DNA from: a virus
Length of the DNA stretch: 63,229 nt
Virus record (IMG/VR): IMGVR_UViG_3300046004_000392
Coordinates: 1 to 63,229 of that record
Direction: 5' to 3' (one strand)
Shown here piece after piece: positions 1 through 63,229 of the stretch (positions within the stretch are counted from its first letter, which is position 1; every line of letters starts with the position of its first letter). Under the pieces are notes generated by a model. The model had not been told where the DNA came from. It was given only the letters and a program-made list of their open reading frames with translations, and searched no databases. The position numbers were made by a program, and so were the translations under genes.

Positions 1-127
1 CGCTAGGGTCACTTTGCTTAACTAAACTTTCCAAAATGCCCAAAAAACGAGGGAACAAATGGAACAAAGGAACATTACTGCATAATCAACGAGTTAGCAG
101 GGAACAATACAAGGAACAATACAAAAC
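1..127. repeat. Terminal direct repeat, left copy (circular assembly overlap)
   Basis: Bases 1-127 are identical to 63103-63229. An exact overlap of this length at contig ends is the usual mark of a circular molecule assembled with a 127-base k-mer. It is probably not a biological terminal repeat. The sequence carries five GGAACA elements belonging to the candidate origin. Confidence 0.95.
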
Positions 128-140
128 TCAAGGAACAATA

Positions 141-170
141 GGACAACATAACATCTGCGTTACCTTGTCC
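141..170. promoter_or_regulatory. Dispersed 30-bp dyad, copy 1
   Basis: GGACAACATAAC, six bases, then GTTACCTTGTCC. The right half departs from a perfect dyad at its centre, as in the other copies. It lies downstream of the leftward terminator at 267-291 in the gene-free join region. Confidence 0.75.
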
Positions 171-266
171 GCTTAATTTATCGCGTAGGCCAACGCTACC
201 GCGTAGGATATTCTGACCAGTTCCCAAAACTGCGTTTTGTCACTTTGCTCTGCAAAGTTGCAGGCA

Positions 267-291
267 CAAAAAAACCGCCCGAAGGCGGTTT
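267..291 (-). terminator. Intrinsic terminator for the leftward 304-1460 genes
   Basis: Read leftward, an 8-bp stem AAACCGCC/GGCGGTTT closes a TTCG loop and runs into a stretch of seven T residues. It directly follows the stop of the last small leftward gene, so it ends that transcript. Confidence 0.85.
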
Positions 292-303
292 AGTGATACG
301 GAG

Positions 304-447
304 TTATAGGAAAACAGGTTTAAACGAAACATCATAGCAATTGCAGAAAAACAAAATAGCGCGGTAATACATCAACTGAAACCAGTTATGCGCAAGCACA
401 CAAGACGGGATACCGTCAGAGTCAACATAGTGAATTAAAAATTTCAT
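304..447 (-). CDS. Small hypothetical protein, 47 aa
   Basis: The product is not recognised. The reading frame starts MKFLIHYVDSDG and has a hydrophobic, cysteine-containing centre around YYRAILFFCNCYD, possibly membrane-associated. Its start codon is the last three bases of the 47-bp leader repeat (445-491), which also precedes the next gene upstream. That repeat is the main reason to believe this frame is translated. The ribosome-binding AAAGGG lies about 34 bases from the ATG but is brought closer if the leader hairpin folds. The gene ends just before a terminator. Confidence 0.5.
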   Translation of the reverse strand: MKFLIHYVDSDGIPSCVLAHNWFQLMYYRAILFFCNCYDVSFKPVFL

Positions 448-491
448 AGTAAGTGCAAGCAGGTTATTAGCCTGCCTGCTTCCCTTTAGTT
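445..491 (-). repeat. 47-bp leader repeat, copy A
   Basis: Identical to 665-711. Read leftward it contains AAAGGG, a hairpin (AAGCAGG, 11-base loop, CCTGCTT), nine bases and then the ATG of the downstream gene. Folding the hairpin shortens the AAAGGG-to-ATG distance from about 34 to about 9 bases. Confidence 0.85.
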
Positions 492-667
492 TATTGGTTA
501 AATTCTAATTCGTTCAAGTGCGAGATAAGACCATCGAAATCCTCAATCTCGCCCAACATATCCGCAAGCATACGAACAGTCTTAAAAGTAAAGCCGTAAT
601 TCTCGGCAACATCTCGCAGGTAATCGTTTCTATCTGCGAACCCATTTGCAACATAAGCATTTTGCAT
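491..667 (-). CDS. Small hypothetical protein, 58 aa
   Basis: The product is not recognised. It begins MQNAYVANGFADRNDY and contains a helical stretch (ENYGFTFKTVRMLADMLG) resembling a helix-turn-helix core, followed by an acidic tail. The start codon ends the second copy of the 47-bp leader repeat. No ordinary Shine-Dalgarno sequence lies next to the ATG; the only candidate is AAAGGG beyond the leader hairpin. It follows the 248-aa gene with no room for its own promoter, so all three genes are probably one transcript. Confidence 0.6.
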   Translation of the reverse strand: MQNAYVANGFADRNDYLRDVAENYGFTFKTVRMLADMLGEIEDFDGLISHLNELEFNQ

Positions 668-711
668 AGTAAGTGCAAGCAGGTTATTAGCCTGCCTGCT
701 TCCCTTTAGTT
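665..711 (-). repeat. 47-bp leader repeat, copy B
   Basis: Second identical copy. It fills the whole gap between the stop codon at 714-716 and the ATG of the 491-667 gene. The duplicated unit is therefore exactly an intergenic translation-initiation region. Confidence 0.85.
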
Positions 712-713
712 AA

Positions 714-1460
714 TTATAGTAATGCTTCAGTATCGTAAACAGAGCCTTGAAGCAAATCACGTACTTCCTGCAATGTGTACAAGTCATCAACTTCTTTCAA
801 CAGTGTACGTATGCTGTCTTTTACGTCTTTCACTTGCACCTTAAGCAACTCGGCTTCGGCACTTGTGGCCTTGTCAATCGCTTTCGTGATTAGCTTTGCT
901 TCTTTCAGCGCTTCCTTGCCTTGCTTACCGCCATCACCTGCGACGTTAAACAGCGCTTTCGCCTTGTCTTTCAACTCGGCAACTGGCACCGCTTCGTAAG
1001 CCGCAAGCAACTGGGCTTCCTCGGCACGCTTAGTAGCTTTCGCTTCCGCTTCTTTCGTGACCGCCTTGGGCTTCTCATAGCCGAAGTCATCGCTTAATAG
1101 CTTCATAACACGCGACCAAGCCATATTAAGCGCCTTGTCATTCAGCACGCCACCTTTAGCGGAGCCGTAAGCGTCTAACCACGACAAGCGCACCGCGTCA
1201 TGCCAACCTAACAACACAGGCTCACCGGCATAAACGTCACCGGCTAACACGCTATCACATTGACTAACCAACACACCGAACAGGATAGACGACAGACCGG
1301 CCTTAGTATCGGTTAAGTCACCTTCTAATCTTTCAACACTAACCAACATATCGGCCGACTTACTAATCTCGGCATTGAAACCGCCTAGCATAGCAACGAA
1401 TTGGTTAACAGGTTTTACATCTGATACACTTACTGGTACTACTTGATTGGCTTTAGCCAT
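714..1460 (-). CDS. Hypothetical early protein, 248 aa, helical
   Basis: The function is not recognised. The N-terminal half (about 1-120) is mixed hydrophobic. The C-terminal half (about 135-230) is rich in Ala, Lys and Glu with a heptad-like pattern and is probably coiled coil. The start is set by GGAGAGC seven bases before the ATG. An extended -10 promoter (TGCTATAAT) lies about 60 bp upstream. It is the first gene of the short leftward unit that ends at the 267-291 terminator and is separate from the main early cluster. Confidence 0.8.
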   Translation of the reverse strand: MAKANQVVPVSVSDVKPVNQFVAMLGGFNAEISKSADMLVSVERLEGDLTDTKAGLSSILFGVLVSQCDSVLAGDVYAGEPVLLGWHDAVRLSWLDAYGSAKGGVLNDKALNMAWSRVMKLLSDDFGYEKPKAVTKEAEAKATKRAEEAQLLAAYEAVPVAELKDKAKALFNVAGDGGKQGKEALKEAKLITKAIDKATSAEAELLKVQVKDVKDSIRTLLKEVDDLYTLQEVRDLLQGSVYDTEALL

Positions 1461-1519
1461 AATTGCTCTCCATAATAAAAAGATTAAAACACGCTGGGCT
1501 TGCTTGCCCCAGTAAGAAC

Positions 1520-1528
1520 ATTATAGCA
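1520..1528 (-). promoter_or_regulatory. Extended -10 promoter for the leftward 304-1460 unit
   Basis: Read leftward the sequence is TGCTATAAT, a perfect TATAAT with the extended TGn element. No good -35 is visible, as expected for extended -10 promoters. Dyad copy 2 lies about 45 bp further upstream. Confidence 0.6.
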
Positions 1529-1570
1529 AACCCTAGGATAGAGTGGGATTTATTGGAAGCATTGAAAACT

Positions 1571-1600
1571 GGACAACATAACGGCCTTGTTATACTGTCC
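1571..1600. promoter_or_regulatory. Dispersed 30-bp dyad, copy 2
   Basis: GGACAACATAAC, six bases, GTTATACTGTCC. It lies upstream of the extended -10 promoter that drives the 714-1460 gene, and directly before the first C-tract. Confidence 0.8.
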
Positions 1601-1775
1601 CCCGCTACCCCACCGCACCCCCACCCCCCAATTTTGTAGATTAGGTTCGTATCGCTTTATATACACACTGATATGCACAGTAGACGACGCTACTTTGAAA
1701 ACACCCCCCGTCACTAAACTAAACGCATACCCCCCACCCCCTATATAAAAAAATTTACGAATACCCCCACCCCCC
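1599..1775. other. C-tract control region with G-quadruplex potential on the minus strand
   Basis: Between 1461 and 1856 there is no gene. Within it, runs of 4-6 C occur at about 1599-1603, 1608-1611, 1618-1622, 1624-1629, 1703-1708, 1730-1735, 1737-1741, 1764-1768 and 1770-1775. The first four are close enough (loops 4, 6 and 1) to form a G-quadruplex on the minus strand. The last run abuts the -35 box of the rightward promoter. Confidence 0.65.
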
Positions 1776-1839
1776 TTGACATTTACACAGTAAACATGTA
1801 TTGTCCGGTTTGAAACGCACCCCCCGTCACCAAACCAAA
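1694..1839. repeat. Two imperfect ~31-bp direct repeats flanking the late promoter
   Basis: The pattern TTTGAAA, a few bases, CACCCCCCGTCAC, then AAAC and AAA occurs at about 1694-1724 and again at about 1809-1839, some 115 bp apart. The second copy overlaps the expected transcription start of the rightward promoter. Their role is unknown; they may bind a regulator. Confidence 0.6.
1776..1804 (+). promoter_or_regulatory. Main rightward sigma-70 promoter
   Basis: TTGACA at 1776-1781, a 17-base spacer and TATTGT at 1799-1804. It lies about 50 bp before the small terminase gene and is the only clear rightward promoter ahead of the packaging genes. Confidence 0.75.
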
Positions 1840-1856
1840 GAGACCCGTTTCCTCAT

Positions 1857-2456
1857 ATGGACCTAAAAATTACGCCCGACTTCGATCACCCTATGCCTAA
1901 AGACGCTAAGGACGAAGTGCCGCGGGACTTACACGAAGCAATGCGAACTTCTGCTGAAACTGCGAAGTTACTAGACCAACTCGGCATACCGTTTGAGATG
2001 TCCAAAAAGGACGAGGACGACGCCCGAGAACTAATTCAAGCTACAGACCGAAGTAAACTCGTGCCCGACAAAGTGTACGAAGGGGGTGTTGCGGTCAAGC
2101 TAGCTGCATTACTTAATGAATACGACAAACAAATCATTGCCGACGGAGCGCAAGTCCGAACCTATGTGACCAACAAGTTGCTAGATATCTCGCATTGTGG
2201 GGATGCTAAGGTGGAACTACGTGCCTTAGAGTTACTAGGTAAACTTTCTGATGTCGGCGCGTTCACTGAGAAGTCCGAGATTACAATCAATGCTAAGACT
2301 ACTATTGAGTTAGAGTCAGCTATTAAAGATAAGATTAACCGGTTGCTTGGGATGAAAGAAGTAAAAGGCGAAGTTATCGAGGATGAGCTAGCGGAACTAG
2401 AGCACAAGGTTGTAGCCAAAGATATCGATATAGACACCGAAACAGACGATGAGTAA
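1857..2456 (+). CDS. terS: Terminase small subunit
   Basis: Probable DNA-recognition subunit of the packaging motor, 199 aa. The segment around residues 115-140 (AELRALELLGKLSDVGAF-like: repeated Ala/Leu, then Leu-Leu-Gly-Lys before a short Phe-containing end) matches the usual centre of phage small terminases. The protein is acidic at both ends and helical between. It is the first late gene; its end overlaps the large terminase start by 8 bases. No strong ribosome site precedes this ATG, so a start a little downstream is possible. Confidence 0.75.
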   Translation: MDLKITPDFDHPMPKDAKDEVPRDLHEAMRTSAETAKLLDQLGIPFEMSKKDEDDARELIQATDRSKLVPDKVYEGGVAVKLAALLNEYDKQIIADGAQVRTYVTNKLLDISHCGDAKVELRALELLGKLSDVGAFTEKSEITINAKTTIELESAIKDKINRLLGMKEVKGEVIEDELAELEHKVVAKDIDIDTETDDE

Positions 2457-3990
2457 TTCCGATTTACTTACGGCACAGGAACTACAAGCGGCATTAGTAT
2501 TGCTGCCTACCTTGCCTGACTCGGAGAAACGCGATTTACTTATTAAACTTGAGTTGCACGAGAAGGCGGCGGAGGTTGAGAACGCCCAGAATAACTTTAT
2601 TGACTTTGTACACCAGGTCTGGCCGGGCTTTATTGATGGGGCTCACCACAAGCGGATGGCCAAAGCGTTCGAGCGAGTGGCTAATGGGGAGATCAAACGG
2701 CTAATTATCAACATGCCACCTCGTCATACTAAGTCCGAATTTGCGTCATACCTGTTACCTGCGTGGTTTCTAGGTAAGTTCCCCGGTAAGAAGGTTATCC
2801 AGACGTCTCACACAGCTGAATTGGCGGTGGGGTTTGGTCGTAAAGTACGTAACTTAGTGGATTCTGAAAAGTATCATGACATATTTCCGGACGTTGCACT
2901 ACAATCTGACTCTAAAGCTGCTGGCCGGTGGGCGACTAACCACGGCGGAGACTATTTTGCGATTGGTATTGGTGGTGCAGTTACGGGTAAAGGTGCTGAT
3001 ATCCTCATTATTGACGACCCTCACTCAGAACAAGAGGCGGCATTAAGCGAAACTAACCCAGAAATCTACGACAAGACGTACGAGTGGTACACATCTGGCC
3101 CTCGGCAACGGTTGCAACCGGGCGGGGCTATTGTAATCGTGATGACGCGGTGGTCTAAGAAGGATTTAACGGGTCAAGTTGTCAAGTCTGCCCTGCAACG
3201 TAGCGGGGAAGAGTGGGAAGTGATCGAGTTTCCTGCAATTTTACCCTCTGGCAACCCACTTTGGCCTCAGTTTTGGTCAATTGGCGAGTTAACTGCGCTA
3301 AAAGACGAGCTTCCGGTAGGCAAATGGATGGCTCAGTACATGCAGCAGCCAACTTCCGAGGTTTCTGCGATTATTAAACGGGAATGGTGGAAATATTGGG
3401 AGAAAGACAACCCTCCTAGCTGTGAATTCATCATTCAGTCGTGGGATACGGCGTTTTTAAAGACACAACGGGCCGACTATAGCGCGTGTACTACGTGGGG
3501 CGTGTTCTATAAGGACGACGACACGGGTAAACCACAGGCTAATATCATCTTACTCAACGCATTTAAGGCACGGATGGAGTTTCCGGAGCTCAAGATGCGG
3601 GCTAAGGAACAATACCAGGACTGGGAACCGGATTCCTTGATAGTCGAGGCTAAAGCGTCAGGCTCACCACTGATTTTTGAACTTCGTGCTATGGGCATAC
3701 CAGTGCAGGACTTCACTCCTAGCAAGGGAAATGACAAGATTTCTAGGTTAAACTCGATTGCCGACATCTTTGCGTCAGGCCGAGTATGGGTTCCGGAGAC
3801 TAGATGGGCTGAGGAGTTAGTTGAGGAAGTGGCTTCGTTCCCGTCAGGCGAGCATGATGACTTAGTGGACTCGATGACTGGCGCCATTATGCGGTTCCGC
3901 AAGGGTGGGTTCTTGACACTAGACACAGATTACGAAGAAGAGTACGACACGTACCAGCGATTTAGCAAACAAAAGTTCTACGCAATGTAG
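2449..3990 (+). CDS. terL: Terminase large subunit (ATPase and nuclease)
   Basis: The motor that drives DNA into the prohead and cuts it, 513 aa. The N-terminal ATPase has a Walker A-like PPRHTKS at residues 90-96, Walker B LIIDD at 186-190 and the coupling motif VMTRW near 231. The C-terminal RNase H-fold nuclease begins near 330 (SWDTA), continues through LIVEAKASG and ends with EHDDLVDS. Length and motif order are normal for the family. It overlaps terS and is followed after 9 bases by a nuclease-like gene. Confidence 0.95.
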   Translation: MSNSDLLTAQELQAALVLLPTLPDSEKRDLLIKLELHEKAAEVENAQNNFIDFVHQVWPGFIDGAHHKRMAKAFERVANGEIKRLIINMPPRHTKSEFASYLLPAWFLGKFPGKKVIQTSHTAELAVGFGRKVRNLVDSEKYHDIFPDVALQSDSKAAGRWATNHGGDYFAIGIGGAVTGKGADILIIDDPHSEQEAALSETNPEIYDKTYEWYTSGPRQRLQPGGAIVIVMTRWSKKDLTGQVVKSALQRSGEEWEVIEFPAILPSGNPLWPQFWSIGELTALKDELPVGKWMAQYMQQPTSEVSAIIKREWWKYWEKDNPPSCEFIIQSWDTAFLKTQRADYSACTTWGVFYKDDDTGKPQANIILLNAFKARMEFPELKMRAKEQYQDWEPDSLIVEAKASGSPLIFELRAMGIPVQDFTPSKGNDKISRLNSIADIFASGRVWVPETRWAEELVEEVASFPSGEHDDLVDSMTGAIMRFRKGGFLTLDTDYEEEYDTYQRFSKQKFYAM

Positions 3991-3999
3991 GGAGTTAAA

Positions 4000-4425
4000 A
4001 TGAGCATACGACCAATGTACGAGACACAGTTTGATTTAGAGAACGAAGGCAGCGCGAAGTCACGGATAGAATCCGCGTTTAAGTGCGTGTTGCATAAGTT
4101 ACCTATGACCTACTCCGCAGACTGGGTAGCCACTAGGAATAACGAGATTGTTGCAGTACTTGAATATAAGAAAAGGACGTGCGAGAAGGATAAGTTCCCA
4201 ACAACGTTCATATTTGTAGATAAGTGGATGAATGGACAGCGATTATCAGATACAATGGGCGTTCCATTTTTCCTTTTAATTGAGTGGACAGATGGGTTAT
4301 ACTGGCATCAAGTAGGAAAGACCCCAGTTACATTTAAAGTAAGTGGAAGAACGGATCGTGGAGACCCGCAAGATATTCAGCCGGCGGTACATATACCGGT
4401 GACGGCGTTCACTAAAGTAAACTAA
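4000..4425 (+). CDS. PD-(D/E)XK-like nuclease domain protein
   Basis: A small 141-aa protein between the large terminase and portal genes. The stretch SADWVATR, then VLEYKKR (residues about 39-60) fits the Asp, then Glu-x-Lys pattern of the PD-(D/E)XK fold. Further strands follow (TTFIFVDKW, FFLLIEW, GLYWHQVG). Its position suggests a role tied to packaging, such as trimming or resolving DNA, but that is inference. It could also be a structural relative without activity. The ATG at 4000 has GGGAG upstream. Confidence 0.6.
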   Translation: MSIRPMYETQFDLENEGSAKSRIESAFKCVLHKLPMTYSADWVATRNNEIVAVLEYKKRTCEKDKFPTTFIFVDKWMNGQRLSDTMGVPFFLLIEWTDGLYWHQVGKTPVTFKVSGRTDRGDPQDIQPAVHIPVTAFTKVN

Positions 4426-4435
4426 AGGACACATT

Positions 4436-6994
4436 ATGGCAGGCGACATAGACAAAGGGCTGTATTCAGCTCCACAAGGATTAGAGGAATTGGCAAACGC
4501 GTTGCCAGAACCAGACATTGAGATTGCAATTGAAGACCCAGAAAGCGTAGAGATTAGCGCGGATGGTATGACAGTAATAATTGAGCCAGAGAGCGAATAC
4601 GACGACGAGTTCAACACCAACTTAGCAGAAGAGATGGACGCAGGTGAGTTGACTGAGTTAGCTGGTGATTTGCTAGGTGACTACGAGACTGACGTTGATT
4701 CACGTAAAGACTGGTTAAATACGTACGTTGATGGTATCGAGTTGCTCGGGATGAAGATAGAAGACCGTACTGAACCGTGGCCAGGCGCGTGTGCTGTGTT
4801 CCACCCGATACTGTCAGAAGCGCTAGTTAAGTTCCAGGCCGAAACGATGATGGAGACGTTCCCAGCGATGGGGCCAGTTAAGACACAGATAATTGGTAAA
4901 CAGACTCCAGAGAAAGAAGCAGCGTCTGAGCGAGTACGTGACGACATGAACTTCCAGTTAACCGAGGCGATGCCTGAGTACCGCCCTGAGCATGAGCGCA
5001 TGTTGTGGGGCTTGGGTCTATCAGGTAACGCGTTCAAGAAAGTGTACTACGACCCATCCCTAGAGCGTCAAGTATCCTTGTTTGTCCCAGCAGAAGACAT
5101 CGTCGTTCCATACGGCGCGTCAAGCCTACAAACAGCGCCACGCGTGACACACGTTATGCGCAAGACAGAGAATGAACTACGCCGACTACAAGTGGCTGGG
5201 TTCTATCGTGACATTGACCTAGGTGAGCCATCACACGACATCGAGGAAGTAGAGAAGAAGATAGCGGAGAAAATGGGCTTCAACGCCACAATGGACGACC
5301 GCTATAAGTTATTGGAGATGCACGTTGACTTAGACCTGCCAGGTTATGAGGACTTAGATGACGATGGCGAGCCTACAGGTATTGCCCTACCGTACGTAGT
5401 TACCCTAGAGCGTAGCACAGGTGAGGTGTTAGCTATCCGTCGTAACTGGGACCCAGACGACAAGACTAAACAGAAACGTCAACACTTCGTGCACTACAGC
5501 TACATTCCAGGATTTGGCTTCTACGCGTTTGGTTTGATTCACTTGATCGGCGCATCTGCTAAGTCAGGTACGATGTTACTACGTCAGTTGGTAGACGCTG
5601 GTACGCTAAGCAACCTTCCAGGCGGTTTCAAGACTCGTGGCCTACGCATCAAGGGCGATGATACACCAATCGCTCCAGCAGAGTTCCGTGACGTAGACGT
5701 ACCGTCAGGCGCTATCCGTGACAACATAATGGCATTACCGTACAAAGAGCCTTCACAAGTATTAGCTGGCTTAATGGACAAAATCATTATGGATGCTAAG
5801 TCATTCGCTAACGCAGCGGATATGCAAGTGTCTGACATGTCAGCAAACAGCCCAGTTGGTACAACGCTAGCTATATTAGAGCGTACCTTGAAAGTGATGT
5901 CAGCGGTTCAAGCCCGTGTTCACTATGCAATGAAACAAGAGTTCAAGCTAATTGCAGGCATAATTCGTGACTACACTCCTGATGACTACAGCTATGAGCC
6001 AGCAGAAGGTAGTCCACGTGCTAAACAGTCTGACTACGACTGTGTTGAGGTTATCCCAGTATCAGACCCTAACGCAGCAACAATGAGTCAGAAAGTGGTG
6101 CAGTACCAAGCTGTTATGCAGATGGCACAGCAAAACCCACAGATATATGACTTAGTAGAATTAAATAAGCAAATGTTAGAAGTTTTAGGTATTAAAAACA
6201 TTGGCAAGTTGATCCCTGCAGCTGAAGACGAGAAACCGAAAGACCCAGTAACCGAGAATATGTCTATTATTAACGGTAAACCAGTCAAAGCGTTCTTATA
6301 TCAAGACCATCAGGCACACATCCAGGTGCATATGGCTGCTATGCAAGACCCAAAAATGCAGCAAATGATAGGTCAAAACCCACAAGCACAGGCTATTCAA
6401 GCCGCATCTATGGCTCACATCAACGAGCATATTGCGTTCGAATACCGTCGTCAGATAGAAGAACAGCTTGGTGTAACGCTACCAGACCCAGAGCAACAAC
6501 TTCCAGAAGAAGCTGAAGCTCAACTAGCCCCATTAATTGCCCAAGCAGCACAGCAGTTATTAGCTAAAAATCAAGGCGAAGCCCAGCAGCAACAAGCCGA
6601 GCAACAAGCTCAAGACCCGCTGATTCAAATGCAACAACAAGAGCTACAAATCAAGCAGCAAGAAGCTCAAGCTAAAGCGCAAAAAATGATGGCCGATGCG
6701 CAAATCGATCAAGCAAGACTAGAGATTGAGAAGATGCGTATTGAGTCACAAGAACGCATTGCTGGCGCACAACTAGGGGCTAAAGCGGAATTAGATAAGA
6801 GCAAACTAACGGCAGAACAAATGATTAAAGGTGCTCAACTAGGTATGAAAGCTGTATCTGAGCAACGTAATCGTGAAGTTCAGTCAGAGCAAATTTCCGC
6901 ACAACGGGAACAAGCTGATAAACAACATAAGTTAAGCATGAACCAACTTATGAGGCAGTCTTCCCAGAAGTCGGATAAACCTAAAGAGGAATAA
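4436..6994 (+). CDS. Portal protein
   Basis: The head-vertex ring through which DNA passes, 852 aa, a size typical of podovirus portals of the P22-like type. Residues about 85-560 form the portal body; WLNTYVDGIELLGMK and the PWPGACAVFHPILSEALVKFQAE region are typical of this family. From about 640 the chain becomes helical and Gln-rich (long QQQAEQQAQ-type stretches), giving a coiled-coil barrel-like tail that ends in a basic, polar segment. It is preceded by AAAGGACAC and followed within 3 bases by the next gene. Confidence 0.9.
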   Translation: MAGDIDKGLYSAPQGLEELANALPEPDIEIAIEDPESVEISADGMTVIIEPESEYDDEFNTNLAEEMDAGELTELAGDLLGDYETDVDSRKDWLNTYVDGIELLGMKIEDRTEPWPGACAVFHPILSEALVKFQAETMMETFPAMGPVKTQIIGKQTPEKEAASERVRDDMNFQLTEAMPEYRPEHERMLWGLGLSGNAFKKVYYDPSLERQVSLFVPAEDIVVPYGASSLQTAPRVTHVMRKTENELRRLQVAGFYRDIDLGEPSHDIEEVEKKIAEKMGFNATMDDRYKLLEMHVDLDLPGYEDLDDDGEPTGIALPYVVTLERSTGEVLAIRRNWDPDDKTKQKRQHFVHYSYIPGFGFYAFGLIHLIGASAKSGTMLLRQLVDAGTLSNLPGGFKTRGLRIKGDDTPIAPAEFRDVDVPSGAIRDNIMALPYKEPSQVLAGLMDKIIMDAKSFANAADMQVSDMSANSPVGTTLAILERTLKVMSAVQARVHYAMKQEFKLIAGIIRDYTPDDYSYEPAEGSPRAKQSDYDCVEVIPVSDPNAATMSQKVVQYQAVMQMAQQNPQIYDLVELNKQMLEVLGIKNIGKLIPAAEDEKPKDPVTENMSIINGKPVKAFLYQDHQAHIQVHMAAMQDPKMQQMIGQNPQAQAIQAASMAHINEHIAFEYRRQIEEQLGVTLPDPEQQLPEEAEAQLAPLIAQAAQQLLAKNQGEAQQQQAEQQAQDPLIQMQQQELQIKQQEAQAKAQKMMADAQIDQARLEIEKMRIESQERIAGAQLGAKAELDKSKLTAEQMIKGAQLGMKAVSEQRNREVQSEQISAQREQADKQHKLSMNQLMRQSSQKSDKPKEE

Positions 6995-6996
6995 CA

Positions 6997-7188
6997 ATGA
7001 GTGAATCGCTAGAGTATTTGATGTCACAAATCGAAGAACGGCGCAAAGCAATTATCGAATCCCTTGGCGATGGTGCCGCTAAGGATTTCGGTGCCTATCA
7101 ACAATCTGTCGGTATGGTTCGAGGTCTACTTACCGCGCAGTCTTTAATCTCAGACCTCGCAAAAAAACTGGAGAATTACGATGAGTAA
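6997..7188 (+). CDS. Small helical head-module protein, 63 aa
   Basis: Short helical protein between the portal and the GroES-like gene. The sequence starts MSESLEYLMSQIEERRK and contains AKDFGAYQQSVGMVRGL, a pattern I associate with small conserved proteins next to portals in uncultured podoviruses; no function is known to me. It overlaps the following start by 8 bases, suggesting translational coupling. Confidence 0.75.
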   Translation: MSESLEYLMSQIEERRKAIIESLGDGAAKDFGAYQQSVGMVRGLLTAQSLISDLAKKLENYDE

Positions 7189-7588
7189 ACTAGACCTGAG
7201 TCAAGCAATTGACTTAACAGGTATTGCGGCGGAAGCACCCACGCCAGAACCAAAGGCATCACAACTGCCTGAACCAAAAGGCTATCGAATCTTATGTGCT
7301 GTACCCGATGCAGATGATAAATACGAAAGTGGTATTGTCAAAGCGTCTGATACTAAACGTATTGAGGAAAATGGCACCGTAGTATTGTTCGTGCTAAAAA
7401 TGGGCGACCTTTGCTACAAAGAAGAAGCGAAGTTCCCTACAGGTGCGTGGTGTAAAGAAGGCGACTTTGTCCTTACCCGTGCATACGCAGGTACTCGTTT
7501 TAAAATCCACGGAAGAGAATTCCGCATAATCAACGATGATACTGTCGAGGGTGTAGTAGATGACCCACGCGGTTATACTCGCGCTTAG
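7181..7588 (+). CDS. GroES-like co-chaperonin
   Basis: Probable phage co-chaperonin that would cap host GroEL during capsid folding, 135 aa. After a 30-residue N-terminal extension the chain follows the Cpn10 plan: PKGYRILC (first strand), SGIVKA followed by a flexible stretch (mobile-loop region), and near the end AYAGTRFKIHGREF then IINDDTVEGVV, which matches the YAGTEVKIDGEEYLI...ILAVV end of GroES. A longer middle insertion (KEEAKFPTGAWCKEGDFV) replaces the usual short roof. It lies between portal and scaffold genes, before the capsid gene. Confidence 0.75.
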   Translation: MSKLDLSQAIDLTGIAAEAPTPEPKASQLPEPKGYRILCAVPDADDKYESGIVKASDTKRIEENGTVVLFVLKMGDLCYKEEAKFPTGAWCKEGDFVLTRAYAGTRFKIHGREFRIINDDTVEGVVDDPRGYTRA

Positions 7589-7597
7589 GAGATAGAT

Positions 7598-8587
7598 ATG
7601 GCTGCAAAACCAGAGTTTGACGACGACTTTGAATTTCCGGATGAAAAGGAAGTTTCTACAGTTGATACTAGAGAAGAAGTAAGCATTACACTGGAAGAGG
7701 ATAATACCGAAGTAGAAATCGATATTATCGATGATACTCCTCCACAAGACCGTGACCGTAAGCCGCTCCCAAAAGAGATAGTTGAAGAGCTAGAGAAAGA
7801 TGATTTAACCGACTACTCAGACCGTGTAAAAGAACGGATGGCGCAGTTACGTAAGGTATATCACGATGAACGCAGAGATAAAGAAGCTGCTGCACGTGAG
7901 CGCGAAGAAGCAATTCGCTATGCCCAATCGATCCAAGAAGAAAACAAACGATTAAAATCGAATCTAACTTCTGGTGAACAAACCTATATTGAGATTGCTA
8001 GGAAGTCTGCTGAGCAAGAAATGAATATGGCTAAGCGCGATTACCGCGAAGCGTATGATAGAGGCGAGACAGATAGCATTATTGATGCGCAACAACGCAT
8101 GAATGAAGCCCAATATAAACTGACACAAATGCAAAATTATCGTCCGCAATACGATAGTACTTTACAAGCGGAAGAAAATGATGTATATATACAACCTGAA
8201 CGACCCCAAGTAGCCAAACCCGACCGTAAAGCTCTTGCCTGGCAAGATAAGAACAGTTGGTTTGGTCAAGATGAAGAAATGACTAGCCTCGCTTTGGGGT
8301 TGCATGAGAAGTTAGTCAGAGCAGGTACTAATCCTACCTCAGAAGAGTATTACACAACCATCGATAAAACGATGCGCAAACGATTCCCAGAATATTTCGG
8401 GGATGATTCGCTGGACGTGGAAACACCCGCCCAACGCAAAAAACCGTCAACCGTTGTAGCCTCGGCCACGCGTAGTACCGCGCCTAAAAAAGTACACTTG
8501 ACTAAAACTCAATTAGCTTTGGCTAAAAAGTTTAATCTAACACCCGAGCAATATGCACGTGAGACACTTAAATTGGAGAACAGATAA
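7598..8587 (+). CDS. Probable scaffolding protein
   Basis: A 329-aa acidic-then-basic helical protein directly before the capsid genes, the usual place of a scaffold. Residues 1-60 are strongly acidic. About 75-200 is a long charged coiled coil (REREEAIRYAQSIQEENKRLK). The C-terminus is basic (KKVHLTKTQLALAKKF and a short helix), as in scaffolds that bind the capsid through a basic helix-turn-helix tail. No enzyme motif is seen. Confidence 0.65.
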   Translation: MAAKPEFDDDFEFPDEKEVSTVDTREEVSITLEEDNTEVEIDIIDDTPPQDRDRKPLPKEIVEELEKDDLTDYSDRVKERMAQLRKVYHDERRDKEAAAREREEAIRYAQSIQEENKRLKSNLTSGEQTYIEIARKSAEQEMNMAKRDYREAYDRGETDSIIDAQQRMNEAQYKLTQMQNYRPQYDSTLQAEENDVYIQPERPQVAKPDRKALAWQDKNSWFGQDEEMTSLALGLHEKLVRAGTNPTSEEYYTTIDKTMRKRFPEYFGDDSLDVETPAQRKKPSTVVASATRSTAPKKVHLTKTQLALAKKFNLTPEQYARETLKLENR

Positions 8588-9036
8588 TGACTGATACTAG
8601 ACAAAACCGAGACTTAGAAACCCGCGAAACCTTTCAACGTCAGGCGCAATGGGCACCAGCTGCTTTATTACCTGAAATAAATAAGGAGCCTGGATGGGCA
8701 TATCGCTGGATTCGTACAAGTATGGCTGGTCAAGCTGACGCCACAAACGTTTCTTCAAAAATGCGAGAAGGTTGGGAACCCGTCAAATTGTCGGAGCATC
8801 CTGAACTAAGGTTATTCACAGATAAAGACAGCCGCATTCCAGATTCAGTGGAAGTTGGTGGTCTGATGCTATGTAAAACACCAGAAGAGTTCGTTAACCA
8901 ACGTTCTGCTTATTTCAATAATCAGACACAGTCCCAGACTGAAGCGGTGGATAACAGCTTTATGAAAGAGAATGACGCACGTATGCCCCTATTTAAGGAA
9001 AAGCGTACCACTACCTCATTCGGTAAAGGTAAATAA
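8587..9036 (+). CDS. Hypothetical head-module protein, 149 aa
   Basis: The function is not recognised. The chain is polar, with a compact centre (GWAYRWIRTSMAGQADATN) and a basic end (KEKRTTTSFGKGK). It starts one base before the end of the probable scaffold gene (TAATGA overlap) and is followed by the decoration-like gene, so it is probably a minor virion or assembly protein. Confidence 0.7.
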   Translation: MTDTRQNRDLETRETFQRQAQWAPAALLPEINKEPGWAYRWIRTSMAGQADATNVSSKMREGWEPVKLSEHPELRLFTDKDSRIPDSVEVGGLMLCKTPEEFVNQRSAYFNNQTQSQTEAVDNSFMKENDARMPLFKEKRTTTSFGKGK

Positions 9037-9051
9037 TTTAAGGAGATATAT

Positions 9052-9654
9052 ATGGCTACTACAGCAGCCCCATACGGTCTTCGTCCTATCAACCTAATTG
9101 GTGGTCAGCAATTCGCTGGCTCAACACGTCAATTAAAAATCGCTAGCGGTTATGCTGCTAACATTTTTTACGGTGATGTTGTTGCAATTGGTACAGATGG
9201 TACGATCGTAAAAGTAACAAACGTAGGTACAAACGCGGATGCATTCCCAGCTGGTACAGTTGGTGTGTTCTTAGGTTGTTCATACACAAGCCCATCATTA
9301 GGCTATTTCTTGCAAGCACAATACTGGCCTACTGGTACTGTTGCTTCAAACGCTACAGCTTATGTATGTGACGATCCAGATGCATTGTTCCAAATCCAAG
9401 CAGATGATGCTGTGACTCAAACAATGCTAGGTTCTAACTTTGGCGTGAATCAAACAGCAGGCTCTACAACTACTGGCGATTCAAAAATATCATTAGACGT
9501 TGGTACTCGTGCTACAACAAACACTATCGCATTGCGTTTAGTAGATTTTGTAAACGGCCCATTCTCTACTGTTGGTGACGCATACACTGATTGTATCGTT
9601 AAATTTAACTTTGGTATCCATACGTATTACAATGGTACCGGTGTTGGCGATTAA
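9052..9654 (+). CDS. Probable capsid decoration or head-associated protein
   Basis: A 200-aa beta-rich protein beginning MATTAAPYGLRPINLIGG, an N-terminus common in phage proteins encoded just upstream of the capsid gene. It contains a Gly/Thr-rich strand series and a central VGVFLGCSYTSPSLGYF segment. The excellent ribosome site (AAGGAGATATAT) suggests high expression, as for a major virion protein. Decoration is inferred from position and composition. Confidence 0.65.
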   Translation: MATTAAPYGLRPINLIGGQQFAGSTRQLKIASGYAANIFYGDVVAIGTDGTIVKVTNVGTNADAFPAGTVGVFLGCSYTSPSLGYFLQAQYWPTGTVASNATAYVCDDPDALFQIQADDAVTQTMLGSNFGVNQTAGSTTTGDSKISLDVGTRATTNTIALRLVDFVNGPFSTVGDAYTDCIVKFNFGIHTYYNGTGVGD

Positions 9655-9666
9655 GGAGAATAAATA

Positions 9667-10581
9667 ATGGCTATTTCACGCGCACAGCTCCTTAAAGAGC
9701 TACTACCAGGTCTGAACGCTTTGTTCGGTTTGGAATACAAACGTTACGGCGAAGAGCATCAAGAGATTTACGAAACTGAATCTTCTGAGCGTTCATTCGA
9801 GGAAGAAACAAAATTGTCTGGCTTCTCAGCAGCTCCTGTTAAAAACGAAGGCAACGCCATCGCTTATGACAATGCTCAAGAAGCTTGGACAGCTCGCTAC
9901 ACACACGAAACTATCGCTTTAGGCTTCAGCTTGACTGAAGAAGCAGTAGAAGATAACTTGTATGACACTTTATCTGCTCGCTACACTAAAGCATTAGCTC
10001 GTGGTATGGCTTACACAAAACAAGTTAAAGCAGCTAACGTATTGAACAACGGTTTCAACACCTCTGGTTCATACAACGGCGGCGACGGTGTGCCACTATT
10101 CAGTGCATCTCACCCACTTGTTACTGGCGGTACAAACAGCAACATTCCAACCACTCCAGCAGACTTGAACGAAACTTCATTGGAAAATGCAGTTATTCAA
10201 ATCGCAGCTTGGACTGACGAACGTGGCCTATTGATCGCTGCTAAACCTCGTAAATTGGTTGTTCCACCAGCATTGCAATTCGTTGCAACTCGCTTGTTGG
10301 AAACTGAATTACGTGTTGGCACTGCTGACAACGATATCAACGCATTGAAAAACAACGGTTCAATCCCAGAAGGTTACGCAATTAACCACTTCTTGACTGA
10401 CTCAAATGCTTGGTTCTTGACAACAGACGTACCTAACGGTATGAAACACTTTGTACGTACTCCATTAGCAACATCAATGGATGGCGACTTCGATACTGGT
10501 AACGTTCGTTATAAAGCACGTGAGCGTTATTCATTCGGTTGGTCTGATCCATTAGGTATGTACGGTTCAGCTGGCGCTTAA
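9667..10581 (+). CDS. Major capsid protein
   Basis: A 304-aa HK97-fold-type capsid protein related to the Mu gpT group. Clues are the N-terminal LLPGLNALFGLEYKRYGEEH, the E-loop-like ETESSERSFEEETKLSG, GVPLFSASHPL, and late motifs KPRKLVVPPALQFVATRLL and DFDTGNVRYKARERYSFGW. Codon use is strongly biased towards a limited set, unlike weaker neighbours, as expected for the most abundant protein. It is preceded by AAGGAGAATAA and followed by an intrinsic terminator. Confidence 0.9.
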   Translation: MAISRAQLLKELLPGLNALFGLEYKRYGEEHQEIYETESSERSFEEETKLSGFSAAPVKNEGNAIAYDNAQEAWTARYTHETIALGFSLTEEAVEDNLYDTLSARYTKALARGMAYTKQVKAANVLNNGFNTSGSYNGGDGVPLFSASHPLVTGGTNSNIPTTPADLNETSLENAVIQIAAWTDERGLLIAAKPRKLVVPPALQFVATRLLETELRVGTADNDINALKNNGSIPEGYAINHFLTDSNAWFLTTDVPNGMKHFVRTPLATSMDGDFDTGNVRYKARERYSFGWSDPLGMYGSAGA

Positions 10582-10598
10582 TAAACGCTAGGTAAGAC

Positions 10599-10628
10599 AA
10601 AAGGGCTCACTTCGGTGGGCCTTTTTTA
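10599..10628 (+). terminator. Intrinsic terminator after the capsid gene
   Basis: AAAGGGCTCAC, TTCG loop, GTGGGCCTTT and further T residues: an 11-bp stem with two G-T pairs and a T-run. It separates the head operon from pqqA. Confidence 0.85.
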
Positions 10629-10716
10629 ATGGTTTTCTCTATGGTGATATGTACAGAAAAGCGCAGAATTCGTACATGTACATAATGACGTGTACAAATT
10701 TTAAAGGATTATAATC

Positions 10717-10788
10717 ATGTGGACATCACCAGCAGCTACTGAAATGCGTTTCGGTTTTGAAGTAACAATGTACGTAATGAACAAATAG
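10717..10788 (+). CDS. pqqA: PqqA-like peptide, precursor of pyrroloquinoline quinone
   Basis: A 23-codon gene. PqqA is the ribosomal peptide whose Glu and Tyr side chains are joined by PqqE (with PqqD) and processed to PQQ, the cofactor of methanol and glucose dehydrogenases. The peptide begins MWTSPAATEM, has Arg11 and Gly13, then Glu15-Val-Thr-Met-Tyr19 and an Asn22-Lys23 end. Length and the Glu15/Tyr19 spacing equal those of the 23-residue Klebsiella-type PqqA. AAGGA lies eight bases before the ATG. No pqqB-E genes are present, so host enzymes would be needed. It sits alone between the capsid terminator and an HNH gene. Confidence 0.88.
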   Translation: MWTSPAATEMRFGFEVTMYVMNK

Positions 10789-10817
10789 TCTAAACATTTG
10801 TTTAAACATAGGCGGTT

Positions 10818-10878
10818 AAGCCGACACTAGAGGATGTAGTAAGTAACGAGTTTTTCGGCTTTCTGCGTTACATGTAAC
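10818..10878 (+). ncRNA. Possible structured RNA (pseudoknot) downstream of pqqA
   Basis: GTAACG (10843-10848) can pair with CGTTAC (10866-10871). The loop of that hairpin contains TCGGCTT (10855-10861), which complements AAGCCGA at 10818-10824, giving a pseudoknot-like arrangement. The 3' part also forms a perfect GTTACATGTAAC palindrome. The whole lies between pqqA and the HNH gene. It may be a terminator, an RNA stability element or a regulatory RNA; evidence is base pairing only. Confidence 0.35.
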
Positions 10879-10895
10879 AACTACCAAATCTACGC

Positions 10896-11267
10896 CTACC
10901 TTTCTGTAATTAGGCCTTCTTTTAATTTACGTTCTTCGTGATGGTGTTTGCGGTGACAATTAGCGCATAGCACTATGCATTTGGCTTCTATTTCTTCGCG
11001 GGCTATCTTATAAGCTCCGTTCTGAACTAATTCACTTATCTTTCTATTGGCGGGATCGGGTACTACGTGGTGGAAGTCTAATGCTGCCGGGTGGTTTTCA
11101 CCGCAGTTGGCACACGCTAACGAGGCTTTATAGTTTTCCCATTGGATTCTTTTCTTTATCTTACCTAACCTAATTCGTTCTATCTGAGCTGGCTTATTAC
11201 TGTCGTAGTGCTTCTTAGAATATAGCTTTGCTTTTGCCTTGCGAACTTCTAGGTCTTTGTAGGGCAT
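10896..11267 (-). CDS. HNH endonuclease, probable free-standing homing enzyme
   Basis: A 123-aa DNA endonuclease. A basic N-terminal half (MPYKDLEVRKAKAKLYSKK) precedes a treble-clef HNH domain: CANCGENHPAALDFHHV, then CIVLCANCHRKHHHEE, with two Cys pairs and the His-His core. The start chosen has GGAG eight bases upstream; a longer frame extends 13 codons further without a site. It is the only leftward gene in the structural arm and lies between the capsid and the next virion gene, typical of mobile endonucleases. Confidence 0.88.
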   Translation of the reverse strand: MPYKDLEVRKAKAKLYSKKHYDSNKPAQIERIRLGKIKKRIQWENYKASLACANCGENHPAALDFHHVVPDPANRKISELVQNGAYKIAREEIEAKCIVLCANCHRKHHHEERKLKEGLITER

Positions 11268-11285
11268 AAATACTCCACTAATCTG

Positions 11286-11314
11286 TTGACACCAAAACAA
11301 TAACATAGTATAAA
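11286..11314 (+). promoter_or_regulatory. Rightward sigma-70 promoter
   Basis: TTGACA at 11286-11291, a 17-base spacer and TATAAA at 11309-11314. It restarts rightward transcription after the capsid terminator and HNH insertion, for the genes from 11409 on. It lies just upstream of the divergent HNH start. Confidence 0.8.
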
Positions 11315-11342
11315 GACTGTATCAACCGGGAAATTAAATCCG

Positions 11343-11385
11343 GCTCATTAGACTGCCCCGGCGGACGCATACAAGACTAATGAGC
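11343..11385 (+). promoter_or_regulatory. Stem-loop in the leader of the 11409 gene
   Basis: GCTCATTAG (11343-11351) pairs perfectly with CTAATGAGC (11377-11385) around a 25-base loop. It lies between the promoter and the start codon, so it is in the 5' untranslated region. It could stabilise the mRNA or regulate translation. Confidence 0.5.
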
Positions 11386-11408
11386 TTACTTTGTATGGAG
11401 AAATTCAA

Positions 11409-11864
11409 ATGGCATTTACCACATTCAGCGGTCCAGTTCGTTCATTAGCAGGTTTCGTAGAACCTGTAATATACATCAAAGCTACAGACGTAGTATCAGG
11501 TGCAGTTAATGTTTCTGCAACAGGTAACATCGTAATCCTTTCACCAGCAGATGGTGGCCCAGCTTCAACATGTACATTAGTATTACCAGAAGTAGTAAGC
11601 GGTGATTTCACCCTAACTTCACAACCAGCCGATGCTCGTTACAATGGCGCTAAAGGTACTATCTTGAACTACGGCGCAGTTGATCACGTTTTAGGCGGCT
11701 ACGGCACTAATGACTCAACATCAACAGCAGGCCAAAAAGTTAACGGCTCTACAGCTGGTGTAGTTATCCCCGCAGGTTACGGCGTTCAATTCGGTGGTAA
11801 TGGTAACGACGCAGCACCTTGGGCCGCTACTAACTCAGTATTGTCCACAGCTAACACATTCTAA
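11409..11864 (+). CDS. Hypothetical virion protein, 151 aa
   Basis: Beta-rich, Gly/Ala/Thr-rich protein without a recognised domain, starting MAFTTFSGPVRSLAGFVEP. The later half (PAGYGVQFGGNGNDAAPWAAT) resembles small decoration or capsid-associated proteins of uncultured podoviruses. The start at 11409 is supported by GGAG eight bases upstream; an in-frame ATG at 11391 lacks a site. It is first after a strong promoter, implying abundant product. Confidence 0.7.
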   Translation: MAFTTFSGPVRSLAGFVEPVIYIKATDVVSGAVNVSATGNIVILSPADGGPASTCTLVLPEVVSGDFTLTSQPADARYNGAKGTILNYGAVDHVLGGYGTNDSTSTAGQKVNGSTAGVVIPAGYGVQFGGNGNDAAPWAATNSVLSTANTF

Positions 11865-11872
11865 TTAATCTT

Positions 11873-11886
11873 GGGGCTTCGGCCCC
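11873..11886 (+). other. GC-rich hairpin between virion genes
   Basis: GGGGC, TTCG loop, GCCCC, without a T-run. It may be an RNA-stabilising or partial termination hairpin after the 151-aa gene. Confidence 0.45.
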
Positions 11887-11910
11887 GCTTACAATCTAAG
11901 GAGATTAATT

Positions 11911-12696
11911 ATGAGCATAGTTTCATCAATAACCCGCGTAGGCACGTATGAGCCATTCGAGTTACAAGTTGCACGTGGTCAAATCACAATGCATCGAAGT
12001 TTTTGCCAATTTGGCGCAAACGGGGCTGTCGGTACATCATTAGAAACGGTTTGGGTTGGTAGCAGTTTATATACCTTCCCTGCATCAGCTACTACTACAA
12101 CTGTTTCAAGCTCTAGCGCAGATGATGCTTCAGCAGGTACGGGCGCAAGAACCGTATTGGTTGAAGGTTTAAATGCAAGTTACGAAGCTGTTTCTGAAAC
12201 AGCGTCTTTAAATGGGCAAACTGGCGTAACTTTAACAAATCAGTATTTGCGTGTTAATAAAGTAACAGTTTTAACGGCAGGTTCTGGTGGCACTTCTGCG
12301 GGAAGTATTTATGTAGGTACTGGCACTGTTACCACTGGTGTTCCAGCAAACATTATTAACCGTACTGGTTCAAGCAGCAACGAAAGTGAGTCTGCATTTT
12401 ATACTGTACCCGCTGGATACACAGCATTTATTACTCGGTTTACAATGTCTTCAGCTAACTCAACAGCAAACACTTCTACTAGATTTATATTGCGAATTCG
12501 ACCGTATGGTGGTGTTTTTGGGTACAAAGCTATATATAATATACCTGGAAACGGTATATATGAGTGTGAAGCAGCATATCCACTAGCAGTGCCAGAAAAG
12601 ACAGACCTTGATATTTTATCATTAACAAGCGCCGACAGTGCCTACGCATCAACTCAACTACAAATCGTCTTAATTAAGAATGACGGTGTTTCGTAA
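11911..12696 (+). CDS. Hypothetical virion protein, 261 aa
   Basis: A Ser/Thr/Gly-rich beta protein starting MSIVSSITRVGTYEPFELQVARG. The segments TVWVGSSLYTFPASA and SESAFYTVPAGYTAFITRF recall proteins found next to capsid genes in environmental podoviruses. The fold suggests a structural, perhaps surface or tail-vertex, role. No specific function can be given. AAGGAGATTAATT precedes the ATG, and the next gene overlaps its stop by one base. Confidence 0.7.
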   Translation: MSIVSSITRVGTYEPFELQVARGQITMHRSFCQFGANGAVGTSLETVWVGSSLYTFPASATTTTVSSSSADDASAGTGARTVLVEGLNASYEAVSETASLNGQTGVTLTNQYLRVNKVTVLTAGSGGTSAGSIYVGTGTVTTGVPANIINRTGSSSNESESAFYTVPAGYTAFITRFTMSSANSTANTSTRFILRIRPYGGVFGYKAIYNIPGNGIYECEAAYPLAVPEKTDLDILSLTSADSAYASTQLQIVLIKNDGVS

Positions 12697-12923
12697 TGAG
12701 CATAGAAAGAGAATTAGCAGTTCATGGGACTGAGATTAAACATCTACAAGCTGATATGGATAGACTTGTCGCCGATATGGACGACATTAAAAAGACGCTT
12801 AATGACATTAATTCAACCCTTGCAGAAGCCCGCGGTGGTTGGAAAGTCTTAATGATGGTTGGCGGTGCTGGCGGTGCTCTTGGCGCTGTAGTTACTCAAT
12901 TCGCACATAAACTATTTGGATAG
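12696..12923 (+). CDS. Small membrane protein, possible holin (XhlA-like)
   Basis: A 75-aa protein with an N-terminal coiled coil (about residues 8-45, LQADMDRLVADMDDIKKTL) and one C-terminal membrane segment (WKVLMMVGGAGGALGAVV). This plan is that of XhlA/haemolysin-type small phage proteins that work with holins. A separate three-segment holin is encoded at 27228, so this may be an accessory lysis protein or a virion membrane protein. Confidence 0.6.
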   Translation: MSIERELAVHGTEIKHLQADMDRLVADMDDIKKTLNDINSTLAEARGGWKVLMMVGGAGGALGAVVTQFAHKLFG

Positions 12924-12931
12924 GATAAAAA

Positions 12932-13075
12932 ATGGCAATTACACTAAAGAAAAAAGTTACCGAAGCTGCAGAAGAAGTAGCAGTAGAAGAAGTGGTGGTA
13001 GCTAAGGAAGTTAAAGAAACGCCTGCCCCAGCAAAAGCACCTGCTACAGGTACAAGTTGGTTTATGAGCAAGTAA
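12932..13075 (+). CDS. Small acidic-basic protein, 47 aa
   Basis: Starts MAITLKKKVTEAAEEVAVEE, then an Ala/Pro/Lys linker (TPAPAKAPATG) and ends SWFMSK. It is low-complexity and probably extended. It fits exactly between the neighbouring genes: it begins 9 bases after one stop and ends 3 bases before the next start. The function is unknown. Confidence 0.65.
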   Translation: MAITLKKKVTEAAEEVAVEEVVVAKEVKETPAPAKAPATGTSWFMSK

Positions 13076-13077
13076 TC

Positions 13078-13461
13078 ATGCCAAGCAAGAGTAAACCTCA
13101 AGCTAAACTAATGGCTGCTGCGGCACATAACCCTAAATTCGCTAAGAAGGTAGGTATTCCTACTAAAGTAGCAAAAGAGTTTAACGCAGCGGACAAAGGT
13201 AAGACCTTTAAAAAAGGCGGCGTGTCATTAGCTGTTGGTCGTGGTGAGAAGTTACCAGTATCGCAAGGTGCTGGACTTACTGCCAAAGGCCGCGCAAAAT
13301 ACAATGCAGCAACGGGGTCGAACTTAAAAGCTCCTCAGCCAGAAGGTGGTCCTCGCAAGAAATCGTTTTGTGCCCGTATGTCAGGTATGCCAGGCCCAAT
13401 GAAAGACGAGAATGGCAAACCTACTCGTAAAGCAGCGTCATTAAAACGTTGGAAATGTTAA
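13078..13461 (+). CDS. Basic virion-associated protein, DUF6321-like
   Basis: A 127-aa, very basic protein. The front part (KPQAKLMAAAAHNPKFAKK) and the back part (LTAKGRAKYNAATGSNLKAP, then SFCARMSGMPGPMKD and LKRWKC) are recurring modules in environmental phage genomes, annotated as DUF6321 to my knowledge. A DNA-binding or DNA-packaging role is likely from its charge. The start MPSKSK at 13078 directly follows the preceding stop and is preferred over an in-frame ATG at 13057 inside the previous gene. Confidence 0.7.
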   Translation: MPSKSKPQAKLMAAAAHNPKFAKKVGIPTKVAKEFNAADKGKTFKKGGVSLAVGRGEKLPVSQGAGLTAKGRAKYNAATGSNLKAPQPEGGPRKKSFCARMSGMPGPMKDENGKPTRKAASLKRWKC

Positions 13462-13471
13462 AGGAACTAAT

Positions 13472-13816
13472 ATGGCTGACAATAAAGCAAAACCAGTAAA
13501 CGTAAAACCAGTTAAATCTGAAGCAACTGACGAAGATTATACGCCTCCTGATATTAAGGATAAGCTACAAGACATGAAGAACAAAAAAGCTGCTGAGAAG
13601 TATGAAGCAACTAAATCATACAAAAAAGGTGGCGATGTAAAATCTGATTTAGCCCAAGATAAAAAGATGGTTAAGAAAGCAGTAAAGATGCATGATGACC
13701 AACTACACGGCGGCAAAAAGACTAACCTTAAATCACTAAAAAGCGGCGGCTGTACTAAAATGGCTCGTGGCGGCGGTATTGAAGTTCGCGGTAAAACCCG
13801 CGGGAAGATGTGTTAA
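13472..13816 (+). CDS. Lys-rich virion-associated protein with RGKTRG tail
   Basis: A 114-aa Lys/Asp-rich protein with no known domain. It contains SYKKGGDVKSD near the middle and ends MARGGGIEVRGKTRGKMC. The RGKTRG tail recurs at the ends of the next two proteins although the rest of the chains differ. Probably carried in the virion or used in head assembly; inference from neighbours. Confidence 0.65.
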   Translation: MADNKAKPVNVKPVKSEATDEDYTPPDIKDKLQDMKNKKAAEKYEATKSYKKGGDVKSDLAQDKKMVKKAVKMHDDQLHGGKKTNLKSLKSGGCTKMARGGGIEVRGKTRGKMC

Positions 13817-13818
13817 TT

Positions 13819-14202
13819 ATGGCTACGTATGCTGGGGCTGAGAGTTGGAATGACAACACTAAGAAAGACGCTAAAACACTAGCTAAGCTAGAAAAAAATA
13901 AAGCTAAAATGGAAGGCGCATTTTATTCTACTGGAAGTAAAGCGGTTACAAAAAAAGAAGTTGACGCTGAAGAGCACGCTAGAAATAAACTGTTAAATTT
14001 TAACGAGACAGAGCAAGAATATTTAAAGCAACGAATTTTAAACGAGTACCCTAAAGATACAGAAGATGGTGAAGGACGTAAGTCAAAAAATACGCAGGGG
14101 TATGGTAAAGAGCCGGTAGTAAAAAACGCTAGAGGCGGTTCAATAAGTTCAGCATCTAAACGTGCTGATGGTTGCGCAATGCGCGGAAAGACAAGGGCAT
14201 AA
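13819..14202 (+). CDS. Basic virion-associated protein with RGKTR tail
   Basis: A 127-aa helical, Lys/Glu-rich protein starting MATYAGAESWNDNTKK. Its end reads GGSISSASKRADGCAMRGKTRA, nearly the same as the next protein's end. The start at 13819 comes right after the previous stop and is preferred to an in-frame ATG at 13810. Its function is unknown. Confidence 0.65.
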   Translation: MATYAGAESWNDNTKKDAKTLAKLEKNKAKMEGAFYSTGSKAVTKKEVDAEEHARNKLLNFNETEQEYLKQRILNEYPKDTEDGEGRKSKNTQGYGKEPVVKNARGGSISSASKRADGCAMRGKTRA

Positions 14203-14203
14203 T

Positions 14204-14869
14204 ATGAAAGACTACGACGTATGGGAAAAGTATCTAGCTGACAAAGCCGCTGGTAAAAAAGCGAAAGAGGAAGCTAAATACGAAGCTGGTAAACGTGCAT
14301 TAGATTCTAAGTACGACCAGAAAAAGAAATCTGAAGAGATTGCTAAAGCAGCTAAGCTGAAGATGGCTAACGATGCTGTTGAGTCACATCGCCGTGCGGG
14401 TAATCTTGCTGGTGGTAAACCACAATACGTTATAGACAACGAGAAACGTATTAAAGATTGGGAAGCTAAGCAATCTGCTAAAAAAGCAGACGACAAGTCA
14501 ACAAAAGTAACTAAGAAAGAAGTTACTGTAGAGACTCCTACAGGCAACATCGGTTCACGTAATAGCTTTGATGCAGGTGAAGTTAGCCCATTTGCCAACC
14601 GCAAAGCAGAAGCAATTGCTGAGAAAGTAATTGACTACCCATCACGTACAGCTGACGAAGTAGTTGAAAAAATCACGGAAGCAAAAGCAGCTGATGAACC
14701 TAGGTTTAGCGCTAACAACCCAATGGGTATGAAAAAAGGCGGTAGCGTACGAGCAAAACCTAAAGCTAAAGCTAAATGTATGGCATCTGGTGGTTCTACC
14801 TCATCAAGAGCATCATCTCGTGGTGACGGCTGTGCACAACGCGGCAAAACTAGAGGACGGATGGTATAA
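14204..14869 (+). CDS. Coiled-coil virion-associated protein with RGKTRG tail
   Basis: A 221-aa protein starting MKDYDVWEKYLADKAAGKK. Residues 10-110 are an Ala/Lys/Glu coiled coil. A KKGGSVRAKPKAKAK stretch follows, and the end is DGCAQRGKTRGRMV. The start at 14204 overlaps the previous stop (TAATATG arrangement). The shared tail with its two neighbours suggests a common localisation or assembly signal. Confidence 0.65.
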   Translation: MKDYDVWEKYLADKAAGKKAKEEAKYEAGKRALDSKYDQKKKSEEIAKAAKLKMANDAVESHRRAGNLAGGKPQYVIDNEKRIKDWEAKQSAKKADDKSTKVTKKEVTVETPTGNIGSRNSFDAGEVSPFANRKAEAIAEKVIDYPSRTADEVVEKITEAKAADEPRFSANNPMGMKKGGSVRAKPKAKAKCMASGGSTSSRASSRGDGCAQRGKTRGRMV

Positions 14870-15135
14870 TGAGACCGTCACGTGGAATGGGGTGCATGAA
14901 AAAGGATAAGATGCCTGGCTCAAAAGGCAAGACTATTGTACGTAAGGACAAACCGCAGTTCGTAACCGAGTACAAGAAGGGTGGCGATGTAAACCTTCCT
15001 GGCTTGTATGCAAATATCAATGCTAAAAAGAAACGTATTGCAGCAGGGTCTGGTGAAAAGATGCGTAAACCTGGAAGTTTAGGGGCACCCACTTCAGACG
15101 CCTTTAAGAAGTCAGCGTTAACTGCTAAAAAGTAG
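14869..15135 (+). CDS. Small basic protein, 88 aa
   Basis: Basic protein starting MRPSRGMGCMKKDKMPG, with EYKKGGDVNLPGLYANINAKKKRIAAGSG and a Ser/Ala/Lys end. The KKGGDV segment also occurs in the 13472 protein. It overlaps the previous stop by one base (ATGA-type). Such proteins recur in podovirus structural modules of uncultured phages; no function is known to me. Confidence 0.65.
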   Translation: MRPSRGMGCMKKDKMPGSKGKTIVRKDKPQFVTEYKKGGDVNLPGLYANINAKKKRIAAGSGEKMRKPGSLGAPTSDAFKKSALTAKK

Positions 15136-15145
15136 GGGATAAACA

Positions 15146-15268
15146 ATGCAACTCTATAGTGTAGGTATGATATGCGGCTTTACTATAGGGATTCAATACG
15201 AACTCATTGATAGCCAAGACTACCTAATAATTAGTTTAGGTATCGTAGAAATAGTATTAATTAGGTAG
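15146..15268 (+). CDS. Small membrane-like protein, 40 aa
   Basis: Hydrophobic chain starting MQLYSVGMICGFTIGIQYE and ending with a second apolar stretch (LIISLGIVEIVLIR). AGGGG precedes the ATG and the frame fills the gap between two structural genes. It is probably a membrane peptide; its role is unknown. Confidence 0.6.
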   Translation: MQLYSVGMICGFTIGIQYELIDSQDYLIISLGIVEIVLIR

Positions 15269-15275
15269 GGGTTAT

Positions 15276-16223
15276 ATGGCTTTAAACACAGCAACGTCAG
15301 GTACATCCTCTTTTAATCTAGACATAAACAATCTAGTAGAAGAAGCGTTTGAGCGTTGTGGCTCAGAGTTACGTACGGGCTACGACTTAAGAACCGCACG
15401 CCGTAGCTTGAATTTGCTTACTATTGAGTGGGCTAACCGCGGCATTAACTTGTGGACTGTAGAGCAAGGCGAGATTCCTTTAGTACAAGGCCAGATATTG
15501 TATGCGCTACCTACCGAAACCATTGACTTACTAGATCAAGTGGTGCGTACAGGTACAGGGCAGAATCAAGTAGACATCAATATCACGCGTATTAGTGAGT
15601 CTACATACATTACAATACCTAACAAGAACGCACAAGGGCGTCCAATTCAAGTATGGATTAACCGCCAGACAGGTAACACTAACTCAACAACCTCTACGCT
15701 ATCTACTACAATAACCGCAGCATCTACATCGATTGCGCTAAGTGACGTGACAATGCTAGGCTCTACTGGGTTTATCAAGCTAGATAACGAGATCATCAGC
15801 TACAGCAATTTAGATAAGTCAACTACTTCATCTGCGGGTACATTGAGTAACCTAGGCCGGGGCCAACAAAACACATTAGCTGCAGCACACACTGCTGGTG
15901 CAGCTGTTACGGTAACAAACGTGCCTAACGTGAGCGTCTGGCCAGTTCCCGAACAAAGCAACTACTACACACTAGTGTACTACCGTCTACGCCGAATCCA
16001 AGATGCAGGTTCAAGCGGCACTAACACACAAGATATACCGTTTAGGTTCTTACCTGCGATGGTTGCAGGCTTAGCGTACCACTTAAGCATGAAGATACCA
16101 GAAGCGTTACCTAGGGTACCAATGCTAAAAGCAATGTACGAAGAAACGTACCAACAAGCCGCTGATGAAGACCGTGAGAAAGCAGCACTAAGACTAGCGC
16201 CTAGAATGCAGTTTATAAGGTAG
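15276..16223 (+). CDS. Head-completion / tail accessory protein (P22 gp4-like)
   Basis: Ring protein that joins the portal to the tail, 315 aa. The helical core is recognisable: VEEAFERCGSELRTGYDLRTARRSLNL at residues 13-38, ILYALPTETIDLLDQVV, and a late ALAYHLSMKIPEALPRVPMLK-type helix (residues about 265-285). A Ser/Thr-rich beta insertion (about 130-215, with TGFIKLDNEIISYSN) interrupts it and probably forms an extra domain. It is accompanied downstream by another connector at 17085. Confidence 0.75.
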   Translation: MALNTATSGTSSFNLDINNLVEEAFERCGSELRTGYDLRTARRSLNLLTIEWANRGINLWTVEQGEIPLVQGQILYALPTETIDLLDQVVRTGTGQNQVDINITRISESTYITIPNKNAQGRPIQVWINRQTGNTNSTTSTLSTTITAASTSIALSDVTMLGSTGFIKLDNEIISYSNLDKSTTSSAGTLSNLGRGQQNTLAAAHTAGAAVTVTNVPNVSVWPVPEQSNYYTLVYYRLRRIQDAGSSGTNTQDIPFRFLPAMVAGLAYHLSMKIPEALPRVPMLKAMYEETYQQAADEDREKAALRLAPRMQFIR

Positions 16224-16227
16224 TGTT

Positions 16228-16650
16228 ATGGCGAGTAAATACTCAAGTGGTAAGTTCGCAATTGCACAGTGCGACAGGTGTAATTTTAGGTATAAGTTAT
16301 CGCAACTAAAGCGGTTAGTCATTAAGACTAAGAACGTTGATATATTAGTGTGTCAGAATTGTTGGGAGCCAGATCAGCCCCAGTTACAACTAGGTATGTA
16401 TCCAGTTAATGACCCACAAGCAGTTAGAGACCCACGACCAGATACAAGCTATTTCCAATCAGGTCTAAATGGGTTACAATTAACGGAAACAACGAGCGTT
16501 AATCCAAACTCAACTGGGGTTCCGTTACAAGGTAGTAGGGTAATACAGTGGGGTTGGAATCCAGTAGGGTTACGTGATCCGTTTAACTTAGAAGTAAACA
16601 ACTTGGTAGCAGTTGCCTCAGTCGGTACTGTAACCGTAACGACGACATAG
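16228..16650 (+). CDS. Zinc-ribbon virion-associated protein
   Basis: A 140-aa protein with CDRC at residues 14-17 and CQNC near 41-44, forming a likely zinc ribbon. A Pro/Asp-rich stretch follows (DPQAVRDPRPDTSYFQ). The end, rich in Val and Thr, looks like a beta strand. Similar zinc-ribbon proteins occur between connector genes of podoviruses. Its role is unknown. Confidence 0.65.
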   Translation: MASKYSSGKFAIAQCDRCNFRYKLSQLKRLVIKTKNVDILVCQNCWEPDQPQLQLGMYPVNDPQAVRDPRPDTSYFQSGLNGLQLTETTSVNPNSTGVPLQGSRVIQWGWNPVGLRDPFNLEVNNLVAVASVGTVTVTTT

Positions 16651-16660
16651 GAGAAGTAAA

Positions 16661-16855
16661 ATGGCATTTAAAGCAGGCGCACAAGGTATCAACACCAAAG
16701 GTAAAACCAAAGGCAAACAATTAGGTATCGACGGCGCTAAATTGCCTGTTGATGGTGGTGTTTCTAAGGGTGGTAAAGCACGTTCAGTTAAATCAATCGA
16801 CATGAAGAAAATGGGTCGTAACTTAGCTCGTGCAGCTAATCAAAAAGGCGGATAA
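16661..16855 (+). CDS. Small basic protein, 64 aa
   Basis: Gly/Lys-rich, starting MAFKAGAQGINTKGKTKGK and ending RNLARAANQKGG. No domain is recognised. It has GGAGAAGTAAA before the ATG and ends two bases before the next gene. Probably a virion or DNA-binding accessory protein. Confidence 0.65.
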   Translation: MAFKAGAQGINTKGKTKGKQLGIDGAKLPVDGGVSKGGKARSVKSIDMKKMGRNLARAANQKGG

Positions 16856-16856
16856 T

Positions 16857-17075
16857 ATGGCAGAATATAATCAACCAAAAGTAGTACCCAATGCGGATAT
16901 CAGTTACCAAACTGACCCAAACAACATAAGTGCAGACAAATCTAATGGCTGTATTCCAGCTCGTCGCGTAAGCGGTGGTAATCCTGCGCGTAATGAAGTT
17001 AAAACAGCTGGCATGAAGCAACGTGGTAGTGGTGCTGCTACAAAAGGTTTCACTTCACGCGGTCCGATGGCATAA
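16857..17075 (+). CDS. Small basic protein, 72 aa
   Basis: Starts MAEYNQPKVVPNADISYQTD and ends GAATKGFTSRGPMA, a Gly/Ser/Arg tail reminiscent of the RGKTRG tails upstream. The start at 16857 is chosen because it follows the previous stop by one base and AAGGCGG lies upstream; an in-frame ATG at 16830 is inside the previous gene. Its function is unknown. Confidence 0.6.
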   Translation: MAEYNQPKVVPNADISYQTDPNNISADKSNGCIPARRVSGGNPARNEVKTAGMKQRGSGAATKGFTSRGPMA

Positions 17076-17084
17076 GGTAGGTCA

Positions 17085-17720
17085 ATGAACTACACCCAAT
17101 TAGTTGCAGCTATTGAAAGTTACACCGAGAATCAGTTTGAAACGGCTGATATAAACACGTTTATACAAGAAGCAGAACAACGTGTATATAACTCAGTACA
17201 ATTGCCAGCTTTGCGTAAGAACGTGACTGGTAATCTAACTAGCGGTAACAAGTATTTAGCTTGCCCTTCTGATTGGTTAGCAACGTTTTCACTAGCTTTA
17301 ATTAATGGCAACAACGAGTTTTCATACTTACTGGATAAAGATGTTAACTTTATTCGAGCATCGTATCCTGATACTGATGCCGCGTTCTACGGAACCCCAG
17401 AGTATTATGCACAGTTTGATCAGAACACGTTTATATTAGGACCAACACCAGACGCAGGCTACAGTATGGAGTTGCACTACTTCTATTACCCACAGTCAAT
17501 CGTTACTGCAGGTACTAGTTGGTTAGGTGATAACTTTGATTCTGTACTGCTATATGGCGCATTATTAGAAGCTTACACTTACATGAAGGGTGAAGCTGAT
17601 GTTATGGCAGCGTATCAAAAGCGTTACGATGAGGCTATGGTCTTGTTGAAACAATTAGGTGATGGTAAAAATAGGCGCGATGCATATCGCAACGGGCAAG
17701 TAAGATACCCAGTAATGTAA
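17085..17720 (+). CDS. Tail adaptor protein (T7 gp11-like)
   Basis: Connector ring below the portal, 211 aa. The pattern is typical of the tail-tubular A / adaptor family: MNYTQLVAAIESYTEN, FIQEAEQRVYNSVQLPALRK (helix), YLACPSDWLATFSL, FIRASYPDTDA, YYAQFDQNTFILGPTPDAGYSMELHY and a helical end. Length is normal. It would bridge the gp4-like ring and the nozzle protein encoded at 28208. Confidence 0.8.
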   Translation: MNYTQLVAAIESYTENQFETADINTFIQEAEQRVYNSVQLPALRKNVTGNLTSGNKYLACPSDWLATFSLALINGNNEFSYLLDKDVNFIRASYPDTDAAFYGTPEYYAQFDQNTFILGPTPDAGYSMELHYFYYPQSIVTAGTSWLGDNFDSVLLYGALLEAYTYMKGEADVMAAYQKRYDEAMVLLKQLGDGKNRRDAYRNGQVRYPVM

Positions 17721-17735
17721 TTTAGGAGAAACAAA

Positions 17736-18179
17736 ATGGCAATTTCACAAGCAATGTGCACGAGCTTTAAAGTTCAATTATTGAGCGGTGCACAAAATTT
17801 TAATACAGGTACAACAAAGGTTTATAAAATCGCGTTGTATACTTCAGCAGCATCATTAGGTGCAGGTACAGAAGATTATAGCAATAACACTGGCGACGAG
17901 GTACCTAACGGTGGCGGATACACTACTGGTGGTAATACACTTACAGTGTCACAAATTCCTACGGATGGCGGTTCCGGTACTACAGCGTTTATTGACTTTG
18001 CGGATACTACTTGGTCAGCAGCGACAATCACTGCTCGTGGGGCGTTGATTTATAACAGTACTGATGATACTTCAGTTGCGGTGTTAGACTTCGGTTCAGA
18101 TAAAACATCTACCGCTGGTGACTTTACAATCATATTCCCAACAGCAGACGCAACAGACGCAATTATCCGTATAGCCTAG
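17736..18179 (+). CDS. Hypothetical tail protein, 147 aa
   Basis: Beta-rich protein starting MAISQAMCTSFKVQLLSGA. The segment YKIALYTSAASLGAGTEDYS and the ATITARGALIYNSTDDTSVAVLDFG stretch recur in phage proteins next to tail fibres. It is probably a tail or fibre-base protein; not assigned further. Confidence 0.65.
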   Translation: MAISQAMCTSFKVQLLSGAQNFNTGTTKVYKIALYTSAASLGAGTEDYSNNTGDEVPNGGGYTTGGNTLTVSQIPTDGGSGTTAFIDFADTTWSAATITARGALIYNSTDDTSVAVLDFGSDKTSTAGDFTIIFPTADATDAIIRIA

Positions 18180-18193
18180 AATAGGAGTCTCAA

Positions 18194-21100
18194 ATGGCTC
18201 TAGTTCTTAAAGACCGGGTTAAGGAAACCTCAGTATCGACTGGTACTGGGGCGTTTGCACTTGCTGGTGCAGTAGGTCCATATCAAGCGTTTAGTATTAT
18301 TGGTAATGGCAATACAACCTACTACTGTATAGCAGGGCAAACCACTAATGAGTGGGAAGTGGGCATTGGTACATACAACTCTGGTACTGATTCCATATCT
18401 CGCGACACTATACTTGCCTCGTCTAACAGTAATACTATTGTTACATTCTCTGCTGGTACTAAAGACGTATTCATAACCTACCCGTCAGAACAAGCAGTCT
18501 ATCAAGAGATAGATGGTAGTCTTAAACTTATTGCGGGGGTTATTGAGGTTTCTTTAGATGGAACTAATGGTACTACACTAAATAATACCGCCTTCCAAGC
18601 ATTTACTACTACTAATGATTTCTTCCAAAACAATATCCAAAACCTAGATAATGGCTCAGATGCTTCAGCAGATTATGTAGCTACTAATGATGTTGGTGAC
18701 GATGCTAAGAACTATGTAGACTTAGGTATTAATAGTAGTGGGTTTACTTCAGTTTCATTTCCAATATATACCGCAAACTCAGCGTACCTATATAATCAAG
18801 GGGATGGGGTTACTCATGGGGACTTATTTGTAGGTACTGGAGACATTGGGGATGTAGTTATCCATGCCGGTGGTTTTACTACTGGGGATGTAGTAGCAAC
18901 TATTAAATCAGATACTAAGAACCTACTAATCGGTACAACTACTGACACAGGCGAGAAAGTGCAGATTGCTGGCAGTGCTATCATTACAGGTGCGGCTGAG
19001 TTTGGGGATACTGTTTTACTTTCTACTAACCCGACAACAGCCTTACAAGCCGCCACAAAACAATACGTAGATAACCAGGTCACTGCAGGTCTTCACATCC
19101 ACGCCCCTGTACGCGTTGAGACAACAGGTAATCTGACTGCTACATATGTGCAGGGTGGTACAACATTTAACATTACAGACATTACTTCGACTACTACGGT
19201 TACGACTTCTGTAAACCACGGTCTAGTAGTAAACGACCAAATCTGGCTAACTACCACAGCAGGTAACGGGTTATCTATCAACACTGCTTATTTTGTATTC
19301 TCAACCCCTGCATTAAATCAGTTGACACTATCGTTAACATTTGATGGTACACAGATTACAGGACTAACTAATGCCGCTGGTCTAACCTATGCTACAAGAG
19401 CAAATTCTGGTGTTGGTGCTACATTAACAAACGCAGGTACACAAGTTGCACTAACCGTTGATGGTATTGCATTAAGTGTGACCAACCGAGTAATGGTTCG
19501 TCTGCAAACAAACGGCGAAGAAAATGGTGTATACGTAGTAACTACGGTAGGTAGCGGCTCTACTAACTGGGTATTGACTCGTTCTGCCGATGCAGATAGG
19601 GTAATTCCTGGCGACCCAGATGGTTTAGGTACAGGCGACTACTTCTTTACACAAGAAGGTGCAATCAACGCTGGTGACTCACACGTACTGACCACCGAAC
19701 CCAACACAATGATTATTGGCTACACGACGTTAACATACACACAGTTCAGTGGCGCCGTAGCCTACACGGGCGGTACAAACATTGACATTACAGGTCAAAT
19801 AATAGCTCTTACCGGTACAGTTGCGGCTACTAATGGTGGTACAGGCACAAGCACTGTTACTACAGGCGACTTGCTTTACGGCTCTGCGACAAACACTTGG
19901 TCAAAACTACCGGTAGGCTCTGCGTATAGGACATTAAGTGTAAACGCTGCTGGCACACAAGTAGAGTGGAATGCCGTTGCACTTAACCAATCTAGTGCAG
20001 TATCTGGTACTTTAGGGGCAACGAATGGCGGTACTGGGACAAATAACTACGCTATTGGGGATACTTTATACTCTTCGGCTACAAATACACTAAGTAAATT
20101 AGCTGGTAATACTACAACTACTAAACAATACCTATCTCAAACGGGTACAGGCGCAGTGTCACAGGCTCCAAGCTGGGCTACTATTTCAGCGGCAGACATC
20201 GGTGCAGGTACACTCCCTGCAACTCGTGGTGGTACAGACAACAGCTCTTATGCAGTGGGCGACTTGCTCTATGCGGATACTACAACTTCACTAGCTAGAT
20301 TGGCTGACGTTGCTACGGGCAACGCCTTAATATCTGGGGGTCTATCTACCGCGCCGGCTTGGGGTAAAATTGGGCTAACTACGCATGTATCTGGTACGTT
20401 AGGGATTGCTAATGGTGGTACAAACTCAACAGCTACTGCTACCGCTGGAGGTATAAATTATGGTACAGGTACAGCGCATGCATTTACTGCCGCTGGAACA
20501 GCTGGACAAATACTAACTTCTGCAGGAGCTTCGCCACCTACTTGGCAAAACAATACACCAGCCTTTCCTTCTGGAACTAGGATGTCATTCCAGCAAACAA
20601 CAGCGCCAACCGGTTGGACTAAAGATACAACAGCTGCAATAGATAACAGTGCGTTGAGGTTTGTTACTGGAGCAGCTAGTTCCGGTGGTTCAGTAGCGTT
20701 TACTACAGCGTTTGCAAGTCAAGCCGTTACAGGTAGCGTAGCGGCAACGGCGGCGGCAACAGCAACTAACCAAGCAACAACCGCAGGCGGTTCTGTTGGG
20801 GCAACGGCGGCGGCAACAGCAACTAACCAAGCAACAACCGCAGGTGGAACAGTAGGCGTAACAGTAAGTGCAGGCACTTTAGCGGTTGGTGCAGGAACAT
20901 TTGCTGTTAGTGCAACCACACTAGCAACAACACAAATCCCTAGCCATACGCACTCGTACACTGCTCCACTTAACCAATCACTTTCTGGACGTATTTCTCT
21001 TAACGATAGGTACCCAGTTCAAACATCAACTACAGGTGCAACAGGTGGCGGCGGTTCACATACGCATAGTTTATCAGGCGCACCAAGTTTAAGTGGTTCA

Positions 21101-21301
21101 CCAAGCGTAACAGGCACATCCTTTACAGGCACAAGCCATAACCACACGCAAGACGCGCACAGCCACACTTCAGGCGCATTTACAGGAACAAGCCACAACC
21201 ATACGCAAGATGCCCACAGCCATACTTCAGGGGCATTTACAGGAACGGCGATTAATTTAGGGGTTAAATACTACGACTTTATAATAGCGAGCAAAGACTA
21301 A
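18194..21301 (+). CDS. Tail fibre with collar-type C-terminal domain
   Basis: Receptor-binding fibre, 1035 aa. The N-terminal 100 residues (VLKDRVKETSVSTGTGAF, WEVGIGTYNSGTDSISRDTI) are a virion-attachment domain common in environmental phages. A long shaft of ATNGGTGT-type beta repeats follows (ANGGTNSTA, ATRGGTDNSSYAVGDLLY). The end carries a tail-collar-like domain (PSGTRMSFQQTTAPTGWTKD), two tandem Ala/Thr repeats and His-rich SHNHTQDAHSHTSG repeats that may bind metal in a trimer. It is one of two fibres in this genome. Confidence 0.85.
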   Translation: MALVLKDRVKETSVSTGTGAFALAGAVGPYQAFSIIGNGNTTYYCIAGQTTNEWEVGIGTYNSGTDSISRDTILASSNSNTIVTFSAGTKDVFITYPSEQAVYQEIDGSLKLIAGVIEVSLDGTNGTTLNNTAFQAFTTTNDFFQNNIQNLDNGSDASADYVATNDVGDDAKNYVDLGINSSGFTSVSFPIYTANSAYLYNQGDGVTHGDLFVGTGDIGDVVIHAGGFTTGDVVATIKSDTKNLLIGTTTDTGEKVQIAGSAIITGAAEFGDTVLLSTNPTTALQAATKQYVDNQVTAGLHIHAPVRVETTGNLTATYVQGGTTFNITDITSTTTVTTSVNHGLVVNDQIWLTTTAGNGLSINTAYFVFSTPALNQLTLSLTFDGTQITGLTNAAGLTYATRANSGVGATLTNAGTQVALTVDGIALSVTNRVMVRLQTNGEENGVYVVTTVGSGSTNWVLTRSADADRVIPGDPDGLGTGDYFFTQEGAINAGDSHVLTTEPNTMIIGYTTLTYTQFSGAVAYTGGTNIDITGQIIALTGTVAATNGGTGTSTVTTGDLLYGSATNTWSKLPVGSAYRTLSVNAAGTQVEWNAVALNQSSAVSGTLGATNGGTGTNNYAIGDTLYSSATNTLSKLAGNTTTTKQYLSQTGTGAVSQAPSWATISAADIGAGTLPATRGGTDNSSYAVGDLLYADTTTSLARLADVATGNALISGGLSTAPAWGKIGLTTHVSGTLGIANGGTNSTATATAGGINYGTGTAHAFTAAGTAGQILTSAGASPPTWQNNTPAFPSGTRMSFQQTTAPTGWTKDTTAAIDNSALRFVTGAASSGGSVAFTTAFASQAVTGSVAATAAATATNQATTAGGSVGATAAATATNQATTAGGTVGVTVSAGTLAVGAGTFAVSATTLATTQIPSHTHSYTAPLNQSLSGRISLNDRYPVQTSTTGATGGGGSHTHSLSGAPSLSGSPSVTGTSFTGTSHNHTQDAHSHTSGAFTGTSHNHTQDAHSHTSGAFTGTAINLGVKYYDFIIASKD
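20744..20844 (+). repeat. 44-bp tandem repeat inside the tail fibre gene
   Basis: Bases 20744-20787 recur exactly at 20801-20844 (57-bp period), encoding an Ala/Thr-rich repeat. It is in frame and could expand or contract the fibre tip. Confidence 0.85.
21127..21246 (+). repeat. 60-bp His-rich tandem repeat inside the tail fibre gene
   Basis: Two adjacent 60-base units encode nearly identical 20-residue segments containing HNHTQDAHSHTSG. Silent differences between copies show that the protein repeat is older than a recent duplication. Confidence 0.8.
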
Positions 21302-21615
21302 TGGCAAAAGATGCAAAAATTATATGTCCAATGATGGGCGGAAAGCCTTGTGTAGAAGATGGGTCTATAGTCGACGGGGAGTTAGTAGCCTGTCGTTTTT
21401 GGGTTTCAGTTCAAGGAATGAATCCACAAACAGGCGAAATTACAAATAACAATGATTGTTCTTTTGCTTGGATTCCTATTTTAATGATTGAAAATAGTAA
21501 AGTTAATCGTGAAACGGGTGCGGCAGTTGAATCATTTAGAAATGAAATGGTTAAAAACAATGAAATAAATACTCAAGTTTTAATTTCAACGGCAAATAAA
21601 AATTTAATAGAATGA
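21301..21615 (+). CDS. Small Cys-containing protein, 104 aa
   Basis: Not recognised by function. It contains CPMMGGKPC near the start, CRFWVSVQG and a third Cys (NNDCSFAWIP), an arrangement suggesting a metal site. The composition is more AT-rich than the fibre gene. It overlaps the fibre stop by one base and the oxygenase start by four, so the three genes are translated together. Confidence 0.65.
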   Translation: MAKDAKIICPMMGGKPCVEDGSIVDGELVACRFWVSVQGMNPQTGEITNNNDCSFAWIPILMIENSKVNRETGAAVESFRNEMVKNNEINTQVLISTANKNLIE

Positions 21616-22145
21616 TATACGAATATCAAAATTATATTGACGATGAAACTATTGAATATATTAAACAACAAGTTTATCCAACAATTGATTACACAAAAAA
21701 GAAAGCATATAACCGAGAAGGGCAAACAGTTCCAATTAATGACAATGGAGAGCATCCGGAACTAGATTTAAAACTACTGGGTATATTTTCGAAAATACAA
21801 AACGAAATTGTGCAGGATTTATTTAATCCACAGTTTGAGTCAGGGGATAGCGGATACGAATTTCATAGATATAATCCCAATGAAGTTTGTGACAAGCATG
21901 CAGACGGGGAAGTAATATGCGGGTTATTAAGGTATGCCACTGTAATACTATTTTTAAATACCGTTAATGAGGGTGGGGAGTTAGTGTTTGATAGGCAGAA
22001 TAAAAAAATAAAACCAGAAAAAGGAAAGTTAGTCCTGTTTCCTCCGTACGGTATGTATGAACATTATACGTTACCTTCTCCTGAACCCAGGGAAATAGTA
22101 ATGACCTGGTTTGTTTATAACAATATAAATGTAATTCAAAGATAA
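21612..22145 (+). CDS. 2-oxoglutarate/Fe(II)-dependent oxygenase (prolyl 4-hydroxylase-like)
   Basis: Hydroxylase of the 2OG-Fe(II) superfamily, 177 aa. The iron ligands are His96 and Asp98 (in KHADGE) and His151 (YEHYT). Arg160 (PREIVMTWF) is placed to bind 2-oxoglutarate. The double-stranded helix core is seen as YATVILFLNTV, GGELVF and GKLVLFPP. Phages often carry such enzymes next to structural genes, and the substrate is unknown; modification of a fibre protein or host target is possible. Its AT-rich sequence suggests separate acquisition. Confidence 0.85.
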   Translation: MIYEYQNYIDDETIEYIKQQVYPTIDYTKKKAYNREGQTVPINDNGEHPELDLKLLGIFSKIQNEIVQDLFNPQFESGDSGYEFHRYNPNEVCDKHADGEVICGLLRYATVILFLNTVNEGGELVFDRQNKKIKPEKGKLVLFPPYGMYEHYTLPSPEPREIVMTWFVYNNINVIQR

Positions 22146-22154
22146 GAGACAAAT

Positions 22155-22625
22155 ATGAAGTTGACTATTATAGTAGAAGATGGCGCAGTTTATAAAGATG
22201 GAATAAACTTTCTAGAATTAGTTTGGGAAGGGACGCCGCTTGACGTTCACGCATTGCAATGGCTAGACACAGCGGGTTGGATTGAATATAAAGCTAATGT
22301 TTCCAACGCCCCTATTACAGAACTTCCTGAATGGGCAAACAACGCTTTAGCTGCGTGGCAAGCTGCATATGACGCAGCTGTAAACCCACCACCTCCAGCT
22401 CCACCTAGTGCAGAAGCTAATCAAGCAACCGCTGCAAGTTTGTTACAACAGACAGACTGGACAACTATTGCTGATGTAGGTAATCCTCAAATGTCAAACC
22501 CTTACCTTGCAAACCAAGCTGAATTTATTACGTACCGTAATGCTGTTCGCCAATATGCAGTTTATCCAGTAGAGGGCGATATTGTATGGCCTGTTGTCCC
22601 GACTGAAAACTGGATAAAAGTTTAA
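22155..22625 (+). CDS. Tail fibre assembly-like protein
   Basis: A 156-aa protein with an N-terminal globular part (VWEGTPLDVHALQWLD), a Pro-rich hinge (NPPPPAPPSAEA) and a C-terminal part (LLQQTDWTTIADVGNP, FITYRNAVRQYAV, VEGDIVWPVVP) that matches the C-terminal region of many phage tail fibre assembly or fibre-associated proteins. It lies directly among fibre genes. Confidence 0.65.
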   Translation: MKLTIIVEDGAVYKDGINFLELVWEGTPLDVHALQWLDTAGWIEYKANVSNAPITELPEWANNALAAWQAAYDAAVNPPPPAPPSAEANQATAASLLQQTDWTTIADVGNPQMSNPYLANQAEFITYRNAVRQYAVYPVEGDIVWPVVPTENWIKV

Positions 22626-22634
22626 GGGTAAGTA

Positions 22635-23798
22635 ATGTTTGGGTTTACCCCTTTTGCTGCCGCGCCTTTTGCTGACTTAGGAAGTTCAGTTCAGGACAAT
22701 ATAATTGTCTTCCCGTTAGGGGTTGAGGGTGTAGGGCAGGTAGGGGACGCTAGTGTTGAAGCTATTGCGAATGTTCCGGTAACTGCGGTAACTGCACAAG
22801 CTCTTTTAAACAGCATACTAGTCAATGCTACAGCTAATACCAACGTAACAGGGGTAGAAGCACAAGCTTTACTAAATAGTGTAACAACAAGTGCAGCTGC
22901 AAATGCTCCGGTAACAGGACTTGAAGCAACAGGGTATGTAGGCAGTGTAACTACAGCATCCGGGGCAAATGCATATCCTACTGGAGTATTCGCTACTGGT
23001 GAAGTTGGGGACGTAACGACATACGCCGCGGCTAATGCATACCCAGCAGGGGTTTTTGCTACGGGTGAGACAGGATTTGTTACATTCTCACTAGGGGCTA
23101 CGGTATTCCCTAACGGCGTCTATGGTACAGGTTATGTAAACAGTGTAGTAGTTAACGCGACTGGTAACATATATGTTACTGGGGTACAAGGCACTTGTAA
23201 TGTAAATAGTGTAACTGTAACGGCCGATGCTAATATATACCCAACCGGATTGCAGGCAACGGGTGAAGTAGGCGATGTAACCTTCTCGTTAGGAGCTACA
23301 GTATTTCCTACGGGTGTTTACGGTACGGGTTTTGTTGGCAATGTTACAGTTAATGCGGATAGTAATGTATTTGCTTCAGGTGTTCAAGGCACTACATTCC
23401 TAGGTTCTGTTTCGATAGCAGGTAAAGCTAACATCTACCCAACAGGTGTATATGGTACAGGACAATTAGGCACTGCGACTGTATATACGCAGACTAAAGT
23501 ATTTGCTACAGGGGTATTAGGTACTACGTTCTTAGGGACAGTATCAGTAACAGGTAAAGCTGCTATATACCCACTAGGTGTTGAAGGTATAGGGCGAGTA
23601 GGATTTGCGTTAGTTTGGGGACAAATTGATGATTCACAAACGCCAAATTGGGGTATAATCGACGACAGTCAGAGCAGCATTTGGACAGCAATTAACGACT
23701 CACAATCAGTAACGTGGGTAGCAATAGACGATAGTCAAAGTAGTAATTGGACTAATATTAACGACGCACAAACACCAAACTGGACAGGGATACCATAA
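22635..23798 (+). CDS. Tandem-repeat virion protein, 387 aa
   Basis: After a short start (MFGFTPFAAAPFADLGSS) the chain consists of about a dozen repeats of roughly 20-24 residues of the form AN-x-YPTGV-x-ATG-x-VG-x-VT, suggesting a beta-solenoid or beta-fibre. The final 60 residues are a different repeat: DDSQSSNW / NDSQSVTW, five copies with regularly spaced Trp. It is likely a tail or spike component. The stop overlaps the next ATG. Confidence 0.75.
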   Translation: MFGFTPFAAAPFADLGSSVQDNIIVFPLGVEGVGQVGDASVEAIANVPVTAVTAQALLNSILVNATANTNVTGVEAQALLNSVTTSAAANAPVTGLEATGYVGSVTTASGANAYPTGVFATGEVGDVTTYAAANAYPAGVFATGETGFVTFSLGATVFPNGVYGTGYVNSVVVNATGNIYVTGVQGTCNVNSVTVTADANIYPTGLQATGEVGDVTFSLGATVFPTGVYGTGFVGNVTVNADSNVFASGVQGTTFLGSVSIAGKANIYPTGVYGTGQLGTATVYTQTKVFATGVLGTTFLGTVSVTGKAAIYPLGVEGIGRVGFALVWGQIDDSQTPNWGIIDDSQSSIWTAINDSQSVTWVAIDDSQSSNWTNINDAQTPNWTGIP

Positions 23799-23941
23799 TG
23801 ACAGACACTATACCTAAGCAAGAAGATGCAGTAAAATGTGATAGCAAAGAAACACAAGCAAACGAGGCTTCCCAAAAAGAAACGCAAAGCGTTTCAGTGA
23901 TGGTTACGGGTTTTTCCTTATTTGCCACTACATTAAAATAG
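23798..23941 (+). CDS. Small hypothetical protein, 47 aa
   Basis: Polar, acidic front (MTDTIPKQEDAVKCDSKETQ) and a more hydrophobic end (VMVTGFSLFATTLK). The ATG overlaps the preceding stop (TAATG). It fits the gap between two tail genes. The function is unknown. Confidence 0.55.
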   Translation: MTDTIPKQEDAVKCDSKETQANEASQKETQSVSVMVTGFSLFATTLK

Positions 23942-23952
23942 AGGATTAAATT

Positions 23953-25269
23953 ATGGCAAGTACCTATTCACCACTCAAAATTGAGTTAATTACCACAGGC
24001 GAGCAGTCAGCTACGTGGGGTACAACTACGAATGTTAACTTAGGTACTGCTATAGAAGAGGCAATTGTTGGATCAGCAGATGTTACTTTTTCTAGTGCTA
24101 ACGTGACACTAACCCTAACGGATACCAACGGTACGCAAGCAGCGCGTAATTTAAGGCTCCGACTAATAGGCACGACTGGTGGCGCTAGAAACTTAATTGT
24201 GCCATCGATTGAAAAACAATACATTGTATTGAATGAATGCTCAGATGCAATTACAGTTAAAAACACTACAGGGACTGGAGTAGCAGTACCACCTAGTTTA
24301 TCGGCAGTATTGTATAACGATGGAACAAATGTAACATGTGCTAGCATTTATTCAACATCAGTAGTAACCCCATCGCTAGCAGCAACTGACGCAGTATTTC
24401 TTAATGCCTTACCGGTTTTATACGGCGGTACAGGCGTTACTACTTCTACTGGTACAGGCGCTGGAGTACATGCTAATAGCCCAGCGTTGACAACACCTAA
24501 CATAGGAACTCCATCAGCGGGTGTTTTAACAAGCTGTACTGGGCTTCCTTTAACTACAGGTGTTACAGGTACACTTCCTGTTGCTAATGGCGGAACAGGA
24601 TCCACTAGCGCCGCAACGGGGACAGGTGGAGTAGTATTAGCAAATAGCCCTACGCTAGTCACACCTGCATTAGGTACCCCCTCTGCATTAGTTGGTACAA
24701 ACATTACGGGTACTGCAGCAGGTCTTTCAATAGGCGGCAATCTTACTGGCGCATCGCCAACCGCGGCTACTCAAACTACTGGCACAAATAATACCACCGT
24801 AGCTACAACTGCTTTCGTACAAACGGCGCTGCAGCTCTTGTATCCAGTTGGCGCTATATACTCCTCCACTGCCGCAACGAATCCTGGTACATCATTCGGA
24901 TTTGGTACTTGGGTTGCATTCGGTGCTGGCCGTGTAATGATAGGTAATGGTGGTGGATACTCTGCTGGAGCCACAGGAGGTAGTGCGGACGCAGTTGTAG
25001 TAAGCCATACTCATACAGCGTCATCAGCTGTTACAGACCCAGGCCACGCACATAACGTCCAATTGAAATTTAATAACGGCGGCGGTGACGGATACAGTGT
25101 GGCATCAGGGGCGTTGACAGGTTCAAACTTAACACTTCTTACTCCAGGTACTAATACAGCGACTACAGGCATAACAGTTGCTACTACAATTACTTCAGCT
25201 GGGGTAAGCGGTACTAATGCAAACTTACAACCGTACGTTGTTGTATATATGTGGAACAGGACTGCTTAA
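23953..25269 (+). CDS. Short tail fibre / tail collar protein
   Basis: A 438-aa fibre. The N-terminal domain (YSPLKIELITTGEQSATWG, then NLRLRLIGTTGGARNLIVPS) is a standard environmental-phage attachment domain. A shaft of GGTG-repeats follows (VLYGGTGVTTSTGTGAG). The end is a collar-type knob: LLYPVGAIYSS, GTWVAFGAGRVMIG, SHTHTASS and a final LQPYVVVYMWNR, which is the hallmark end of such fibres. It is a second adhesin beside the 1035-aa fibre. Confidence 0.8.
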   Translation: MASTYSPLKIELITTGEQSATWGTTTNVNLGTAIEEAIVGSADVTFSSANVTLTLTDTNGTQAARNLRLRLIGTTGGARNLIVPSIEKQYIVLNECSDAITVKNTTGTGVAVPPSLSAVLYNDGTNVTCASIYSTSVVTPSLAATDAVFLNALPVLYGGTGVTTSTGTGAGVHANSPALTTPNIGTPSAGVLTSCTGLPLTTGVTGTLPVANGGTGSTSAATGTGGVVLANSPTLVTPALGTPSALVGTNITGTAAGLSIGGNLTGASPTAATQTTGTNNTTVATTAFVQTALQLLYPVGAIYSSTAATNPGTSFGFGTWVAFGAGRVMIGNGGGYSAGATGGSADAVVVSHTHTASSAVTDPGHAHNVQLKFNNGGGDGYSVASGALTGSNLTLLTPGTNTATTGITVATTITSAGVSGTNANLQPYVVVYMWNRTA

Positions 25270-25270
25270 A

Positions 25271-25753
25271 ATGCGGAATACCTTTTACTTTTTGTTAGGT
25301 CTTTTACTTGGCGGGCTATTATCAGCGGGAGTATCGTATGCGGATGAAACAACAATTAATTATAAAGGTCAACCTGTCCCCTCTGCTATGGCTCCTTCGA
25401 TGTCGGCTTTCAGTCAAGATGTTTGCGGCATTGGTGTCAGTGGTGCTGTTAACGGGGGCGTATTTTCTGTAGCAGGTGGCACGATGATTACCGACAACAA
25501 CTGCGTTCGCTTGCGTTGGGCTAAGTTCTTAAGTGACAGCGGCTTGAAAGTTGCGGCAGTATCTCTTGCTTGTGCAGCTACGCATGAAAACTGGGTTGCG
25601 ATGGAAATGTCGGGTTCGCCCTGCCCTATAGGGGGTGCTATTGGTGATGCAGCAAGGAAGGCGTGGTATGATTTACACCCAAAATGGTTTGAGGAAATTT
25701 ATGGTAAAGACTTCGTGCTTATCACTCCTCTGCCTGATTCTTCTAAGGAGTAA
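25271..25753 (+). CDS. Exported hypothetical protein with signal peptide, 160 aa
   Basis: The first 24 residues (MRNTFYFLLGLLLGGLLSAG then YADE) form a clear signal peptide. The mature part has four Cys (DVCGIGVSG, NNCVRLRWAK, LACAATHENW, SPCPIGGAIGDA), fit for periplasmic disulfides. The start is set by position, one base after the fibre stop; an upstream in-frame ATG at 25217 lies inside the fibre gene. It may act in the cell envelope during lysis or in superinfection exclusion. Confidence 0.75.
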   Translation: MRNTFYFLLGLLLGGLLSAGVSYADETTINYKGQPVPSAMAPSMSAFSQDVCGIGVSGAVNGGVFSVAGGTMITDNNCVRLRWAKFLSDSGLKVAAVSLACAATHENWVAMEMSGSPCPIGGAIGDAARKAWYDLHPKWFEEIYGKDFVLITPLPDSSKE

Positions 25754-26897
25754 TTATGTTTATGCATATTGTTACGCAACTCAGTGGGCGGATTACGGCC
25801 CTGTTTACTCAAGCCTTGGCGTCGCTCAAGGTACTACTATGCAAGCTTGTCAACAACTTGCGTGTCAATATTACCCGGGCATACCAGAATGTGCGCAACC
25901 TGCACCTCCTCAACCTCCTGCGTGCTCAGACAGGGTGGAAAACCAATCCCTTAGTTGTGAACCTAACAACAGCGGTGCAATCAATCAAAGCCGCACATAC
26001 GTATGCCAAAGCCAAACTTACACAGATTGGGCCACTACCTCTAACAATTGCACGCCAAACCCTCCAACGTGTCAGACAACTGTTGAAAGCCAAAGCTTAG
26101 TATGCCCACAAAACTTTTCAGGCTCAATACAGCAAACCAAAACAAACGCTTGCTCAGACCCGTATGGACAACCAACGGAAGGCGCGTGGACAACGGTGTC
26201 AAATTCATGTACACCCGACCCTGCAACATGTTCGGTATCAACGCAGGTTAGGACGTTAGCATGTCAGGAAGATTACATTGGAGCAGTAACGGAAAACAGG
26301 ATGTCGAGTTGTGCGACACCTTACAGCGAGCCTGTGTGGAGCAGCTGGATGGTAACTCAGGATACCTGCACCAAGAGTCCAACCAACGTAACGAACATGA
26401 GCAGTCCGTTGAATCCAGTCAGTCCGATAGCACCAGCGATGCAGGAAACGGTGCAGCAGCAACCAGAGACATCGGCAACAGAGATGTTAAGCACACCAGC
26501 TTCCCCTGCAAGCACTGCGGAGACCACATCGGAAACTCCAGCCTCGTCAGGAAGCACAAGTACACAGTCCACCCAACAATCGCCGACCACATCGAGCGGG
26601 ACTACGCCGAGTACATCGCAGCCACAAGTACCAAAGGGCAAAACACTAGTGCCGGGGTTTGGGATAGTACTGAGCCTAGAGATTTTAAACCGACCAATGC
26701 AGATTCAGGAGATTCAGTTGAACGACGCACTGGCATACCAGCAGGAGTTACCATATGAGCTTGGAAGAAATCAAGGAATCTTACTCGAACTACTCAGCGA
26801 AAACGCTATTAGTAGTGGTTTTTGGGATATTAGCACCGCTAGGTGGGACAGTCTACGTAGGTATAACGACCTACAACCGAGTTATAGCGGCGACTGA
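25701..26897 (+). CDS. Exported Cys-rich repeat protein, about 398 aa
   Basis: It starts within the previous gene in another frame, with GAGGAAATTT before the ATG. The first 22 residues are a signal peptide ending in YVYA. Three Cys-rich repeats of about 50 residues follow (ACSDRVENQSLSC, TCQTTVESQSLVC, TCSVSTQVRTLAC). Then come a Pro/Ser/Thr linker of about 80 residues and a helical end. The last 47 codons overlap the spanin-like gene in a different frame. The protein would be periplasmic or surface-exposed; its function is unknown. Confidence 0.7.
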   Translation: MVKTSCLSLLCLILLRSNYVYAYCYATQWADYGPVYSSLGVAQGTTMQACQQLACQYYPGIPECAQPAPPQPPACSDRVENQSLSCEPNNSGAINQSRTYVCQSQTYTDWATTSNNCTPNPPTCQTTVESQSLVCPQNFSGSIQQTKTNACSDPYGQPTEGAWTTVSNSCTPDPATCSVSTQVRTLACQEDYIGAVTENRMSSCATPYSEPVWSSWMVTQDTCTKSPTNVTNMSSPLNPVSPIAPAMQETVQQQPETSATEMLSTPASPASTAETTSETPASSGSTSTQSTQQSPTTSSGTTPSTSQPQVPKGKTLVPGFGIVLSLEILNRPMQIQEIQLNDALAYQQELPYELGRNQGILLELLSENAISSGFWDISTARWDSLRRYNDLQPSYSGD

Positions 26898-27225
26898 ACT
26901 GATTGAGGCTAATAAGCCTTACGACGATACTGATCTAAAGGCAGAAGTCAACGCGCTAAAGGTACAACTAGCTGCACAGCAATCATCTGTAAACACAGTT
27001 AAAGACTCTATGGTTGTTACATCTAACCAGCTTGTATCAATGCAAGAGAAGGTATCAAACGCTATTGGCACTGCCAATGAAGCTAAAGCTATCACTAACG
27101 GTAACGTGCGTGAGACTGCAGCGTCTTTGATGGGCGTACGCGAAGAAATGAAAGCGACACGCGAAGGTATTGAATCACAACTTAAAGCACTAAAACGTGC
27201 TACCAGCAACCCACTAGGAAATTAA
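26755..27225 (+). CDS. Inner-membrane spanin-like protein
   Basis: A 156-aa protein with one N-terminal membrane segment (residues about 18-40, LLVVVFGILAPLGGTVYVGI) and a long coiled coil to the end (LKAEVNALKVQLAAQQSSV and GVREEMKATREGIESQLKAL). This is the plan of an Rz-type inner-membrane spanin, and the holin and endolysin follow immediately. A coiled-coil virion or membrane anchor is the alternative. The start overlaps the preceding gene by 143 bases. Confidence 0.6.
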   Translation: MSLEEIKESYSNYSAKTLLVVVFGILAPLGGTVYVGITTYNRVIAATELIEANKPYDDTDLKAEVNALKVQLAAQQSSVNTVKDSMVVTSNQLVSMQEKVSNAIGTANEAKAITNGNVRETAASLMGVREEMKATREGIESQLKALKRATSNPLGN

Positions 27226-27227
27226 TT

Positions 27228-27725
27228 ATGTTATCAATCATATCAGGACTATTAGGCATAGGTTCATCAGCGCTACCCAGTATACTAGGCTTCTTCCAAC
27301 AAAAGGGAGACCAAAAGCACGAAATGGCTATGGCTCGGTTGCAGACAGAACGTGAAGCTGCGATGGCTGCAGCTGGCTTCGCATCGCAAGAAAAGATTGA
27401 AGCTATCAAGCTAGAAGAAATTGAAGTGCAAACTTACGCGCAAGAGCGCGAGGCTTTATATAACCACGACATGAAGATGATGGACAAGGCTTCTCAAGCT
27501 ACCGTAGACCTAAACGCAAAAGTACGTCCTATAATAGCGTTTACTTTTGTTGGCTTGCTTGTATTAGTAGACCTTGTTGGCTTAGGCTGGGCAATATATA
27601 CTGGTGTTGAGTTTACGACGGCAATGAGCTTAGTCTTTTCTGATGATGAAATGGCAATTGTAAGTAGCATAATTGGCTTCTACTTTGGTTCTCGTCAATG
27701 GGAAAAGCACCGTGAAGGCAAGTAA
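27228..27725 (+). CDS. Holin, three-segment type
   Basis: A 165-aa membrane protein. A first hydrophobic stretch (LSIISGLLGIGSSALPSILG) is followed by a long charged helix (HEMAMARLQTEREAAMAAAG). Then two more membrane segments (IIAFTFVGLLVLVDLVGLGW and the VSSIIGFYFGSRQWEK end) follow. The FYFGSR-x-W end with a charged tail is typical of the 3TM holin family known from gene transfer agents. It directly precedes the endolysin. Confidence 0.8.
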   Translation: MLSIISGLLGIGSSALPSILGFFQQKGDQKHEMAMARLQTEREAAMAAAGFASQEKIEAIKLEEIEVQTYAQEREALYNHDMKMMDKASQATVDLNAKVRPIIAFTFVGLLVLVDLVGLGWAIYTGVEFTTAMSLVFSDDEMAIVSSIIGFYFGSRQWEKHREGK

Positions 27726-28206
27726 AGAACTATTTAAAATGCTTAAACACCACGAGGGCGTTCGGTACAAACCGTATCAATGCCCTGCAAAACTTTGGAC
27801 GATAGGCGTCGGGAGTGTGCTGTATCCAGAACAAGCAAAAATACCGTCAAGTATAGACGGTATGGAGAGGCGCAAGGCGTGGCCTGTTAAACCAGAAGAC
27901 AATCGTAGATGGAGTGAGGAAGAAGTTGACAAGTTATTGGCTAAGGATGTCGCACGATTTGAACGAGGGCTTGCCCGTTATCTACCTATACGACTTTCAC
28001 AGAATGAATACGATGCTATTCTTAGCTTTTGCTTTAATCTTGGTCTTGGTACATTTCAGCGGTCAACCCTCCGTCAGGCGCTTTTGCGTGGGGATAAAGC
28101 AGGTGCTATTGCGAGCCTTCTCAAGTATAATAAAGCCGGTGGTAAGGTCTTGAAAGGACTAGATAACCGCCGTAAAGACGAAGCAGCACTGTTTTTGAGA
28201 GAATAA
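27712..28206 (+). CDS. Endolysin, GH24 lysozyme
   Basis: Muramidase of the T4-lysozyme family, 164 aa. The catalytic pattern Glu15-x8-Cys24-x5-Thr30 (HHEGVRYKPYQC, then WTIGVG) is intact, with Cys in place of the T4 Asp, a known variant. Later features are QNEYDAILSFCFNLG and LDNRRKDEAALFL. No signal peptide is visible, so it depends on the holin. I choose the GTG at 27712 (GGGA upstream, 14-base overlap with the holin); a TTG at 27673 and an ATG at 27739 are alternatives. Confidence 0.88.
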   Translation: MKASKELFKMLKHHEGVRYKPYQCPAKLWTIGVGSVLYPEQAKIPSSIDGMERRKAWPVKPEDNRRWSEEEVDKLLAKDVARFERGLARYLPIRLSQNEYDAILSFCFNLGLGTFQRSTLRQALLRGDKAGAIASLLKYNKAGGKVLKGLDNRRKDEAALFLRE

Positions 28207-28207
28207 T

Positions 28208-30154
28208 ATGCCATTATCCAAACTTGTATTTAAACCAGGAATCAATAAAGACCAGACTAACTACGCCTCTGAGGGCGGATGGTTTGATATGGATAAGGTT
28301 CGCTTTCGTTCAGGTTATCCTGAAAAGATTGGTGGCTGGTTAGTACAAACGTTCCAACAGTACGCAGGGGAAGCAAGATTACTGTTTCCCTGGGGGTTAA
28401 CTACAGGCAATAGACTTCTGTGTATAGGCACTAATGAAAAGATATATGTTACTGCTGGTACAACTTTGTATGACATTACACCAATCAGAATAACCTATAC
28501 AAACGGCACTACGCCATCAACGGGAAATTGCTTTGGTACAACTAATGGGTCTACTACAGTATTAGTTACACTTGCAGGTCACGGTGCTGACGAAGGCGCG
28601 TATGTTACGTTTAGTGGTGCTGTAGCAGTAGGTGGTGTAACTGCTCCAAACTTAAACAAAGAATTTAAGATTAGTAACGTCACTACAAATACGTTTACGA
28701 TTACTGTAGCAAGTGCCGCAACATCAACAGTAACGTCTGGTGGTGGAACTGCAATAACAGCAGCTTTTCAAGTTAACATTGGGTACCCAGTAGTAACAGC
28801 AGGGTATGGTTGGGGTACAGGCACTTGGGGTCGGGGTACTTGGGGATCAAGCTCAACCTCACCTATATATTTTGATGCTAGACTATTCTCCGCAGACAAT
28901 TTTAACAACGACTTAATATTTAACATTGCTGATGGCAGCATATATTATTGGACATACGACGCTAATTTTAGTAGTCGTGCAGTTTTAATGTCCTCATTGG
29001 GAGGCGCAGTAGCTGTGCCCCAACAAGTAGGTACCATAATATTTGCGCCTTCTGGGCATCTGATAGCAATGAGTTGTACTGAATACGACGCTGGTGGCTC
29101 ATCTCCAAATTACCTAGGCCCACTTAATCAGTTATTAGTTAGATGGGCGGATGTATCTGCAGATATTGGACCAGACCCATTAAATTGGAAACCGGAATTA
29201 ACTAACACCGCGGGATTTTTGTACTTGCAGTCAGGTACAAACATTATCACCGCATTCCACGCTAAACAAGAAACACTAATATGGACTGATATCTCCTTAT
29301 CGTCAATGCAGTTCTTAGGTACAGCGGAAGTATTTGGGGTTCAAGAAATTGCTAATGGGGTATCAATTATTGGTGGAAATGTCGTTGCCTCAGCTAACAA
29401 CGTTATTTACTGGATGGGTAACGATAAGTTCTACACATATAATGGTCGAGTAGATACATTACCGTGTACTTTACGGCAATATGTATTTGAAAACATAAAC
29501 CGACAACAAGGGCAAATATTCCTTGCTGGTACAAACAATCAGTTTAATGAAATAGTTTGGTTCTATTGCTCCGCTAACGCATCTGAAATAGATAGATACG
29601 TAATATATAACTACTCAGATAACATCTGGTATTACGGCAATATAAACCGAACTGCTTGGATAGATGCCGGTATATACACATACCCACTAGCTGCTCACGA
29701 CGGGTGGGTATACACGCATGAAAATGGAAACGACGATGGGCAGCCGCTAGGTGTAGCTCCAATAGCTATGGAATCTTATATCCAATCTGCTGATGTAGAT
29801 ATAGAAGACGGAGATAAATTTATGCTTATCCGCCGTATTATTCCAGACGTTAACTTTACTAATTCAGAGACTACCAACCCAGTAACAGGGGCCCCAATAA
29901 CACCAGAGGCAACGATTACAGTTGGTGTCCGGAATTTCCCAGGAGCTGCTAGCTCAACTACGAATGCATCTGGAATATCATCTAATAGAGATATCGTAAC
30001 GGCATCAGCAACTATTAATCAGTATACGAATCAAGTATTCATTAGGGCGCGTGGTCGTCAAATGAACTTTAGAATCGAGTCTAGTAACGTGGGTACGCAG
30101 TGGCAGTTAGGTATGCCTAGAGTTGATGCACGACCAGACGGAACAAGGGGATAG
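28208..30154 (+). CDS. Tail nozzle / stabilisation protein (P22 gp10-like)
   Basis: A 648-aa beta-rich tail protein. It opens with KLVFKPGINKDQTNYASEGGWFDMDKVRF, a start common to podovirus nozzle-type proteins that have beta-propeller folds. Repeated strands with Trp and Tyr (YYWTYDANFSSRAVLM, NVIYWMGNDKFYTYNGR, WYYGNINRTAW) fit blades of a propeller. The end (QVFIRARGRQMNFRIES, WQLGMPRVDARPDG) is typical. It probably forms the tail tube end below the adaptor. The gene follows the endolysin by one base. Confidence 0.75.
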   Translation: MPLSKLVFKPGINKDQTNYASEGGWFDMDKVRFRSGYPEKIGGWLVQTFQQYAGEARLLFPWGLTTGNRLLCIGTNEKIYVTAGTTLYDITPIRITYTNGTTPSTGNCFGTTNGSTTVLVTLAGHGADEGAYVTFSGAVAVGGVTAPNLNKEFKISNVTTNTFTITVASAATSTVTSGGGTAITAAFQVNIGYPVVTAGYGWGTGTWGRGTWGSSSTSPIYFDARLFSADNFNNDLIFNIADGSIYYWTYDANFSSRAVLMSSLGGAVAVPQQVGTIIFAPSGHLIAMSCTEYDAGGSSPNYLGPLNQLLVRWADVSADIGPDPLNWKPELTNTAGFLYLQSGTNIITAFHAKQETLIWTDISLSSMQFLGTAEVFGVQEIANGVSIIGGNVVASANNVIYWMGNDKFYTYNGRVDTLPCTLRQYVFENINRQQGQIFLAGTNNQFNEIVWFYCSANASEIDRYVIYNYSDNIWYYGNINRTAWIDAGIYTYPLAAHDGWVYTHENGNDDGQPLGVAPIAMESYIQSADVDIEDGDKFMLIRRIIPDVNFTNSETTNPVTGAPITPEATITVGVRNFPGAASSTTNASGISSNRDIVTASATINQYTNQVFIRARGRQMNFRIESSNVGTQWQLGMPRVDARPDGTRG

Positions 30155-30156
30155 TA

Positions 30157-30387
30157 ATGGCGCTTAAATCTTTTGCACCACCAAGCTTACCATTACCTCC
30201 AACTGAGTACTCAGCACAGTATTTTAATCAGCTAGTGCGTTCATTAAACACATATTTTCAGCAAGCGGGCTCGACAACACCCATAGTTGTTGATAGTATT
30301 ACATTTAATAATTTACCTACTAGTTCAGCAGGTTTACCCGTCGGAAGTGTGTGGAATGATGCCGGCACTTTAAAGATAGTTATCTAA
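30157..30387 (+). CDS. Small virion protein, 76 aa
   Basis: Begins MALKSFAPPSLPLPPTEY, continues with a helix (YFNQLVRSLNTYFQQAG) and ends LPVGSVWNDAGTLKIVI. This form occurs between nozzle and internal protein genes in marine and freshwater podoviruses. Probably structural; its exact role is unknown. Confidence 0.65.
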   Translation: MALKSFAPPSLPLPPTEYSAQYFNQLVRSLNTYFQQAGSTTPIVVDSITFNNLPTSSAGLPVGSVWNDAGTLKIVI

Positions 30388-30396
30388 GGATTTAAT

Positions 30397-31932
30397 ATGG
30401 CAACACAAAGAATGGCACAGGGATTAGCAAGCTTAGGTCGTAACGGGGACTCAATGCTAATGCACGTATCACCAGAAGAAGTTTCTGGTCTGCAACGATT
30501 AGGTAAGCCGCACGGTATATCACTAACTGTTAACCCACATACAGGCTTGCCAGAAGCATTTAGCTTCGGTAAGTTCTTTAAACAATTTGCTCCTACGCTA
30601 GTAGGCGCAGCGTTAGCCCCAGCAACAGGTGGTGCATCACTAGGCTTAACAGGTATGGCTGCTACAGCAGCTCCTATCCTAGGTGGTTTGGCTACAGGTG
30701 TAGCGTTAGGCCAAGACCCACTTATGTCCGCTATGGCTGGCTTTGGTGGGGGTAGTTTAGGTAACGGCATTGCAGGGATGAGTAGTGGTGCAGGTGGTAC
30801 AGGTGCTGCCGTAGGTGAGACTACATTGAATTCAGCTCCAGGGTTTGCTGCTGAAACAGTAGCATCGGGTACACCTGACGCAATCACTGCCGGGCAAGCG
30901 GCTAGCAATGCAGAGACTGCAGGAAATATTGCAAAGTATGGCGCTATGGAGAATGGTGCAGCGCCAGCTGGTGGGATAGGTAACTTAGCTACAGGCTTAC
31001 AAAACATTGGACAAGAAGGTAGTTGGGATGCGTTTAAAGCTGGAATGGGCGGTGCAGGTGGCCAAGCATCAAATACTCAAGCTGCGTTAGCAATAGGTAT
31101 GCCAGCAGGTATGAGCTACCTAGCTGGTGCAATGCCTCCAGTACCGGGAGAAAACGAGGAAGATAAGTACGATCCTAATAGAACATTAAACTTAAACACT
31201 GACACTGCATTAAACTTAGATACCAATACAGGTTTAAAACTATTAGCGCAAGGTGGCATGACCTCAGGTGGATCTACATCCGTATACGGTAATCAAGATG
31301 GCACTGCAGCACAAAACACACTAAAAGAAGGATATGGCTTAGGCCGACTAAATACGCTGGCAGCTGCTAATACTACTGCAAATGCTGAGATGGGTGGGTT
31401 TGCAGAGGGTGGTAATGTTAGGGTTAATTTAAATACGCCTAGCGGGTTAACACAGCCTAATCCTACTGGAGGTTATTTTAAGGGTGTGAATTTACCAGAG
31501 GGTGTGATGGAGGGTGTGATGGATTATACGCCCGCTAATAAACCTGGATTTATGGCAAGTATGTTAGAAAATCAAGATAGAATTCAAACTATGTTTGCGC
31601 CATTAATGGCGACTATGAAAGACCGAAATGAGTCAGGAAGGCCATTAGGGTTAAGCCTTGCCAAAGGTGGGTTTGCTAAAGGCGGTTACTTAGATGGTGC
31701 TGGTGACGGCATGAGCGATTCAATCCCTGCTACAATAGAGGGCAAGCAGCCAGCTCGTTTGGCTGACGGCGAATTCGTTATTCCTGCTGATGTAGTTAGT
31801 CACTTAGGTAACGGCTCAACCAAAGCAGGTGCAAAACATCTATACAAAATGTTAGATAAAGTTCGCAAAGCTCGTACAGGCAATAAGAAACAAGGTAAAC
31901 AAATTAACCCTAGTAAATACATGCCTGCATAA
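30397..31932 (+). CDS. Internal (ejection) virion protein, 511 aa
   Basis: Probable internal head protein. The N-terminal FGKFFKQFAPTLVGAALAPATGG starts a long Gly/Ala-rich amphipathic stretch (about 50-210) able to enter membranes. The C-terminal 100 residues contain AKGGYLDGAGDGMSDSIPA, then LADGEFVIPADVVSHLGNGS and a basic helix, a block recurrent in podovirus internal proteins. It lies with three other large internal proteins in the normal ejection position. Confidence 0.7.
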   Translation: MATQRMAQGLASLGRNGDSMLMHVSPEEVSGLQRLGKPHGISLTVNPHTGLPEAFSFGKFFKQFAPTLVGAALAPATGGASLGLTGMAATAAPILGGLATGVALGQDPLMSAMAGFGGGSLGNGIAGMSSGAGGTGAAVGETTLNSAPGFAAETVASGTPDAITAGQAASNAETAGNIAKYGAMENGAAPAGGIGNLATGLQNIGQEGSWDAFKAGMGGAGGQASNTQAALAIGMPAGMSYLAGAMPPVPGENEEDKYDPNRTLNLNTDTALNLDTNTGLKLLAQGGMTSGGSTSVYGNQDGTAAQNTLKEGYGLGRLNTLAAANTTANAEMGGFAEGGNVRVNLNTPSGLTQPNPTGGYFKGVNLPEGVMEGVMDYTPANKPGFMASMLENQDRIQTMFAPLMATMKDRNESGRPLGLSLAKGGFAKGGYLDGAGDGMSDSIPATIEGKQPARLADGEFVIPADVVSHLGNGSTKAGAKHLYKMLDKVRKARTGNKKQGKQINPSKYMPA

Positions 31933-32342
31933 TGGGGTTAAAATCCGTACATCCTAATGACGTATACAGTGTATGGGATACTGTAGTACCCTACTTTGAA
32001 CGGGCACTTAGTCATTCTGGTGGAGAATACAGTGTTGAGCATCTAAAGCTATACCTTACTGAAGGTAGGCAAATGTTACTGATTACAGTAGATGCTAATG
32101 AAAAAATAAACGGCGCTCTTACTATAGAGTTCATTAATATGCCAAACGAACGCATTGCTTTTGTTACAGCAGTGGGCGGCAAAATGATGACAGGCAAAGA
32201 CAACTGGGCGCAGTTCGAAGATTGGTGTAGATTTAACGGCGCTACTATGATTAGAGGCGCTGCACATGAATCAGTTGCACGGCTATGGAAACAACTATTT
32301 GACGTTGAGAGCCGATATATAATGGTGGAGAAAAGAGTATGA
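31932..32342 (+). CDS. GNAT-like internal protein, 136 aa
   Basis: Small alpha/beta protein with an acetyltransferase-like (GNAT) order of elements: VYSVWDTVVPYFERAL, then QMLLITVDANEKINGALTIEF, RIAFVTAVGG and a C-terminal HESVARLWKQLFDVE. In T7 the equivalent slot encodes gp13, also a GNAT-like protein needed for virion assembly, so an assembly role is more likely than acetylation. It overlaps both neighbours by 1-4 bases. Confidence 0.6.
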   Translation: MGLKSVHPNDVYSVWDTVVPYFERALSHSGGEYSVEHLKLYLTEGRQMLLITVDANEKINGALTIEFINMPNERIAFVTAVGGKMMTGKDNWAQFEDWCRFNGATMIRGAAHESVARLWKQLFDVESRYIMVEKRV

Positions 32343-33637
32343 AATACGATCACTTAGGCATGTTGCCTGAACAAGCATTTAAGCCTATTGGTAAACGCAT
32401 GACCTTAGAAGGTGGCGGTGGTGGCGGTGGCGACCAAAAGTCATACTCAACAAACTTACCTGAATACGCCAAACCGTACTACGAAGAGTTACTAAAACAA
32501 ACGGGTAAGCAAACGTTTGATACCGATGCGGAGGGTAATGTTACTGGCGTTAAAGGTCCTACAAACTTACCGCAACAATCAGTTGTTGGGTTTAATCCGT
32601 ATCAACAACAAACACAACAGAACATTGCTAACCTAGCTACTCCAGGCCAATTTGCTCAGTCTACACAAGGTTTAGGCACAGGTCAGCAACTAGGTTATGG
32701 CACTGCTATGGCCGGGCTTAATCAAGCGTTCGGATACCAACCATCTAGCTATCAAGCGCAACAAGTAAATGCCCCTACCCTACAGAACTACCAAATGACG
32801 GGCCCGCAAAACGTTGGCTCTCAAGTATTTGGTCAGGGTGCTGCAGATTACTACTCAAACCCATATGCACAAAACGTAACCAACACCGCATTACGTGAAG
32901 CGATGCAAAAAGGTGCGATGGATAAAAACGCCTTAATGAGTGGGTCTATTAGCCGTGGTACATTCGGTGGTGGACGTAACACTTTATTACAAGCAGAACA
33001 AAACCGTGGGTTAAATCAGCAGTTAGGTGATATCCAATACCGTGGTGCTTCTGATGCGTACACTAACGCACAACAACAGTTCCAAGCAGATCAACAACGT
33101 CGTATGCAAGCAGATTTGGCTAACCAACAAGCTGGTCTAACTACAGGTCAACAAAACCTACAAGCTTTACTACAAACTCAAGGTTTAGGTGCAGGACAAA
33201 ATTTACAAGCACAGCAACTTAACCAACAAGCAGGGTTATCTGCTAACCAACAAAACCAACAAGCTCAACAATATGCTGCAGGCTTAGGCAAAGATTTAGG
33301 TTTAGCTGGTATGCAAGCAGGTATAGATACATCTAAAGCATTGGGCGCATTGGGTACCGAGCAACAACAAGCGGACTTGGCAAGATTGCAGGCTCAAGCT
33401 GGTGCTGGTGCAACTCAACAGCAACAAGCGCAAAAAGAAGCCGATATCAATTACCAAAACCAAATGGCTCGGGAAAACTTCCAAAGACAACAGTTACAAT
33501 ACTACAGTGATATACTACGTGGTAATGCGGGTGCGTTAGGTTCTACACAAGTAAACTACACGCCAGCACCGTCTACTGTGTCACAACTTGGTGGTTTAGG
33601 TTTGGGTGCGTTAGGTTTAGCTAAAGCCTACGGTTAA
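32339..33637 (+). CDS. Internal virion protein, Gln-rich, 432 aa
   Basis: Starts with a Gly-rich linker (GGGGGGGDQKSYSTNLPEY), then long Gln/Ala-rich helices (for example LNQQAGLSANQQNQQAQQYA) over residues 200-380, like the helical internal proteins that form the ejection channel. The end is Gly/Leu-rich (LGGLGLGALGLAKAYG), possibly membrane-inserting. It overlaps the preceding stop by four bases (ATGA). Confidence 0.7.
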   Translation: MKYDHLGMLPEQAFKPIGKRMTLEGGGGGGGDQKSYSTNLPEYAKPYYEELLKQTGKQTFDTDAEGNVTGVKGPTNLPQQSVVGFNPYQQQTQQNIANLATPGQFAQSTQGLGTGQQLGYGTAMAGLNQAFGYQPSSYQAQQVNAPTLQNYQMTGPQNVGSQVFGQGAADYYSNPYAQNVTNTALREAMQKGAMDKNALMSGSISRGTFGGGRNTLLQAEQNRGLNQQLGDIQYRGASDAYTNAQQQFQADQQRRMQADLANQQAGLTTGQQNLQALLQTQGLGAGQNLQAQQLNQQAGLSANQQNQQAQQYAAGLGKDLGLAGMQAGIDTSKALGALGTEQQQADLARLQAQAGAGATQQQQAQKEADINYQNQMARENFQRQQLQYYSDILRGNAGALGSTQVNYTPAPSTVSQLGGLGLGALGLAKAYG

Positions 33638-33646
33638 GGATAATAT

Positions 33647-35347
33647 ATGAACATAGCAAAAATACAAAGCCAACTAAAACTAGTACCTGATAGTACCTTA
33701 GCTGGGTATGTGCAAAACCCAGACGGTCAAGTACCTTCCTACTTAGCGCTATCTGAGATATCTCGTCGTAGTCTTCTTCGCAAATCTGCAGCACCTAAAG
33801 AAGAAGCACCTACCGAATCTGTGGCTGAGCAAACTGTTGCGGAAGTTAGTCCTGGTATTGCAGGCATACCGCTTAAAGACAACTCAATGTTCTCTGAAGA
33901 GACTATGGCAGGTGGTGGCATTGTTGCGTTTGCTGGTCCGGAAGGGTCACTTGTGCAATCTGGGTTTGATCCGTACGGCACTATTACAGCATCTGAGTAC
34001 AAAGCCTTACCGACAGAACTACAAGTTGCATTTGAAGGTAAGATTCAAGCCCCTCACGGACTAGACGCTATCAAGGTAACTGATGTAAAAACTGGGAAAA
34101 CAGAAATTAAGAGAGGTCCAGCAGCGAGTACCAAAGTAGCTGCTAACCCAGTTCCAGTTGCATCTCCACAAGGCGGAGCTGGTAATGTACCACTAAGTGA
34201 TTATGAAGCAAGGCGAAAAGAATACTTTGCTAACTATCAGGGCAGCTATGATACGCCAAACTTTATGCAAGAGTTTGATACTCCGCAAAAACAAAAACCG
34301 GTGGCACCTGCACCTACTGGCGGCATTACGACTGGTTTAAAAAACGCATTCTCTGACGTAACTGTTCCAGATAGAGTTACACTAGACAGAGATGAGATGG
34401 TTGGCGAGGCTCCAACATTATCAGGCATTCGAACATCACGTAAAGATGCGTATACAGCAGAAAACGTAAACGAGGACTTGTACAATACCGGCCTAGAAAA
34501 TATTAGGGCACAAAAAGAAGAACTTAAGACCAAAGGTAAAGACCAGGCCATCGGTGAATTCCTAATGAACTTAGGTTTCGGTGCTGCTGGTGGTACAAGT
34601 CAAAATGCAATAACCAATTTTAGTCAAGCTTCAGGTCCCGCAGGTAAAGAGTTAATTGGAACCTTAGGTAAACTTAAAGATAAAGAAGAGAAAGTTAACG
34701 AGCGTGAGTTTGCAATGATGGACGCACAGAATAAGTTCCGTCAAACTGGTGCAGATGCTGACTTACGTAACTTGCAAGAGCAAACAAAAGATTACCGCAA
34801 TGCTAAACGTGAGTACGCTAAAACAGATGCTCAGTTGCAAGATACACATGTAGGACGTAAATTCTCATTAGAAACAAACAAAGCAAACGAAGCAGGTCAA
34901 AATGCCCGTGCAGAACTTTCTGCTAAGTTACAAGCTCAGCAAATAAACGTAAGTGCATTTAGTGCGGACACACAACGCATGATTGCTAATAAACCGGAAC
35001 TGTTTAATACAGTACTTACTAACCTTGAGCAAAGCGATGCGTATAAAAATGCAGATGGCGTAGGTAAAAACAAACTAATCACAGACGCAATCTCTGACGC
35101 TAAGTCTACCTCTGCTGTTAATGATAGTACCCTACGTACTAAAGCGTTAGAAATTACGTCTAACTACTTTGCGTCAGGTGGAGCTGGTGCTAAGGCGTAC
35201 AAAGAATTGCTAAAAACTAACCCTGATGCGGCTAAAAAAATGTATAACGATTACTTCAATCAGCAACTAGGATTAGCTAAGTCTACATTAGCTTCAGCTC
35301 CAGCAGGTGTGCTACAATACGACCCTACATCAGGAACAATAAGTTAG
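33647..35347 (+). CDS. Internal virion protein, 566 aa
   Basis: A long, mostly helical protein. Residues 1-45 form a conserved head (YVQNPDGQVPSYLALSEISRR), also seen at the front of podovirus internal proteins. A glycine-containing patch (MAGGGIVAFAGPEG) and a disordered middle follow. The second half is coiled coil (about 275-440). It lies between the Gln-rich protein and the giant ejection protein. Confidence 0.7.
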   Translation: MNIAKIQSQLKLVPDSTLAGYVQNPDGQVPSYLALSEISRRSLLRKSAAPKEEAPTESVAEQTVAEVSPGIAGIPLKDNSMFSEETMAGGGIVAFAGPEGSLVQSGFDPYGTITASEYKALPTELQVAFEGKIQAPHGLDAIKVTDVKTGKTEIKRGPAASTKVAANPVPVASPQGGAGNVPLSDYEARRKEYFANYQGSYDTPNFMQEFDTPQKQKPVAPAPTGGITTGLKNAFSDVTVPDRVTLDRDEMVGEAPTLSGIRTSRKDAYTAENVNEDLYNTGLENIRAQKEELKTKGKDQAIGEFLMNLGFGAAGGTSQNAITNFSQASGPAGKELIGTLGKLKDKEEKVNEREFAMMDAQNKFRQTGADADLRNLQEQTKDYRNAKREYAKTDAQLQDTHVGRKFSLETNKANEAGQNARAELSAKLQAQQINVSAFSADTQRMIANKPELFNTVLTNLEQSDAYKNADGVGKNKLITDAISDAKSTSAVNDSTLRTKALEITSNYFASGGAGAKAYKELLKTNPDAAKKMYNDYFNQQLGLAKSTLASAPAGVLQYDPTSGTIS

Positions 35348-35359
35348 TAGGAGTAGGGT

Positions 35360-38300
35360 ATGCCGATAGTAAACGTCCCTGGAGTTGGTCAAGTTAACTT
35401 TCCCGACTCGATGAGTCATGAGGATATAGTTAAGGCAATACAGACTAATATTCTTCCTAGTGCAGCTAAGCCACAAGCACCTGCCGCAGCTCCAGCAGAA
35501 CCATCCAGCTTTATGCGTCGTGTCGGTGACGTAGGACTTAGCACAGCTCAAGGTGTTGTTGGGTTAGGTGAAGCAGCGTTAGGTATCGCTGATATTCCTA
35601 CTATGGGTCACGCAGGTCGTGGTGCTGAGATTGCCGAGAAAGCTATATTCGGCGGTACAACAAAAGATGCGCAAGCATACCTAGAGTCACTAAAATCTCC
35701 AGAAGCTAAACTAGCACAAGAAAAAGTAGCCGCAGCTAAAGGGTTCTTACCTACAGCTGGTGCACTACTTGAAAACCCATCCGCACTAGTTGGTACAGTA
35801 GCAGAGTCACTTCCATCTATGGTTGGTGGCGCTGGCTTAGCCCGTGCTGGTATGAAAGCACTTCCTACATTAGCTGAAAAGGCGGGAGAAAAAGCTGCGT
35901 TATATGCTGGTGCAGCTGGCGAAGGTGCAATCAGTGCCGGGTCTACAGCCGAATCTATACGTCAGCAAGATAAATCAGGTTTAATTTCTCCCGAACAAGC
36001 GGCTATATCAGGTGTTAGTGGCGTACTTACAGGTGGGCTAGGCATATTCGGCGGCAAGATGGCTGCTAGATTTGGTGTGTCTGATGTTGATACGCTAATG
36101 GCGGGTGGTGTTAAAGACCTAGCTAAGAACGCGGAGAAACAATCTATACTTAAAGCCGCAGCTAAAGGTGCGTTGGCAGAGTCTGTATTTGAGGAACTCC
36201 CTCAATCAATGCAAGAACAGATATCAATGAACGTTGCTACAGGCAAACCGTGGGACGAGAACGTTGCTGAAGCTGGTGCTACTGGTGCAATGGCTGCACT
36301 CGTTATGGGTGGTGGGGGTGCAGGCGCATCTCAAGCACTTACTAATGCCAATATAAAAGCACAAGCGAAAAAAGACCAGCTAGCTGCTACTCAAGAAGAA
36401 TCAAAAGCAGGTAAGAGCCTGTTTGAAGAACAAGACGATGAAGATGCAGGAGAAAGTCCCTTTGCCCCATCAGCTGTAGACTTAGCTGCAATGGAAGAAG
36501 AAAAAAAGGCTAAAGAAAAATATCTATCTAAGACACTAACTGCACAAGAACGTGATGCTAAACGCGAAGCGGAACATCCGTTTGGCGACACAATGCTTGA
36601 TGAGAAGACTGGCTTCCCGTTGTTTTCACGTCGTGAGGATGAATCACACAAAAAAGACTATGTTGCATTAGTTAATACAATAGGCAAAGAAGCATATTCT
36701 CCAGATAGAGATAGTCCTTTTTTCGGGGACACTAACTATGCTGGTACCGTAATGGACGTATTTCACAGCAGAGAATTTAATGATGCTGACACAACTAACC
36801 CTGAAGTAGCTGAAAGACTATACAATAATTTAGCCTTAAGTTTAGACGCTAACGGATACTCAAAGTATTTACAGCAAATAGACCCATACACACCCCCCAC
36901 ACGTCAAGAAGCGCCATCAATGCCAGCTGCCGAAGATGTGCAGCAAGAATTTAAACTAGCTAGTCAAAAAGTTAACGACGCAATCGCTAACAAAGACGAA
37001 GCCGCGTACGAGAAGGCGCTAGAAGAACTTAAGATTGCTAGAGAGAAAGCACAGACAATCCAACCCGGGTTTCAAGCACCGCTATTCGCTCAGCAACAAG
37101 GTCTCGACTTCAATCAAGAAATGCCTGTGGCACCAGAAGGTCAAGCTGCAGTAAAACCACCTACTATTGGCCAGCAAGGTTTAGACTTTACGCAAGAACA
37201 ACAAGGTGAGTACACCCCACCAAAAGTAGAAGCGCCTAAGTTTGGCTTTACTACTGATACATCAGCTGCCCCACTACAACAATTCTTATCTCGGTTTAAA
37301 CCGCGTTCTACTAGCGAAGCCGAAAGAGAAAAGCAGCAAGCAGCGTTGTTTGGTAAGCAAGAAGCAGATGGCAGTCGTATGGGTGGGCTATTAGACCAGA
37401 TTGCTGAGTTATACGTAGACGATTCTTCTGCGGAACAATTAGCTTACTCTAAGGGAGTGATTGATTCATTCTTTGATAAGTACGCGGCTACAGACCGCCC
37501 TAGTAAGCAAGCTGCATTAGATAACATAAACAACTTATCTGCAGAAGACCAAACACGAGTACTTAACGACTACACTCGTCTACCAGACTTAACCACTTAC
37601 GAAGGCGTTAAGAAATTATCCGACGCATTCCAAGACCACGTTGCCGAAGCTGAGTTAGCTGGGTTAGGTATCACCAAATCTTCCAGTGCGTACAAGCAAG
37701 CGGATGAAGCGGTACGTAGCTTACGCAAAAAACCTAGGTCCCAATACGACGAACAAGAACAAGCTGCTTACAATTACTTTAGTAACTATGGTTTAGATTT
37801 AGCATTACGTTCAGCTGCATTTGATATATCTGTTAACACTCCACGCAACCAACTATACCGTGGTCAAGGCAAGGATTCGGCCTTGCAATTCCAAGAGTGG
37901 TTAAATAACAACGCTCTTGAAAGTGCCAAAAAGTTTGACAAGTATCTTCGTGCCTATAAGAAGCAATACGAAGGATATAAAGCATTCCAAGAAATACAGA
38001 AAACTAAAGAGTCCGAAGCCGAAACCGTCGCGGACTACGTAGCAGCGGAAGATACGAAAAATGGTAGGGCACTACTATCCCCAGCGGATAAAGAACGTAG
38101 TCAGATGATGCTAGCGCCGTTGCACCCAGTCGCTAAAATGCATATTTTAAACAATAACTTGAACGGCGTACTTACTACTATTGCATCTACTTCCCCATCT
38201 CCATATCAACGTAGGCTAGCAGCACGATTAGCTGAACTAAACTTATACACCGCTATCGGTATTGATAATATTGAAACTATACTTGAGGACTATACCCCAC

Positions 38301-41300
38301 AATCGAGAAACTTATTAAGTATGTTATTAGACGCGGTGTACCCTAACGAAAATGTATATGACATAATGCGGGGATGGGATAATGCTAAGTCTAATTTAGG
38401 ACGCTTTCATTACGCAAATGTGATAGTTAAGAACCTTGAAGGGGTAGAAATACCTGGAGCTGCTAAGGATATAATCAAAGATTTAAAGCAACAGATAGCA
38501 AATGCCCTTGATTCCGAAGACAGTAGAGGGGCGTACTATCCAAACTCTAATTCGATAATGTTAAGGTCAGACCCTAAGCGATACGGGGTTACTCCGTACA
38601 CTATATTACATGAGGTTATGCATGCGGCTACCGCTCGTATAGTAAATAATCCGACACTCTACTCGAGTACGCAGCAAGCTGCAGTGTATGAGCTTAAGCA
38701 ACTATATGCATTGGCTAAAAAAGAAGCAAAAGGAACTAACTATTACGGTGTAACTAACGTGCATGAGTTTATTGCAGAGGCATTTACTAATAGTAAGTTT
38801 CAAGATTTTCTTAAAGGCATTAAGTACAAGCAAAGCAACATGTCCTTATGGGATAAATTTGTACAGTACTGCCTAGAAATGTTCGGGTATGACAACGTGC
38901 TATCAAGCACTATGGCTAACGTAAATACATTATTTGGTGCACCAGATGAGGGTAAGTCCTTTGTTATTGCTGCCCCTTTGTATGCTAAGCGCAACAAGGG
39001 TATGTTTGAAAGCAACAGTGCTGAGCGCAGTAAGCCGACAGAAATACTTAACGACCTAATTAGAAACAACACTAAGTGGGAAGACATCAAGGACAAGATG
39101 TCACAAGCCTTGTCTACTATGAATACGCAAACACGTAAGCATTGGCTAGGTGCATTCACACTACGTCAAATGGACGAACTAATCGGCACTGTATACGGAA
39201 GAAACCCAGAGACAGGCGAGATGGAGTTCATGTCTAAGATACCGCAGATATCTAAGTTCTTGCGTGCGGTTGAGGATATGACTAGCGAGCGAGCAAAAGT
39301 AATTCACGAGTCTACTCAAATTGCCAAAGAGTTGATGAACCTACAACGTGAAAGTAAAGCGACCGTAGACAAGCTAACTCAGATTGTACAAACGAGTACT
39401 GTGCAAGAAGTAGACCCGACTAAGCCCGCACCTCAACCCAAAGACCCAGCTAATCCTACTAAGGAAGAGCAAGATAGACTTGACTACCACAAGTTAGTTA
39501 AGGAAGAATGGGACAAGCTAGGTAACATGAAAGGCGGTAAGACTGCGCAAGACATGTACGTTAAGATGCGTGAGTTCTTCAAGACACGCTTAGCAGAGTT
39601 TAAGAAGATTGCGTATGAGCGTGAATTCGACCGACTACTAGCGGACGCTGCGTTAGATGCATCGGCTACAGACTACGCGGATCAAGTAGACGCACTTCAA
39701 GCTACGGCTAGGTCTAACATAGACAACAAGTTCTCTGAAAGTATTGAGCCGTACTTCCCACTAAAACGTTTCGGCGAGTTCTGGGTACGTTACGGTACAG
39801 GAAAAAACCGCAAGTACATGCAGTTCGAAGATGCAGCTGCGAAGAACAAGTTCCTTGCTAAAGCTCGTGCAGACTACGCAAATACACTACGTAGAAAAGG
39901 GTACACCACAGAGCAGATTGTCAAGGAAGTAAAAAATCCAGCGATGATTAATCACGGGAACCAACAAGCAGACCTAGTTAATGACTTGTTCTCTGACCGT
40001 GCTGTGTATGAGGAAGTTAAAGACATCGTGTCTACTATTGGTGGCACGACCGTAACTGACCCAGAAGAACTACGTAAATTAGTTTTGGAACAGTTAGGCG
40101 AACTATACATAACTACCCTACCACTACAAAGTGTGCAACGTATGTTCTTGCATCGTCAAAACGTAGCGGGTGCAAGTAATGACTTGATTCGTAGCTTCCA
40201 GCACGCTGGCTTCCATATGGCGTACCAACACGCTAGGTTTAAACACGCACCTAGAATGGACGACCAACTAGCCGCTGCTAAGAGTATGGTAGATTCCCTA
40301 GATGATGCTGACGAAAAAGCAGTACTTAATGACTACTTAGCTGAGATAAATAGGAAGTATAGAGACAATGTAATCAAACCACCACCATCCAGCTGGTTAG
40401 CTAATAAACTATCTAACATCAACTTCTTGTGGTACTTAACTGCACCAGCTTCAGCTATTGTAAACATGATGGCGGTTCCGTCTATTGCACTTCCTGTACT
40501 AGGCGGTAAGTTCGGTACTAAGAAATCTTGGAGCGCCATTACTAAGTACATGACTATGTTGTCTGGGTCTGGTTGGAAGGATTTTTCAGAAGCCGAATAT
40601 AAACGCATATTATCTGAGCAAGGTAAAGAAGCGGCAGATAAGTATAAAAATGATGCACCGTTTGACGCCCCATCTATTGGTCGCTCTTCTAAACTAACTC
40701 CATTACAGAAACGAGCATACGAAGCGTTCTCAGAAAACTTACTTGAGCAATCACTAGCCCACGATGCAGCTGCATTATCAGAAAACCCTAGCTTAGACTA
40801 CACAGGTCGCTGGGGTAAGATTATGCAGATTGCTACGTTCCCATTCCATAAAGCAGAACGGTTCAACCGCGAGATTACAGCAATGGCTGCGTTTGATTTA
40901 GCTTATGAAAAGAACGGCGGTAACTTTGAGGCTGCAGTTAAAGAAGCTTCTGACTTAACGTGGAAGACTATGTTTGACTACGCTACGTATAACAAGCCTC
41001 GTTATATGCAAGGCAACTTAGCTAAAGTGTTACTTGCATTCAAACAATACGCACAGCACATGACTTACCTATTAATGCGTACAGCATACGAAGCAACTGC
41101 AGATGTATCTAAAGCAGAGTTTGACGAGCTTGCAAGTTTATATGGCGAAGAGGCAGCAACCAAATACGCCCAAGACGCAAACGAACTTCGCGCTCAAGCA
41201 CGTAAAACATTTGCGTTGATGATGGGTATGTCATTTGTATTTGCCGGTGCAGCTGGCCTACCAATTTGGTGGATGTACTCTGGTATGGCAAAAGCGTTCA

Positions 41301-42091
41301 ATGCTGTATTCGGAAACGATGAGTTACCGTTCGATGTAGACAACGACTTCAAGAACATGATGAACAATACATTCGGTGGGTTCGTTGGCGATTCAATTTC
41401 ACGTGGAGTAATCCCACAACTTACTGGTGTATCACTAGCCGATCGTATGAGCACTAACTTGCCTGATATGTGGTTCCGTGATACTAGAAAAAATAACGAC
41501 GAAGTTGAAATGGTAAACCAAACAATCCTTAACTTACTAGGCCCAACTGTTGGCTTACTAGTAAATGGCGCTGAAGCAGTTAAACGATACAACGACGGAA
41601 ATACAGAACGTGCGTTTGAAGCGATAGCACCGGGTGCATTTAAGAATTTATTAGCTGGTTCTCGTCTTGCTAGCGAAGGTGCATTGACTATGAAGGGTGA
41701 TACCTTGATAGAAGACATCTCTGGACCAGAAGCATTCAAGCAAATGCTAGGTTTTACTCCAGAAAGGCTCGCTCAAAGGCAAGCTGCTAACATAGAAGCC
41801 AAATCTAGCGAGCAAGCGGTGATGCAGCGCCGTCAGGACCTACTAAACTTCTTAGCGATGGCTATAGAGCGCGAAGACGAAGATGGTGAGGCAAAGGTAT
41901 TGGCAAAGATCGAAGATTTCAATGACGCCAACGATTGGGCTGCAATTAAGGCTTCTACGATTCGTTCATCAATCAAAAAACGTGCAAAAGCTAGGGCAAT
42001 GTCAGACGAATTAGGCGGGTTAAACGTCAATAAAAACTTCCGAGACATTGCAGAAGAGCAAACTGGATACGCGGCCGACGAAGAAGAGTGA
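35360..42091 (+). CDS. Giant internal/ejection protein with HEXXH motif, 2243 aa
   Basis: The largest gene, at the end of the late operon like the T7 gp16 position. The N-terminus (IVNVPGVGQVNFPDSMSHED) is a small domain common in large phage polyvalent proteins. Residues 60-340 hold Gly/Ala-rich, membrane-prone segments. A zincin-like motif HEVMH lies at residues 1084-1088 (HEVMHAATARIV), followed by VHEFIAEAF about 45 residues on, which could give the third ligand. The C-terminal third has hydrophobic segments (FLWYLTAPASAIVNMMAVPS, and one near residue 1955). Likely injected into the cell with DNA. Confidence 0.8.
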   Translation: MPIVNVPGVGQVNFPDSMSHEDIVKAIQTNILPSAAKPQAPAAAPAEPSSFMRRVGDVGLSTAQGVVGLGEAALGIADIPTMGHAGRGAEIAEKAIFGGTTKDAQAYLESLKSPEAKLAQEKVAAAKGFLPTAGALLENPSALVGTVAESLPSMVGGAGLARAGMKALPTLAEKAGEKAALYAGAAGEGAISAGSTAESIRQQDKSGLISPEQAAISGVSGVLTGGLGIFGGKMAARFGVSDVDTLMAGGVKDLAKNAEKQSILKAAAKGALAESVFEELPQSMQEQISMNVATGKPWDENVAEAGATGAMAALVMGGGGAGASQALTNANIKAQAKKDQLAATQEESKAGKSLFEEQDDEDAGESPFAPSAVDLAAMEEEKKAKEKYLSKTLTAQERDAKREAEHPFGDTMLDEKTGFPLFSRREDESHKKDYVALVNTIGKEAYSPDRDSPFFGDTNYAGTVMDVFHSREFNDADTTNPEVAERLYNNLALSLDANGYSKYLQQIDPYTPPTRQEAPSMPAAEDVQQEFKLASQKVNDAIANKDEAAYEKALEELKIAREKAQTIQPGFQAPLFAQQQGLDFNQEMPVAPEGQAAVKPPTIGQQGLDFTQEQQGEYTPPKVEAPKFGFTTDTSAAPLQQFLSRFKPRSTSEAEREKQQAALFGKQEADGSRMGGLLDQIAELYVDDSSAEQLAYSKGVIDSFFDKYAATDRPSKQAALDNINNLSAEDQTRVLNDYTRLPDLTTYEGVKKLSDAFQDHVAEAELAGLGITKSSSAYKQADEAVRSLRKKPRSQYDEQEQAAYNYFSNYGLDLALRSAAFDISVNTPRNQLYRGQGKDSALQFQEWLNNNALESAKKFDKYLRAYKKQYEGYKAFQEIQKTKESEAETVADYVAAEDTKNGRALLSPADKERSQMMLAPLHPVAKMHILNNNLNGVLTTIASTSPSPYQRRLAARLAELNLYTAIGIDNIETILEDYTPQSRNLLSMLLDAVYPNENVYDIMRGWDNAKSNLGRFHYANVIVKNLEGVEIPGAAKDIIKDLKQQIANALDSEDSRGAYYPNSNSIMLRSDPKRYGVTPYTILHEVMHAATARIVNNPTLYSSTQQAAVYELKQLYALAKKEAKGTNYYGVTNVHEFIAEAFTNSKFQDFLKGIKYKQSNMSLWDKFVQYCLEMFGYDNVLSSTMANVNTLFGAPDEGKSFVIAAPLYAKRNKGMFESNSAERSKPTEILNDLIRNNTKWEDIKDKMSQALSTMNTQTRKHWLGAFTLRQMDELIGTVYGRNPETGEMEFMSKIPQISKFLRAVEDMTSERAKVIHESTQIAKELMNLQRESKATVDKLTQIVQTSTVQEVDPTKPAPQPKDPANPTKEEQDRLDYHKLVKEEWDKLGNMKGGKTAQDMYVKMREFFKTRLAEFKKIAYEREFDRLLADAALDASATDYADQVDALQATARSNIDNKFSESIEPYFPLKRFGEFWVRYGTGKNRKYMQFEDAAAKNKFLAKARADYANTLRRKGYTTEQIVKEVKNPAMINHGNQQADLVNDLFSDRAVYEEVKDIVSTIGGTTVTDPEELRKLVLEQLGELYITTLPLQSVQRMFLHRQNVAGASNDLIRSFQHAGFHMAYQHARFKHAPRMDDQLAAAKSMVDSLDDADEKAVLNDYLAEINRKYRDNVIKPPPSSWLANKLSNINFLWYLTAPASAIVNMMAVPSIALPVLGGKFGTKKSWSAITKYMTMLSGSGWKDFSEAEYKRILSEQGKEAADKYKNDAPFDAPSIGRSSKLTPLQKRAYEAFSENLLEQSLAHDAAALSENPSLDYTGRWGKIMQIATFPFHKAERFNREITAMAAFDLAYEKNGGNFEAAVKEASDLTWKTMFDYATYNKPRYMQGNLAKVLLAFKQYAQHMTYLLMRTAYEATADVSKAEFDELASLYGEEAATKYAQDANELRAQARKTFALMMGMSFVFAGAAGLPIWWMYSGMAKAFNAVFGNDELPFDVDNDFKNMMNNTFGGFVGDSISRGVIPQLTGVSLADRMSTNLPDMWFRDTRKNNDEVEMVNQTILNLLGPTVGLLVNGAEAVKRYNDGNTERAFEAIAPGAFKNLLAGSRLASEGALTMKGDTLIEDISGPEAFKQMLGFTPERLAQRQAANIEAKSSEQAVMQRRQDLLNFLAMAIEREDEDGEAKVLAKIEDFNDANDWAAIKASTIRSSIKKRAKARAMSDELGGLNVNKNFRDIAEEQTGYAADEEE

Positions 42092-42093
42092 TA

Positions 42094-42121
42094 AAAAAAG
42101 CCCCTACCGAAGTAGGGGTTA
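42094..42121. terminator. Bidirectional terminator between the converging arms
   Basis: CCCCTAC, CGAA loop, GTAGGGG. Read leftward it is followed by seven T residues, giving a strong terminator for early transcripts. Read rightward the tail is weaker (TTAAAAT). A second small hairpin, GAAGTCC-TCTC-GGACTTC, follows at about 42139-42156. Confidence 0.8.
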
Positions 42122-42176
42122 AAATGAGAATACCAAAATGAAGTCCTCTCGGACTTCTGAAGTATATCAACATTGT

Positions 42177-42392
42177 TCAACGAGAGTCAATAGCGTCCAG
42201 TAATCTCCATACACGTATTCCACGTATTCTATTTTCTGTAACTACTTTAATCAGCACCTTATACTTCAATCGTTTGCACTCTGCTCTTACTTGTCGACGC
42301 ATATCTTTGACATTCAGGCAAGGTATAAAGAAAGAAGCATAAGGCTTAAACTTCGTCCACTCAATCTCGAGCGTCTTCGTCTGGAGTTGCAT
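42177..42392 (-). CDS. Small basic protein, 71 aa
   Basis: Last gene of the early cluster. A basic alpha/beta chain (VKDMRRQVRAECKRLKYKV, then TENRIRGIRVWRLLDA) with a pattern suggesting a small DNA- or RNA-binding fold, but nothing specific is recognised. Its start overlaps the end of the primase-helicase gene by 32 bases; no strong ribosome site is visible, so translational coupling is likely or the start is further in. Confidence 0.55.
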   Translation of the reverse strand: MQLQTKTLEIEWTKFKPYASFFIPCLNVKDMRRQVRAECKRLKYKVLIKVVTENRIRGIRVWRLLDAIDSR

Positions 42393-45174
42393 CGTTTTTA
42401 ATAATCAAAGCCGAAACAAAAGCATCAGGGTTAATTAGTTTCTCGTTAAAGATATGTACGTGAACAGGACTCGAATCAATCGGTGTGCCTTTTGACATAC
42501 GCTTCCTGCGTTCACCTTCGCATGCACCAGTCTTCTTAAGTTGGTCAATCAAATCAGTAAACGAAACCTGATTGGCCGTGCAGAATGCGCGTAAGTGTTT
42601 TGACGTGATGTAAGTTTTTTTGGTGTCGGGCTCGATGCGTATGACCAGTTCCCTGCGTGGTTCTAGAATCGGCATTGCATGCATACCAGTACGTTGGTCT
42701 GCTTCATTGTTAATTACCAACACGCTGAACCAATGCTCGTTGATGAACTCACCCAGTGTGCTGTCACCTGTGATGTCTGGTGCCTTAACATTATTCTGAA
42801 TGTTCTTAATCATATTGATAGCCCAATCACGAACTCGTGCTACGTCAATATCAATCAGACCAATGTGCTTAGCGATTAGACCACCTGTAATGATTGCAGC
42901 TATGGTACCTGAGTAGAACCGCTCACGGCTAGTTAATCCCGCAGCTTCGTCAATCTGTTTCTGCACACCTTCTAGTACTTCTAATGCAGATGACAAGTTG
43001 CCTACAACCCACTGACTGAATATTGGACCTGCCCATCCGTAGTTGTCGTACAACCCACCGAATATGTCGTCGGCCTGAGTTTTGGTAAGGTTATCAGTCC
43101 TACTAACTTTGTACTCAATCAGACGCATCATCTCACCATCAGGGGTAGACTTAAGTGAGAGTAGCTTGTCGTAGAAGGACGCATTAGAGCTGCATAGCCC
43201 GATAGTAGACCACGTGGTGTCGTTCTTGCGTTCCTCGTTCTCTGCTGCTTTCATTCGGTTGTTACCGTGACCTTGTGAGATAGCATAGGCAAAGGTTGAG
43301 AACTCGTCGCCTGTCATCTTAGTAACTTCATCGCACGTAAATGCAAAGTTATTAAATAGACCTAGTCGGAACATCTTGTGGTTGTGCGTGTCTTTCCACT
43401 GTGACATCAACTCATCAGGATGCCCAATGATTGAGTTACACATCTTTAATACGGTTGACTTACCGGTACCTGACTCACTGTTAATCAAGTTAATGATGGC
43501 ACCACGTAAGTGAATGTGCTTCATGAACAACGCGCCGAATCCAGCAAAGAAACCAAATGCTTGTGGCTCAAAGCCAGGCATGTCATACACGTTTACTATT
43601 TTCTTCCACTCTTCTAGGGAGCCTTTTGGTTCCATCCATCTAGCTAACTTCTCAGTAGCTGCTGACGGTGGACTATACCGAGTTGCATCGGCGCTTATTT
43701 CCTTAGTACCTAAGATGATTTTGCTGTCATCGTCGGCCCATCCAAATTGGTTTCTCATAATTTCTGCCTCATATTTATGTTGTAATTCGTTAGCACAGGA
43801 TATGACGTAAGCCATAATATGATCCATAGACTTAGGCATTGCAATAACGCCGTAGTGTGCCAACCTTTCTCTTAGTTTTTCTTTTGACCCAATATCTGAT
43901 GCGGGCATTGTAAACTCGCGTACTCCATCTCTAGGTAGATGCAGCCTTATGAGCAAGCATTCCCCAGCTTTGAATTCGTCATTAAGTCGTTTGACCACAA
44001 ACAAGTCGTGAGCGTAAATCAGTACTGCTTCTTCTTCCTCGTCGAAAGGCATCTTGTATATACCGCCAACCTTGCCCCGAAAGTATGGGTCTGGTATAGG
44101 TGGTATGTCATACACAGTTACGGCACCGGCTTTATCTGATGCCACTACATGCGTATCGTCTGACGCTACAACTTCGTTGCCTAAAACAATAGGTGATTTA
44201 ATCTTACCGTTATATTTGCAGCCACTACATATCCCCGGGTTTAGTGCGTCAAACTTATCGCACTTGTAAGGTCCTTGGATAATTGCAGCCTTTGCTTCTG
44301 TTGCTTCTTTTGTATAGTCGGGATGACCGTCAGACACAATGTGAATAGCTTGTTCGTTATCGTTACAAAACTTAGCGATTGATAACCCTGCTCGCCATAG
44401 TGGCTCGCTGATTGTCGCTGCATTCTGTATTACATGTGCTAACTGATTGCAACCATCTCCTTCCATTGTTCGTTCAATGATTGTGTAGAACCTAGACTCT
44501 TTGTTGCCCATCAACGACATAGTCAATGCGTTTGGCTTACGGGTAAATTGGAAATCCCCAATAGGTGTAAGCAACGCGCCGACAGCGTGTTTGAACTCGT
44601 CATAGGTAATACTTGTTGACGTATAAACAATACTAACTGGGAGCGGTGGATTGCTCTTGTAGTTGAACGTCTCTGGTACACGAAGTATCCGTGCTACGTC
44701 AGACGTAACCGCAGCGTCAGCTTCGAATTTATGTTCTGCACACAGTTGCTTTATTCTTTCTGCAACAGGTTTCCACGATGCTTTATCAACAGCCTGCTCC
44801 AGTATCCAGTATGCGTGGACACCCCTACCTGAATCAACGATAGTAGGAATAGGTAATGATACTTCACCGCAGAATTTGTATAGTGCTTCGATGCCTTCTG
44901 CTTGATTTGCATACGGTTTGCCTACACCACAGTCTACGTCTAACCAAAACGACTTCAGGGATTTCACATTATCCTGAGTGCGTTTACCTTCGGTTTCGTA
45001 TTTGGCGCAAGCAAAGTAAACATCATAATTTTGTTTGAGTAGTATCTCAATTGAATCTGATGCTTCTTCCAATGTAGCAACAAACTCCTGCTTCGGAGTA
45101 CCAGCCTTTAAGCCGACGATGCAGTACCATCCCTGCCCATCTAGTACTTGCCCTAATAGGTCTGTAGTTGCCAT
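42361..45174 (-). CDS. Primase-helicase fusion (AEP-type primase with P-loop helicase)
   Basis: Replication protein of 937 aa. The N-terminal part is a RepB/AEP-type primase: FWLDVDCG with Asp79 and Asp81, DSGRGVHAYWIL at 114-125 and DVARILRVPETFNYK at 159-173. A Cys cluster (C305, C316, C319) may bind zinc. The helicase part has Walker A SESGTGKST at 566-574, then FAFTCDEVTKM (Walker B-like) and a DUF927-type order. It would prime and unwind at the fork with the family A polymerase upstream in the same cluster. Confidence 0.85.
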   Translation of the reverse strand: MATTDLLGQVLDGQGWYCIVGLKAGTPKQEFVATLEEASDSIEILLKQNYDVYFACAKYETEGKRTQDNVKSLKSFWLDVDCGVGKPYANQAEGIEALYKFCGEVSLPIPTIVDSGRGVHAYWILEQAVDKASWKPVAERIKQLCAEHKFEADAAVTSDVARILRVPETFNYKSNPPLPVSIVYTSTSITYDEFKHAVGALLTPIGDFQFTRKPNALTMSLMGNKESRFYTIIERTMEGDGCNQLAHVIQNAATISEPLWRAGLSIAKFCNDNEQAIHIVSDGHPDYTKEATEAKAAIIQGPYKCDKFDALNPGICSGCKYNGKIKSPIVLGNEVVASDDTHVVASDKAGAVTVYDIPPIPDPYFRGKVGGIYKMPFDEEEEAVLIYAHDLFVVKRLNDEFKAGECLLIRLHLPRDGVREFTMPASDIGSKEKLRERLAHYGVIAMPKSMDHIMAYVISCANELQHKYEAEIMRNQFGWADDDSKIILGTKEISADATRYSPPSAATEKLARWMEPKGSLEEWKKIVNVYDMPGFEPQAFGFFAGFGALFMKHIHLRGAIINLINSESGTGKSTVLKMCNSIIGHPDELMSQWKDTHNHKMFRLGLFNNFAFTCDEVTKMTGDEFSTFAYAISQGHGNNRMKAAENEERKNDTTWSTIGLCSSNASFYDKLLSLKSTPDGEMMRLIEYKVSRTDNLTKTQADDIFGGLYDNYGWAGPIFSQWVVGNLSSALEVLEGVQKQIDEAAGLTSRERFYSGTIAAIITGGLIAKHIGLIDIDVARVRDWAINMIKNIQNNVKAPDITGDSTLGEFINEHWFSVLVINNEADQRTGMHAMPILEPRRELVIRIEPDTKKTYITSKHLRAFCTANQVSFTDLIDQLKKTGACEGERRKRMSKGTPIDSSPVHVHIFNEKLINPDAFVSALIIKNDATPDEDARD

Positions 45175-45192
45175 AAGAATTCCGTTCGTTGT

Positions 45193-45441
45193 TTATATAA
45201 GTATTAAGTCTGAAATCATGTCTCGGATACGTTCTTCCTGTGACTTGCGTGGTATTGTTTTGCCAGTGAACCACTTGTATACAGTCATCTTAGATACTGA
45301 CATTGCTTCGGATACCTCACTAGCTGGGATATCGTTAACAATGCAGTACCTACCTAGAAGAACACCGAGGCTGTCGATACTCGCAAGTGAATTAGCACTC
45401 ACGATACGACTACTGTAGCCTCGATTATCTTTATTCATCAT
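45193..45441 (-). CDS. Small helix-turn-helix DNA-binding protein
   Basis: An 82-aa protein. The centre (IPASEVSEAMSVSKMTVYKWF) is a Cro/XRE-type HTH, with the recognition helix SKMTVYKWF followed by TGKTIPRK. It is the only clear small regulator in the replication core and a candidate reader of the dispersed dyads. Its start overlaps the end of the SSB-like gene; two ATG codons in tandem (45441 and 45438) are possible. Confidence 0.75.
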   Translation of the reverse strand: MMNKDNRGYSSRIVSANSLASIDSLGVLLGRYCIVNDIPASEVSEAMSVSKMTVYKWFTGKTIPRKSQEERIRDMISDLILI

Positions 45442-46345
45442 CTACTGCTGTACTTACTTTTGCGAACTTACTTAAGATGTCACCTAAATCAGGTTTAGAA
45501 GACACTGGCTTATCTTCTGTCTTAGCTGATTTGCGAACGGTTGGTTCTACTTCTTCCTCTTCCATAGCAGGTGCTACTAGTTTTGGTTTCGGCGCTGCGA
45601 TTGCAGGAGCAGATACGTGGTCAGTCTGAGATACAGTCATTGTGATTGCATTGATAGCTTCTTGTGACTTACCTAACTTAGATGTAGCTGCGTACTCTTC
45701 TTGATTTAAGAATCGTTTAGCATCGAAGTACACGCGTGGTGAATCGCTGTCTTCATCAAAGGACATAGTCGTTACTAGCGTATCAATACTGTAGCCTTGT
45801 GAGCCAACGTATTTAACAAACTTGTTGAACGGCATTTGGTTTTTCTCACCGTCACCAAAGATAGATGCAGATGGTAAGGTTAGTTGGTACACGCCACCAG
45901 CAACATCATCAGCAAGTGCAATAGCTAGACGTTTAGAGAAGCGGCAAGCACGGCTGTTACCTTGTCCAGAACCCTTAATGTTTTGTGGGCAACCGTCACA
46001 CTTAAGTGCTTGTTTTGTAGATGCAGTTGGGTCAGGTGCTACGCCATCTTTAGACCAACAGTCAGGTGGAACTGCATCGGCTTTAGGGTCATATGCTTTA
46101 GAATAAAATGTACGTGAAATGTCTTTAGTAGCATTCACAATTACTACGTCTAATGACTCAGCTTTTAATGTAGATAGTTCTTCGCCATCAACAACTAGGC
46201 GGAACTTTTTACCGCGAAGTGAGATACGTTTGCTACCACCGCCACCACCAGAATTGCTAAGCAAGGATTTAGTAAGGTCAGATACGCCTACATCACGTAA
46301 GTAATCGGGTACTGAATTGTTTTGGAAAATTGTTAAGTCACTCAT
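45431..46345 (-). CDS. Probable single-stranded DNA-binding protein
   Basis: A 304-aa protein. The core (RISLRGKKFRLVVDGEEL, VVIVNATKDISRTFYS) is beta-rich. A Cys cluster (PPDCWSKDG, CDGCPQNIKGSGQGNSRAC) probably binds zinc. A strongly acidic, low-complexity tail (MEEEEVEPTV and final AVDDE) is like that of SSBs. Proteins of this form occur in many phages next to primases. It lies between the HTH and coiled-coil genes of the replication cluster. Confidence 0.65.
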   Translation of the reverse strand: MSDLTIFQNNSVPDYLRDVGVSDLTKSLLSNSGGGGGSKRISLRGKKFRLVVDGEELSTLKAESLDVVIVNATKDISRTFYSKAYDPKADAVPPDCWSKDGVAPDPTASTKQALKCDGCPQNIKGSGQGNSRACRFSKRLAIALADDVAGGVYQLTLPSASIFGDGEKNQMPFNKFVKYVGSQGYSIDTLVTTMSFDEDSDSPRVYFDAKRFLNQEEYAATSKLGKSQEAINAITMTVSQTDHVSAPAIAAPKPKLVAPAMEEEEVEPTVRKSAKTEDKPVSSKPDLGDILSKFAKVSTAVDDE

Positions 46346-46357
46346 TTGTACTGCTCC

Positions 46358-46756
46358 TTATGCGCCACGTGGGCGAGTTACGCGAATAGAATACTCTTGG
46401 TCTACATTTAATCCTGCAGGGTGTAAATCAGGGTTTTCTTCTAAAAACTCCTTCATACCGGATTGGTTAACCCGTTTATGAAGTAAGTGAAATGCATCGT
46501 TTTCTTTAATAAATCTGTATAAAGAGTCCCAATCATTAGTCCAGTATTCGGTCTTAGTGATTTGTGAAACGGTGCCAAAGTCGGTGCGGAAACCATCTAG
46601 TTTATTCTCTTTGCATATTTCTAGCAAGGCTTTACTGACGGCTTCTAATTGTAATTCAAGCTCTTTAAGTGCTTGTTTTTGTTGACTAATTATTCTGTCT
46701 CGTTCGTCACGTATATTGATATACGCGGAGACAAGTGATTCTGCATCTGCATCCAT
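46358..46756 (-). CDS. Coiled-coil early protein, 132 aa
   Basis: N-terminal coiled coil (about residues 10-50, RIISQQKQALKELELQLEAV), then a compact domain with FGTVSQITKTEYWTNDW and a final SIRVTRPRG. The form resembles small phage proteins sometimes compared with Gam-type nuclease inhibitors, but this is weak. A sigma-70-like promoter lies just upstream. The function is unknown. Confidence 0.65.
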   Translation of the reverse strand: MDADAESLVSAYINIRDERDRIISQQKQALKELELQLEAVSKALLEICKENKLDGFRTDFGTVSQITKTEYWTNDWDSLYRFIKENDAFHLLHKRVNQSGMKEFLEENPDLHPAGLNVDQEYSIRVTRPRGA

Positions 46757-46809
46757 TTGTGGTTCCTCATTTTGGTTGGTTAATCATACGGCTCTTTGTC
46801 CGTTTTCTA

Positions 46810-46838
46810 ATTAGACTACACTAAGTATACTGTGTCAA
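46810..46838 (-). promoter_or_regulatory. Leftward sigma-70 promoter
   Basis: Read leftward: TTGACA (46838-46833), 17 bases, TCTAAT (46815-46810). It drives the 46358-46756 gene and the replication genes beyond. The -35 box overlaps the stop of the SNF2 gene. Confidence 0.65.
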
Positions 46839-48388
46839 GTATTTATTTCGCTATTATATAAATCAATTAGCTGATTATGTACACCTAGTTTTTGCGTGAG
46901 CATCTTATACAATTTGCGCTCTACGCTACTGCCCTCAATGTGAACTACGGTCATTGAATTCTTCTGCCCTTTACGGTTAATACGGGCGTTTGCTTGCAAG
47001 TATGTTTCGATTGACGTTACAGGTGAGTACCAAATTACTACGTTAGCTGCGGTCAATGTAACCCCGTGGGCTGCTGACTGTGGCTGTATGATAAGTACCT
47101 GTGGGTCTGGTGACTCTTGGAACCTACGGAATATGTCCGTACGACGTGTCACTGATACATCACCCGAGATCACATCACAGCTAATGTGTGCTTTCTTTAA
47201 GTGGTCATGCAGTAAGTTAATCGCATGCTTGAACGGCACGAACACGAGTACCTTGTGACTAGCCTCGTTGATTACTTCCTCGATTACATGTAGTCGGTTG
47301 GACACATCAAACTCTACTACTGCGCCACTGTCGCTGTACACCGCGCCACATGATATCTGCAATAGCTTAGTTAGTTGGGCAGCTGCGTTTACTGCGGACA
47401 CTTCCTCACCACTAGCGGTCATAGCGAACTGCTCTTTAATGTGCTTGTAGTATTTGAGTTGCTGTGATGATAGTGGTGCTTGACGCTCAACGAACACTAG
47501 GTCGGGTAAGTCTAAGCATTCTTCCTTAGTATACCGAATAGCAGGTTGGAGCATGTTGTGCACGACCGCAGATGAATTCGGTTTTGGAACCCACTTAAAC
47601 CGAGTTAGCTGTTGTAGTACGCTGTCTCTGTATTGGCCAAAGTGACGTGGTGCATTCTCGGGGACACATAGTTTAGCTAGGCCGTAAGCGTCTACGGGAG
47701 ACTGAGCAGCTGGTGTACCTGTCATCATCCACAACCACGTGTCGGGGCCGAGTAAGGATTGCATAGCCTTCCAGCGTTTAGTGCTTACGTTCTTATACGC
47801 ATTGGCTTCATCGATTATGACTAGGTCAAACTTACCTGCTCTAATCTCTTTCTGAATGATTTCAATGCCGTCATAGTTTATGACAACGTATTCGTAAGGA
47901 CCTTGTATAACCTGCTTACGTTTCTCACGTATACCGTGTGCAATCCCAACCTTGCGGTGAGTAGCGAACTTAAATAGGTCAGCCTGCCACGCGGACTGCA
48001 TGATAGATAGAGGACAGACAATCAATACGCGGTGTATTTTGCCTTGATTCAGCAAATAGTCTGAAGCCCAGATAGCTGCCGCAGTCTTGCCTGTCCCCTG
48101 TTCGTTAAAGCAGAAAGACCGTTTGGCTATCGTGAGGAACGACGCAGTATCACGTTGATGCTCCATTGGAGGGAACACACCCGGCCACGAATAGTCACGG
48201 TTGATAGGTGAGGGTACGTTCTTAAACTTAAGGCGCTTAAGCTTCTGGGCATCTTCCAATGTCCAGTTAACTAGTACTGCATGTACGCCTTCGTTCTCTC
48301 CTATTACTTCGCTACCTGCTATTGTTTCTGTTATTCGTTCTGGGGTTCTCGTTTTTACTACTAGATATTTATTATCGATTATATCCAT
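46835..48388 (-). CDS. SNF2-family DNA helicase
   Basis: A 517-aa SF2 helicase/translocase. Motif I is NEQGTGKTAAA (Lys101), motif Ia RVLIVCPLSIM, motif II DEAN (193-196), motif III MTGTPAA, motif V QSAAHGVTLTAANVVIW and motif VI QANARINRKGQ with the Arg finger. Length is that of compact phage SNF2 helicases, lacking extra domains. Probable roles are replication restart or recombination; the neighbouring nucleases and polymerase support this. Confidence 0.88.
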   Translation of the reverse strand: MDIIDNKYLVVKTRTPERITETIAGSEVIGENEGVHAVLVNWTLEDAQKLKRLKFKNVPSPINRDYSWPGVFPPMEHQRDTASFLTIAKRSFCFNEQGTGKTAAAIWASDYLLNQGKIHRVLIVCPLSIMQSAWQADLFKFATHRKVGIAHGIREKRKQVIQGPYEYVVINYDGIEIIQKEIRAGKFDLVIIDEANAYKNVSTKRWKAMQSLLGPDTWLWMMTGTPAAQSPVDAYGLAKLCVPENAPRHFGQYRDSVLQQLTRFKWVPKPNSSAVVHNMLQPAIRYTKEECLDLPDLVFVERQAPLSSQQLKYYKHIKEQFAMTASGEEVSAVNAAAQLTKLLQISCGAVYSDSGAVVEFDVSNRLHVIEEVINEASHKVLVFVPFKHAINLLHDHLKKAHISCDVISGDVSVTRRTDIFRRFQESPDPQVLIIQPQSAAHGVTLTAANVVIWYSPVTSIETYLQANARINRKGQKNSMTVVHIEGSSVERKLYKMLTQKLGVHNQLIDLYNSEINT

Positions 48389-48390
48389 TT

Positions 48391-48696
48391 TTATTTTTTC
48401 TTTGGTTTGTTTACCTTAACCGTATGGTCTGAGTTTCGGCTATACGACCGGTTGCTACTAGCACTTCTAATCCGCAGGTTCTTCGTAGTATTAGAGCCTC
48501 CTTTAGATAGCGGAACGATGTGGTCAATATCTTTTCCTTCCCGCTTGTCTGCCTTACCGTTCTTGTTCTTGTCTGCACTTGTCTTATCCATCGTGTAGCG
48601 AGCGCGTTCTCTAGCTGCACGAGATGGTTTCTCGTCACGCTGTTGTTGCATTTCCCACTCATGTTTGTATGGACGTTTTTTGTTTACGTATGGCAT
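48391..48696 (-). CDS. HNH endonuclease
   Basis: A 101-aa HNH protein with a basic N-terminus (MPYVNKKRPYKHEWEM). The catalytic region is DIDHIVPLSKGGSNTTKNLRI and SSNRSYSRNSD: Asp-His, Asn and a final Asn instead of the last His, as in the HNN variant. No Cys pairs are present. The start at 48696 has GGGAG upstream; the frame extends 32 codons further into the next gene. It may be a homing enzyme or a packaging/replication nuclease. Confidence 0.8.
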   Translation of the reverse strand: MPYVNKKRPYKHEWEMQQQRDEKPSRAARERARYTMDKTSADKNKNGKADKREGKDIDHIVPLSKGGSNTTKNLRIRSASSNRSYSRNSDHTVKVNKPKKK

Positions 48697-48697
48697 A

Positions 48698-49369
48698 TCA
48701 TCTCCCACTCTTTCCGTTATGTTCACAGTCAGTAACTGGACAGAACTTACGGCAAGTAAAGTTAGGCTTGGGGTTCCACGTGTCATTCTCATAACATGAC
48801 TCTAGGCGACCCGTCTCACCAATCCAGTACGTCCAACCGTCCCTCTGTCCTTCTAATGCATATTCTGACTGTACGAACTCTTTAGATACAACGAATAGTA
48901 ACCCAGCCTTAATACGTTTTACTTCGGGGAAGTGTCTAAACACAGCAAGCGATAACAACTCTAACTGCTTGGTATCCGCATACTGTGCAGACTTCCCTGT
49001 TTTGTAGTCAATAAGGAAACAATCGTTTCCTTTTACGATAAGTAAGTCAGCTATACCACGCCACCATACTTTCGGGTCAAAGAACTCACATGCATCTAGT
49101 TCTTTGGTTAGCCCCATTTTTATTTCGCAATGCTTGTCCCCATCAATCTGCATCAATGCATCTACTTGTGGTTTGATGTACGCGTACTTCTCCGGTATCG
49201 CTTTGCCATCCCGTACGTATTCTTCGGCAGCTTTGTGTACTTCGGTACCGTAAATCAGATGTTCTGCTTCGGGTTCCTTAATATCCTTAACTACTTTTAA
49301 TCGATAGTACTTCCTAGGGCATTGCTGAAACGTCGACATCGACGAGTACGACCACGTATAATTTGTCAT
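48698..49369 (-). CDS. Cas4/RecB-like nuclease with Fe-S cluster signature
   Basis: A 223-aa PD-(D/E)XK exonuclease. It has WSYSSMSTFQQCPRKYY at the start, His45, then RGIADLLIV (Asp108) and IDYKTGK (Asp121, Lys123), and the QLELLSLAV motif with Gln135. Four cysteines in the Cas4/AddB pattern are present: C17 near the start and C206, C210 and C215 near the end. No cas1 or CRISPR array is present, so this is a phage recombination or end-processing nuclease, not an adaptation protein. Confidence 0.85.
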   Translation of the reverse strand: MTNYTWSYSSMSTFQQCPRKYYRLKVVKDIKEPEAEHLIYGTEVHKAAEEYVRDGKAIPEKYAYIKPQVDALMQIDGDKHCEIKMGLTKELDACEFFDPKVWWRGIADLLIVKGNDCFLIDYKTGKSAQYADTKQLELLSLAVFRHFPEVKRIKAGLLFVVSKEFVQSEYALEGQRDGWTYWIGETGRLESCYENDTWNPKPNFTCRKFCPVTDCEHNGKSGR

Positions 49370-49557
49370 TCGGCATCTCTAATGGGGGATTCAACAGCAT
49401 GAATATAGTCTCCGGCTTCGCATTGTTCTACTAACTTATGTTCTAGGTCAAAGTCGTAGTTAGCCGAGTGCACTAACGGTATTGCCTCTTGCCTGTACGC
49501 ATCTAAGTAATCTAGATACGTTAAGTAAGTCTCTATGCTCTTCGGAGTATATTTCAT
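49366..49557 (-). CDS. Small hypothetical protein, 63 aa
   Basis: Acidic, Tyr-rich front (SIETYLTYLDYLDAYRQEA) and a polar end (VESPIRDAE). It overlaps the start of the Cas4-like gene by four bases (ATGA). The function is unknown. Confidence 0.6.
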   Translation of the reverse strand: MKYTPKSIETYLTYLDYLDAYRQEAIPLVHSANYDFDLEHKLVEQCEAGDYIHAVESPIRDAE

Positions 49558-49757
49558 TATATCACTCTTGCGTTCCCTGTTATAGCCTGCTGCTTTGCGA
49601 ACCGATACAAGGTTTCTATATCGACGATTATTTCTTCTTGCTTAAATTTTAACTTAAATCCCATCGTTTGGTTAGCCCTAAGCGTAACTATTAGTGGCAC
49701 CATTTTCTCGATGACTGTTGTTTCCCGTGTGACGGGTTTCTCTAGCTTAGTTGCCAT
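49557..49757 (-). CDS. Small hypothetical protein, 66 aa
   Basis: Beta-rich chain (VIEKMVPLIVTLRANQTMG, LKFKQEEIIVDIETLYRF) with a helical end. It shares its last base with the start of the next small gene and overlaps the end of the gene before it, showing coupled translation. The function is unknown. Confidence 0.6.
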   Translation of the reverse strand: MATKLEKPVTRETTVIEKMVPLIVTLRANQTMGFKLKFKQEEIIVDIETLYRFAKQQAITGNARVI

Positions 49758-50001
49758 CGTCGTTCTCCAATTTAATTTTGCCTAGGTATGGACCATATTG
49801 TTTAAATGTTATGTTTCCGTTTTCTAGCCACCCATATACATTTATATACTGTGGCTCTTTAGGCTGTGGTTTAATGCGGTAAGTGCAATCATAATTCCAT
49901 TCAGGGTCACCAGCATCAAGCCATACAACTCCATCTAAAAATTGAATTTCTGCGCCATCAGCCCACGCTTTAATTTCTTTGTGCCATTTATGTTGTGCCA
50001 T
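49747..50001 (-). CDS. Small conserved phage protein, 84 aa
   Basis: Starts MAQHKWHKEIKAWADGAEIQ, then WLDAGDPEWNYDCTYRIKP and a C-terminal beta part. The HKEIKAWADG...YRIKP form is widespread in phages of proteobacteria, with no assigned function that I know. The start at 50001 overlaps the polymerase stop (TAATG) and has GGAG upstream. Confidence 0.75.
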   Translation of the reverse strand: MAQHKWHKEIKAWADGAEIQFLDGVVWLDAGDPEWNYDCTYRIKPQPKEPQYINVYGWLENGNITFKQYGPYLGKIKLENDDGN

Positions 50002-51806
50002 TAGCATTCTCCATAATTTTTACCAATGCCGGACTCGCAGTTCAGAGGTAGGCCAGTGGCCCACTCCGGAGTCCAACGCATGCATTCTTCTATGTACTTC
50101 TGCGCTTCTTCAGCTTCAGCTTCGGGTACGACACAAGCTACCGCATCGTGAACAGTCAATACTACACGATATTTCTGACTCATGCGTATCATCTGCTCAC
50201 CAATTACGCACCGCGCAACAGCTTGACACAGATTTTCTACGGCCTTACCCCCGTAAATGCGCGTATAACCAGTTCTCGCCTTGTACACATACTCAGTCCC
50301 GTTTTTACGCAAGTCACGGTATGACAGGAAGTAGCCGTTCGGTAACACGAACCCATTCTCGCTATCCATACGTAATGCTTGAGGCTGAACTCCGATCGGA
50401 TTAATCACTCCGCGTATCATCGCATCTAGACACCGACCTGCTTGTTTCCACAGTTGCGGTATCATTGGGTAGGTCTTGCGGTAAACATCTATGATGCGCG
50501 TACATTCGGCTAAGGATACAACGGTACCGAACCCTTGCAGTTGCGCTTGAAACTTCTCAGCGCCCATTCCGTAACCCGACCCTAGAATAGTTGTCTTACC
50601 TACGAACCGTTCTTGCTTAGTAATAGAGTCGATTGGTTTATTGTATATACTACTCGCCATAATCTTGTACACGTCTTCGTTCTTAGCAAACGCATCTACT
50701 AGGTCAACCTGCCCTGCAAGCCACGCTAGTACTCGGGCTTCAATCTGTGACGAGTCAGCGTCGATAATAACGTATCCATCCGGGGCAAGTATTGAGTTCT
50801 TTAATGCGTTCGTACCACGTGCGGGTAAGTTCTGTAAGTTAAGCTTGTCGTCTCCACCCCATCGCCCAGTATGTGCGGCATAGTATCTCAAGGGTACCGG
50901 TAGACTACCTCTCTTCGCTATGTTGATAAAACGTTCTGTACGCGTTTCTTCTAGTGTTGATTTGGTGCCTAGCCTAGCTGCGACCAATGCTTGCACTCGG
51001 TCATCGGGATGCTCAAGCAGTTCTTTGAATTCCGCGTCAGACTTAGCAAATGCCCACGTTTCTTTGCCGTTAGCAGGACTAAGTTTAGTTGGTGGAGTCA
51101 CCCCCATAGATTGCAGTAACTCAGCAAACTTAGGATTACTCATTAGAATTTCTTTGTGTGCGTTAGCCGCCTCAAGCAATTGCGTCTTACGTTCTTTGAC
51201 TTCGCTTAAGTGTTGCTCTAGCAGTAGCATATTCAGTTCAAGTACAGGCTCCGAGAACATACGGGTTGTGATATCCATAATCTTAAGTTCGTTGGGCGAT
51301 ACTTTCGGCAGGAATTCTTGTAGCAGTTTGTACGTTAGTTCTACGTCGTTCTTACAGTACTCACCATACTGTGCTAGGTCACGAGGTGTAAAGTCTCTAC
51401 GTCGTTTACCTAATGCATCTAGTACTTCCTTCCCTTTAACACCGAGATGATATCGGTCGGCAAGTTTAGCCAAGCTGTTCCCAACTTCGACCCCATCAAT
51501 AGCCCTAGCCATACCCAGCGTGTCCCAGATACCATAAGGGCGTATCCCAAAATGCCAACTAAGAATAGAGGCATCAAAACTAGCGTTGTGAGCAACAAGT
51601 ACACCACTATCCCAATCGTACGTATGTAGGAACTCCTTAATTTCGTAGGGCGTTCCGGTGAACCAAACGGCTGCATTGTCATTCTCCTTTATTGAAACAC
51701 CGATGGGTTCAAACAAATCATTACGGATGTAGTCTTCCATAGTAATCTTAGACAGACTGTACTCTCGGTCATAGTACGTCTCAAAGTCTAACGTGAGTAT
51801 CTTCAT
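50001..51806 (-). CDS. polA: Family A DNA polymerase with 3'-5' exonuclease
   Basis: Replicative DNA polymerase, 601 aa. The exonuclease domain is intact: LDFET (Asp7, Glu9), HNASFDA (Asp78) and YCKND (Tyr150, Asp154). There is no 5'-3' nuclease domain. Polymerase motif A is DSSQIEAR (Asp351, Glu356). Motif B is Arg400-x3-Lys404-x3-Leu408-x3-Tyr412. Motif C is VHDAV, where Asp554 is kept but the usual Glu is Ala555. The E. coli Phe762 position is Leu408. It is co-transcribed with primase-helicase and nucleases. Confidence 0.93.
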   Translation of the reverse strand: MKILTLDFETYYDREYSLSKITMEDYIRNDLFEPIGVSIKENDNAAVWFTGTPYEIKEFLHTYDWDSGVLVAHNASFDASILSWHFGIRPYGIWDTLGMARAIDGVEVGNSLAKLADRYHLGVKGKEVLDALGKRRRDFTPRDLAQYGEYCKNDVELTYKLLQEFLPKVSPNELKIMDITTRMFSEPVLELNMLLLEQHLSEVKERKTQLLEAANAHKEILMSNPKFAELLQSMGVTPPTKLSPANGKETWAFAKSDAEFKELLEHPDDRVQALVAARLGTKSTLEETRTERFINIAKRGSLPVPLRYYAAHTGRWGGDDKLNLQNLPARGTNALKNSILAPDGYVIIDADSSQIEARVLAWLAGQVDLVDAFAKNEDVYKIMASSIYNKPIDSITKQERFVGKTTILGSGYGMGAEKFQAQLQGFGTVVSLAECTRIIDVYRKTYPMIPQLWKQAGRCLDAMIRGVINPIGVQPQALRMDSENGFVLPNGYFLSYRDLRKNGTEYVYKARTGYTRIYGGKAVENLCQAVARCVIGEQMIRMSQKYRVVLTVHDAVACVVPEAEAEEAQKYIEECMRWTPEWATGLPLNCESGIGKNYGEC

Positions 51807-51808
51807 TA

Positions 51809-52267
51809 TTATCTCGCAGCTTTTTTTAGATTAGCTTTCAGTTGTTGTTTCGCTGCTTCTGAGTCCGCAAACTTTTTAGCTATGTCGTATTGCGCTTTGT
51901 TCATGTGTATCTTTGACGGAGTTGCTTGTAGTTGGTCATTTGTCCATTCTTTTATTATCTTTGCCATACTCGGCGCTGAATAACTATTTCCGCTCTCTGT
52001 CTGTTGGGTAGGTGCAAGCAAGCCTTCTAGTATTAGCTGTTTAGCATACACGCCTTTTATTAGTTTAAGTTGTTGTCGTAAGGTTATGTGGTCAATCATT
52101 TCAAAGTTGCCACTGGCTAACGCTCTAGCCCACGGATGTGCCGGACGGTAGTCATCAAACATTTCCCTAAACTTATCCGGACTGCTTTGCATTTGGTCGA
52201 TTAGTATTTTTACCTCATCACTGCATAGTGGGTACAAGGCTTTAACTATGTATGTTCTTAAGTTCAT
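51809..52267 (-). CDS. Hypothetical early protein, 152 aa
   Basis: Helical protein starting MNLRTYIVKALYPLC, with KIHMNKAQYDIAKKFADSEAAKQQL near the end. No domain is recognised. The start at 52267 has AGGAA upstream; the open frame continues 33 codons further without a site. It immediately precedes the polymerase gene, so a replication accessory role is possible. Confidence 0.65.
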   Translation of the reverse strand: MNLRTYIVKALYPLCSDEVKILIDQMQSSPDKFREMFDDYRPAHPWARALASGNFEMIDHITLRQQLKLIKGVYAKQLILEGLLAPTQQTESGNSYSAPSMAKIIKEWTNDQLQATPSKIHMNKAQYDIAKKFADSEAAKQQLKANLKKAAR

Positions 52268-52283
52268 TTTGGTATTCCTTTTA

Positions 52284-52553
52284 TTATCGTAAGGCTTTAA
52301 ATTTACTGCGTGTCCATAGTAGCATAGCTGTCTTAGTCGCGCCGGCCTTCTCAAGTTCGTGTGCACTGTACTCTTTGTTTGGGTCGGACATATAAAACTT
52401 ATTGCCTTGCGAGTCTACCATCCCCGTTGCGTGCTCCGCGTATCCGGGTGATACGTAGCAATCCTTATTGTAATGTGGTACGTAAGTAATGCCATTTAGC
52501 ACGTACGTTAAATAGTGTTGTGTTTCCGCAGGTGTTTTCATTGGTGTAATCAT
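52284..52553 (-). CDS. Hypothetical early protein, 89 aa
   Basis: Small alpha/beta protein (TQHYLTYVLNGITYVPHYNKD, then a helix ending LLWTRSKFKALR). Not recognised. GGAG lies before the ATG at 52553, and the start overlaps the next upstream gene's end by four bases. Confidence 0.6.
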   Translation of the reverse strand: MITPMKTPAETQHYLTYVLNGITYVPHYNKDCYVSPGYAEHATGMVDSQGNKFYMSDPNKEYSAHELEKAGATKTAMLLWTRSKFKALR

Positions 52554-52798
52554 TCTGTTTCTCCGTTGTAATGGTCGCCCGTCGGGCCGTTCTGTCCTAT
52601 AACATCGCATCGGGCCTCGTCCCAGTTAAGGGGACATCCCGTAAACGCGCATTCTTTTGTAGCAGTTAAACTTTTACCGCACACATCGCACAGTGGGTCT
52701 TTGTTCTTCCTAAAGATTTTATCGAAGTTATCTTCAAACTCTTTGCTGTTCTTCCGACTTTTTATTAAGTCGCCTGTTACATCATTTCGTGATGCCAT
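52550..52798 (-). CDS. Cys-rich zinc-finger-like protein, 82 aa
   Basis: Charged N-terminal helix, then CDVCGKSLTATKECAFTGC: a likely single zinc-binding knuckle. The end is polar. The start at 52798 (MASRND) has GGAG upstream. Its function is unknown; it overlaps neighbours at both ends. Confidence 0.6.
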   Translation of the reverse strand: MASRNDVTGDLIKSRKNSKEFEDNFDKIFRKNKDPLCDVCGKSLTATKECAFTGCPLNWDEARCDVIGQNGPTGDHYNGETE

Positions 52799-52955
52799 TT
52801 TCTTTCTCCTTCTTAGCCCTATCAAGCCCTCGCCTTATCAACGCTTCAAAACCTTGTTGCATTAGGTACATCTTACCTTCCTCGTCCACGTCCAGCTGGG
52901 CTATACCACTTCCATCGGGTTGGTCGATTATGTCGCCTATCAATTCTATTTTCAT
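52782..52955 (-). CDS. Small hypothetical protein, 57 aa
   Basis: Starts MKIELIGDIIDQPDGSG and ends in a charged helix (EALIRRGLDRAKKEKENG). AGGA lies before the ATG. It overlaps the zinc-finger-like gene by 17 bases in another frame. The N-terminal DQPDGSGIAQLDVDEEG segment looks like a compact beta domain. The function is unknown. Confidence 0.6.
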   Translation of the reverse strand: MKIELIGDIIDQPDGSGIAQLDVDEEGKMYLMQQGFEALIRRGLDRAKKEKENGITK

Positions 52956-52990
52956 ATCTGTATCCTATGGTTTACATTTTTGTCTGTTTG

Positions 52991-53132
52991 TACACTATGT
53001 GAGCGCTTTTAGTTCAAAACTAAACTAATAGTGTAGACTTGTGTGTAATTTTAAACCGTTTATTCAACACAAACTTTTTTGTCTCGTACGAATTAAACGC
53101 AAAAAAGTGATATATCAAATGTTTGGTATATC
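52991..53132. promoter_or_regulatory. Nested dyads in an early control region
   Basis: The gap between leftward genes at 52955 and 53131 holds several inverted repeats: TACACTA...TAGTGTA (52991-53035) enclosing TTTAGTT-CAA-AACTAAA (53008-53024), and a 24-bp near-palindrome GATATATCAAATGTTTGGTATATC (53109-53132) with one mismatch. These differ from the dispersed 30-bp dyads. They look like an operator or attenuator for the 51.8-53 kb genes; no strong promoter is seen. Confidence 0.5.
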
Positions 53133-53349
53133 AAACAGTCTTACCTATATAAGTTGCCTTAACGTTATTATCAAACTGCAACGTCACAGCGCAGTCCTGT
53201 CCTGTGTTTCCACTTAAAAGTTTATAAAATCCAAATCCCATAGAAACAATAGCTACAAGTAGTAACGTTACTACAATCACTACGGCTCTATCCCCACTTC
53301 TATCGCAGTCACACTTACGGCCTTGCTCACAATCTTGATTACACGGCAT
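53131..53349 (-). CDS. Small membrane protein with Cys-rich head, 72 aa
   Basis: MPCNQDCEQGRKCDCDR followed by one membrane segment (AVVIVVTLLLVAIVSMGFGF) and a short outer domain. The CNQxCxQGRxCxC head before a membrane helix is a recurring form of small early phage proteins in proteobacterial hosts. GGAGG lies before the ATG at 53349. Function unknown. Confidence 0.7.
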   Translation of the reverse strand: MPCNQDCEQGRKCDCDRSGDRAVVIVVTLLLVAIVSMGFGFYKLLSGNTGQDCAVTLQFDNNVKATYIGKTV

Positions 53350-53539
53350 CTGAACCTCCATAATATTTAATCAATACGTTATATGCTTTAGTTACTTTCT
53401 TTTGCATCTTTATGTCGTCGGGGTGCACGGCTGTCCATTCATTCATACCGTCCCTACTGCTTTTTAAATGTGCCAACACGATAGCGTCCAGTGCATCAGC
53501 TAATTGTATTGAGTCTGTTAAGTCTAATGTGATTTTCAT
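53339..53539 (-). CDS. Small hypothetical protein, 66 aa
   Basis: Two-part alpha/beta chain: KITLDLTDSIQLADALDAIVLAHLKSS, then a helical end (QKKVTKAYNVLIKYYG). Not recognised. It overlaps genes on both sides (10 and 4 bases). Confidence 0.6.
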   Translation of the reverse strand: MKITLDLTDSIQLADALDAIVLAHLKSSRDGMNEWTAVHPDDIKMQKKVTKAYNVLIKYYGGSDAV

Positions 53540-53712
53540 AGTTCCACCTCGTTGTTGTGTATATCAAGTTCATCAATATCTATCTCTGACTCTTTGCCAC
53601 TAGGTAACTTGCCTATGATAGATGTCGGAAAGTGCCCTGTTTTAATTACTTCAACTACGCACTCGCCTTTCTTCCACCATACCCATCTTGGCATCGTTCG
53701 TTTATTTGTCAT
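53536..53712 (-). CDS. Small hypothetical protein, 58 aa
   Basis: Starts MTNKRTMPRWVWWKKGECVV, a Trp-rich beta start, and ends in an acidic stretch (SEIDIDELDIHNNEVEL). GGACAC lies upstream and the stop overlaps the next ATG (ATGA). The function is unknown. Confidence 0.6.
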   Translation of the reverse strand: MTNKRTMPRWVWWKKGECVVEVIKTGHFPTSIIGKLPSGKESEIDIDELDIHNNEVEL

Positions 53713-53713
53713 A

Positions 53714-53887
53714 CTAGTGTCCTTTCTTTGGTTGTCTAAATCCGTTCGGTACCTGCCCCGACGTTAAGTTTTGCATTACAAGCATCAGTTGCTCGATTAC
53801 TTTTTGGTGGTCATCAAGCCTAGCCTGCATACCTAGTAGCCCTTCGTGCATAGCCTTTAATGTTGTTTCGATTTGTTCTTCTGTCAT
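53714..53887 (-). CDS. Small coiled-coil protein, 57 aa
   Basis: A single predicted coiled coil (residues about 5-42, GLLGMQARLDDHQKVIEQLM) and a short polar tail. It overlaps the DUF3310 gene by four bases. The function is unknown. Confidence 0.6.
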   Translation of the reverse strand: MTEEQIETTLKAMHEGLLGMQARLDDHQKVIEQLMLVMQNLTSGQVPNGFRQPKKGH

Positions 53888-54132
53888 TTGTTTGCTCCGT
53901 ATTTAGTCTGTAACAACAACTCGCAGTAGTGCAATGCTTTCTTGATGTCCTCGGCGCCGTTCTTAGCGTGGTGTCGGCATACATACTTAACTATGTTGCC
54001 CTCTAAGAAGCCTAAGTTATTCGCGGCAATAAACTCAACCGGTTGTATCTTCATGCTTGCATAGTGGCTTCCGCCTATCTGTTTAGCTAATGCGTTTTCT
54101 TCTTCCCTCATGTCTGTCATTCCGTCGCTCAT
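53884..54132 (-). CDS. DUF3310 protein (nucleotide kinase-like)
   Basis: An 82-aa protein matching DUF3310: GGSHYASMKIQPVEFIAANN, then LGFLEGNIVKYVCRHHAKNG and AEDIKKALHYCELLL. In T7 the related gp1.7 phosphorylates dGMP and dTMP, so a nucleotide-kinase-type role is possible here, though most members are shorter and untested. GGAGAATGG precedes the ATG. Confidence 0.8.
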   Translation of the reverse strand: MSDGMTDMREEENALAKQIGGSHYASMKIQPVEFIAANNLGFLEGNIVKYVCRHHAKNGAEDIKKALHYCELLLQTKYGANK

Positions 54133-54220
54133 TCCATTCTCCTATCATAAACATACATAACATACCTAACCCAAATGCTTGCCAGTAGCACTGAATGTAC
54201 TCAATTACCATATTTGCCAT
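54083..54220 (-). CDS. Possible small membrane protein, 45 aa
   Basis: One membrane segment (residues about 13-27, WQAFGLGMLCMFMIG) between a short head and a very basic tail (ERRNDRHEGRRKR). It overlaps the DUF3310 gene by 50 bases and the next gene by 20, in different frames. The overlaps make this call tentative. Confidence 0.4.
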   Translation of the reverse strand: MANMVIEYIQCYWQAFGLGMLCMFMIGEWNERRNDRHEGRRKRIS

Positions 54221-54368
54221 TAGCTTCGTCCCTCGCATCTCGTTCTGCTTCTTTCTCTAGCGATAAGTAAATCCCCTCAATCACCCTACCTTTTTCTGCG
54301 GGGGGTAGGTCATGTGTTGCTAGTTTGGTAATAAAATTCCCTAACTTAATATAATGTTTCTCTTTCAT
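54201..54368 (-). CDS. Small hypothetical protein, 55 aa
   Basis: Helical, charged chain (MKEKHYIKLGNFITKL, then AEKGRVIEGIYLSLEKEAERD). The ATG overlaps the stop of the 132-aa gene (TAATG), so it is probably translationally coupled. The function is unknown. Confidence 0.6.
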   Translation of the reverse strand: MKEKHYIKLGNFITKLATHDLPPAEKGRVIEGIYLSLEKEAERDARDEANGKYGN

Positions 54369-54766
54369 TACCACGCTCCAAACATATTCATGCTACTACC
54401 TATTGCTACCGTACCACGTCTAGTTGTGCGCTTGTTTGGTTCGGGGTTTACGTATGGTCTATCCACCAATCGTATTACTCTAACGTGTGGTGGCACCTCT
54501 TCTTCTACTTGTTCCGTAGGTTGTTCCCGTTTGATATACGGTGTGCCTTCGTTGTAAGCGTATTGACGTCTGCCTTGTGTAGTAACCTTACGTCGTACTA
54601 AGAAACCACGTAGCGCAAGCCATTCCATATAGTGCTTCATCTTTACTACGGGAATGTTCAATTCAGTTGAACACGTTATCATTATCACATCTTTCTTGCC
54701 CTGTATAAATTTGCATATACGGTCTCGGCTTTCTTCTACTTCAGCATCAAACTCATTTAATCGCAT
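54368..54766 (-). CDS. Winged-helix-like early protein, 132 aa
   Basis: The first 75 residues (RDRICKFIQGKKDVIMITC, ELNIPVVKMKHYMEWLALRGFLVRR) have the order of a winged-helix domain. The rest is a disordered, Pro- and charge-rich tail. It may bind DNA and regulate early genes. It lies after the 52-aa gene that overlaps its start. Confidence 0.6.
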   Translation of the reverse strand: MRLNEFDAEVEESRDRICKFIQGKKDVIMITCSTELNIPVVKMKHYMEWLALRGFLVRRKVTTQGRRQYAYNEGTPYIKREQPTEQVEEEVPPHVRVIRLVDRPYVNPEPNKRTTRRGTVAIGSSMNMFGAW

Positions 54767-54915
54767 AGTGTTACTACCTCGTGTCGTAATAAATATTTGT
54801 CTAGGTATTCGTATAGTTCTGCTTCTAAAACTCCAACCAACAGATTATAAACGTGCTCGTCGTTTACGCTTTCGATTAGTTTGCATAATCGCTCAAGTCT
54901 TTCTATGTCAAACAT
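54757..54915 (-). CDS. Small acidic helical protein, 52 aa
   Basis: Starts MFDIERLERLCKLIESVND and has two helices separated by a short turn (EHVYNLLVGVLEAELYEYL). GGAG precedes the ATG. It overlaps both neighbours by 8-10 bases. The function is unknown. Confidence 0.6.
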   Translation of the reverse strand: MFDIERLERLCKLIESVNDEHVYNLLVGVLEAELYEYLDKYLLRHEVVTLCD

Positions 54916-55243
54916 TTTGGTTCTCCTCGAGGCTATCGTGGGGCTCTGACCAGTTCCCTGCCACGTCCATCAATTTGGCGATTAAATCTACGTTTGTCTC
55001 GTTGATAACGTAGGTTAAGCCACCTGCTTTATTTATTTTGTGTAGTTCGCGCAGTTGTAATTCGGTTGGTTTGTTTGTGCCAGCTTTACATTCGATGCCA
55101 ACAAACTTACCGCGTAGACAGCAGACAATGTCGGGCACACCACTGCGACCGAAGCCACCAGTGGCAGGAAAGAAATAGTACGCGTCGTTAGCCTTGAGTA
55201 GTTTGACTACTGATGCCTTGACTTTTGACTCGGGTGTTGCCAT
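54908..55243 (-). CDS. VRR-NUC domain nuclease
   Basis: A 111-aa stand-alone VRR-NUC nuclease of the PD-(D/E)XK superfamily. It has SKVKASVVKLLKANDAYYFF, then GRSGVPDIVCCLRGKFVGIECKAG (catalytic Asp, Glu-x-Lys) and PTELQLRELHKI. Such phage enzymes are thought to act on branched DNA. The start at 55243 has GGAG upstream and the sigma-70 promoter 35 bp further; a longer frame reaches 55342 without a site. Confidence 0.88.
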   Translation of the reverse strand: MATPESKVKASVVKLLKANDAYYFFPATGGFGRSGVPDIVCCLRGKFVGIECKAGTNKPTELQLRELHKINKAGGLTYVINETNVDLIAKLMDVAGNWSEPHDSLEENQNV

Positions 55244-55277
55244 TGATGTACTCCATAAACATAACGAATGTTTACTA

Positions 55278-55305
55278 AGTATACTTGACGGAATGGGGGT
55301 GTCAA
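55278..55305 (-). promoter_or_regulatory. Leftward sigma-70 promoter for the VRR-NUC cluster
   Basis: Read leftward: TTGACA (55305-55300), 16 bases, TATACT (55283-55278). It drives the genes from 55243 down. The gene-free stretch 55244-55533 also holds dyad copy 3 and a CCTTAACC-TGCATA-GGTTAGG hairpin near 55472-55492. Confidence 0.8.
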
Positions 55306-55380
55306 TAGGCTTACAAGATTTATTTTTAGGTACGTCTTCCACCCAAATAGGGTGTTACGTTTGTGATAGGCATAAAAAAA

Positions 55381-55410
55381 GGACAACATAACAGTTAAGT
55401 TACATTGTCC
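55381..55410. promoter_or_regulatory. Dispersed 30-bp dyad, copy 3
   Basis: GGACAACATAAC, six bases, GTTACATTGTCC. It lies about 75 bp upstream of the VRR-NUC promoter and beyond the stop of the 55534-56412 gene. Confidence 0.8.
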
Positions 55411-55533
55411 TTTGGTGGATAGAAAAGCAGATTACACGCTATCCTCGTGGTGGAGAGCAGACCTAACCTATGCAGGTTAAGGTGCTAGGCAAGCAACACA
55501 CATCTGCTATATGTATTCGTTCTTGCCCGTTGG

Positions 55534-56412
55534 TTATCCTACTATGTACATTATGTTGTCTTCGAACTTTACCCCTATATCTTGTATAGGGTCGTTCTCC
55601 TCAGCAATTTTAAGTACAGCTATCTGTTCTTGCATACGAATTGGCATCTCTTCATAGTTTCGGTATCGCATAAGCGGTATGTTGTTTTCCTCATACGTGT
55701 GCCTAGCGTCATACATAAACGATACTGCTCGTATAGTGTTGTCAGCTAGTACCTTTACCACGTACCCACTACGTTCTTTACCTGTGGCAGTATTGTACTT
55801 GCTTACCGCCTTCAGCGACTTACCTGCTAGGTATCTATAATACATATGCATTTGGTTCTCGTCTACTTTACACGTTGCAGGCATAGGCAGTACCTTGCCT
55901 TGAATATGTGACTCAACTATCCACTCATGTATATCGTTACCATAGTAACTTGACACTTGAGACAACGAACTGCGCCACCGGTACTCGTGGTTATCATACT
56001 CATCACGTACCCTAGTAATTAACCTAGCACAAATCTGCCCTACGCTAGGTGGTGCAAATGCTTTAACGACGTGCTTCAATGCCGTTGTGGTATTAGTAGT
56101 TACAACCGTATTAGGAGACCCACGTTCTTTCTGTATGTGTTCAGACCTTATAACGTATGCGTCCGGATAGGTACCATCAGATTGCCTACGGCCTGCTTCA
56201 TGTTGATACGAAATCTCACCTACTCGGTCAGCGTCTTGTGTTACCTCAAACCCCGTAGCCCACTTAGTGATTGAACCTGTTTCATCACTAACAGCGTTGC
56301 GAAACTTGGTTGCGTGGAACTCAAACAATGGGCGCTTCATCTGTATCATTGTTACCAACTCTTTAAGCTGCGGAACTATTTCCGTAGCCTGTCCTAAATT
56401 TATTGCAGCCAT
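55534..56412 (-). CDS. Hypothetical early protein, 292 aa
   Basis: Not recognised. Mixed alpha/beta with a front helix (ATEIVPQLKELVTMIQMKR), a central segment (FAPPSVGQICARLITRVRDEY) and a C-terminal part containing YDARHTYEENNIPLMRYRNY. No catalytic motif is visible. It is the last gene of the MoxR/VWA unit and could be a further component; it starts 20 bases after the DUF3150-like gene. Confidence 0.65.
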   Translation of the reverse strand: MAAINLGQATEIVPQLKELVTMIQMKRPLFEFHATKFRNAVSDETGSITKWATGFEVTQDADRVGEISYQHEAGRRQSDGTYPDAYVIRSEHIQKERGSPNTVVTTNTTTALKHVVKAFAPPSVGQICARLITRVRDEYDNHEYRWRSSLSQVSSYYGNDIHEWIVESHIQGKVLPMPATCKVDENQMHMYYRYLAGKSLKAVSKYNTATGKERSGYVVKVLADNTIRAVSFMYDARHTYEENNIPLMRYRNYEEMPIRMQEQIAVLKIAEENDPIQDIGVKFEDNIMYIVG

Positions 56413-56432
56413 ACAACTCTCCTAAAATAATG

Positions 56433-57323
56433 TTACCAATTAAACTTCGATAAGATATCGTCTACTTGTGTCTTGACTTCTTGACGTGTGTGTTCGCTAT
56501 CACGTAGCGCTTCTGCGCTAAGTCCATTAACCACAGTAGCTAACTGTTTACGTGCATCTTCAATCTTCGGGTCTTGCGTGATGTTCAAATGCTTTAACTC
56601 CAGGCATAACTCTTGTGCATTGGTTACTAACGTATCACGAAAGATTTTCTTCTTACTCTCAGCACCGCTGTCATCATCTGCTAACCTATCACTCATGCGA
56701 CGTAAGCAATCCTCTAGGCGCCACGTTACATCAGCCATCGCGTTATGTACTCGGTCATTGACACTCGCATTGAACTGTTCTTTCAACTCCACGATAGCAT
56801 CATTACCCACATCAACTCGGAAGTCACCTGCCACAGGCACAGGTAAGAACGAGTACTTGAACTCGAACTGTTTAGCGACTTGTGCCTTATCGGGATAGTC
56901 TGATTGCACAAACAAATCACCTAGGGCGTGCGACGCTTGGACAATAAGGTCATCAAACTTTTCTAAAAAGTCGTCTATCATATCCTTACGCATAGTTTCG
57001 TAATTAGATAGAGCTTGCTTGTACTCAAAGAACTTAGCCGATGGTAGCAGACGTTGTCCTTTGTCAGACCACGGAAGGGTCTGTGATATATTCCACGCAC
57101 GAATACGTGAGTCGAACTTGTTGATATCGTGTAGTACTTTAGTACCTGCAAACAAATTCTTTTGGTACTTACCTGCGTTGGTTGTCGTAGAATTTACTAC
57201 ATCTACCATCTCGGTCGTGGGTCGGTCAATCTTAGTACCAGTCCACGAACGGATTGATAGGTCTACTAACATAGAACTGCTTGATATACTGACGATATCT
57301 ACTGCTTCATTTTGGTTACTCAT
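56433..57323 (-). CDS. DUF3150-like protein of the MoxR/VWA module
   Basis: A 296-aa, mostly helical protein with an N-terminal beta segment (SSMLVDLSIRSWTGTKID), a central helical body (FFEYKQALSNYETMRKDMIDDFLEKFD) and coiled coil to the end. The order and the RAWN/TLPWSD-like stretch fit DUF3150, a family usually encoded with a MoxR-type ATPase and a VWA protein, as here. Its role is unknown, possibly a substrate adaptor. Dyad copy 4 lies 20 bp upstream of the start. Confidence 0.65.
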   Translation of the reverse strand: MSNQNEAVDIVSISSSSMLVDLSIRSWTGTKIDRPTTEMVDVVNSTTTNAGKYQKNLFAGTKVLHDINKFDSRIRAWNISQTLPWSDKGQRLLPSAKFFEYKQALSNYETMRKDMIDDFLEKFDDLIVQASHALGDLFVQSDYPDKAQVAKQFEFKYSFLPVPVAGDFRVDVGNDAIVELKEQFNASVNDRVHNAMADVTWRLEDCLRRMSDRLADDDSGAESKKKIFRDTLVTNAQELCLELKHLNITQDPKIEDARKQLATVVNGLSAEALRDSEHTRQEVKTQVDDILSKFNW

Positions 57324-57342
57324 TTTATTTCTCCTTATGGTT

Positions 57343-57372
57343 GGACAACATAACTACTCTGTTACATTGTCT
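57343..57372. promoter_or_regulatory. Dispersed 30-bp dyad, copy 4
   Basis: GGACAACATAAC, six bases, GTTACATTGTCT. It is 20 bp upstream of the DUF3150-like start and overlaps the end of the gene before it. Confidence 0.8.
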
Positions 57373-57542
57373 AAGATAGTTTGATTACGGACTATGTACT
57401 CATGCGCTAAGTATTGTATTGCTTGCGTATAGGAAGCGTTAATACCTAGTGAGGCCCGCATATGTTGAATTACTACATCAAGTACTTTTACTGTACCTGC
57501 GTTTACTGATACACCTACACGACCATCGCTTGTTCTTGCCAT
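57354..57542 (-). CDS. Small protein with ribbon-helix-helix-like form, 62 aa
   Basis: Basic short start (MARTSDGRVGVSVNAGTVKVL), then helices (VVIQHMRASLGINAS, TQAIQYLAHEY). The strand-helix-helix layout suggests a ribbon-helix-helix DNA-binding protein, unproven. Its 3' end overlaps dyad copy 4. It may be a regulator of these genes. Confidence 0.55.
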   Translation of the reverse strand: MARTSDGRVGVSVNAGTVKVLDVVIQHMRASLGINASYTQAIQYLAHEYIVRNQTILDNVTE

Positions 57543-57543
57543 C

Positions 57544-57717
57544 TTAATTCTCCTCTAATACATCTTCGATAAAATAATAGCTTTCGGCAGGCTCTAGGTC
57601 TGCGTTAGCTTCGTACGTCTGTACTGCAAGACGTTGTGCTTCTTCGGGCGAGTCTGCTTCTACCTGCATAGGGTATATCTCTGACTGCACGATTGTTACT
57701 AACCATTTCTGTTTCAT
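57544..57717 (-). CDS. Small acidic protein, 57 aa
   Basis: Starts MKQKWLVTIVQSEIYPMQVEA and continues with EEAQRLAVQTYEANADLEP, a two-strand, one-helix layout common in small phage early proteins. GGAG precedes the ATG. The function is unknown. Confidence 0.65.
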   Translation of the reverse strand: MKQKWLVTIVQSEIYPMQVEADSPEEAQRLAVQTYEANADLEPAESYYFIEDVLEEN

Positions 57718-57727
57718 GACTTACTCC

Positions 57728-58111
57728 TTAGTATATATCCCAACATAACGAACTTACTGGGTACAGCATTGACGTAGCTTCGCCATCACCACCATACCTA
57801 GTGTCTATATCACCCGACTCCTCACCTATACGCACGAAACACCAACTCACGCAGTTATACTTCTCTGCAAACTCCTCAGCTAAATCGAGTAGCTTGTGAT
57901 GTGCTATTACGTCGGAGTAACTGTCGTACCACTTGACGTCCTCGGCTTCAAATCTAACGTGTAGTTTGTTATCGTTAAACTCTAAACTTTGTGGCTCGTC
58001 CTCTCGACAGTGGTCGTAATCGGGGTCTAGCTTGTACTGCACCTTAAATTGGTCGTACACTTGCTGTTCTGTGAATACAATTAAGTACCCCACTTGACTT
58101 CTATATCCCAT
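57728..58111 (-). CDS. Hypothetical early protein, 127 aa
   Basis: Starts MGYRSQVGYLIVFTEQQVY. Acidic alpha/beta protein with KWYDSYSDVIAHHKLLDLAEE and a VSWCFVRIGEES strand. Similar MGYRS-x-V starts occur in conserved phage early proteins of unknown role. The start at 58111 has GGAG six bases upstream; the frame extends 8 codons further to 58135, overlapping the VWA stop. Confidence 0.65.
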   Translation of the reverse strand: MGYRSQVGYLIVFTEQQVYDQFKVQYKLDPDYDHCREDEPQSLEFNDNKLHVRFEAEDVKWYDSYSDVIAHHKLLDLAEEFAEKYNCVSWCFVRIGEESGDIDTRYGGDGEATSMLYPVSSLCWDIY

Positions 58112-58134
58112 ATCTAACTCCTTAAATTTACCCA

Positions 58135-59337
58135 TTATGTTTTAAGATGTAACACTTTGCCTGTATCGCTTGTGTATGATGGGTTATCTACCACACACCA
58201 TATAACTGGATTAGCTACGTCAGACCAGTCGCCCTCACCGCCGTAACAACCATCAGTTAGAACGATAGTGATTTCCGGATTCAAGCTGTGCTCTTTCATG
58301 TACGCAGGTATACAGCTTGGGTCAGTACCTCCACCACCTCTTGGTTTCGTCGTATCCAATAGCGAGTCATATTCGGTTTCGGTATAGAACTCATGCCCTG
58401 CCACACGTGTATCCCAATACAGTAAGTCCAGTCCTTCGGGCATCACTTCGTCACAGATAGATTTAATCTCTGTCATAAACGTATCGTGAATTACTCCACC
58501 GATGGAACCCGACGTATCGTCAGCCACACAGATTCGGCCGACCTTGTGGTTAATGTTTTGTGGTAGGTAAATATCAGCACCTAGGTGTCGCTTACTAAAC
58601 TTGCGCCACGAACTATCGCCTGTACCTTTACACGTAACCTTAACTAAGTCGCGTAGCAATTCTGTCCACGGCACCTGTGGCTCAACTAGGCTTTGCATAC
58701 CACGTGGTACGTCGCCACCCATCTTACCTGCCAACTGCTTACCTTGATGTAGTGCTTGCGTAACGCGTGAACCTAATTCCTGTTTCTCCTCAGGAGTTAA
58801 TTCTTCTGCCCCTTCAAAGTCGTGGTCATCAAATTGGTCATCGCCCAGTTCGTCTTTTGCGCGTGGGTTCTGACCAGTTCCATATTCTTTGACAAGCAAA
58901 TCAAATACTTGCTGTGCGTCCATACCACGATACTTCTCGTCGAGTAAGCCCATACGTGACCCATCGTCATTCTGAGGAAATGCTATCTCTGTTTCGTTTG
59001 GGTCTTGGTCTACTAGCTGTAAGTTAATCACGTAGTCACACGCACAGTTCGCAAGCATAGGGTCTTTGTCGTAAAGATGTTTCCACGTAGTAGTGTGTCG
59101 CCACGCAATGTGCGATAGCTCATGTAATACTACAAACAACATTTGCTTATCGTTCATCTTATTGACAAACTCTCTACCGTAGATTACGTCCCTACCATTA
59201 GTACATGCTGTTGGTATGTCGTCGCTTACCGATACCTTACCTATCATAGTAAGCCCCGAGTAGAAGCGGAATAGTTTGGACTGCATGATTGATACATGCG
59301 CCCTCTCTACCTTTTGTTCTGCTGTTAATGTTGCCAT
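58135..59337 (-). CDS. VWA-domain putative metallopeptidase (DUF2201-type)
   Basis: A 400-aa two-part protein. The N-terminal half has HELSH at residues 72-76 (HELSHIAWRHTTTW), an HEXXH zinc motif followed by a Cys/Asp stretch. The C-terminal half is a von Willebrand A-like domain with MIDAS residues Asp274-x-Ser276-x-Ser278 (DDTSGSIGG), Thr338 (GGGGTDPS) and Asp362 (IVLTDGCYG). This pairing is the DUF2201 form, which is usually encoded beside a MoxR-type ATPase, as here (59383). Dyad copy 5 lies between the two genes. Confidence 0.85.
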   Translation of the reverse strand: MATLTAEQKVERAHVSIMQSKLFRFYSGLTMIGKVSVSDDIPTACTNGRDVIYGREFVNKMNDKQMLFVVLHELSHIAWRHTTTWKHLYDKDPMLANCACDYVINLQLVDQDPNETEIAFPQNDDGSRMGLLDEKYRGMDAQQVFDLLVKEYGTGQNPRAKDELGDDQFDDHDFEGAEELTPEEKQELGSRVTQALHQGKQLAGKMGGDVPRGMQSLVEPQVPWTELLRDLVKVTCKGTGDSSWRKFSKRHLGADIYLPQNINHKVGRICVADDTSGSIGGVIHDTFMTEIKSICDEVMPEGLDLLYWDTRVAGHEFYTETEYDSLLDTTKPRGGGGTDPSCIPAYMKEHSLNPEITIVLTDGCYGGEGDWSDVANPVIWCVVDNPSYTSDTGKVLHLKT

Positions 59338-59353
59338 ATTGTTTCTCCTAAAT

Positions 59354-59383
59354 GGACAGTATAACTAGACTGTTATGTTGTCC
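59354..59383. promoter_or_regulatory. Dispersed 30-bp dyad, copy 5
   Basis: GGACAGTATAAC, six bases, GTTATGTTGTCC: here the right half is the canonical one. It is 17 bp upstream of the VWA start and its last base is the last base of the MoxR-type gene. Confidence 0.8.
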
Positions 59384-60453
59384 TAAAATAAATACTGATT
59401 AGCACGAGCCCAATCCACGAACGCTTGTGAACTAAACAAGATACGTTTCTTTTCCTCGTTCTTACTTGCGGTCAGACAGAATACAGACTGCAACTCTTTC
59501 GGAGTGCGTTTCATATAGTCGAACCACTTCCCTATCGTATCCCTCTGTACACGTTGAACTGCACCGAACGCTAAGATACACAAGGCGGCCGGATTGTTAG
59601 GTACGATTGCCTCACTTGGTTTATCAATGATACTGTCCCACGTAGGTAAGCTGTCGGCTATATCAATGAACGCATACAAGTCACGCGCACCACTAGCACC
59701 GATAGTACCTTCCAATGCACACAGTAACGCTTGCGTGTTGTAATCATTCTTGTTCTTAACGATGTTACTTGCCAACTCTAGTGAGCGTGGCGATACGAAG
59801 CTACGTTGTGAGAACTTAGGGTTGTAGATGTACTGATTGTCCGATTGTGATGGGTCACGATACGAACCTAGTACTTGAGGGAACTCACGAACCCACGCTA
59901 GTACCACAGGTGCAATCTTGTCCATACCCCAACTCAACCATTCCTCACTCGTAGGCTTGCGTACATTGAGTACACTCAGACGGTTTCGGCTATGACTCGC
60001 CATCACGTCGCCCACTGCGTCAGTCGTCAAGTTACCTGCTGTGATAACCACGCTATCCTTGTGCAGGGTAAGACCACTTATCCTTCTGGGGTTTGTCAGC
60101 AAAGGGTGTAACATATTCTTAACTGCCGACGCACCTTTGGTAAACTCGTCAAGCATGATGCACAACGGCTCGTCAGTGTGAAAGCCCCAATGTTCGTTCG
60201 GGTACAACTTGGTCGTGCCTGTTTCTCTGTCGGGCATAGGTATACCTAAGTCGCCCAACTCTGTGTTGGGTACGTCAATATAGATAGCACGCATACCTAG
60301 TCGGTCAGCGATTGATTGGTGCATTGCTGTTTTACCAACTCCGGGCTCGCCCACTAAGTGGAACGTGTTGCTTGCGCCTACGGAAACGATTAAGTCTGAC
60401 GCTTCACGTAGGCTAACCTGTGTGTCAAGGTTGATATTCATTTGGTTGCTCAT
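59383..60453 (-). CDS. MoxR-type AAA+ ATPase
   Basis: A 356-aa AAA+ ATPase of the MoxR/cobaltochelatase-like group. Walker A is GEPGVGKT (35-42), Walker B IMLDEF (Asp102, Glu103), sensor 1 TAGN (Asn141) and the arginine-finger region HSRNR (154-158). The C-terminal lid follows after residue about 240. Such ATPases act as chaperones that remodel or load metal cofactors into target proteins together with VWA partners. It has a complete set of ATPase motifs, so it is probably active. It is followed by the VWA gene. Confidence 0.88.
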   Translation of the reverse strand: MSNQMNINLDTQVSLREASDLIVSVGASNTFHLVGEPGVGKTAMHQSIADRLGMRAIYIDVPNTELGDLGIPMPDRETGTTKLYPNEHWGFHTDEPLCIMLDEFTKGASAVKNMLHPLLTNPRRISGLTLHKDSVVITAGNLTTDAVGDVMASHSRNRLSVLNVRKPTSEEWLSWGMDKIAPVVLAWVREFPQVLGSYRDPSQSDNQYIYNPKFSQRSFVSPRSLELASNIVKNKNDYNTQALLCALEGTIGASGARDLYAFIDIADSLPTWDSIIDKPSEAIVPNNPAALCILAFGAVQRVQRDTIGKWFDYMKRTPKELQSVFCLTASKNEEKKRILFSSQAFVDWARANQYLF

Positions 60454-60464
60454 TTTTATTATCC

Positions 60465-60848
60465 TTAGTCTTGTTTTGTAAATGTGTTTAAGTACGCAAG
60501 TGTACCCAGTACTGCAGGTACGTCAGCAGGTGTGCACTCATAGTCTATGTCTGATTTGTTGATTAGTACTTTGCCCTCATAGATTGTAATGAGTAGTCCG
60601 TACATAGTGGCTAGGTCAGCCATTATCTTGCTTGCTTCAGCGATACCATCAGATACGATTTGCACGTTAGATGGGCGACCTTGTTTCTTAGCTTTCATCT
60701 GTTTAGCTTTAAGTGCTTTGCGTTTCATGTCATGCACGATGGTCACGTGACAATCAACTGCGTCAGCGATTTGCTGTGCCGTTAGTTTCGGGTGTGTTAC
60801 TAACATGTCACGTACCATTTGAGTTTTGTTAATGCCTGCTACTTTCAT
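60465..60848 (-). CDS. Helix-turn-helix protein with AT-hook-like segment
   Basis: A 127-aa protein. The N-terminal MVRDMLVTHPKLTAQQIADAV, then HVTIVHDMKRKALKAKQ forms an HTH. It is followed by KKQGRPSN, an AT-hook-like GRP motif, and a C-terminal helical domain for dimerisation. The gene sits directly upstream of the MoxR-type gene, with dyad copy 6 29 bp before its start. It is a candidate regulator of the module and of the dyads. Confidence 0.75.
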   Translation of the reverse strand: MKVAGINKTQMVRDMLVTHPKLTAQQIADAVDCHVTIVHDMKRKALKAKQMKAKKQGRPSNVQIVSDGIAEASKIMADLATMYGLLITIYEGKVLINKSDIDYECTPADVPAVLGTLAYLNTFTKQD

Positions 60849-60871
60849 TTTGTTTCTCCTTAGTTTTGAAT

Positions 60872-62092
60872 TTAAAGGACAACATAACGACGTGTTATGA
60901 TGTCTTCCTGCTCTACAAGGTACTTGTTACACAACACATACTTCTCGTTCAGTGTTGATGGGAGTACACCTTGCGATACTTCCACTTTCTTAAAGATTAA
61001 GTCTGCATACACGTACTTGATTACATCTATGATGTAGTTCTCTATCGTGGTGCCACTCACTCGCCACTCCAGTTCGGGTAGGTTTACCTTGCCAAACATC
61101 GTGTCTACGGCTATCTCTGCGTCATGATGTACTTGCTTCGCATAGCTTGAACCATTAGTTACCACGCGCAACATCATCTTGCGGACAGTTTCGGCATTGT
61201 CCGAGAATAGATTAGATATGATGGACAAGAAGTCCTCGGTGTTGTGCCCGTCTGTATAGTTAGGTTCTCCGTACTTCGCATTAGTAAACTTACTTGAGTC
61301 ACCTGTGCGTTTCATGTTCTCCGCTAGGTGTGACAGATTGGATAGGTTAGGTGCGCCTACCTTGTTCTCAATTAGGTTTCGTAGTGTGTAGCTACCATAG
61401 AAATACCCAAAGTAGGTTGCGTGCGCAGGGTCGCCTGCTTCTTTCGCATGCATTTTCTCTCTGTGTTCGTTCACCTGTTTCACGTAGTCGTCTATCACGT
61501 TCGGAAAGAAATACGCTATCTCGGGCAAAGTGTACGTAGATGACATACTTGTCATGACAAATGTCGCGTCTAAGAATGGTTTAATATTCTTGCGTATAGC
61601 GTTCATCACCTTGCGGTCAGCCTTATACTCGTAAAGCGTAGGTGCGTTGTCTAACATAGGCTCGGCAGTCTGCCAGTCCTCGCTCACTTGTAACCACAAG
61701 CCACCATCGGGTATGACAAACTCACGACCTTTTACTGTCGTGTATATCATGCGTCTACGTTCCAACCGAACCTTACCGAATTTGCGTGGTAACACTGCTT
61801 CCATAAAGTTAGCAGTAGATGGGCTTAACCAACCACCACGATTTAGTTTGATGGTGTTGTCGGGATAGATAGTTACGCAAGGTGTTTCGTACAGCACAGC
61901 CGACACGCTATCCACAAGTGGGTCGTGTTCAATCTTGCATTGCGTGTATGCCCTGTTAGTGCCGAGTGGTTTAAGTTCGGGTGTTCTACCACGTATCGGT
62001 TTCACTCTGTTGAAGTGCGCTAGTGCCATTTCGTGTGTTTCAAAGTGCGACGACCTAACACCTGCGCTAGATATAAATGTGTTCCAACTCAT
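60872..62092 (-). CDS. Hypothetical early protein, 406 aa
   Basis: Not recognised. Mixed alpha/beta: front part with SWNTFISSAGVRSSHFETHEM, middle part (LERRRMIYTTVKGREFVIPDGGLW) and a helical end. No catalytic motif is visible. The start at 62092 has GGAG upstream; the frame runs nine codons further to 62119, into dyad copy 7. It leads the HTH-MoxR-VWA-DUF3150 gene series, so it may belong to the same system. Confidence 0.7.
   Translation of the reverse strand: MSWNTFISSAGVRSSHFETHEMALAHFNRVKPIRGRTPELKPLGTNRAYTQCKIEHDPLVDSVSAVLYETPCVTIYPDNTIKLNRGGWLSPSTANFMEAVLPRKFGKVRLERRRMIYTTVKGREFVIPDGGLWLQVSEDWQTAEPMLDNAPTLYEYKADRKVMNAIRKNIKPFLDATFVMTSMSSTYTLPEIAYFFPNVIDDYVKQVNEHREKMHAKEAGDPAHATYFGYFYGSYTLRNLIENKVGAPNLSNLSHLAENMKRTGDSSKFTNAKYGEPNYTDGHNTEDFLSIISNLFSDNAETVRKMMLRVVTNGSSYAKQVHHDAEIAVDTMFGKVNLPELEWRVSGTTIENYIIDVIKYVYADLIFKKVEVSQGVLPSTLNEKYVLCNKYLVEQEDIITRRYVVL
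60877..60905. promoter_or_regulatory. Dispersed dyad, copy 6 (five-base spacer)
   Basis: GGACAACATAAC, five bases, GTTATGATGTCT. It lies 29 bp upstream of the HTH gene and overlaps the last codons of the 60872-62092 gene, which may explain its sequence and spacer difference. Confidence 0.7.
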
Positions 62093-62110
62093 ATTACTCT
62101 CCTTAGTTTC

Positions 62111-62140
62111 GGACAACATAACGTGCTTGTTACATTGTCC
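62111..62140. promoter_or_regulatory. Dispersed 30-bp dyad, copy 7
   Basis: GGACAACATAAC, six bases, GTTACATTGTCC. It is 19 bp upstream of the chosen start of the 406-aa gene. Its position favours that start over 62119, which would put the dyad inside the coding frame. Confidence 0.8.
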
Positions 62141-62153
62141 TTTGGTTGATGGG

Positions 62154-62360
62154 TTATCCTACTAACCCGAATAAAATACATATTGCTATGATGATACAAA
62201 CTACTGCCACTGCTCTATCCCCTTTGTGTACTTGCGTATCAAATGCTTCACCTGCGAAGTCATCGTCAGTTAATGCACGACCAAATGCTTCCCGACTTGT
62301 GCGTGGGAAATGGTAGTGCTTGCTGTCATGCTGATTGAATTGTGTTTGGTTTCGGTTCAT
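62154..62360 (-). CDS. Small membrane protein, 68 aa
   Basis: Polar head with HFPRTSREAFGRALTDDDF, a segment found in small early proteins of many proteobacterial phages, and one C-terminal membrane helix (AVAVVCIIIAICILFGLVG). The function is unknown; possibly superinfection or membrane takeover. Confidence 0.7.
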   Translation of the reverse strand: MNRNQTQFNQHDSKHYHFPRTSREAFGRALTDDDFAGEAFDTQVHKGDRAVAVVCIIIAICILFGLVG

Positions 62361-62369
62361 GTTGTTCTC

Positions 62370-62516
62370 CTATTGTAAAAACAAATCTAATTGCCGTTGT
62401 TCGCTAGCCAATACGTGTACATCACGACCATCAAACAGGCACTCTAAGTACGCTTTAATCCACCGTATGTTTGCGCGACCTTGCATACGCTTTTGGTGCC
62501 ACTGATACTTGTTCAT
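62370..62516 (-). CDS. Small basic protein, 48 aa
   Basis: Starts MNKYQWHQKRMQGRANIRW, basic and Trp-containing, then a helix (IKAYLECLFDGRDV) and an LDLFLQ end. The ATG overlaps the preceding zinc-ribbon stop (ATGA). The LDLFLQ end resembles a short protein-interaction motif; unproven. Confidence 0.6.
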   Translation of the reverse strand: MNKYQWHQKRMQGRANIRWIKAYLECLFDGRDVHVLASEQRQLDLFLQ

Positions 62517-62725
62517 GTTCTCACCCCTTTCTGATTAGTTTCTTTGAGAGTACAAAGTGCACTCTCGCTTGTGACGAATTGGTAGTTACCCTTACCATAC
62601 TCTTGTACCACACACCAACTAGCACGCTCTATTACTGCAAGTTCCTCACCGCAGTATAAGCAGACTTTGTAACCTAGTTTGACACGACGACTGTCAATGT
62701 CATGACCACAACGAATACAACTCAT
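62513..62725 (-). CDS. Zinc-ribbon early protein, 70 aa
   Basis: First gene of the leftward arm. CIRCGHDI then CLYCGEE give a two-knuckle zinc ribbon (Cys3, Cys6 and Cys22, Cys25). The rest is a short helix and strand. It has GGAGAGC before the ATG, with dyad copy 8 between it and a strong promoter. The function is unknown; possibly host takeover or DNA binding. Confidence 0.75.
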   Translation of the reverse strand: MSCIRCGHDIDSRRVKLGYKVCLYCGEELAVIERASWCVVQEYGKGNYQFVTSESALCTLKETNQKGVRT

Positions 62726-62743
62726 AACGCTCTCCTAAATAAT

Positions 62744-62773
62744 GGACAACATAACAAACGTGTTACATTGTCC
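62744..62773. promoter_or_regulatory. Dispersed 30-bp dyad, copy 8
   Basis: GGACAACATAAC, six bases, GTTACATTGTCC. It lies 19 bp upstream of the first early gene and about 40 bp downstream of its promoter, so it is in the 5' leader of the transcript. Confidence 0.8.
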
Positions 62774-62816
62774 GTGGACAGAAACCACAGGGTATAGCTA
62801 CATTACCCCAACCATT

Positions 62817-62845
62817 AGTATACCATAACCACCTACTTTTGTCAA
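62817..62845 (-). promoter_or_regulatory. Main leftward early sigma-70 promoter
   Basis: Read leftward: TTGACA (62845-62840), 17 bases, TATACT (62822-62817), nearly the consensus. It starts transcription of the 62.7-55.5 kb genes and borders the candidate origin. Confidence 0.85.
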
Positions 62846-62874
62846 GCTGATGGCGTTTGTTGTGGGACGTTTGT

Positions 62875-63229
62875 TCTCTTTTGGAACATTGTTCCTTTTT
62901 GGGACAATAGGTATGTGGGTTGGTGTGGGATTGATGTAGCGTGAAGGAACAAATGCGTTCCTTTTTGGAACATTGTAAAATTGAGTGTAAGTTGCTGTTA
63001 TTATTAGTTTATTTATTTTTATTTTATATTATTATTGTATTGTTCCAAATGTTCCGTGCTTTTTAGTGAGAGGCGCCATTTTGCTTTTTTCGCTTTGCAC
63101 TGCGCTAGGGTCACTTTGCTTAACTAAACTTTCCAAAATGCCCAAAAAACGAGGGAACAAATGGAACAAAGGAACATTACTGCATAATCAACGAGTTAGC
63201 AGGGAACAATACAAGGAACAATACAAAAC
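62875..63229. other. Candidate replication origin: GGAACA elements around an AT-rich tract
   Basis: This gene-free stretch (62726-63229 and on to 303 across the join) holds GGAACA or its complement at about 62883, 62890, 62946, 62957 (GTTCC only), 62967, 63041, 63050, 63154, 63163, 63171, 63203 and 63215, with one more at 132 after circular closure. Between 62990 and 63040 lies a run made almost only of A and T, a possible unwinding element. It sits at the divergence of the early and late arms. Function is inferred from this arrangement alone; an array of regulatory sites is the alternative. Confidence 0.5.
63103..63229. repeat. Terminal direct repeat, right copy (circular assembly overlap)
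   Basis: Exact copy of bases 1-127. Removing one copy gives a circle of 63102 bp. Circularity in an assembly fits a circularly permuted (headful) genome or a genome whose ends recombine; it does not distinguish between them. Confidence 0.95.

Follow-up and report, generated by a model that had tools for sequence, protein, structure and literature searches.

A phage module of a MoxR-like AAA+ ATPase, an HExxH-VWA protein and a DUF3150-like protein: a possible remodelling machine in the early arm

Introduction

What could an AAA+ ATPase, a metallopeptidase-like VWA protein and a DUF3150-like protein, encoded close together, do for a phage? The question is raised by a locus in IMGVR_UViG_3300046004_000392, an environmental phage genome from IMG/VR; its whole sequence of 63,229 nt (63.2 kb) is called the window below. 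An earlier note, made from the sequence alone, had described the locus as a MoxR-type AAA+/HEXXH-VWA/DUF3150 module accompanied by an HTH regulator and two unknown proteins.

Both ends of the window carry the same direct repeat, at least 100 bases long; the genome is therefore very likely complete, with its early arm continuous across the ends. The rightward arm carries the terminase, portal, head and further virion-type genes together with the gene of a 2243-aa protein. The leftward arm encodes a DUF927/primase-helicase-like protein, an SNF2-like helicase, an exonuclease, PolA and a VRR-NUC-like nuclease, and the module lies upstream of these. A DNA-level search against annotated phages gave no match for this genome.

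Results

The named module genes were all found as open frames on the minus strand, where the earlier note had placed them. The gene list needed a correction, as three small genes separate the VWA and DUF3150-like genes. The features are as follows.

54908-55342, VRR-NUC-like nuclease gene, next after the module
55381..55410, dyad ahead of the gene for the VRR-NUC-like nuclease
55534..56412, minus strand, 292-aa protein, adjoining the DUF3150-like gene in relatives
56433..57323, minus strand, DUF3150-like third partner, 296 aa, modelled mostly as long helices (weak PF11348 match; hhalign)
57343..57372, dyad before the DUF3150-like gene
57354..57542, minus strand, 62-aa protein before the DUF3150-like gene, present in several relatives
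57544..57717, minus strand, 57-aa protein, nearest relative only
57728..58135, minus strand, 135-aa protein between the VWA and DUF3150-like genes, with relatives in contigs L005 and L025
58135..59337, minus strand, HExxH metallopeptidase-like and VWA/MIDAS protein, 400 aa, N4 gp25 relative
59354..59383, dyad lying between the stop codon of the ATPase gene and the start of the VWA gene
59383..60453, minus strand, MoxR-like AAA+ ATPase, 356 aa, N4 gp24 relative (AAA_5, phrog_1297, motifs)
60465..60848, minus strand, HTH-like protein, 127 aa, weak hits only
60872..62092, minus strand, 415-aa protein encoded upstream of the ATPase gene, aligning well across relatives in its N-terminal part only
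60877..60905, dyad ahead of the HTH-ATPase genes
62111..62140, dyad before the 415-aa gene

We examined the family assignments of the three principal proteins. The ATPase matched PF07728 AAA_5 above the cut-off (E 6.4e-6) and phrog_1297 over its whole length (E 4.9e-46). Its AAA_5-type domain has Walker A (GEPGVGKT), Walker B (LDE), sensor 1 (N141) and sensor 2, as expected of a MoxR-type AAA+ protein. The Walker and sensor-1 residues, R158 and R223 were the same in all 14 homologues aligned, N4 gp24 among them; this bears out the earlier statement that all the ATPase motifs are present. The label 'MoxR-type' holds in the sense of a MoxR-like AAA+ protein paired with a VWA protein. It is not supported in the sense of a canonical MoxR, as the bpMoxR model scored below its cut-off (0.032), only general AAA models passed theirs, and the solved structures nearest to the ATPase profile were the AAA domains of midasin (4e-24). 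CbbQ_C was not among the Pfam matches, and the profile match to CobS-like ATPases was distant (E 4.5e-8).

The VWA protein combines an HExxH domain with a MIDAS-bearing VWA domain, the make-up of the DUF2201 metallopeptidase-VWA family. It matched PF13203 (DUF2201_N, putative metallopeptidase; 4e-27), PF09967 (DUF2201, VWA-like; 1.8e-11) and phrog_1314 (E 2.3e-82). As the earlier note had said, both the HExxH motif (H72, E73 and H76) and the MIDAS residues (D274, S276, S278, T338 and D362) are present; they were invariant in the 14 homologues, as were a further histidine, H81, and N97/D101/N105. In the AlphaFold model (pLDDT 79.5), residues 264-400 adopt a VWA fold that matched many VWA domains with a Z of about 12; the VWA domains matched by the model include the midasin MIDAS domain. 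The HExxH site resembles that of zinc peptidases and could either have peptidase activity or be structural. Many RefSeq phage records, and phrog_1314 itself, label this protein 'HNH endonuclease'. No HNH model appeared among its Pfam hits up to E 1, which returned the metallopeptidase and VWA domains instead; the label is unsupported and misleading.

The third protein scored below the PF11348 gathering cut-off (19.6 bits against 24.9; E 6.3e-4), and its best relative reached 2.4e-5. Compared by hhalign with bona fide bacterial DUF3150, it gave an E of 1.5e-6 and a probability of 90 over 144 columns, which argues for homology. The predicted model, of middling quality (pLDDT 73, pTM 0.43), is made mostly of long helices, and a Foldseek search of the PDB with it returned no significant fold match, none being below E 0.48. 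Our literature search found no mention of DUF3150 by name.

Next, we asked how widely the pair occurs in other phages. The ATPase and VWA proteins correspond to gp24 and gp25 of N4 (Schitoviridae), as judged from tblastn matches to N4 and full-length matches to the PHROG families. Both phages have the same two families in neighbouring genes, with invariant Walker, MIDAS and HExxH residues; the schitovirus pairs (n=3) are 22-27% identical to that of this phage, and N4-like phages differ from it in their virion and early regions. Hence the pair is not special to the present genome: gp24 and gp25 are listed among the 14 genes that form the core of 25 N4-like phages (PMC4193335). No function beyond a vWFA domain has been given for them (PMC4193335, PMC2784036), and they are middle, not the earliest, genes (PMC4193335). 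We found no essentiality published for them in the CRISPRi-ART paper, whose matching passages concerned rII genes only. In a tblastn search of 50,697 phage records, the VWA protein was found in 752 and the ATPase in 394, and among the matches listed for both proteins the two genes were neighbours or at most 6 kb apart. They are neighbours in the window, N4, LIT1 and A5, and in LIT1 and A5 they lie near helicase and polymerase genes. The earlier note had named two outcomes that would speak against a module, namely unrelated families for the ATPase and VWA proteins or a lack of co-occurrence in other phages, and neither came true. The DUF3150 partner is much rarer: profile searches detected none beside the pair in 13-kb stretches of N4, LIT1 and A5, and DUF3150 was found in only 4 of the 50,697 records. 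Three of these four are 65,014 bases long each and have identical match scores; one of them is Planktothrix phage Pra-JY27.

One could suppose that the module is defence or superinfection-exclusion cargo aimed at competing phages and not at the host. MoxR-vWA proteins are described as parts of bacterial conflict systems (PMC7159879). PADLOC gave no match for the module, no toxin or sensor domain was seen nearby, and in N4-like phages the pair is core and not sporadic; we consider this reading very improbable. Membership of the module in a defence system was rejected on the lack of a PADLOC match.

Among environmental contigs, 13 relatives carry the ATPase. Wherever the contig extends far enough, the VWA gene (n=12) and the DUF3150-like gene (n=10) are present and the order ATPase-VWA-DUF3150 is kept, the conserved order for which the earlier note had suggested a survey. 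Contigs L008 and L016 look near-identical, so that these counts are not all independent. After the DUF3150-like gene comes the 292-aa gene in 9 of 10 contigs and the VRR-NUC-like gene in all 10, followed by PolA wherever the contig reaches that point. Four contigs binned in genomes showed similar gene company, with the DUF3150 gene before the ATPase in two of them.

The remaining genes of the locus are less constant. The HTH-like gene was found in the two nearest contigs only, and its best hit is weak (phrog_14131, E 0.004); it is not a conserved part of the module, contrary to the earlier description of an HTH regulator as a member of the unit. Two of the small genes are likewise patchy or confined to near relatives. 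The 415-aa and 292-aa proteins, noted earlier as unknown, indeed had no family match in Pfam, PHROG, NCBIfam or PADLOC. The 292-aa protein is fast-evolving (22-24% identity in all contigs except the nearest). For the 415-aa gene we prefer the start at 62092, used in the earlier note, to the first ATG at 62119, because the dyad is closely followed on the coding strand by AAGGAGAGTAATATGAGTTGG.

We then analyzed the dyads, which had been described as interleaved with the module genes. They do stand ahead of the starts of the 415-aa, HTH/ATPase, VWA, DUF3150-like and VRR-NUC-like genes, here and in many relatives. They are palindromes, 28-31 bases long, with GGACA/TGTCC as the outer part; their inner 4-mer varies between lineages and is palindromic within each site. 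Shuffling gave an expectation of at most 0.05 per contig. All 8 dyads of the window fall in the stretch that runs from 55.4 kb over the joined ends to 1.6 kb, and none was found in the remaining ~54 kb, which holds the virion arm and replication genes. This confinement to the early region assigns the module to an early regulon. A reading as RNA hairpins was rejected, since coding-strand pairing is not consistently kept; for the same reason DNA sites are preferred, and the dyads better fit sites of a putative dimeric DNA-binding regulator.

We also compared the genome with complete phage genomes. Its terminase points to the HTVC023P-type pelagiphages and related freshwater phages. The complete sisters DSL-LC04, HTVC027P and 023Pt_psg01 have terminases 54-59%, portals 39-40% and major head proteins 63-65% identical to its own, and further virion genes are also common to them and this phage. 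These three sisters lack the ATPase and the VWA protein by profile search and all three module genes by tblastn. Pra-JY27, a cultured phage of 65,014 bases like MinM2 and Pag-Yong1, has all three. Its major head protein is 75% identical and its terminase more distant (46%), and it had no match to the DNA polymerase, primase, helicase or exonuclease of this phage. Its gene order is ATPase-DUF3150-VWA, in contrast to ATPase-VWA-DUF3150 here. The three genes were thus present all or none in the complete genomes tested. Dyads were not found in the module-less sisters, in Pra-JY27 or in the schitovirus stretches examined; with its unrelated replication genes and lack of dyads, Pra-JY27 is unlike this phage. 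As the sisters do without the module and Pra-JY27 has it beside unrelated replication genes, this virion core does not need the module, nor does the module depend on a single replisome. The absence from the sisters could also be bystander loss, because their whole early arm differs.

These comparisons bear on a role as a virion-assembly chaperone, where structural proteins, the 2243-aa internal virion protein perhaps among them, would be folded, processed or loaded by the motor and the peptidase-VWA protein. Group 2.2 jumbo phages, much larger than this phage, have a MoxR AAA+ protein with a metallopeptidase-fused vWA protein as here, and virion assembly with structural-protein processing has been proposed for these pairs (PMC7824862). 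Similarly, the archaeal virus ATV has a MoxR ATPase, p618, and an interacting VWA protein, p892, assigned to tail development (PMC4124505); p618 is a major virion component, and this pair is without the peptidase domain (PMC7824862) that the phage VWA protein has. Module-bearing relatives have giant proteins, of 2268-2993 aa in the contigs and of 2803 aa in Pra-JY27, and the large proteins looked at in the module-less sisters have only 1068-1386 aa. Stretches of the 2243-aa protein and of the Pra-JY27 giant protein match the N4-type virion RNA polymerase profile. However, the sisters lack the module in spite of homologous capsid, portal and terminase, the module is part of the early arm and distant from the virion arm, and phage V5, of whose 138 kb 98 were inspected, has the pair and showed no protein above 2000 aa there. 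The sister-genome comparison therefore disfavours, for this lineage, the role proposed for jumbo phages, and we regard it as unlikely.

That the module always goes with a giant virion protein that is ejected would agree with this lineage, Pra-JY27 and N4; as a strict rule it was rejected, and it stays only as a lead, because no such protein was seen in those 98 kb of V5. A canonical RNA polymerase in the 2243-aa protein was also rejected, as a simple pattern search found neither DxDGD nor a complete single-subunit motif set.

Alternatively, the module might serve a replication or nucleotide enzyme of the phage, activating it or loading it with metal in the way that CobS/CobT load cobalt. It adjoins the VRR-NUC-like nuclease, PolA and exonuclease genes here, the LIT1 and A5 pairs have a comparable setting, and the profiles of the ATPase and VWA proteins distantly resemble those of CobS-like and CobT-like proteins from bacteria. 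Against this, Pra-JY27 keeps all three genes beside unrelated replication genes, and we found no single phage enzyme that tracks the module. We judge such a service improbable.

Finally, we looked for the bacterial three-gene system mentioned in the earlier note. In a sample of 398 bacterial genomes, drawn from the phylum to which one MAG belongs, 8 had DUF3150 above the cut-off. Within about 6 kb of it we found a Walker-A ATPase in 5 and an HExxH-bearing, mostly CobT-like VWA protein in 6 of 7 loci examined, two of which are near-identical; Pfam confirmed 4 of the ATPases and 5 of the VWA proteins. The co-occurrence was thus seen, in this small sample of seven loci. Profile comparison distantly linked each of the three phage proteins to its CobS-like, DUF3150 or CobT-like bacterial counterpart, and DUF3150 keeps similar genomic company in bacteria and here, with three corresponding partners. 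The bacterial clusters differ in that the VWA partner is CobT-like (545-731 aa) and not of the DUF2201 type, and the ATPase carries CbbQ_C, for which the phage ATPase had no match.

Discussion

The protein families, and the ATPase/VWA pair as a core pair of phages, are already known. What is new is that phages have a DUF3150 partner for it, that bacteria show a parallel arrangement, and that sister phages differ in having or lacking the module.

CbbQO rubisco activase and midasin/Rea1 share with the phage proteins the design of an AAA+ ring with a MIDAS adaptor; we know of no HExxH peptidase or DUF3150 partner described for either. If the phage proteins worked in the same way, the AAA+ protein would be the ring motor of an ATP-driven remodelling machine built like midasin or CbbQO, and the VWA protein would grip the target through its MIDAS metal site. 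In CbbQO, the MIDAS adaptor binds the target, the AAA+ ring supplies the force, and MIDAS mutants lose rubisco activation (PMC4660213). The HExxH site might clip the target or be structural, and the DUF3150-like protein might be a helical adaptor between the motor and the VWA protein, or towards the target. Made from the early arm, the machine would dismantle, inactivate or re-tool a host-cell complex. By analogy, gripping and remodelling of a target, perhaps with clipping at the HExxH site, is the likely chemistry. We infer that the three proteins form a complex, that the HExxH site has peptidase activity and that the target belongs to the host.

The contrast between the sisters and Pra-JY27, together with the placement of the module in the early arm under shared palindromes, argues against virion building or service to one replisome. 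The sister comparison and the early placement shift the balance towards a host target, and of the functions suggested in the earlier note, these comparisons make action on a host complex more probable than the activation of a phage enzyme. The reading that we prefer, a midasin- or CbbQO-like remodelling machine most likely acting on a host complex and not on the virion or one phage enzyme, has in our estimate slightly less than an even chance.

Counted against host remodelling were the ATV tail-development precedent, the middling DUF3150-like model with no significant fold match, the place of the N4 pair among the middle genes and the possible bystander loss.

A more specific proposal is offered tentatively, as possible and somewhat doubtful: a phage midasin-like machine, with a built-in zinc peptidase and a DUF3150 adaptor shared with a bacterial system, would dismantle a host complex early, and the same activity would explain N4 gp24/gp25.

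Hundreds of phage records encode relatives of N4 gp24/gp25, and the third partner, DUF3150, ties this phage pair to a bacterial gene cluster. The lineage described here is a natural experiment, in which sister phages with homologous virion cores occur with and without the module. The open annotation question on N4 gp24/gp25 thereby becomes directly testable as one of host-complex remodelling.

Dispersed palindromes and early genes

We observed dispersed palindromes of 28-31 bp in the window as well as in the related environmental contigs L005-L017, in all of which the outer arms are constant (GGACA/TGTCC). The inner arms differ by lineage, being of the TAAC, TGAC, TAGG, CTAG, ACCG and GTAC types. 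In the related contigs these palindromes mark early gene starts. Several relatives also have an extra palindrome within the VWA gene, ~500-530 nt from the gene start.

Features of the window
141, 1571, 55381, 57343, 59354, 60877, 62111 and 62744: palindromes
62513-62725: small zinc-ribbon-like protein, with a dyad ahead of the gene
35360-42091: 2243-aa virion-arm protein, matching the DarB-like and LPD39 families

The small zinc-ribbon-like protein is retained in most of the related contigs and is a candidate early regulator.

Annotation of the VWA and virion-arm proteins

The metallopeptidase-VWA protein is named 'HNH endonuclease' in phrog_1314 and in many RefSeq phage records, apparently a propagated misannotation. 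In the 2243-aa protein, whose versions in the relatives span 2268-2993 aa, residues 107-577 matched an N-terminal portion of the profile for N4-type virion RNA polymerase; the full-protein match to this profile is at 3.4e-14.

PP438419.1, OQ594354.1 and OL906435.1 are cyanobacterial phage records with differently named hosts, yet each is 65,014 bases long and their match scores do not differ; they perhaps represent a single phage or a contaminant shared between them.

The protein upstream of the ATPase

The protein encoded at 60872-62092 aligned well across the relatives only in its N-terminal part, where a GGW-T-T motif is present. Its C-terminal part is highly variable among them in both length and sequence, a pattern that might be expected for a target-binding part.
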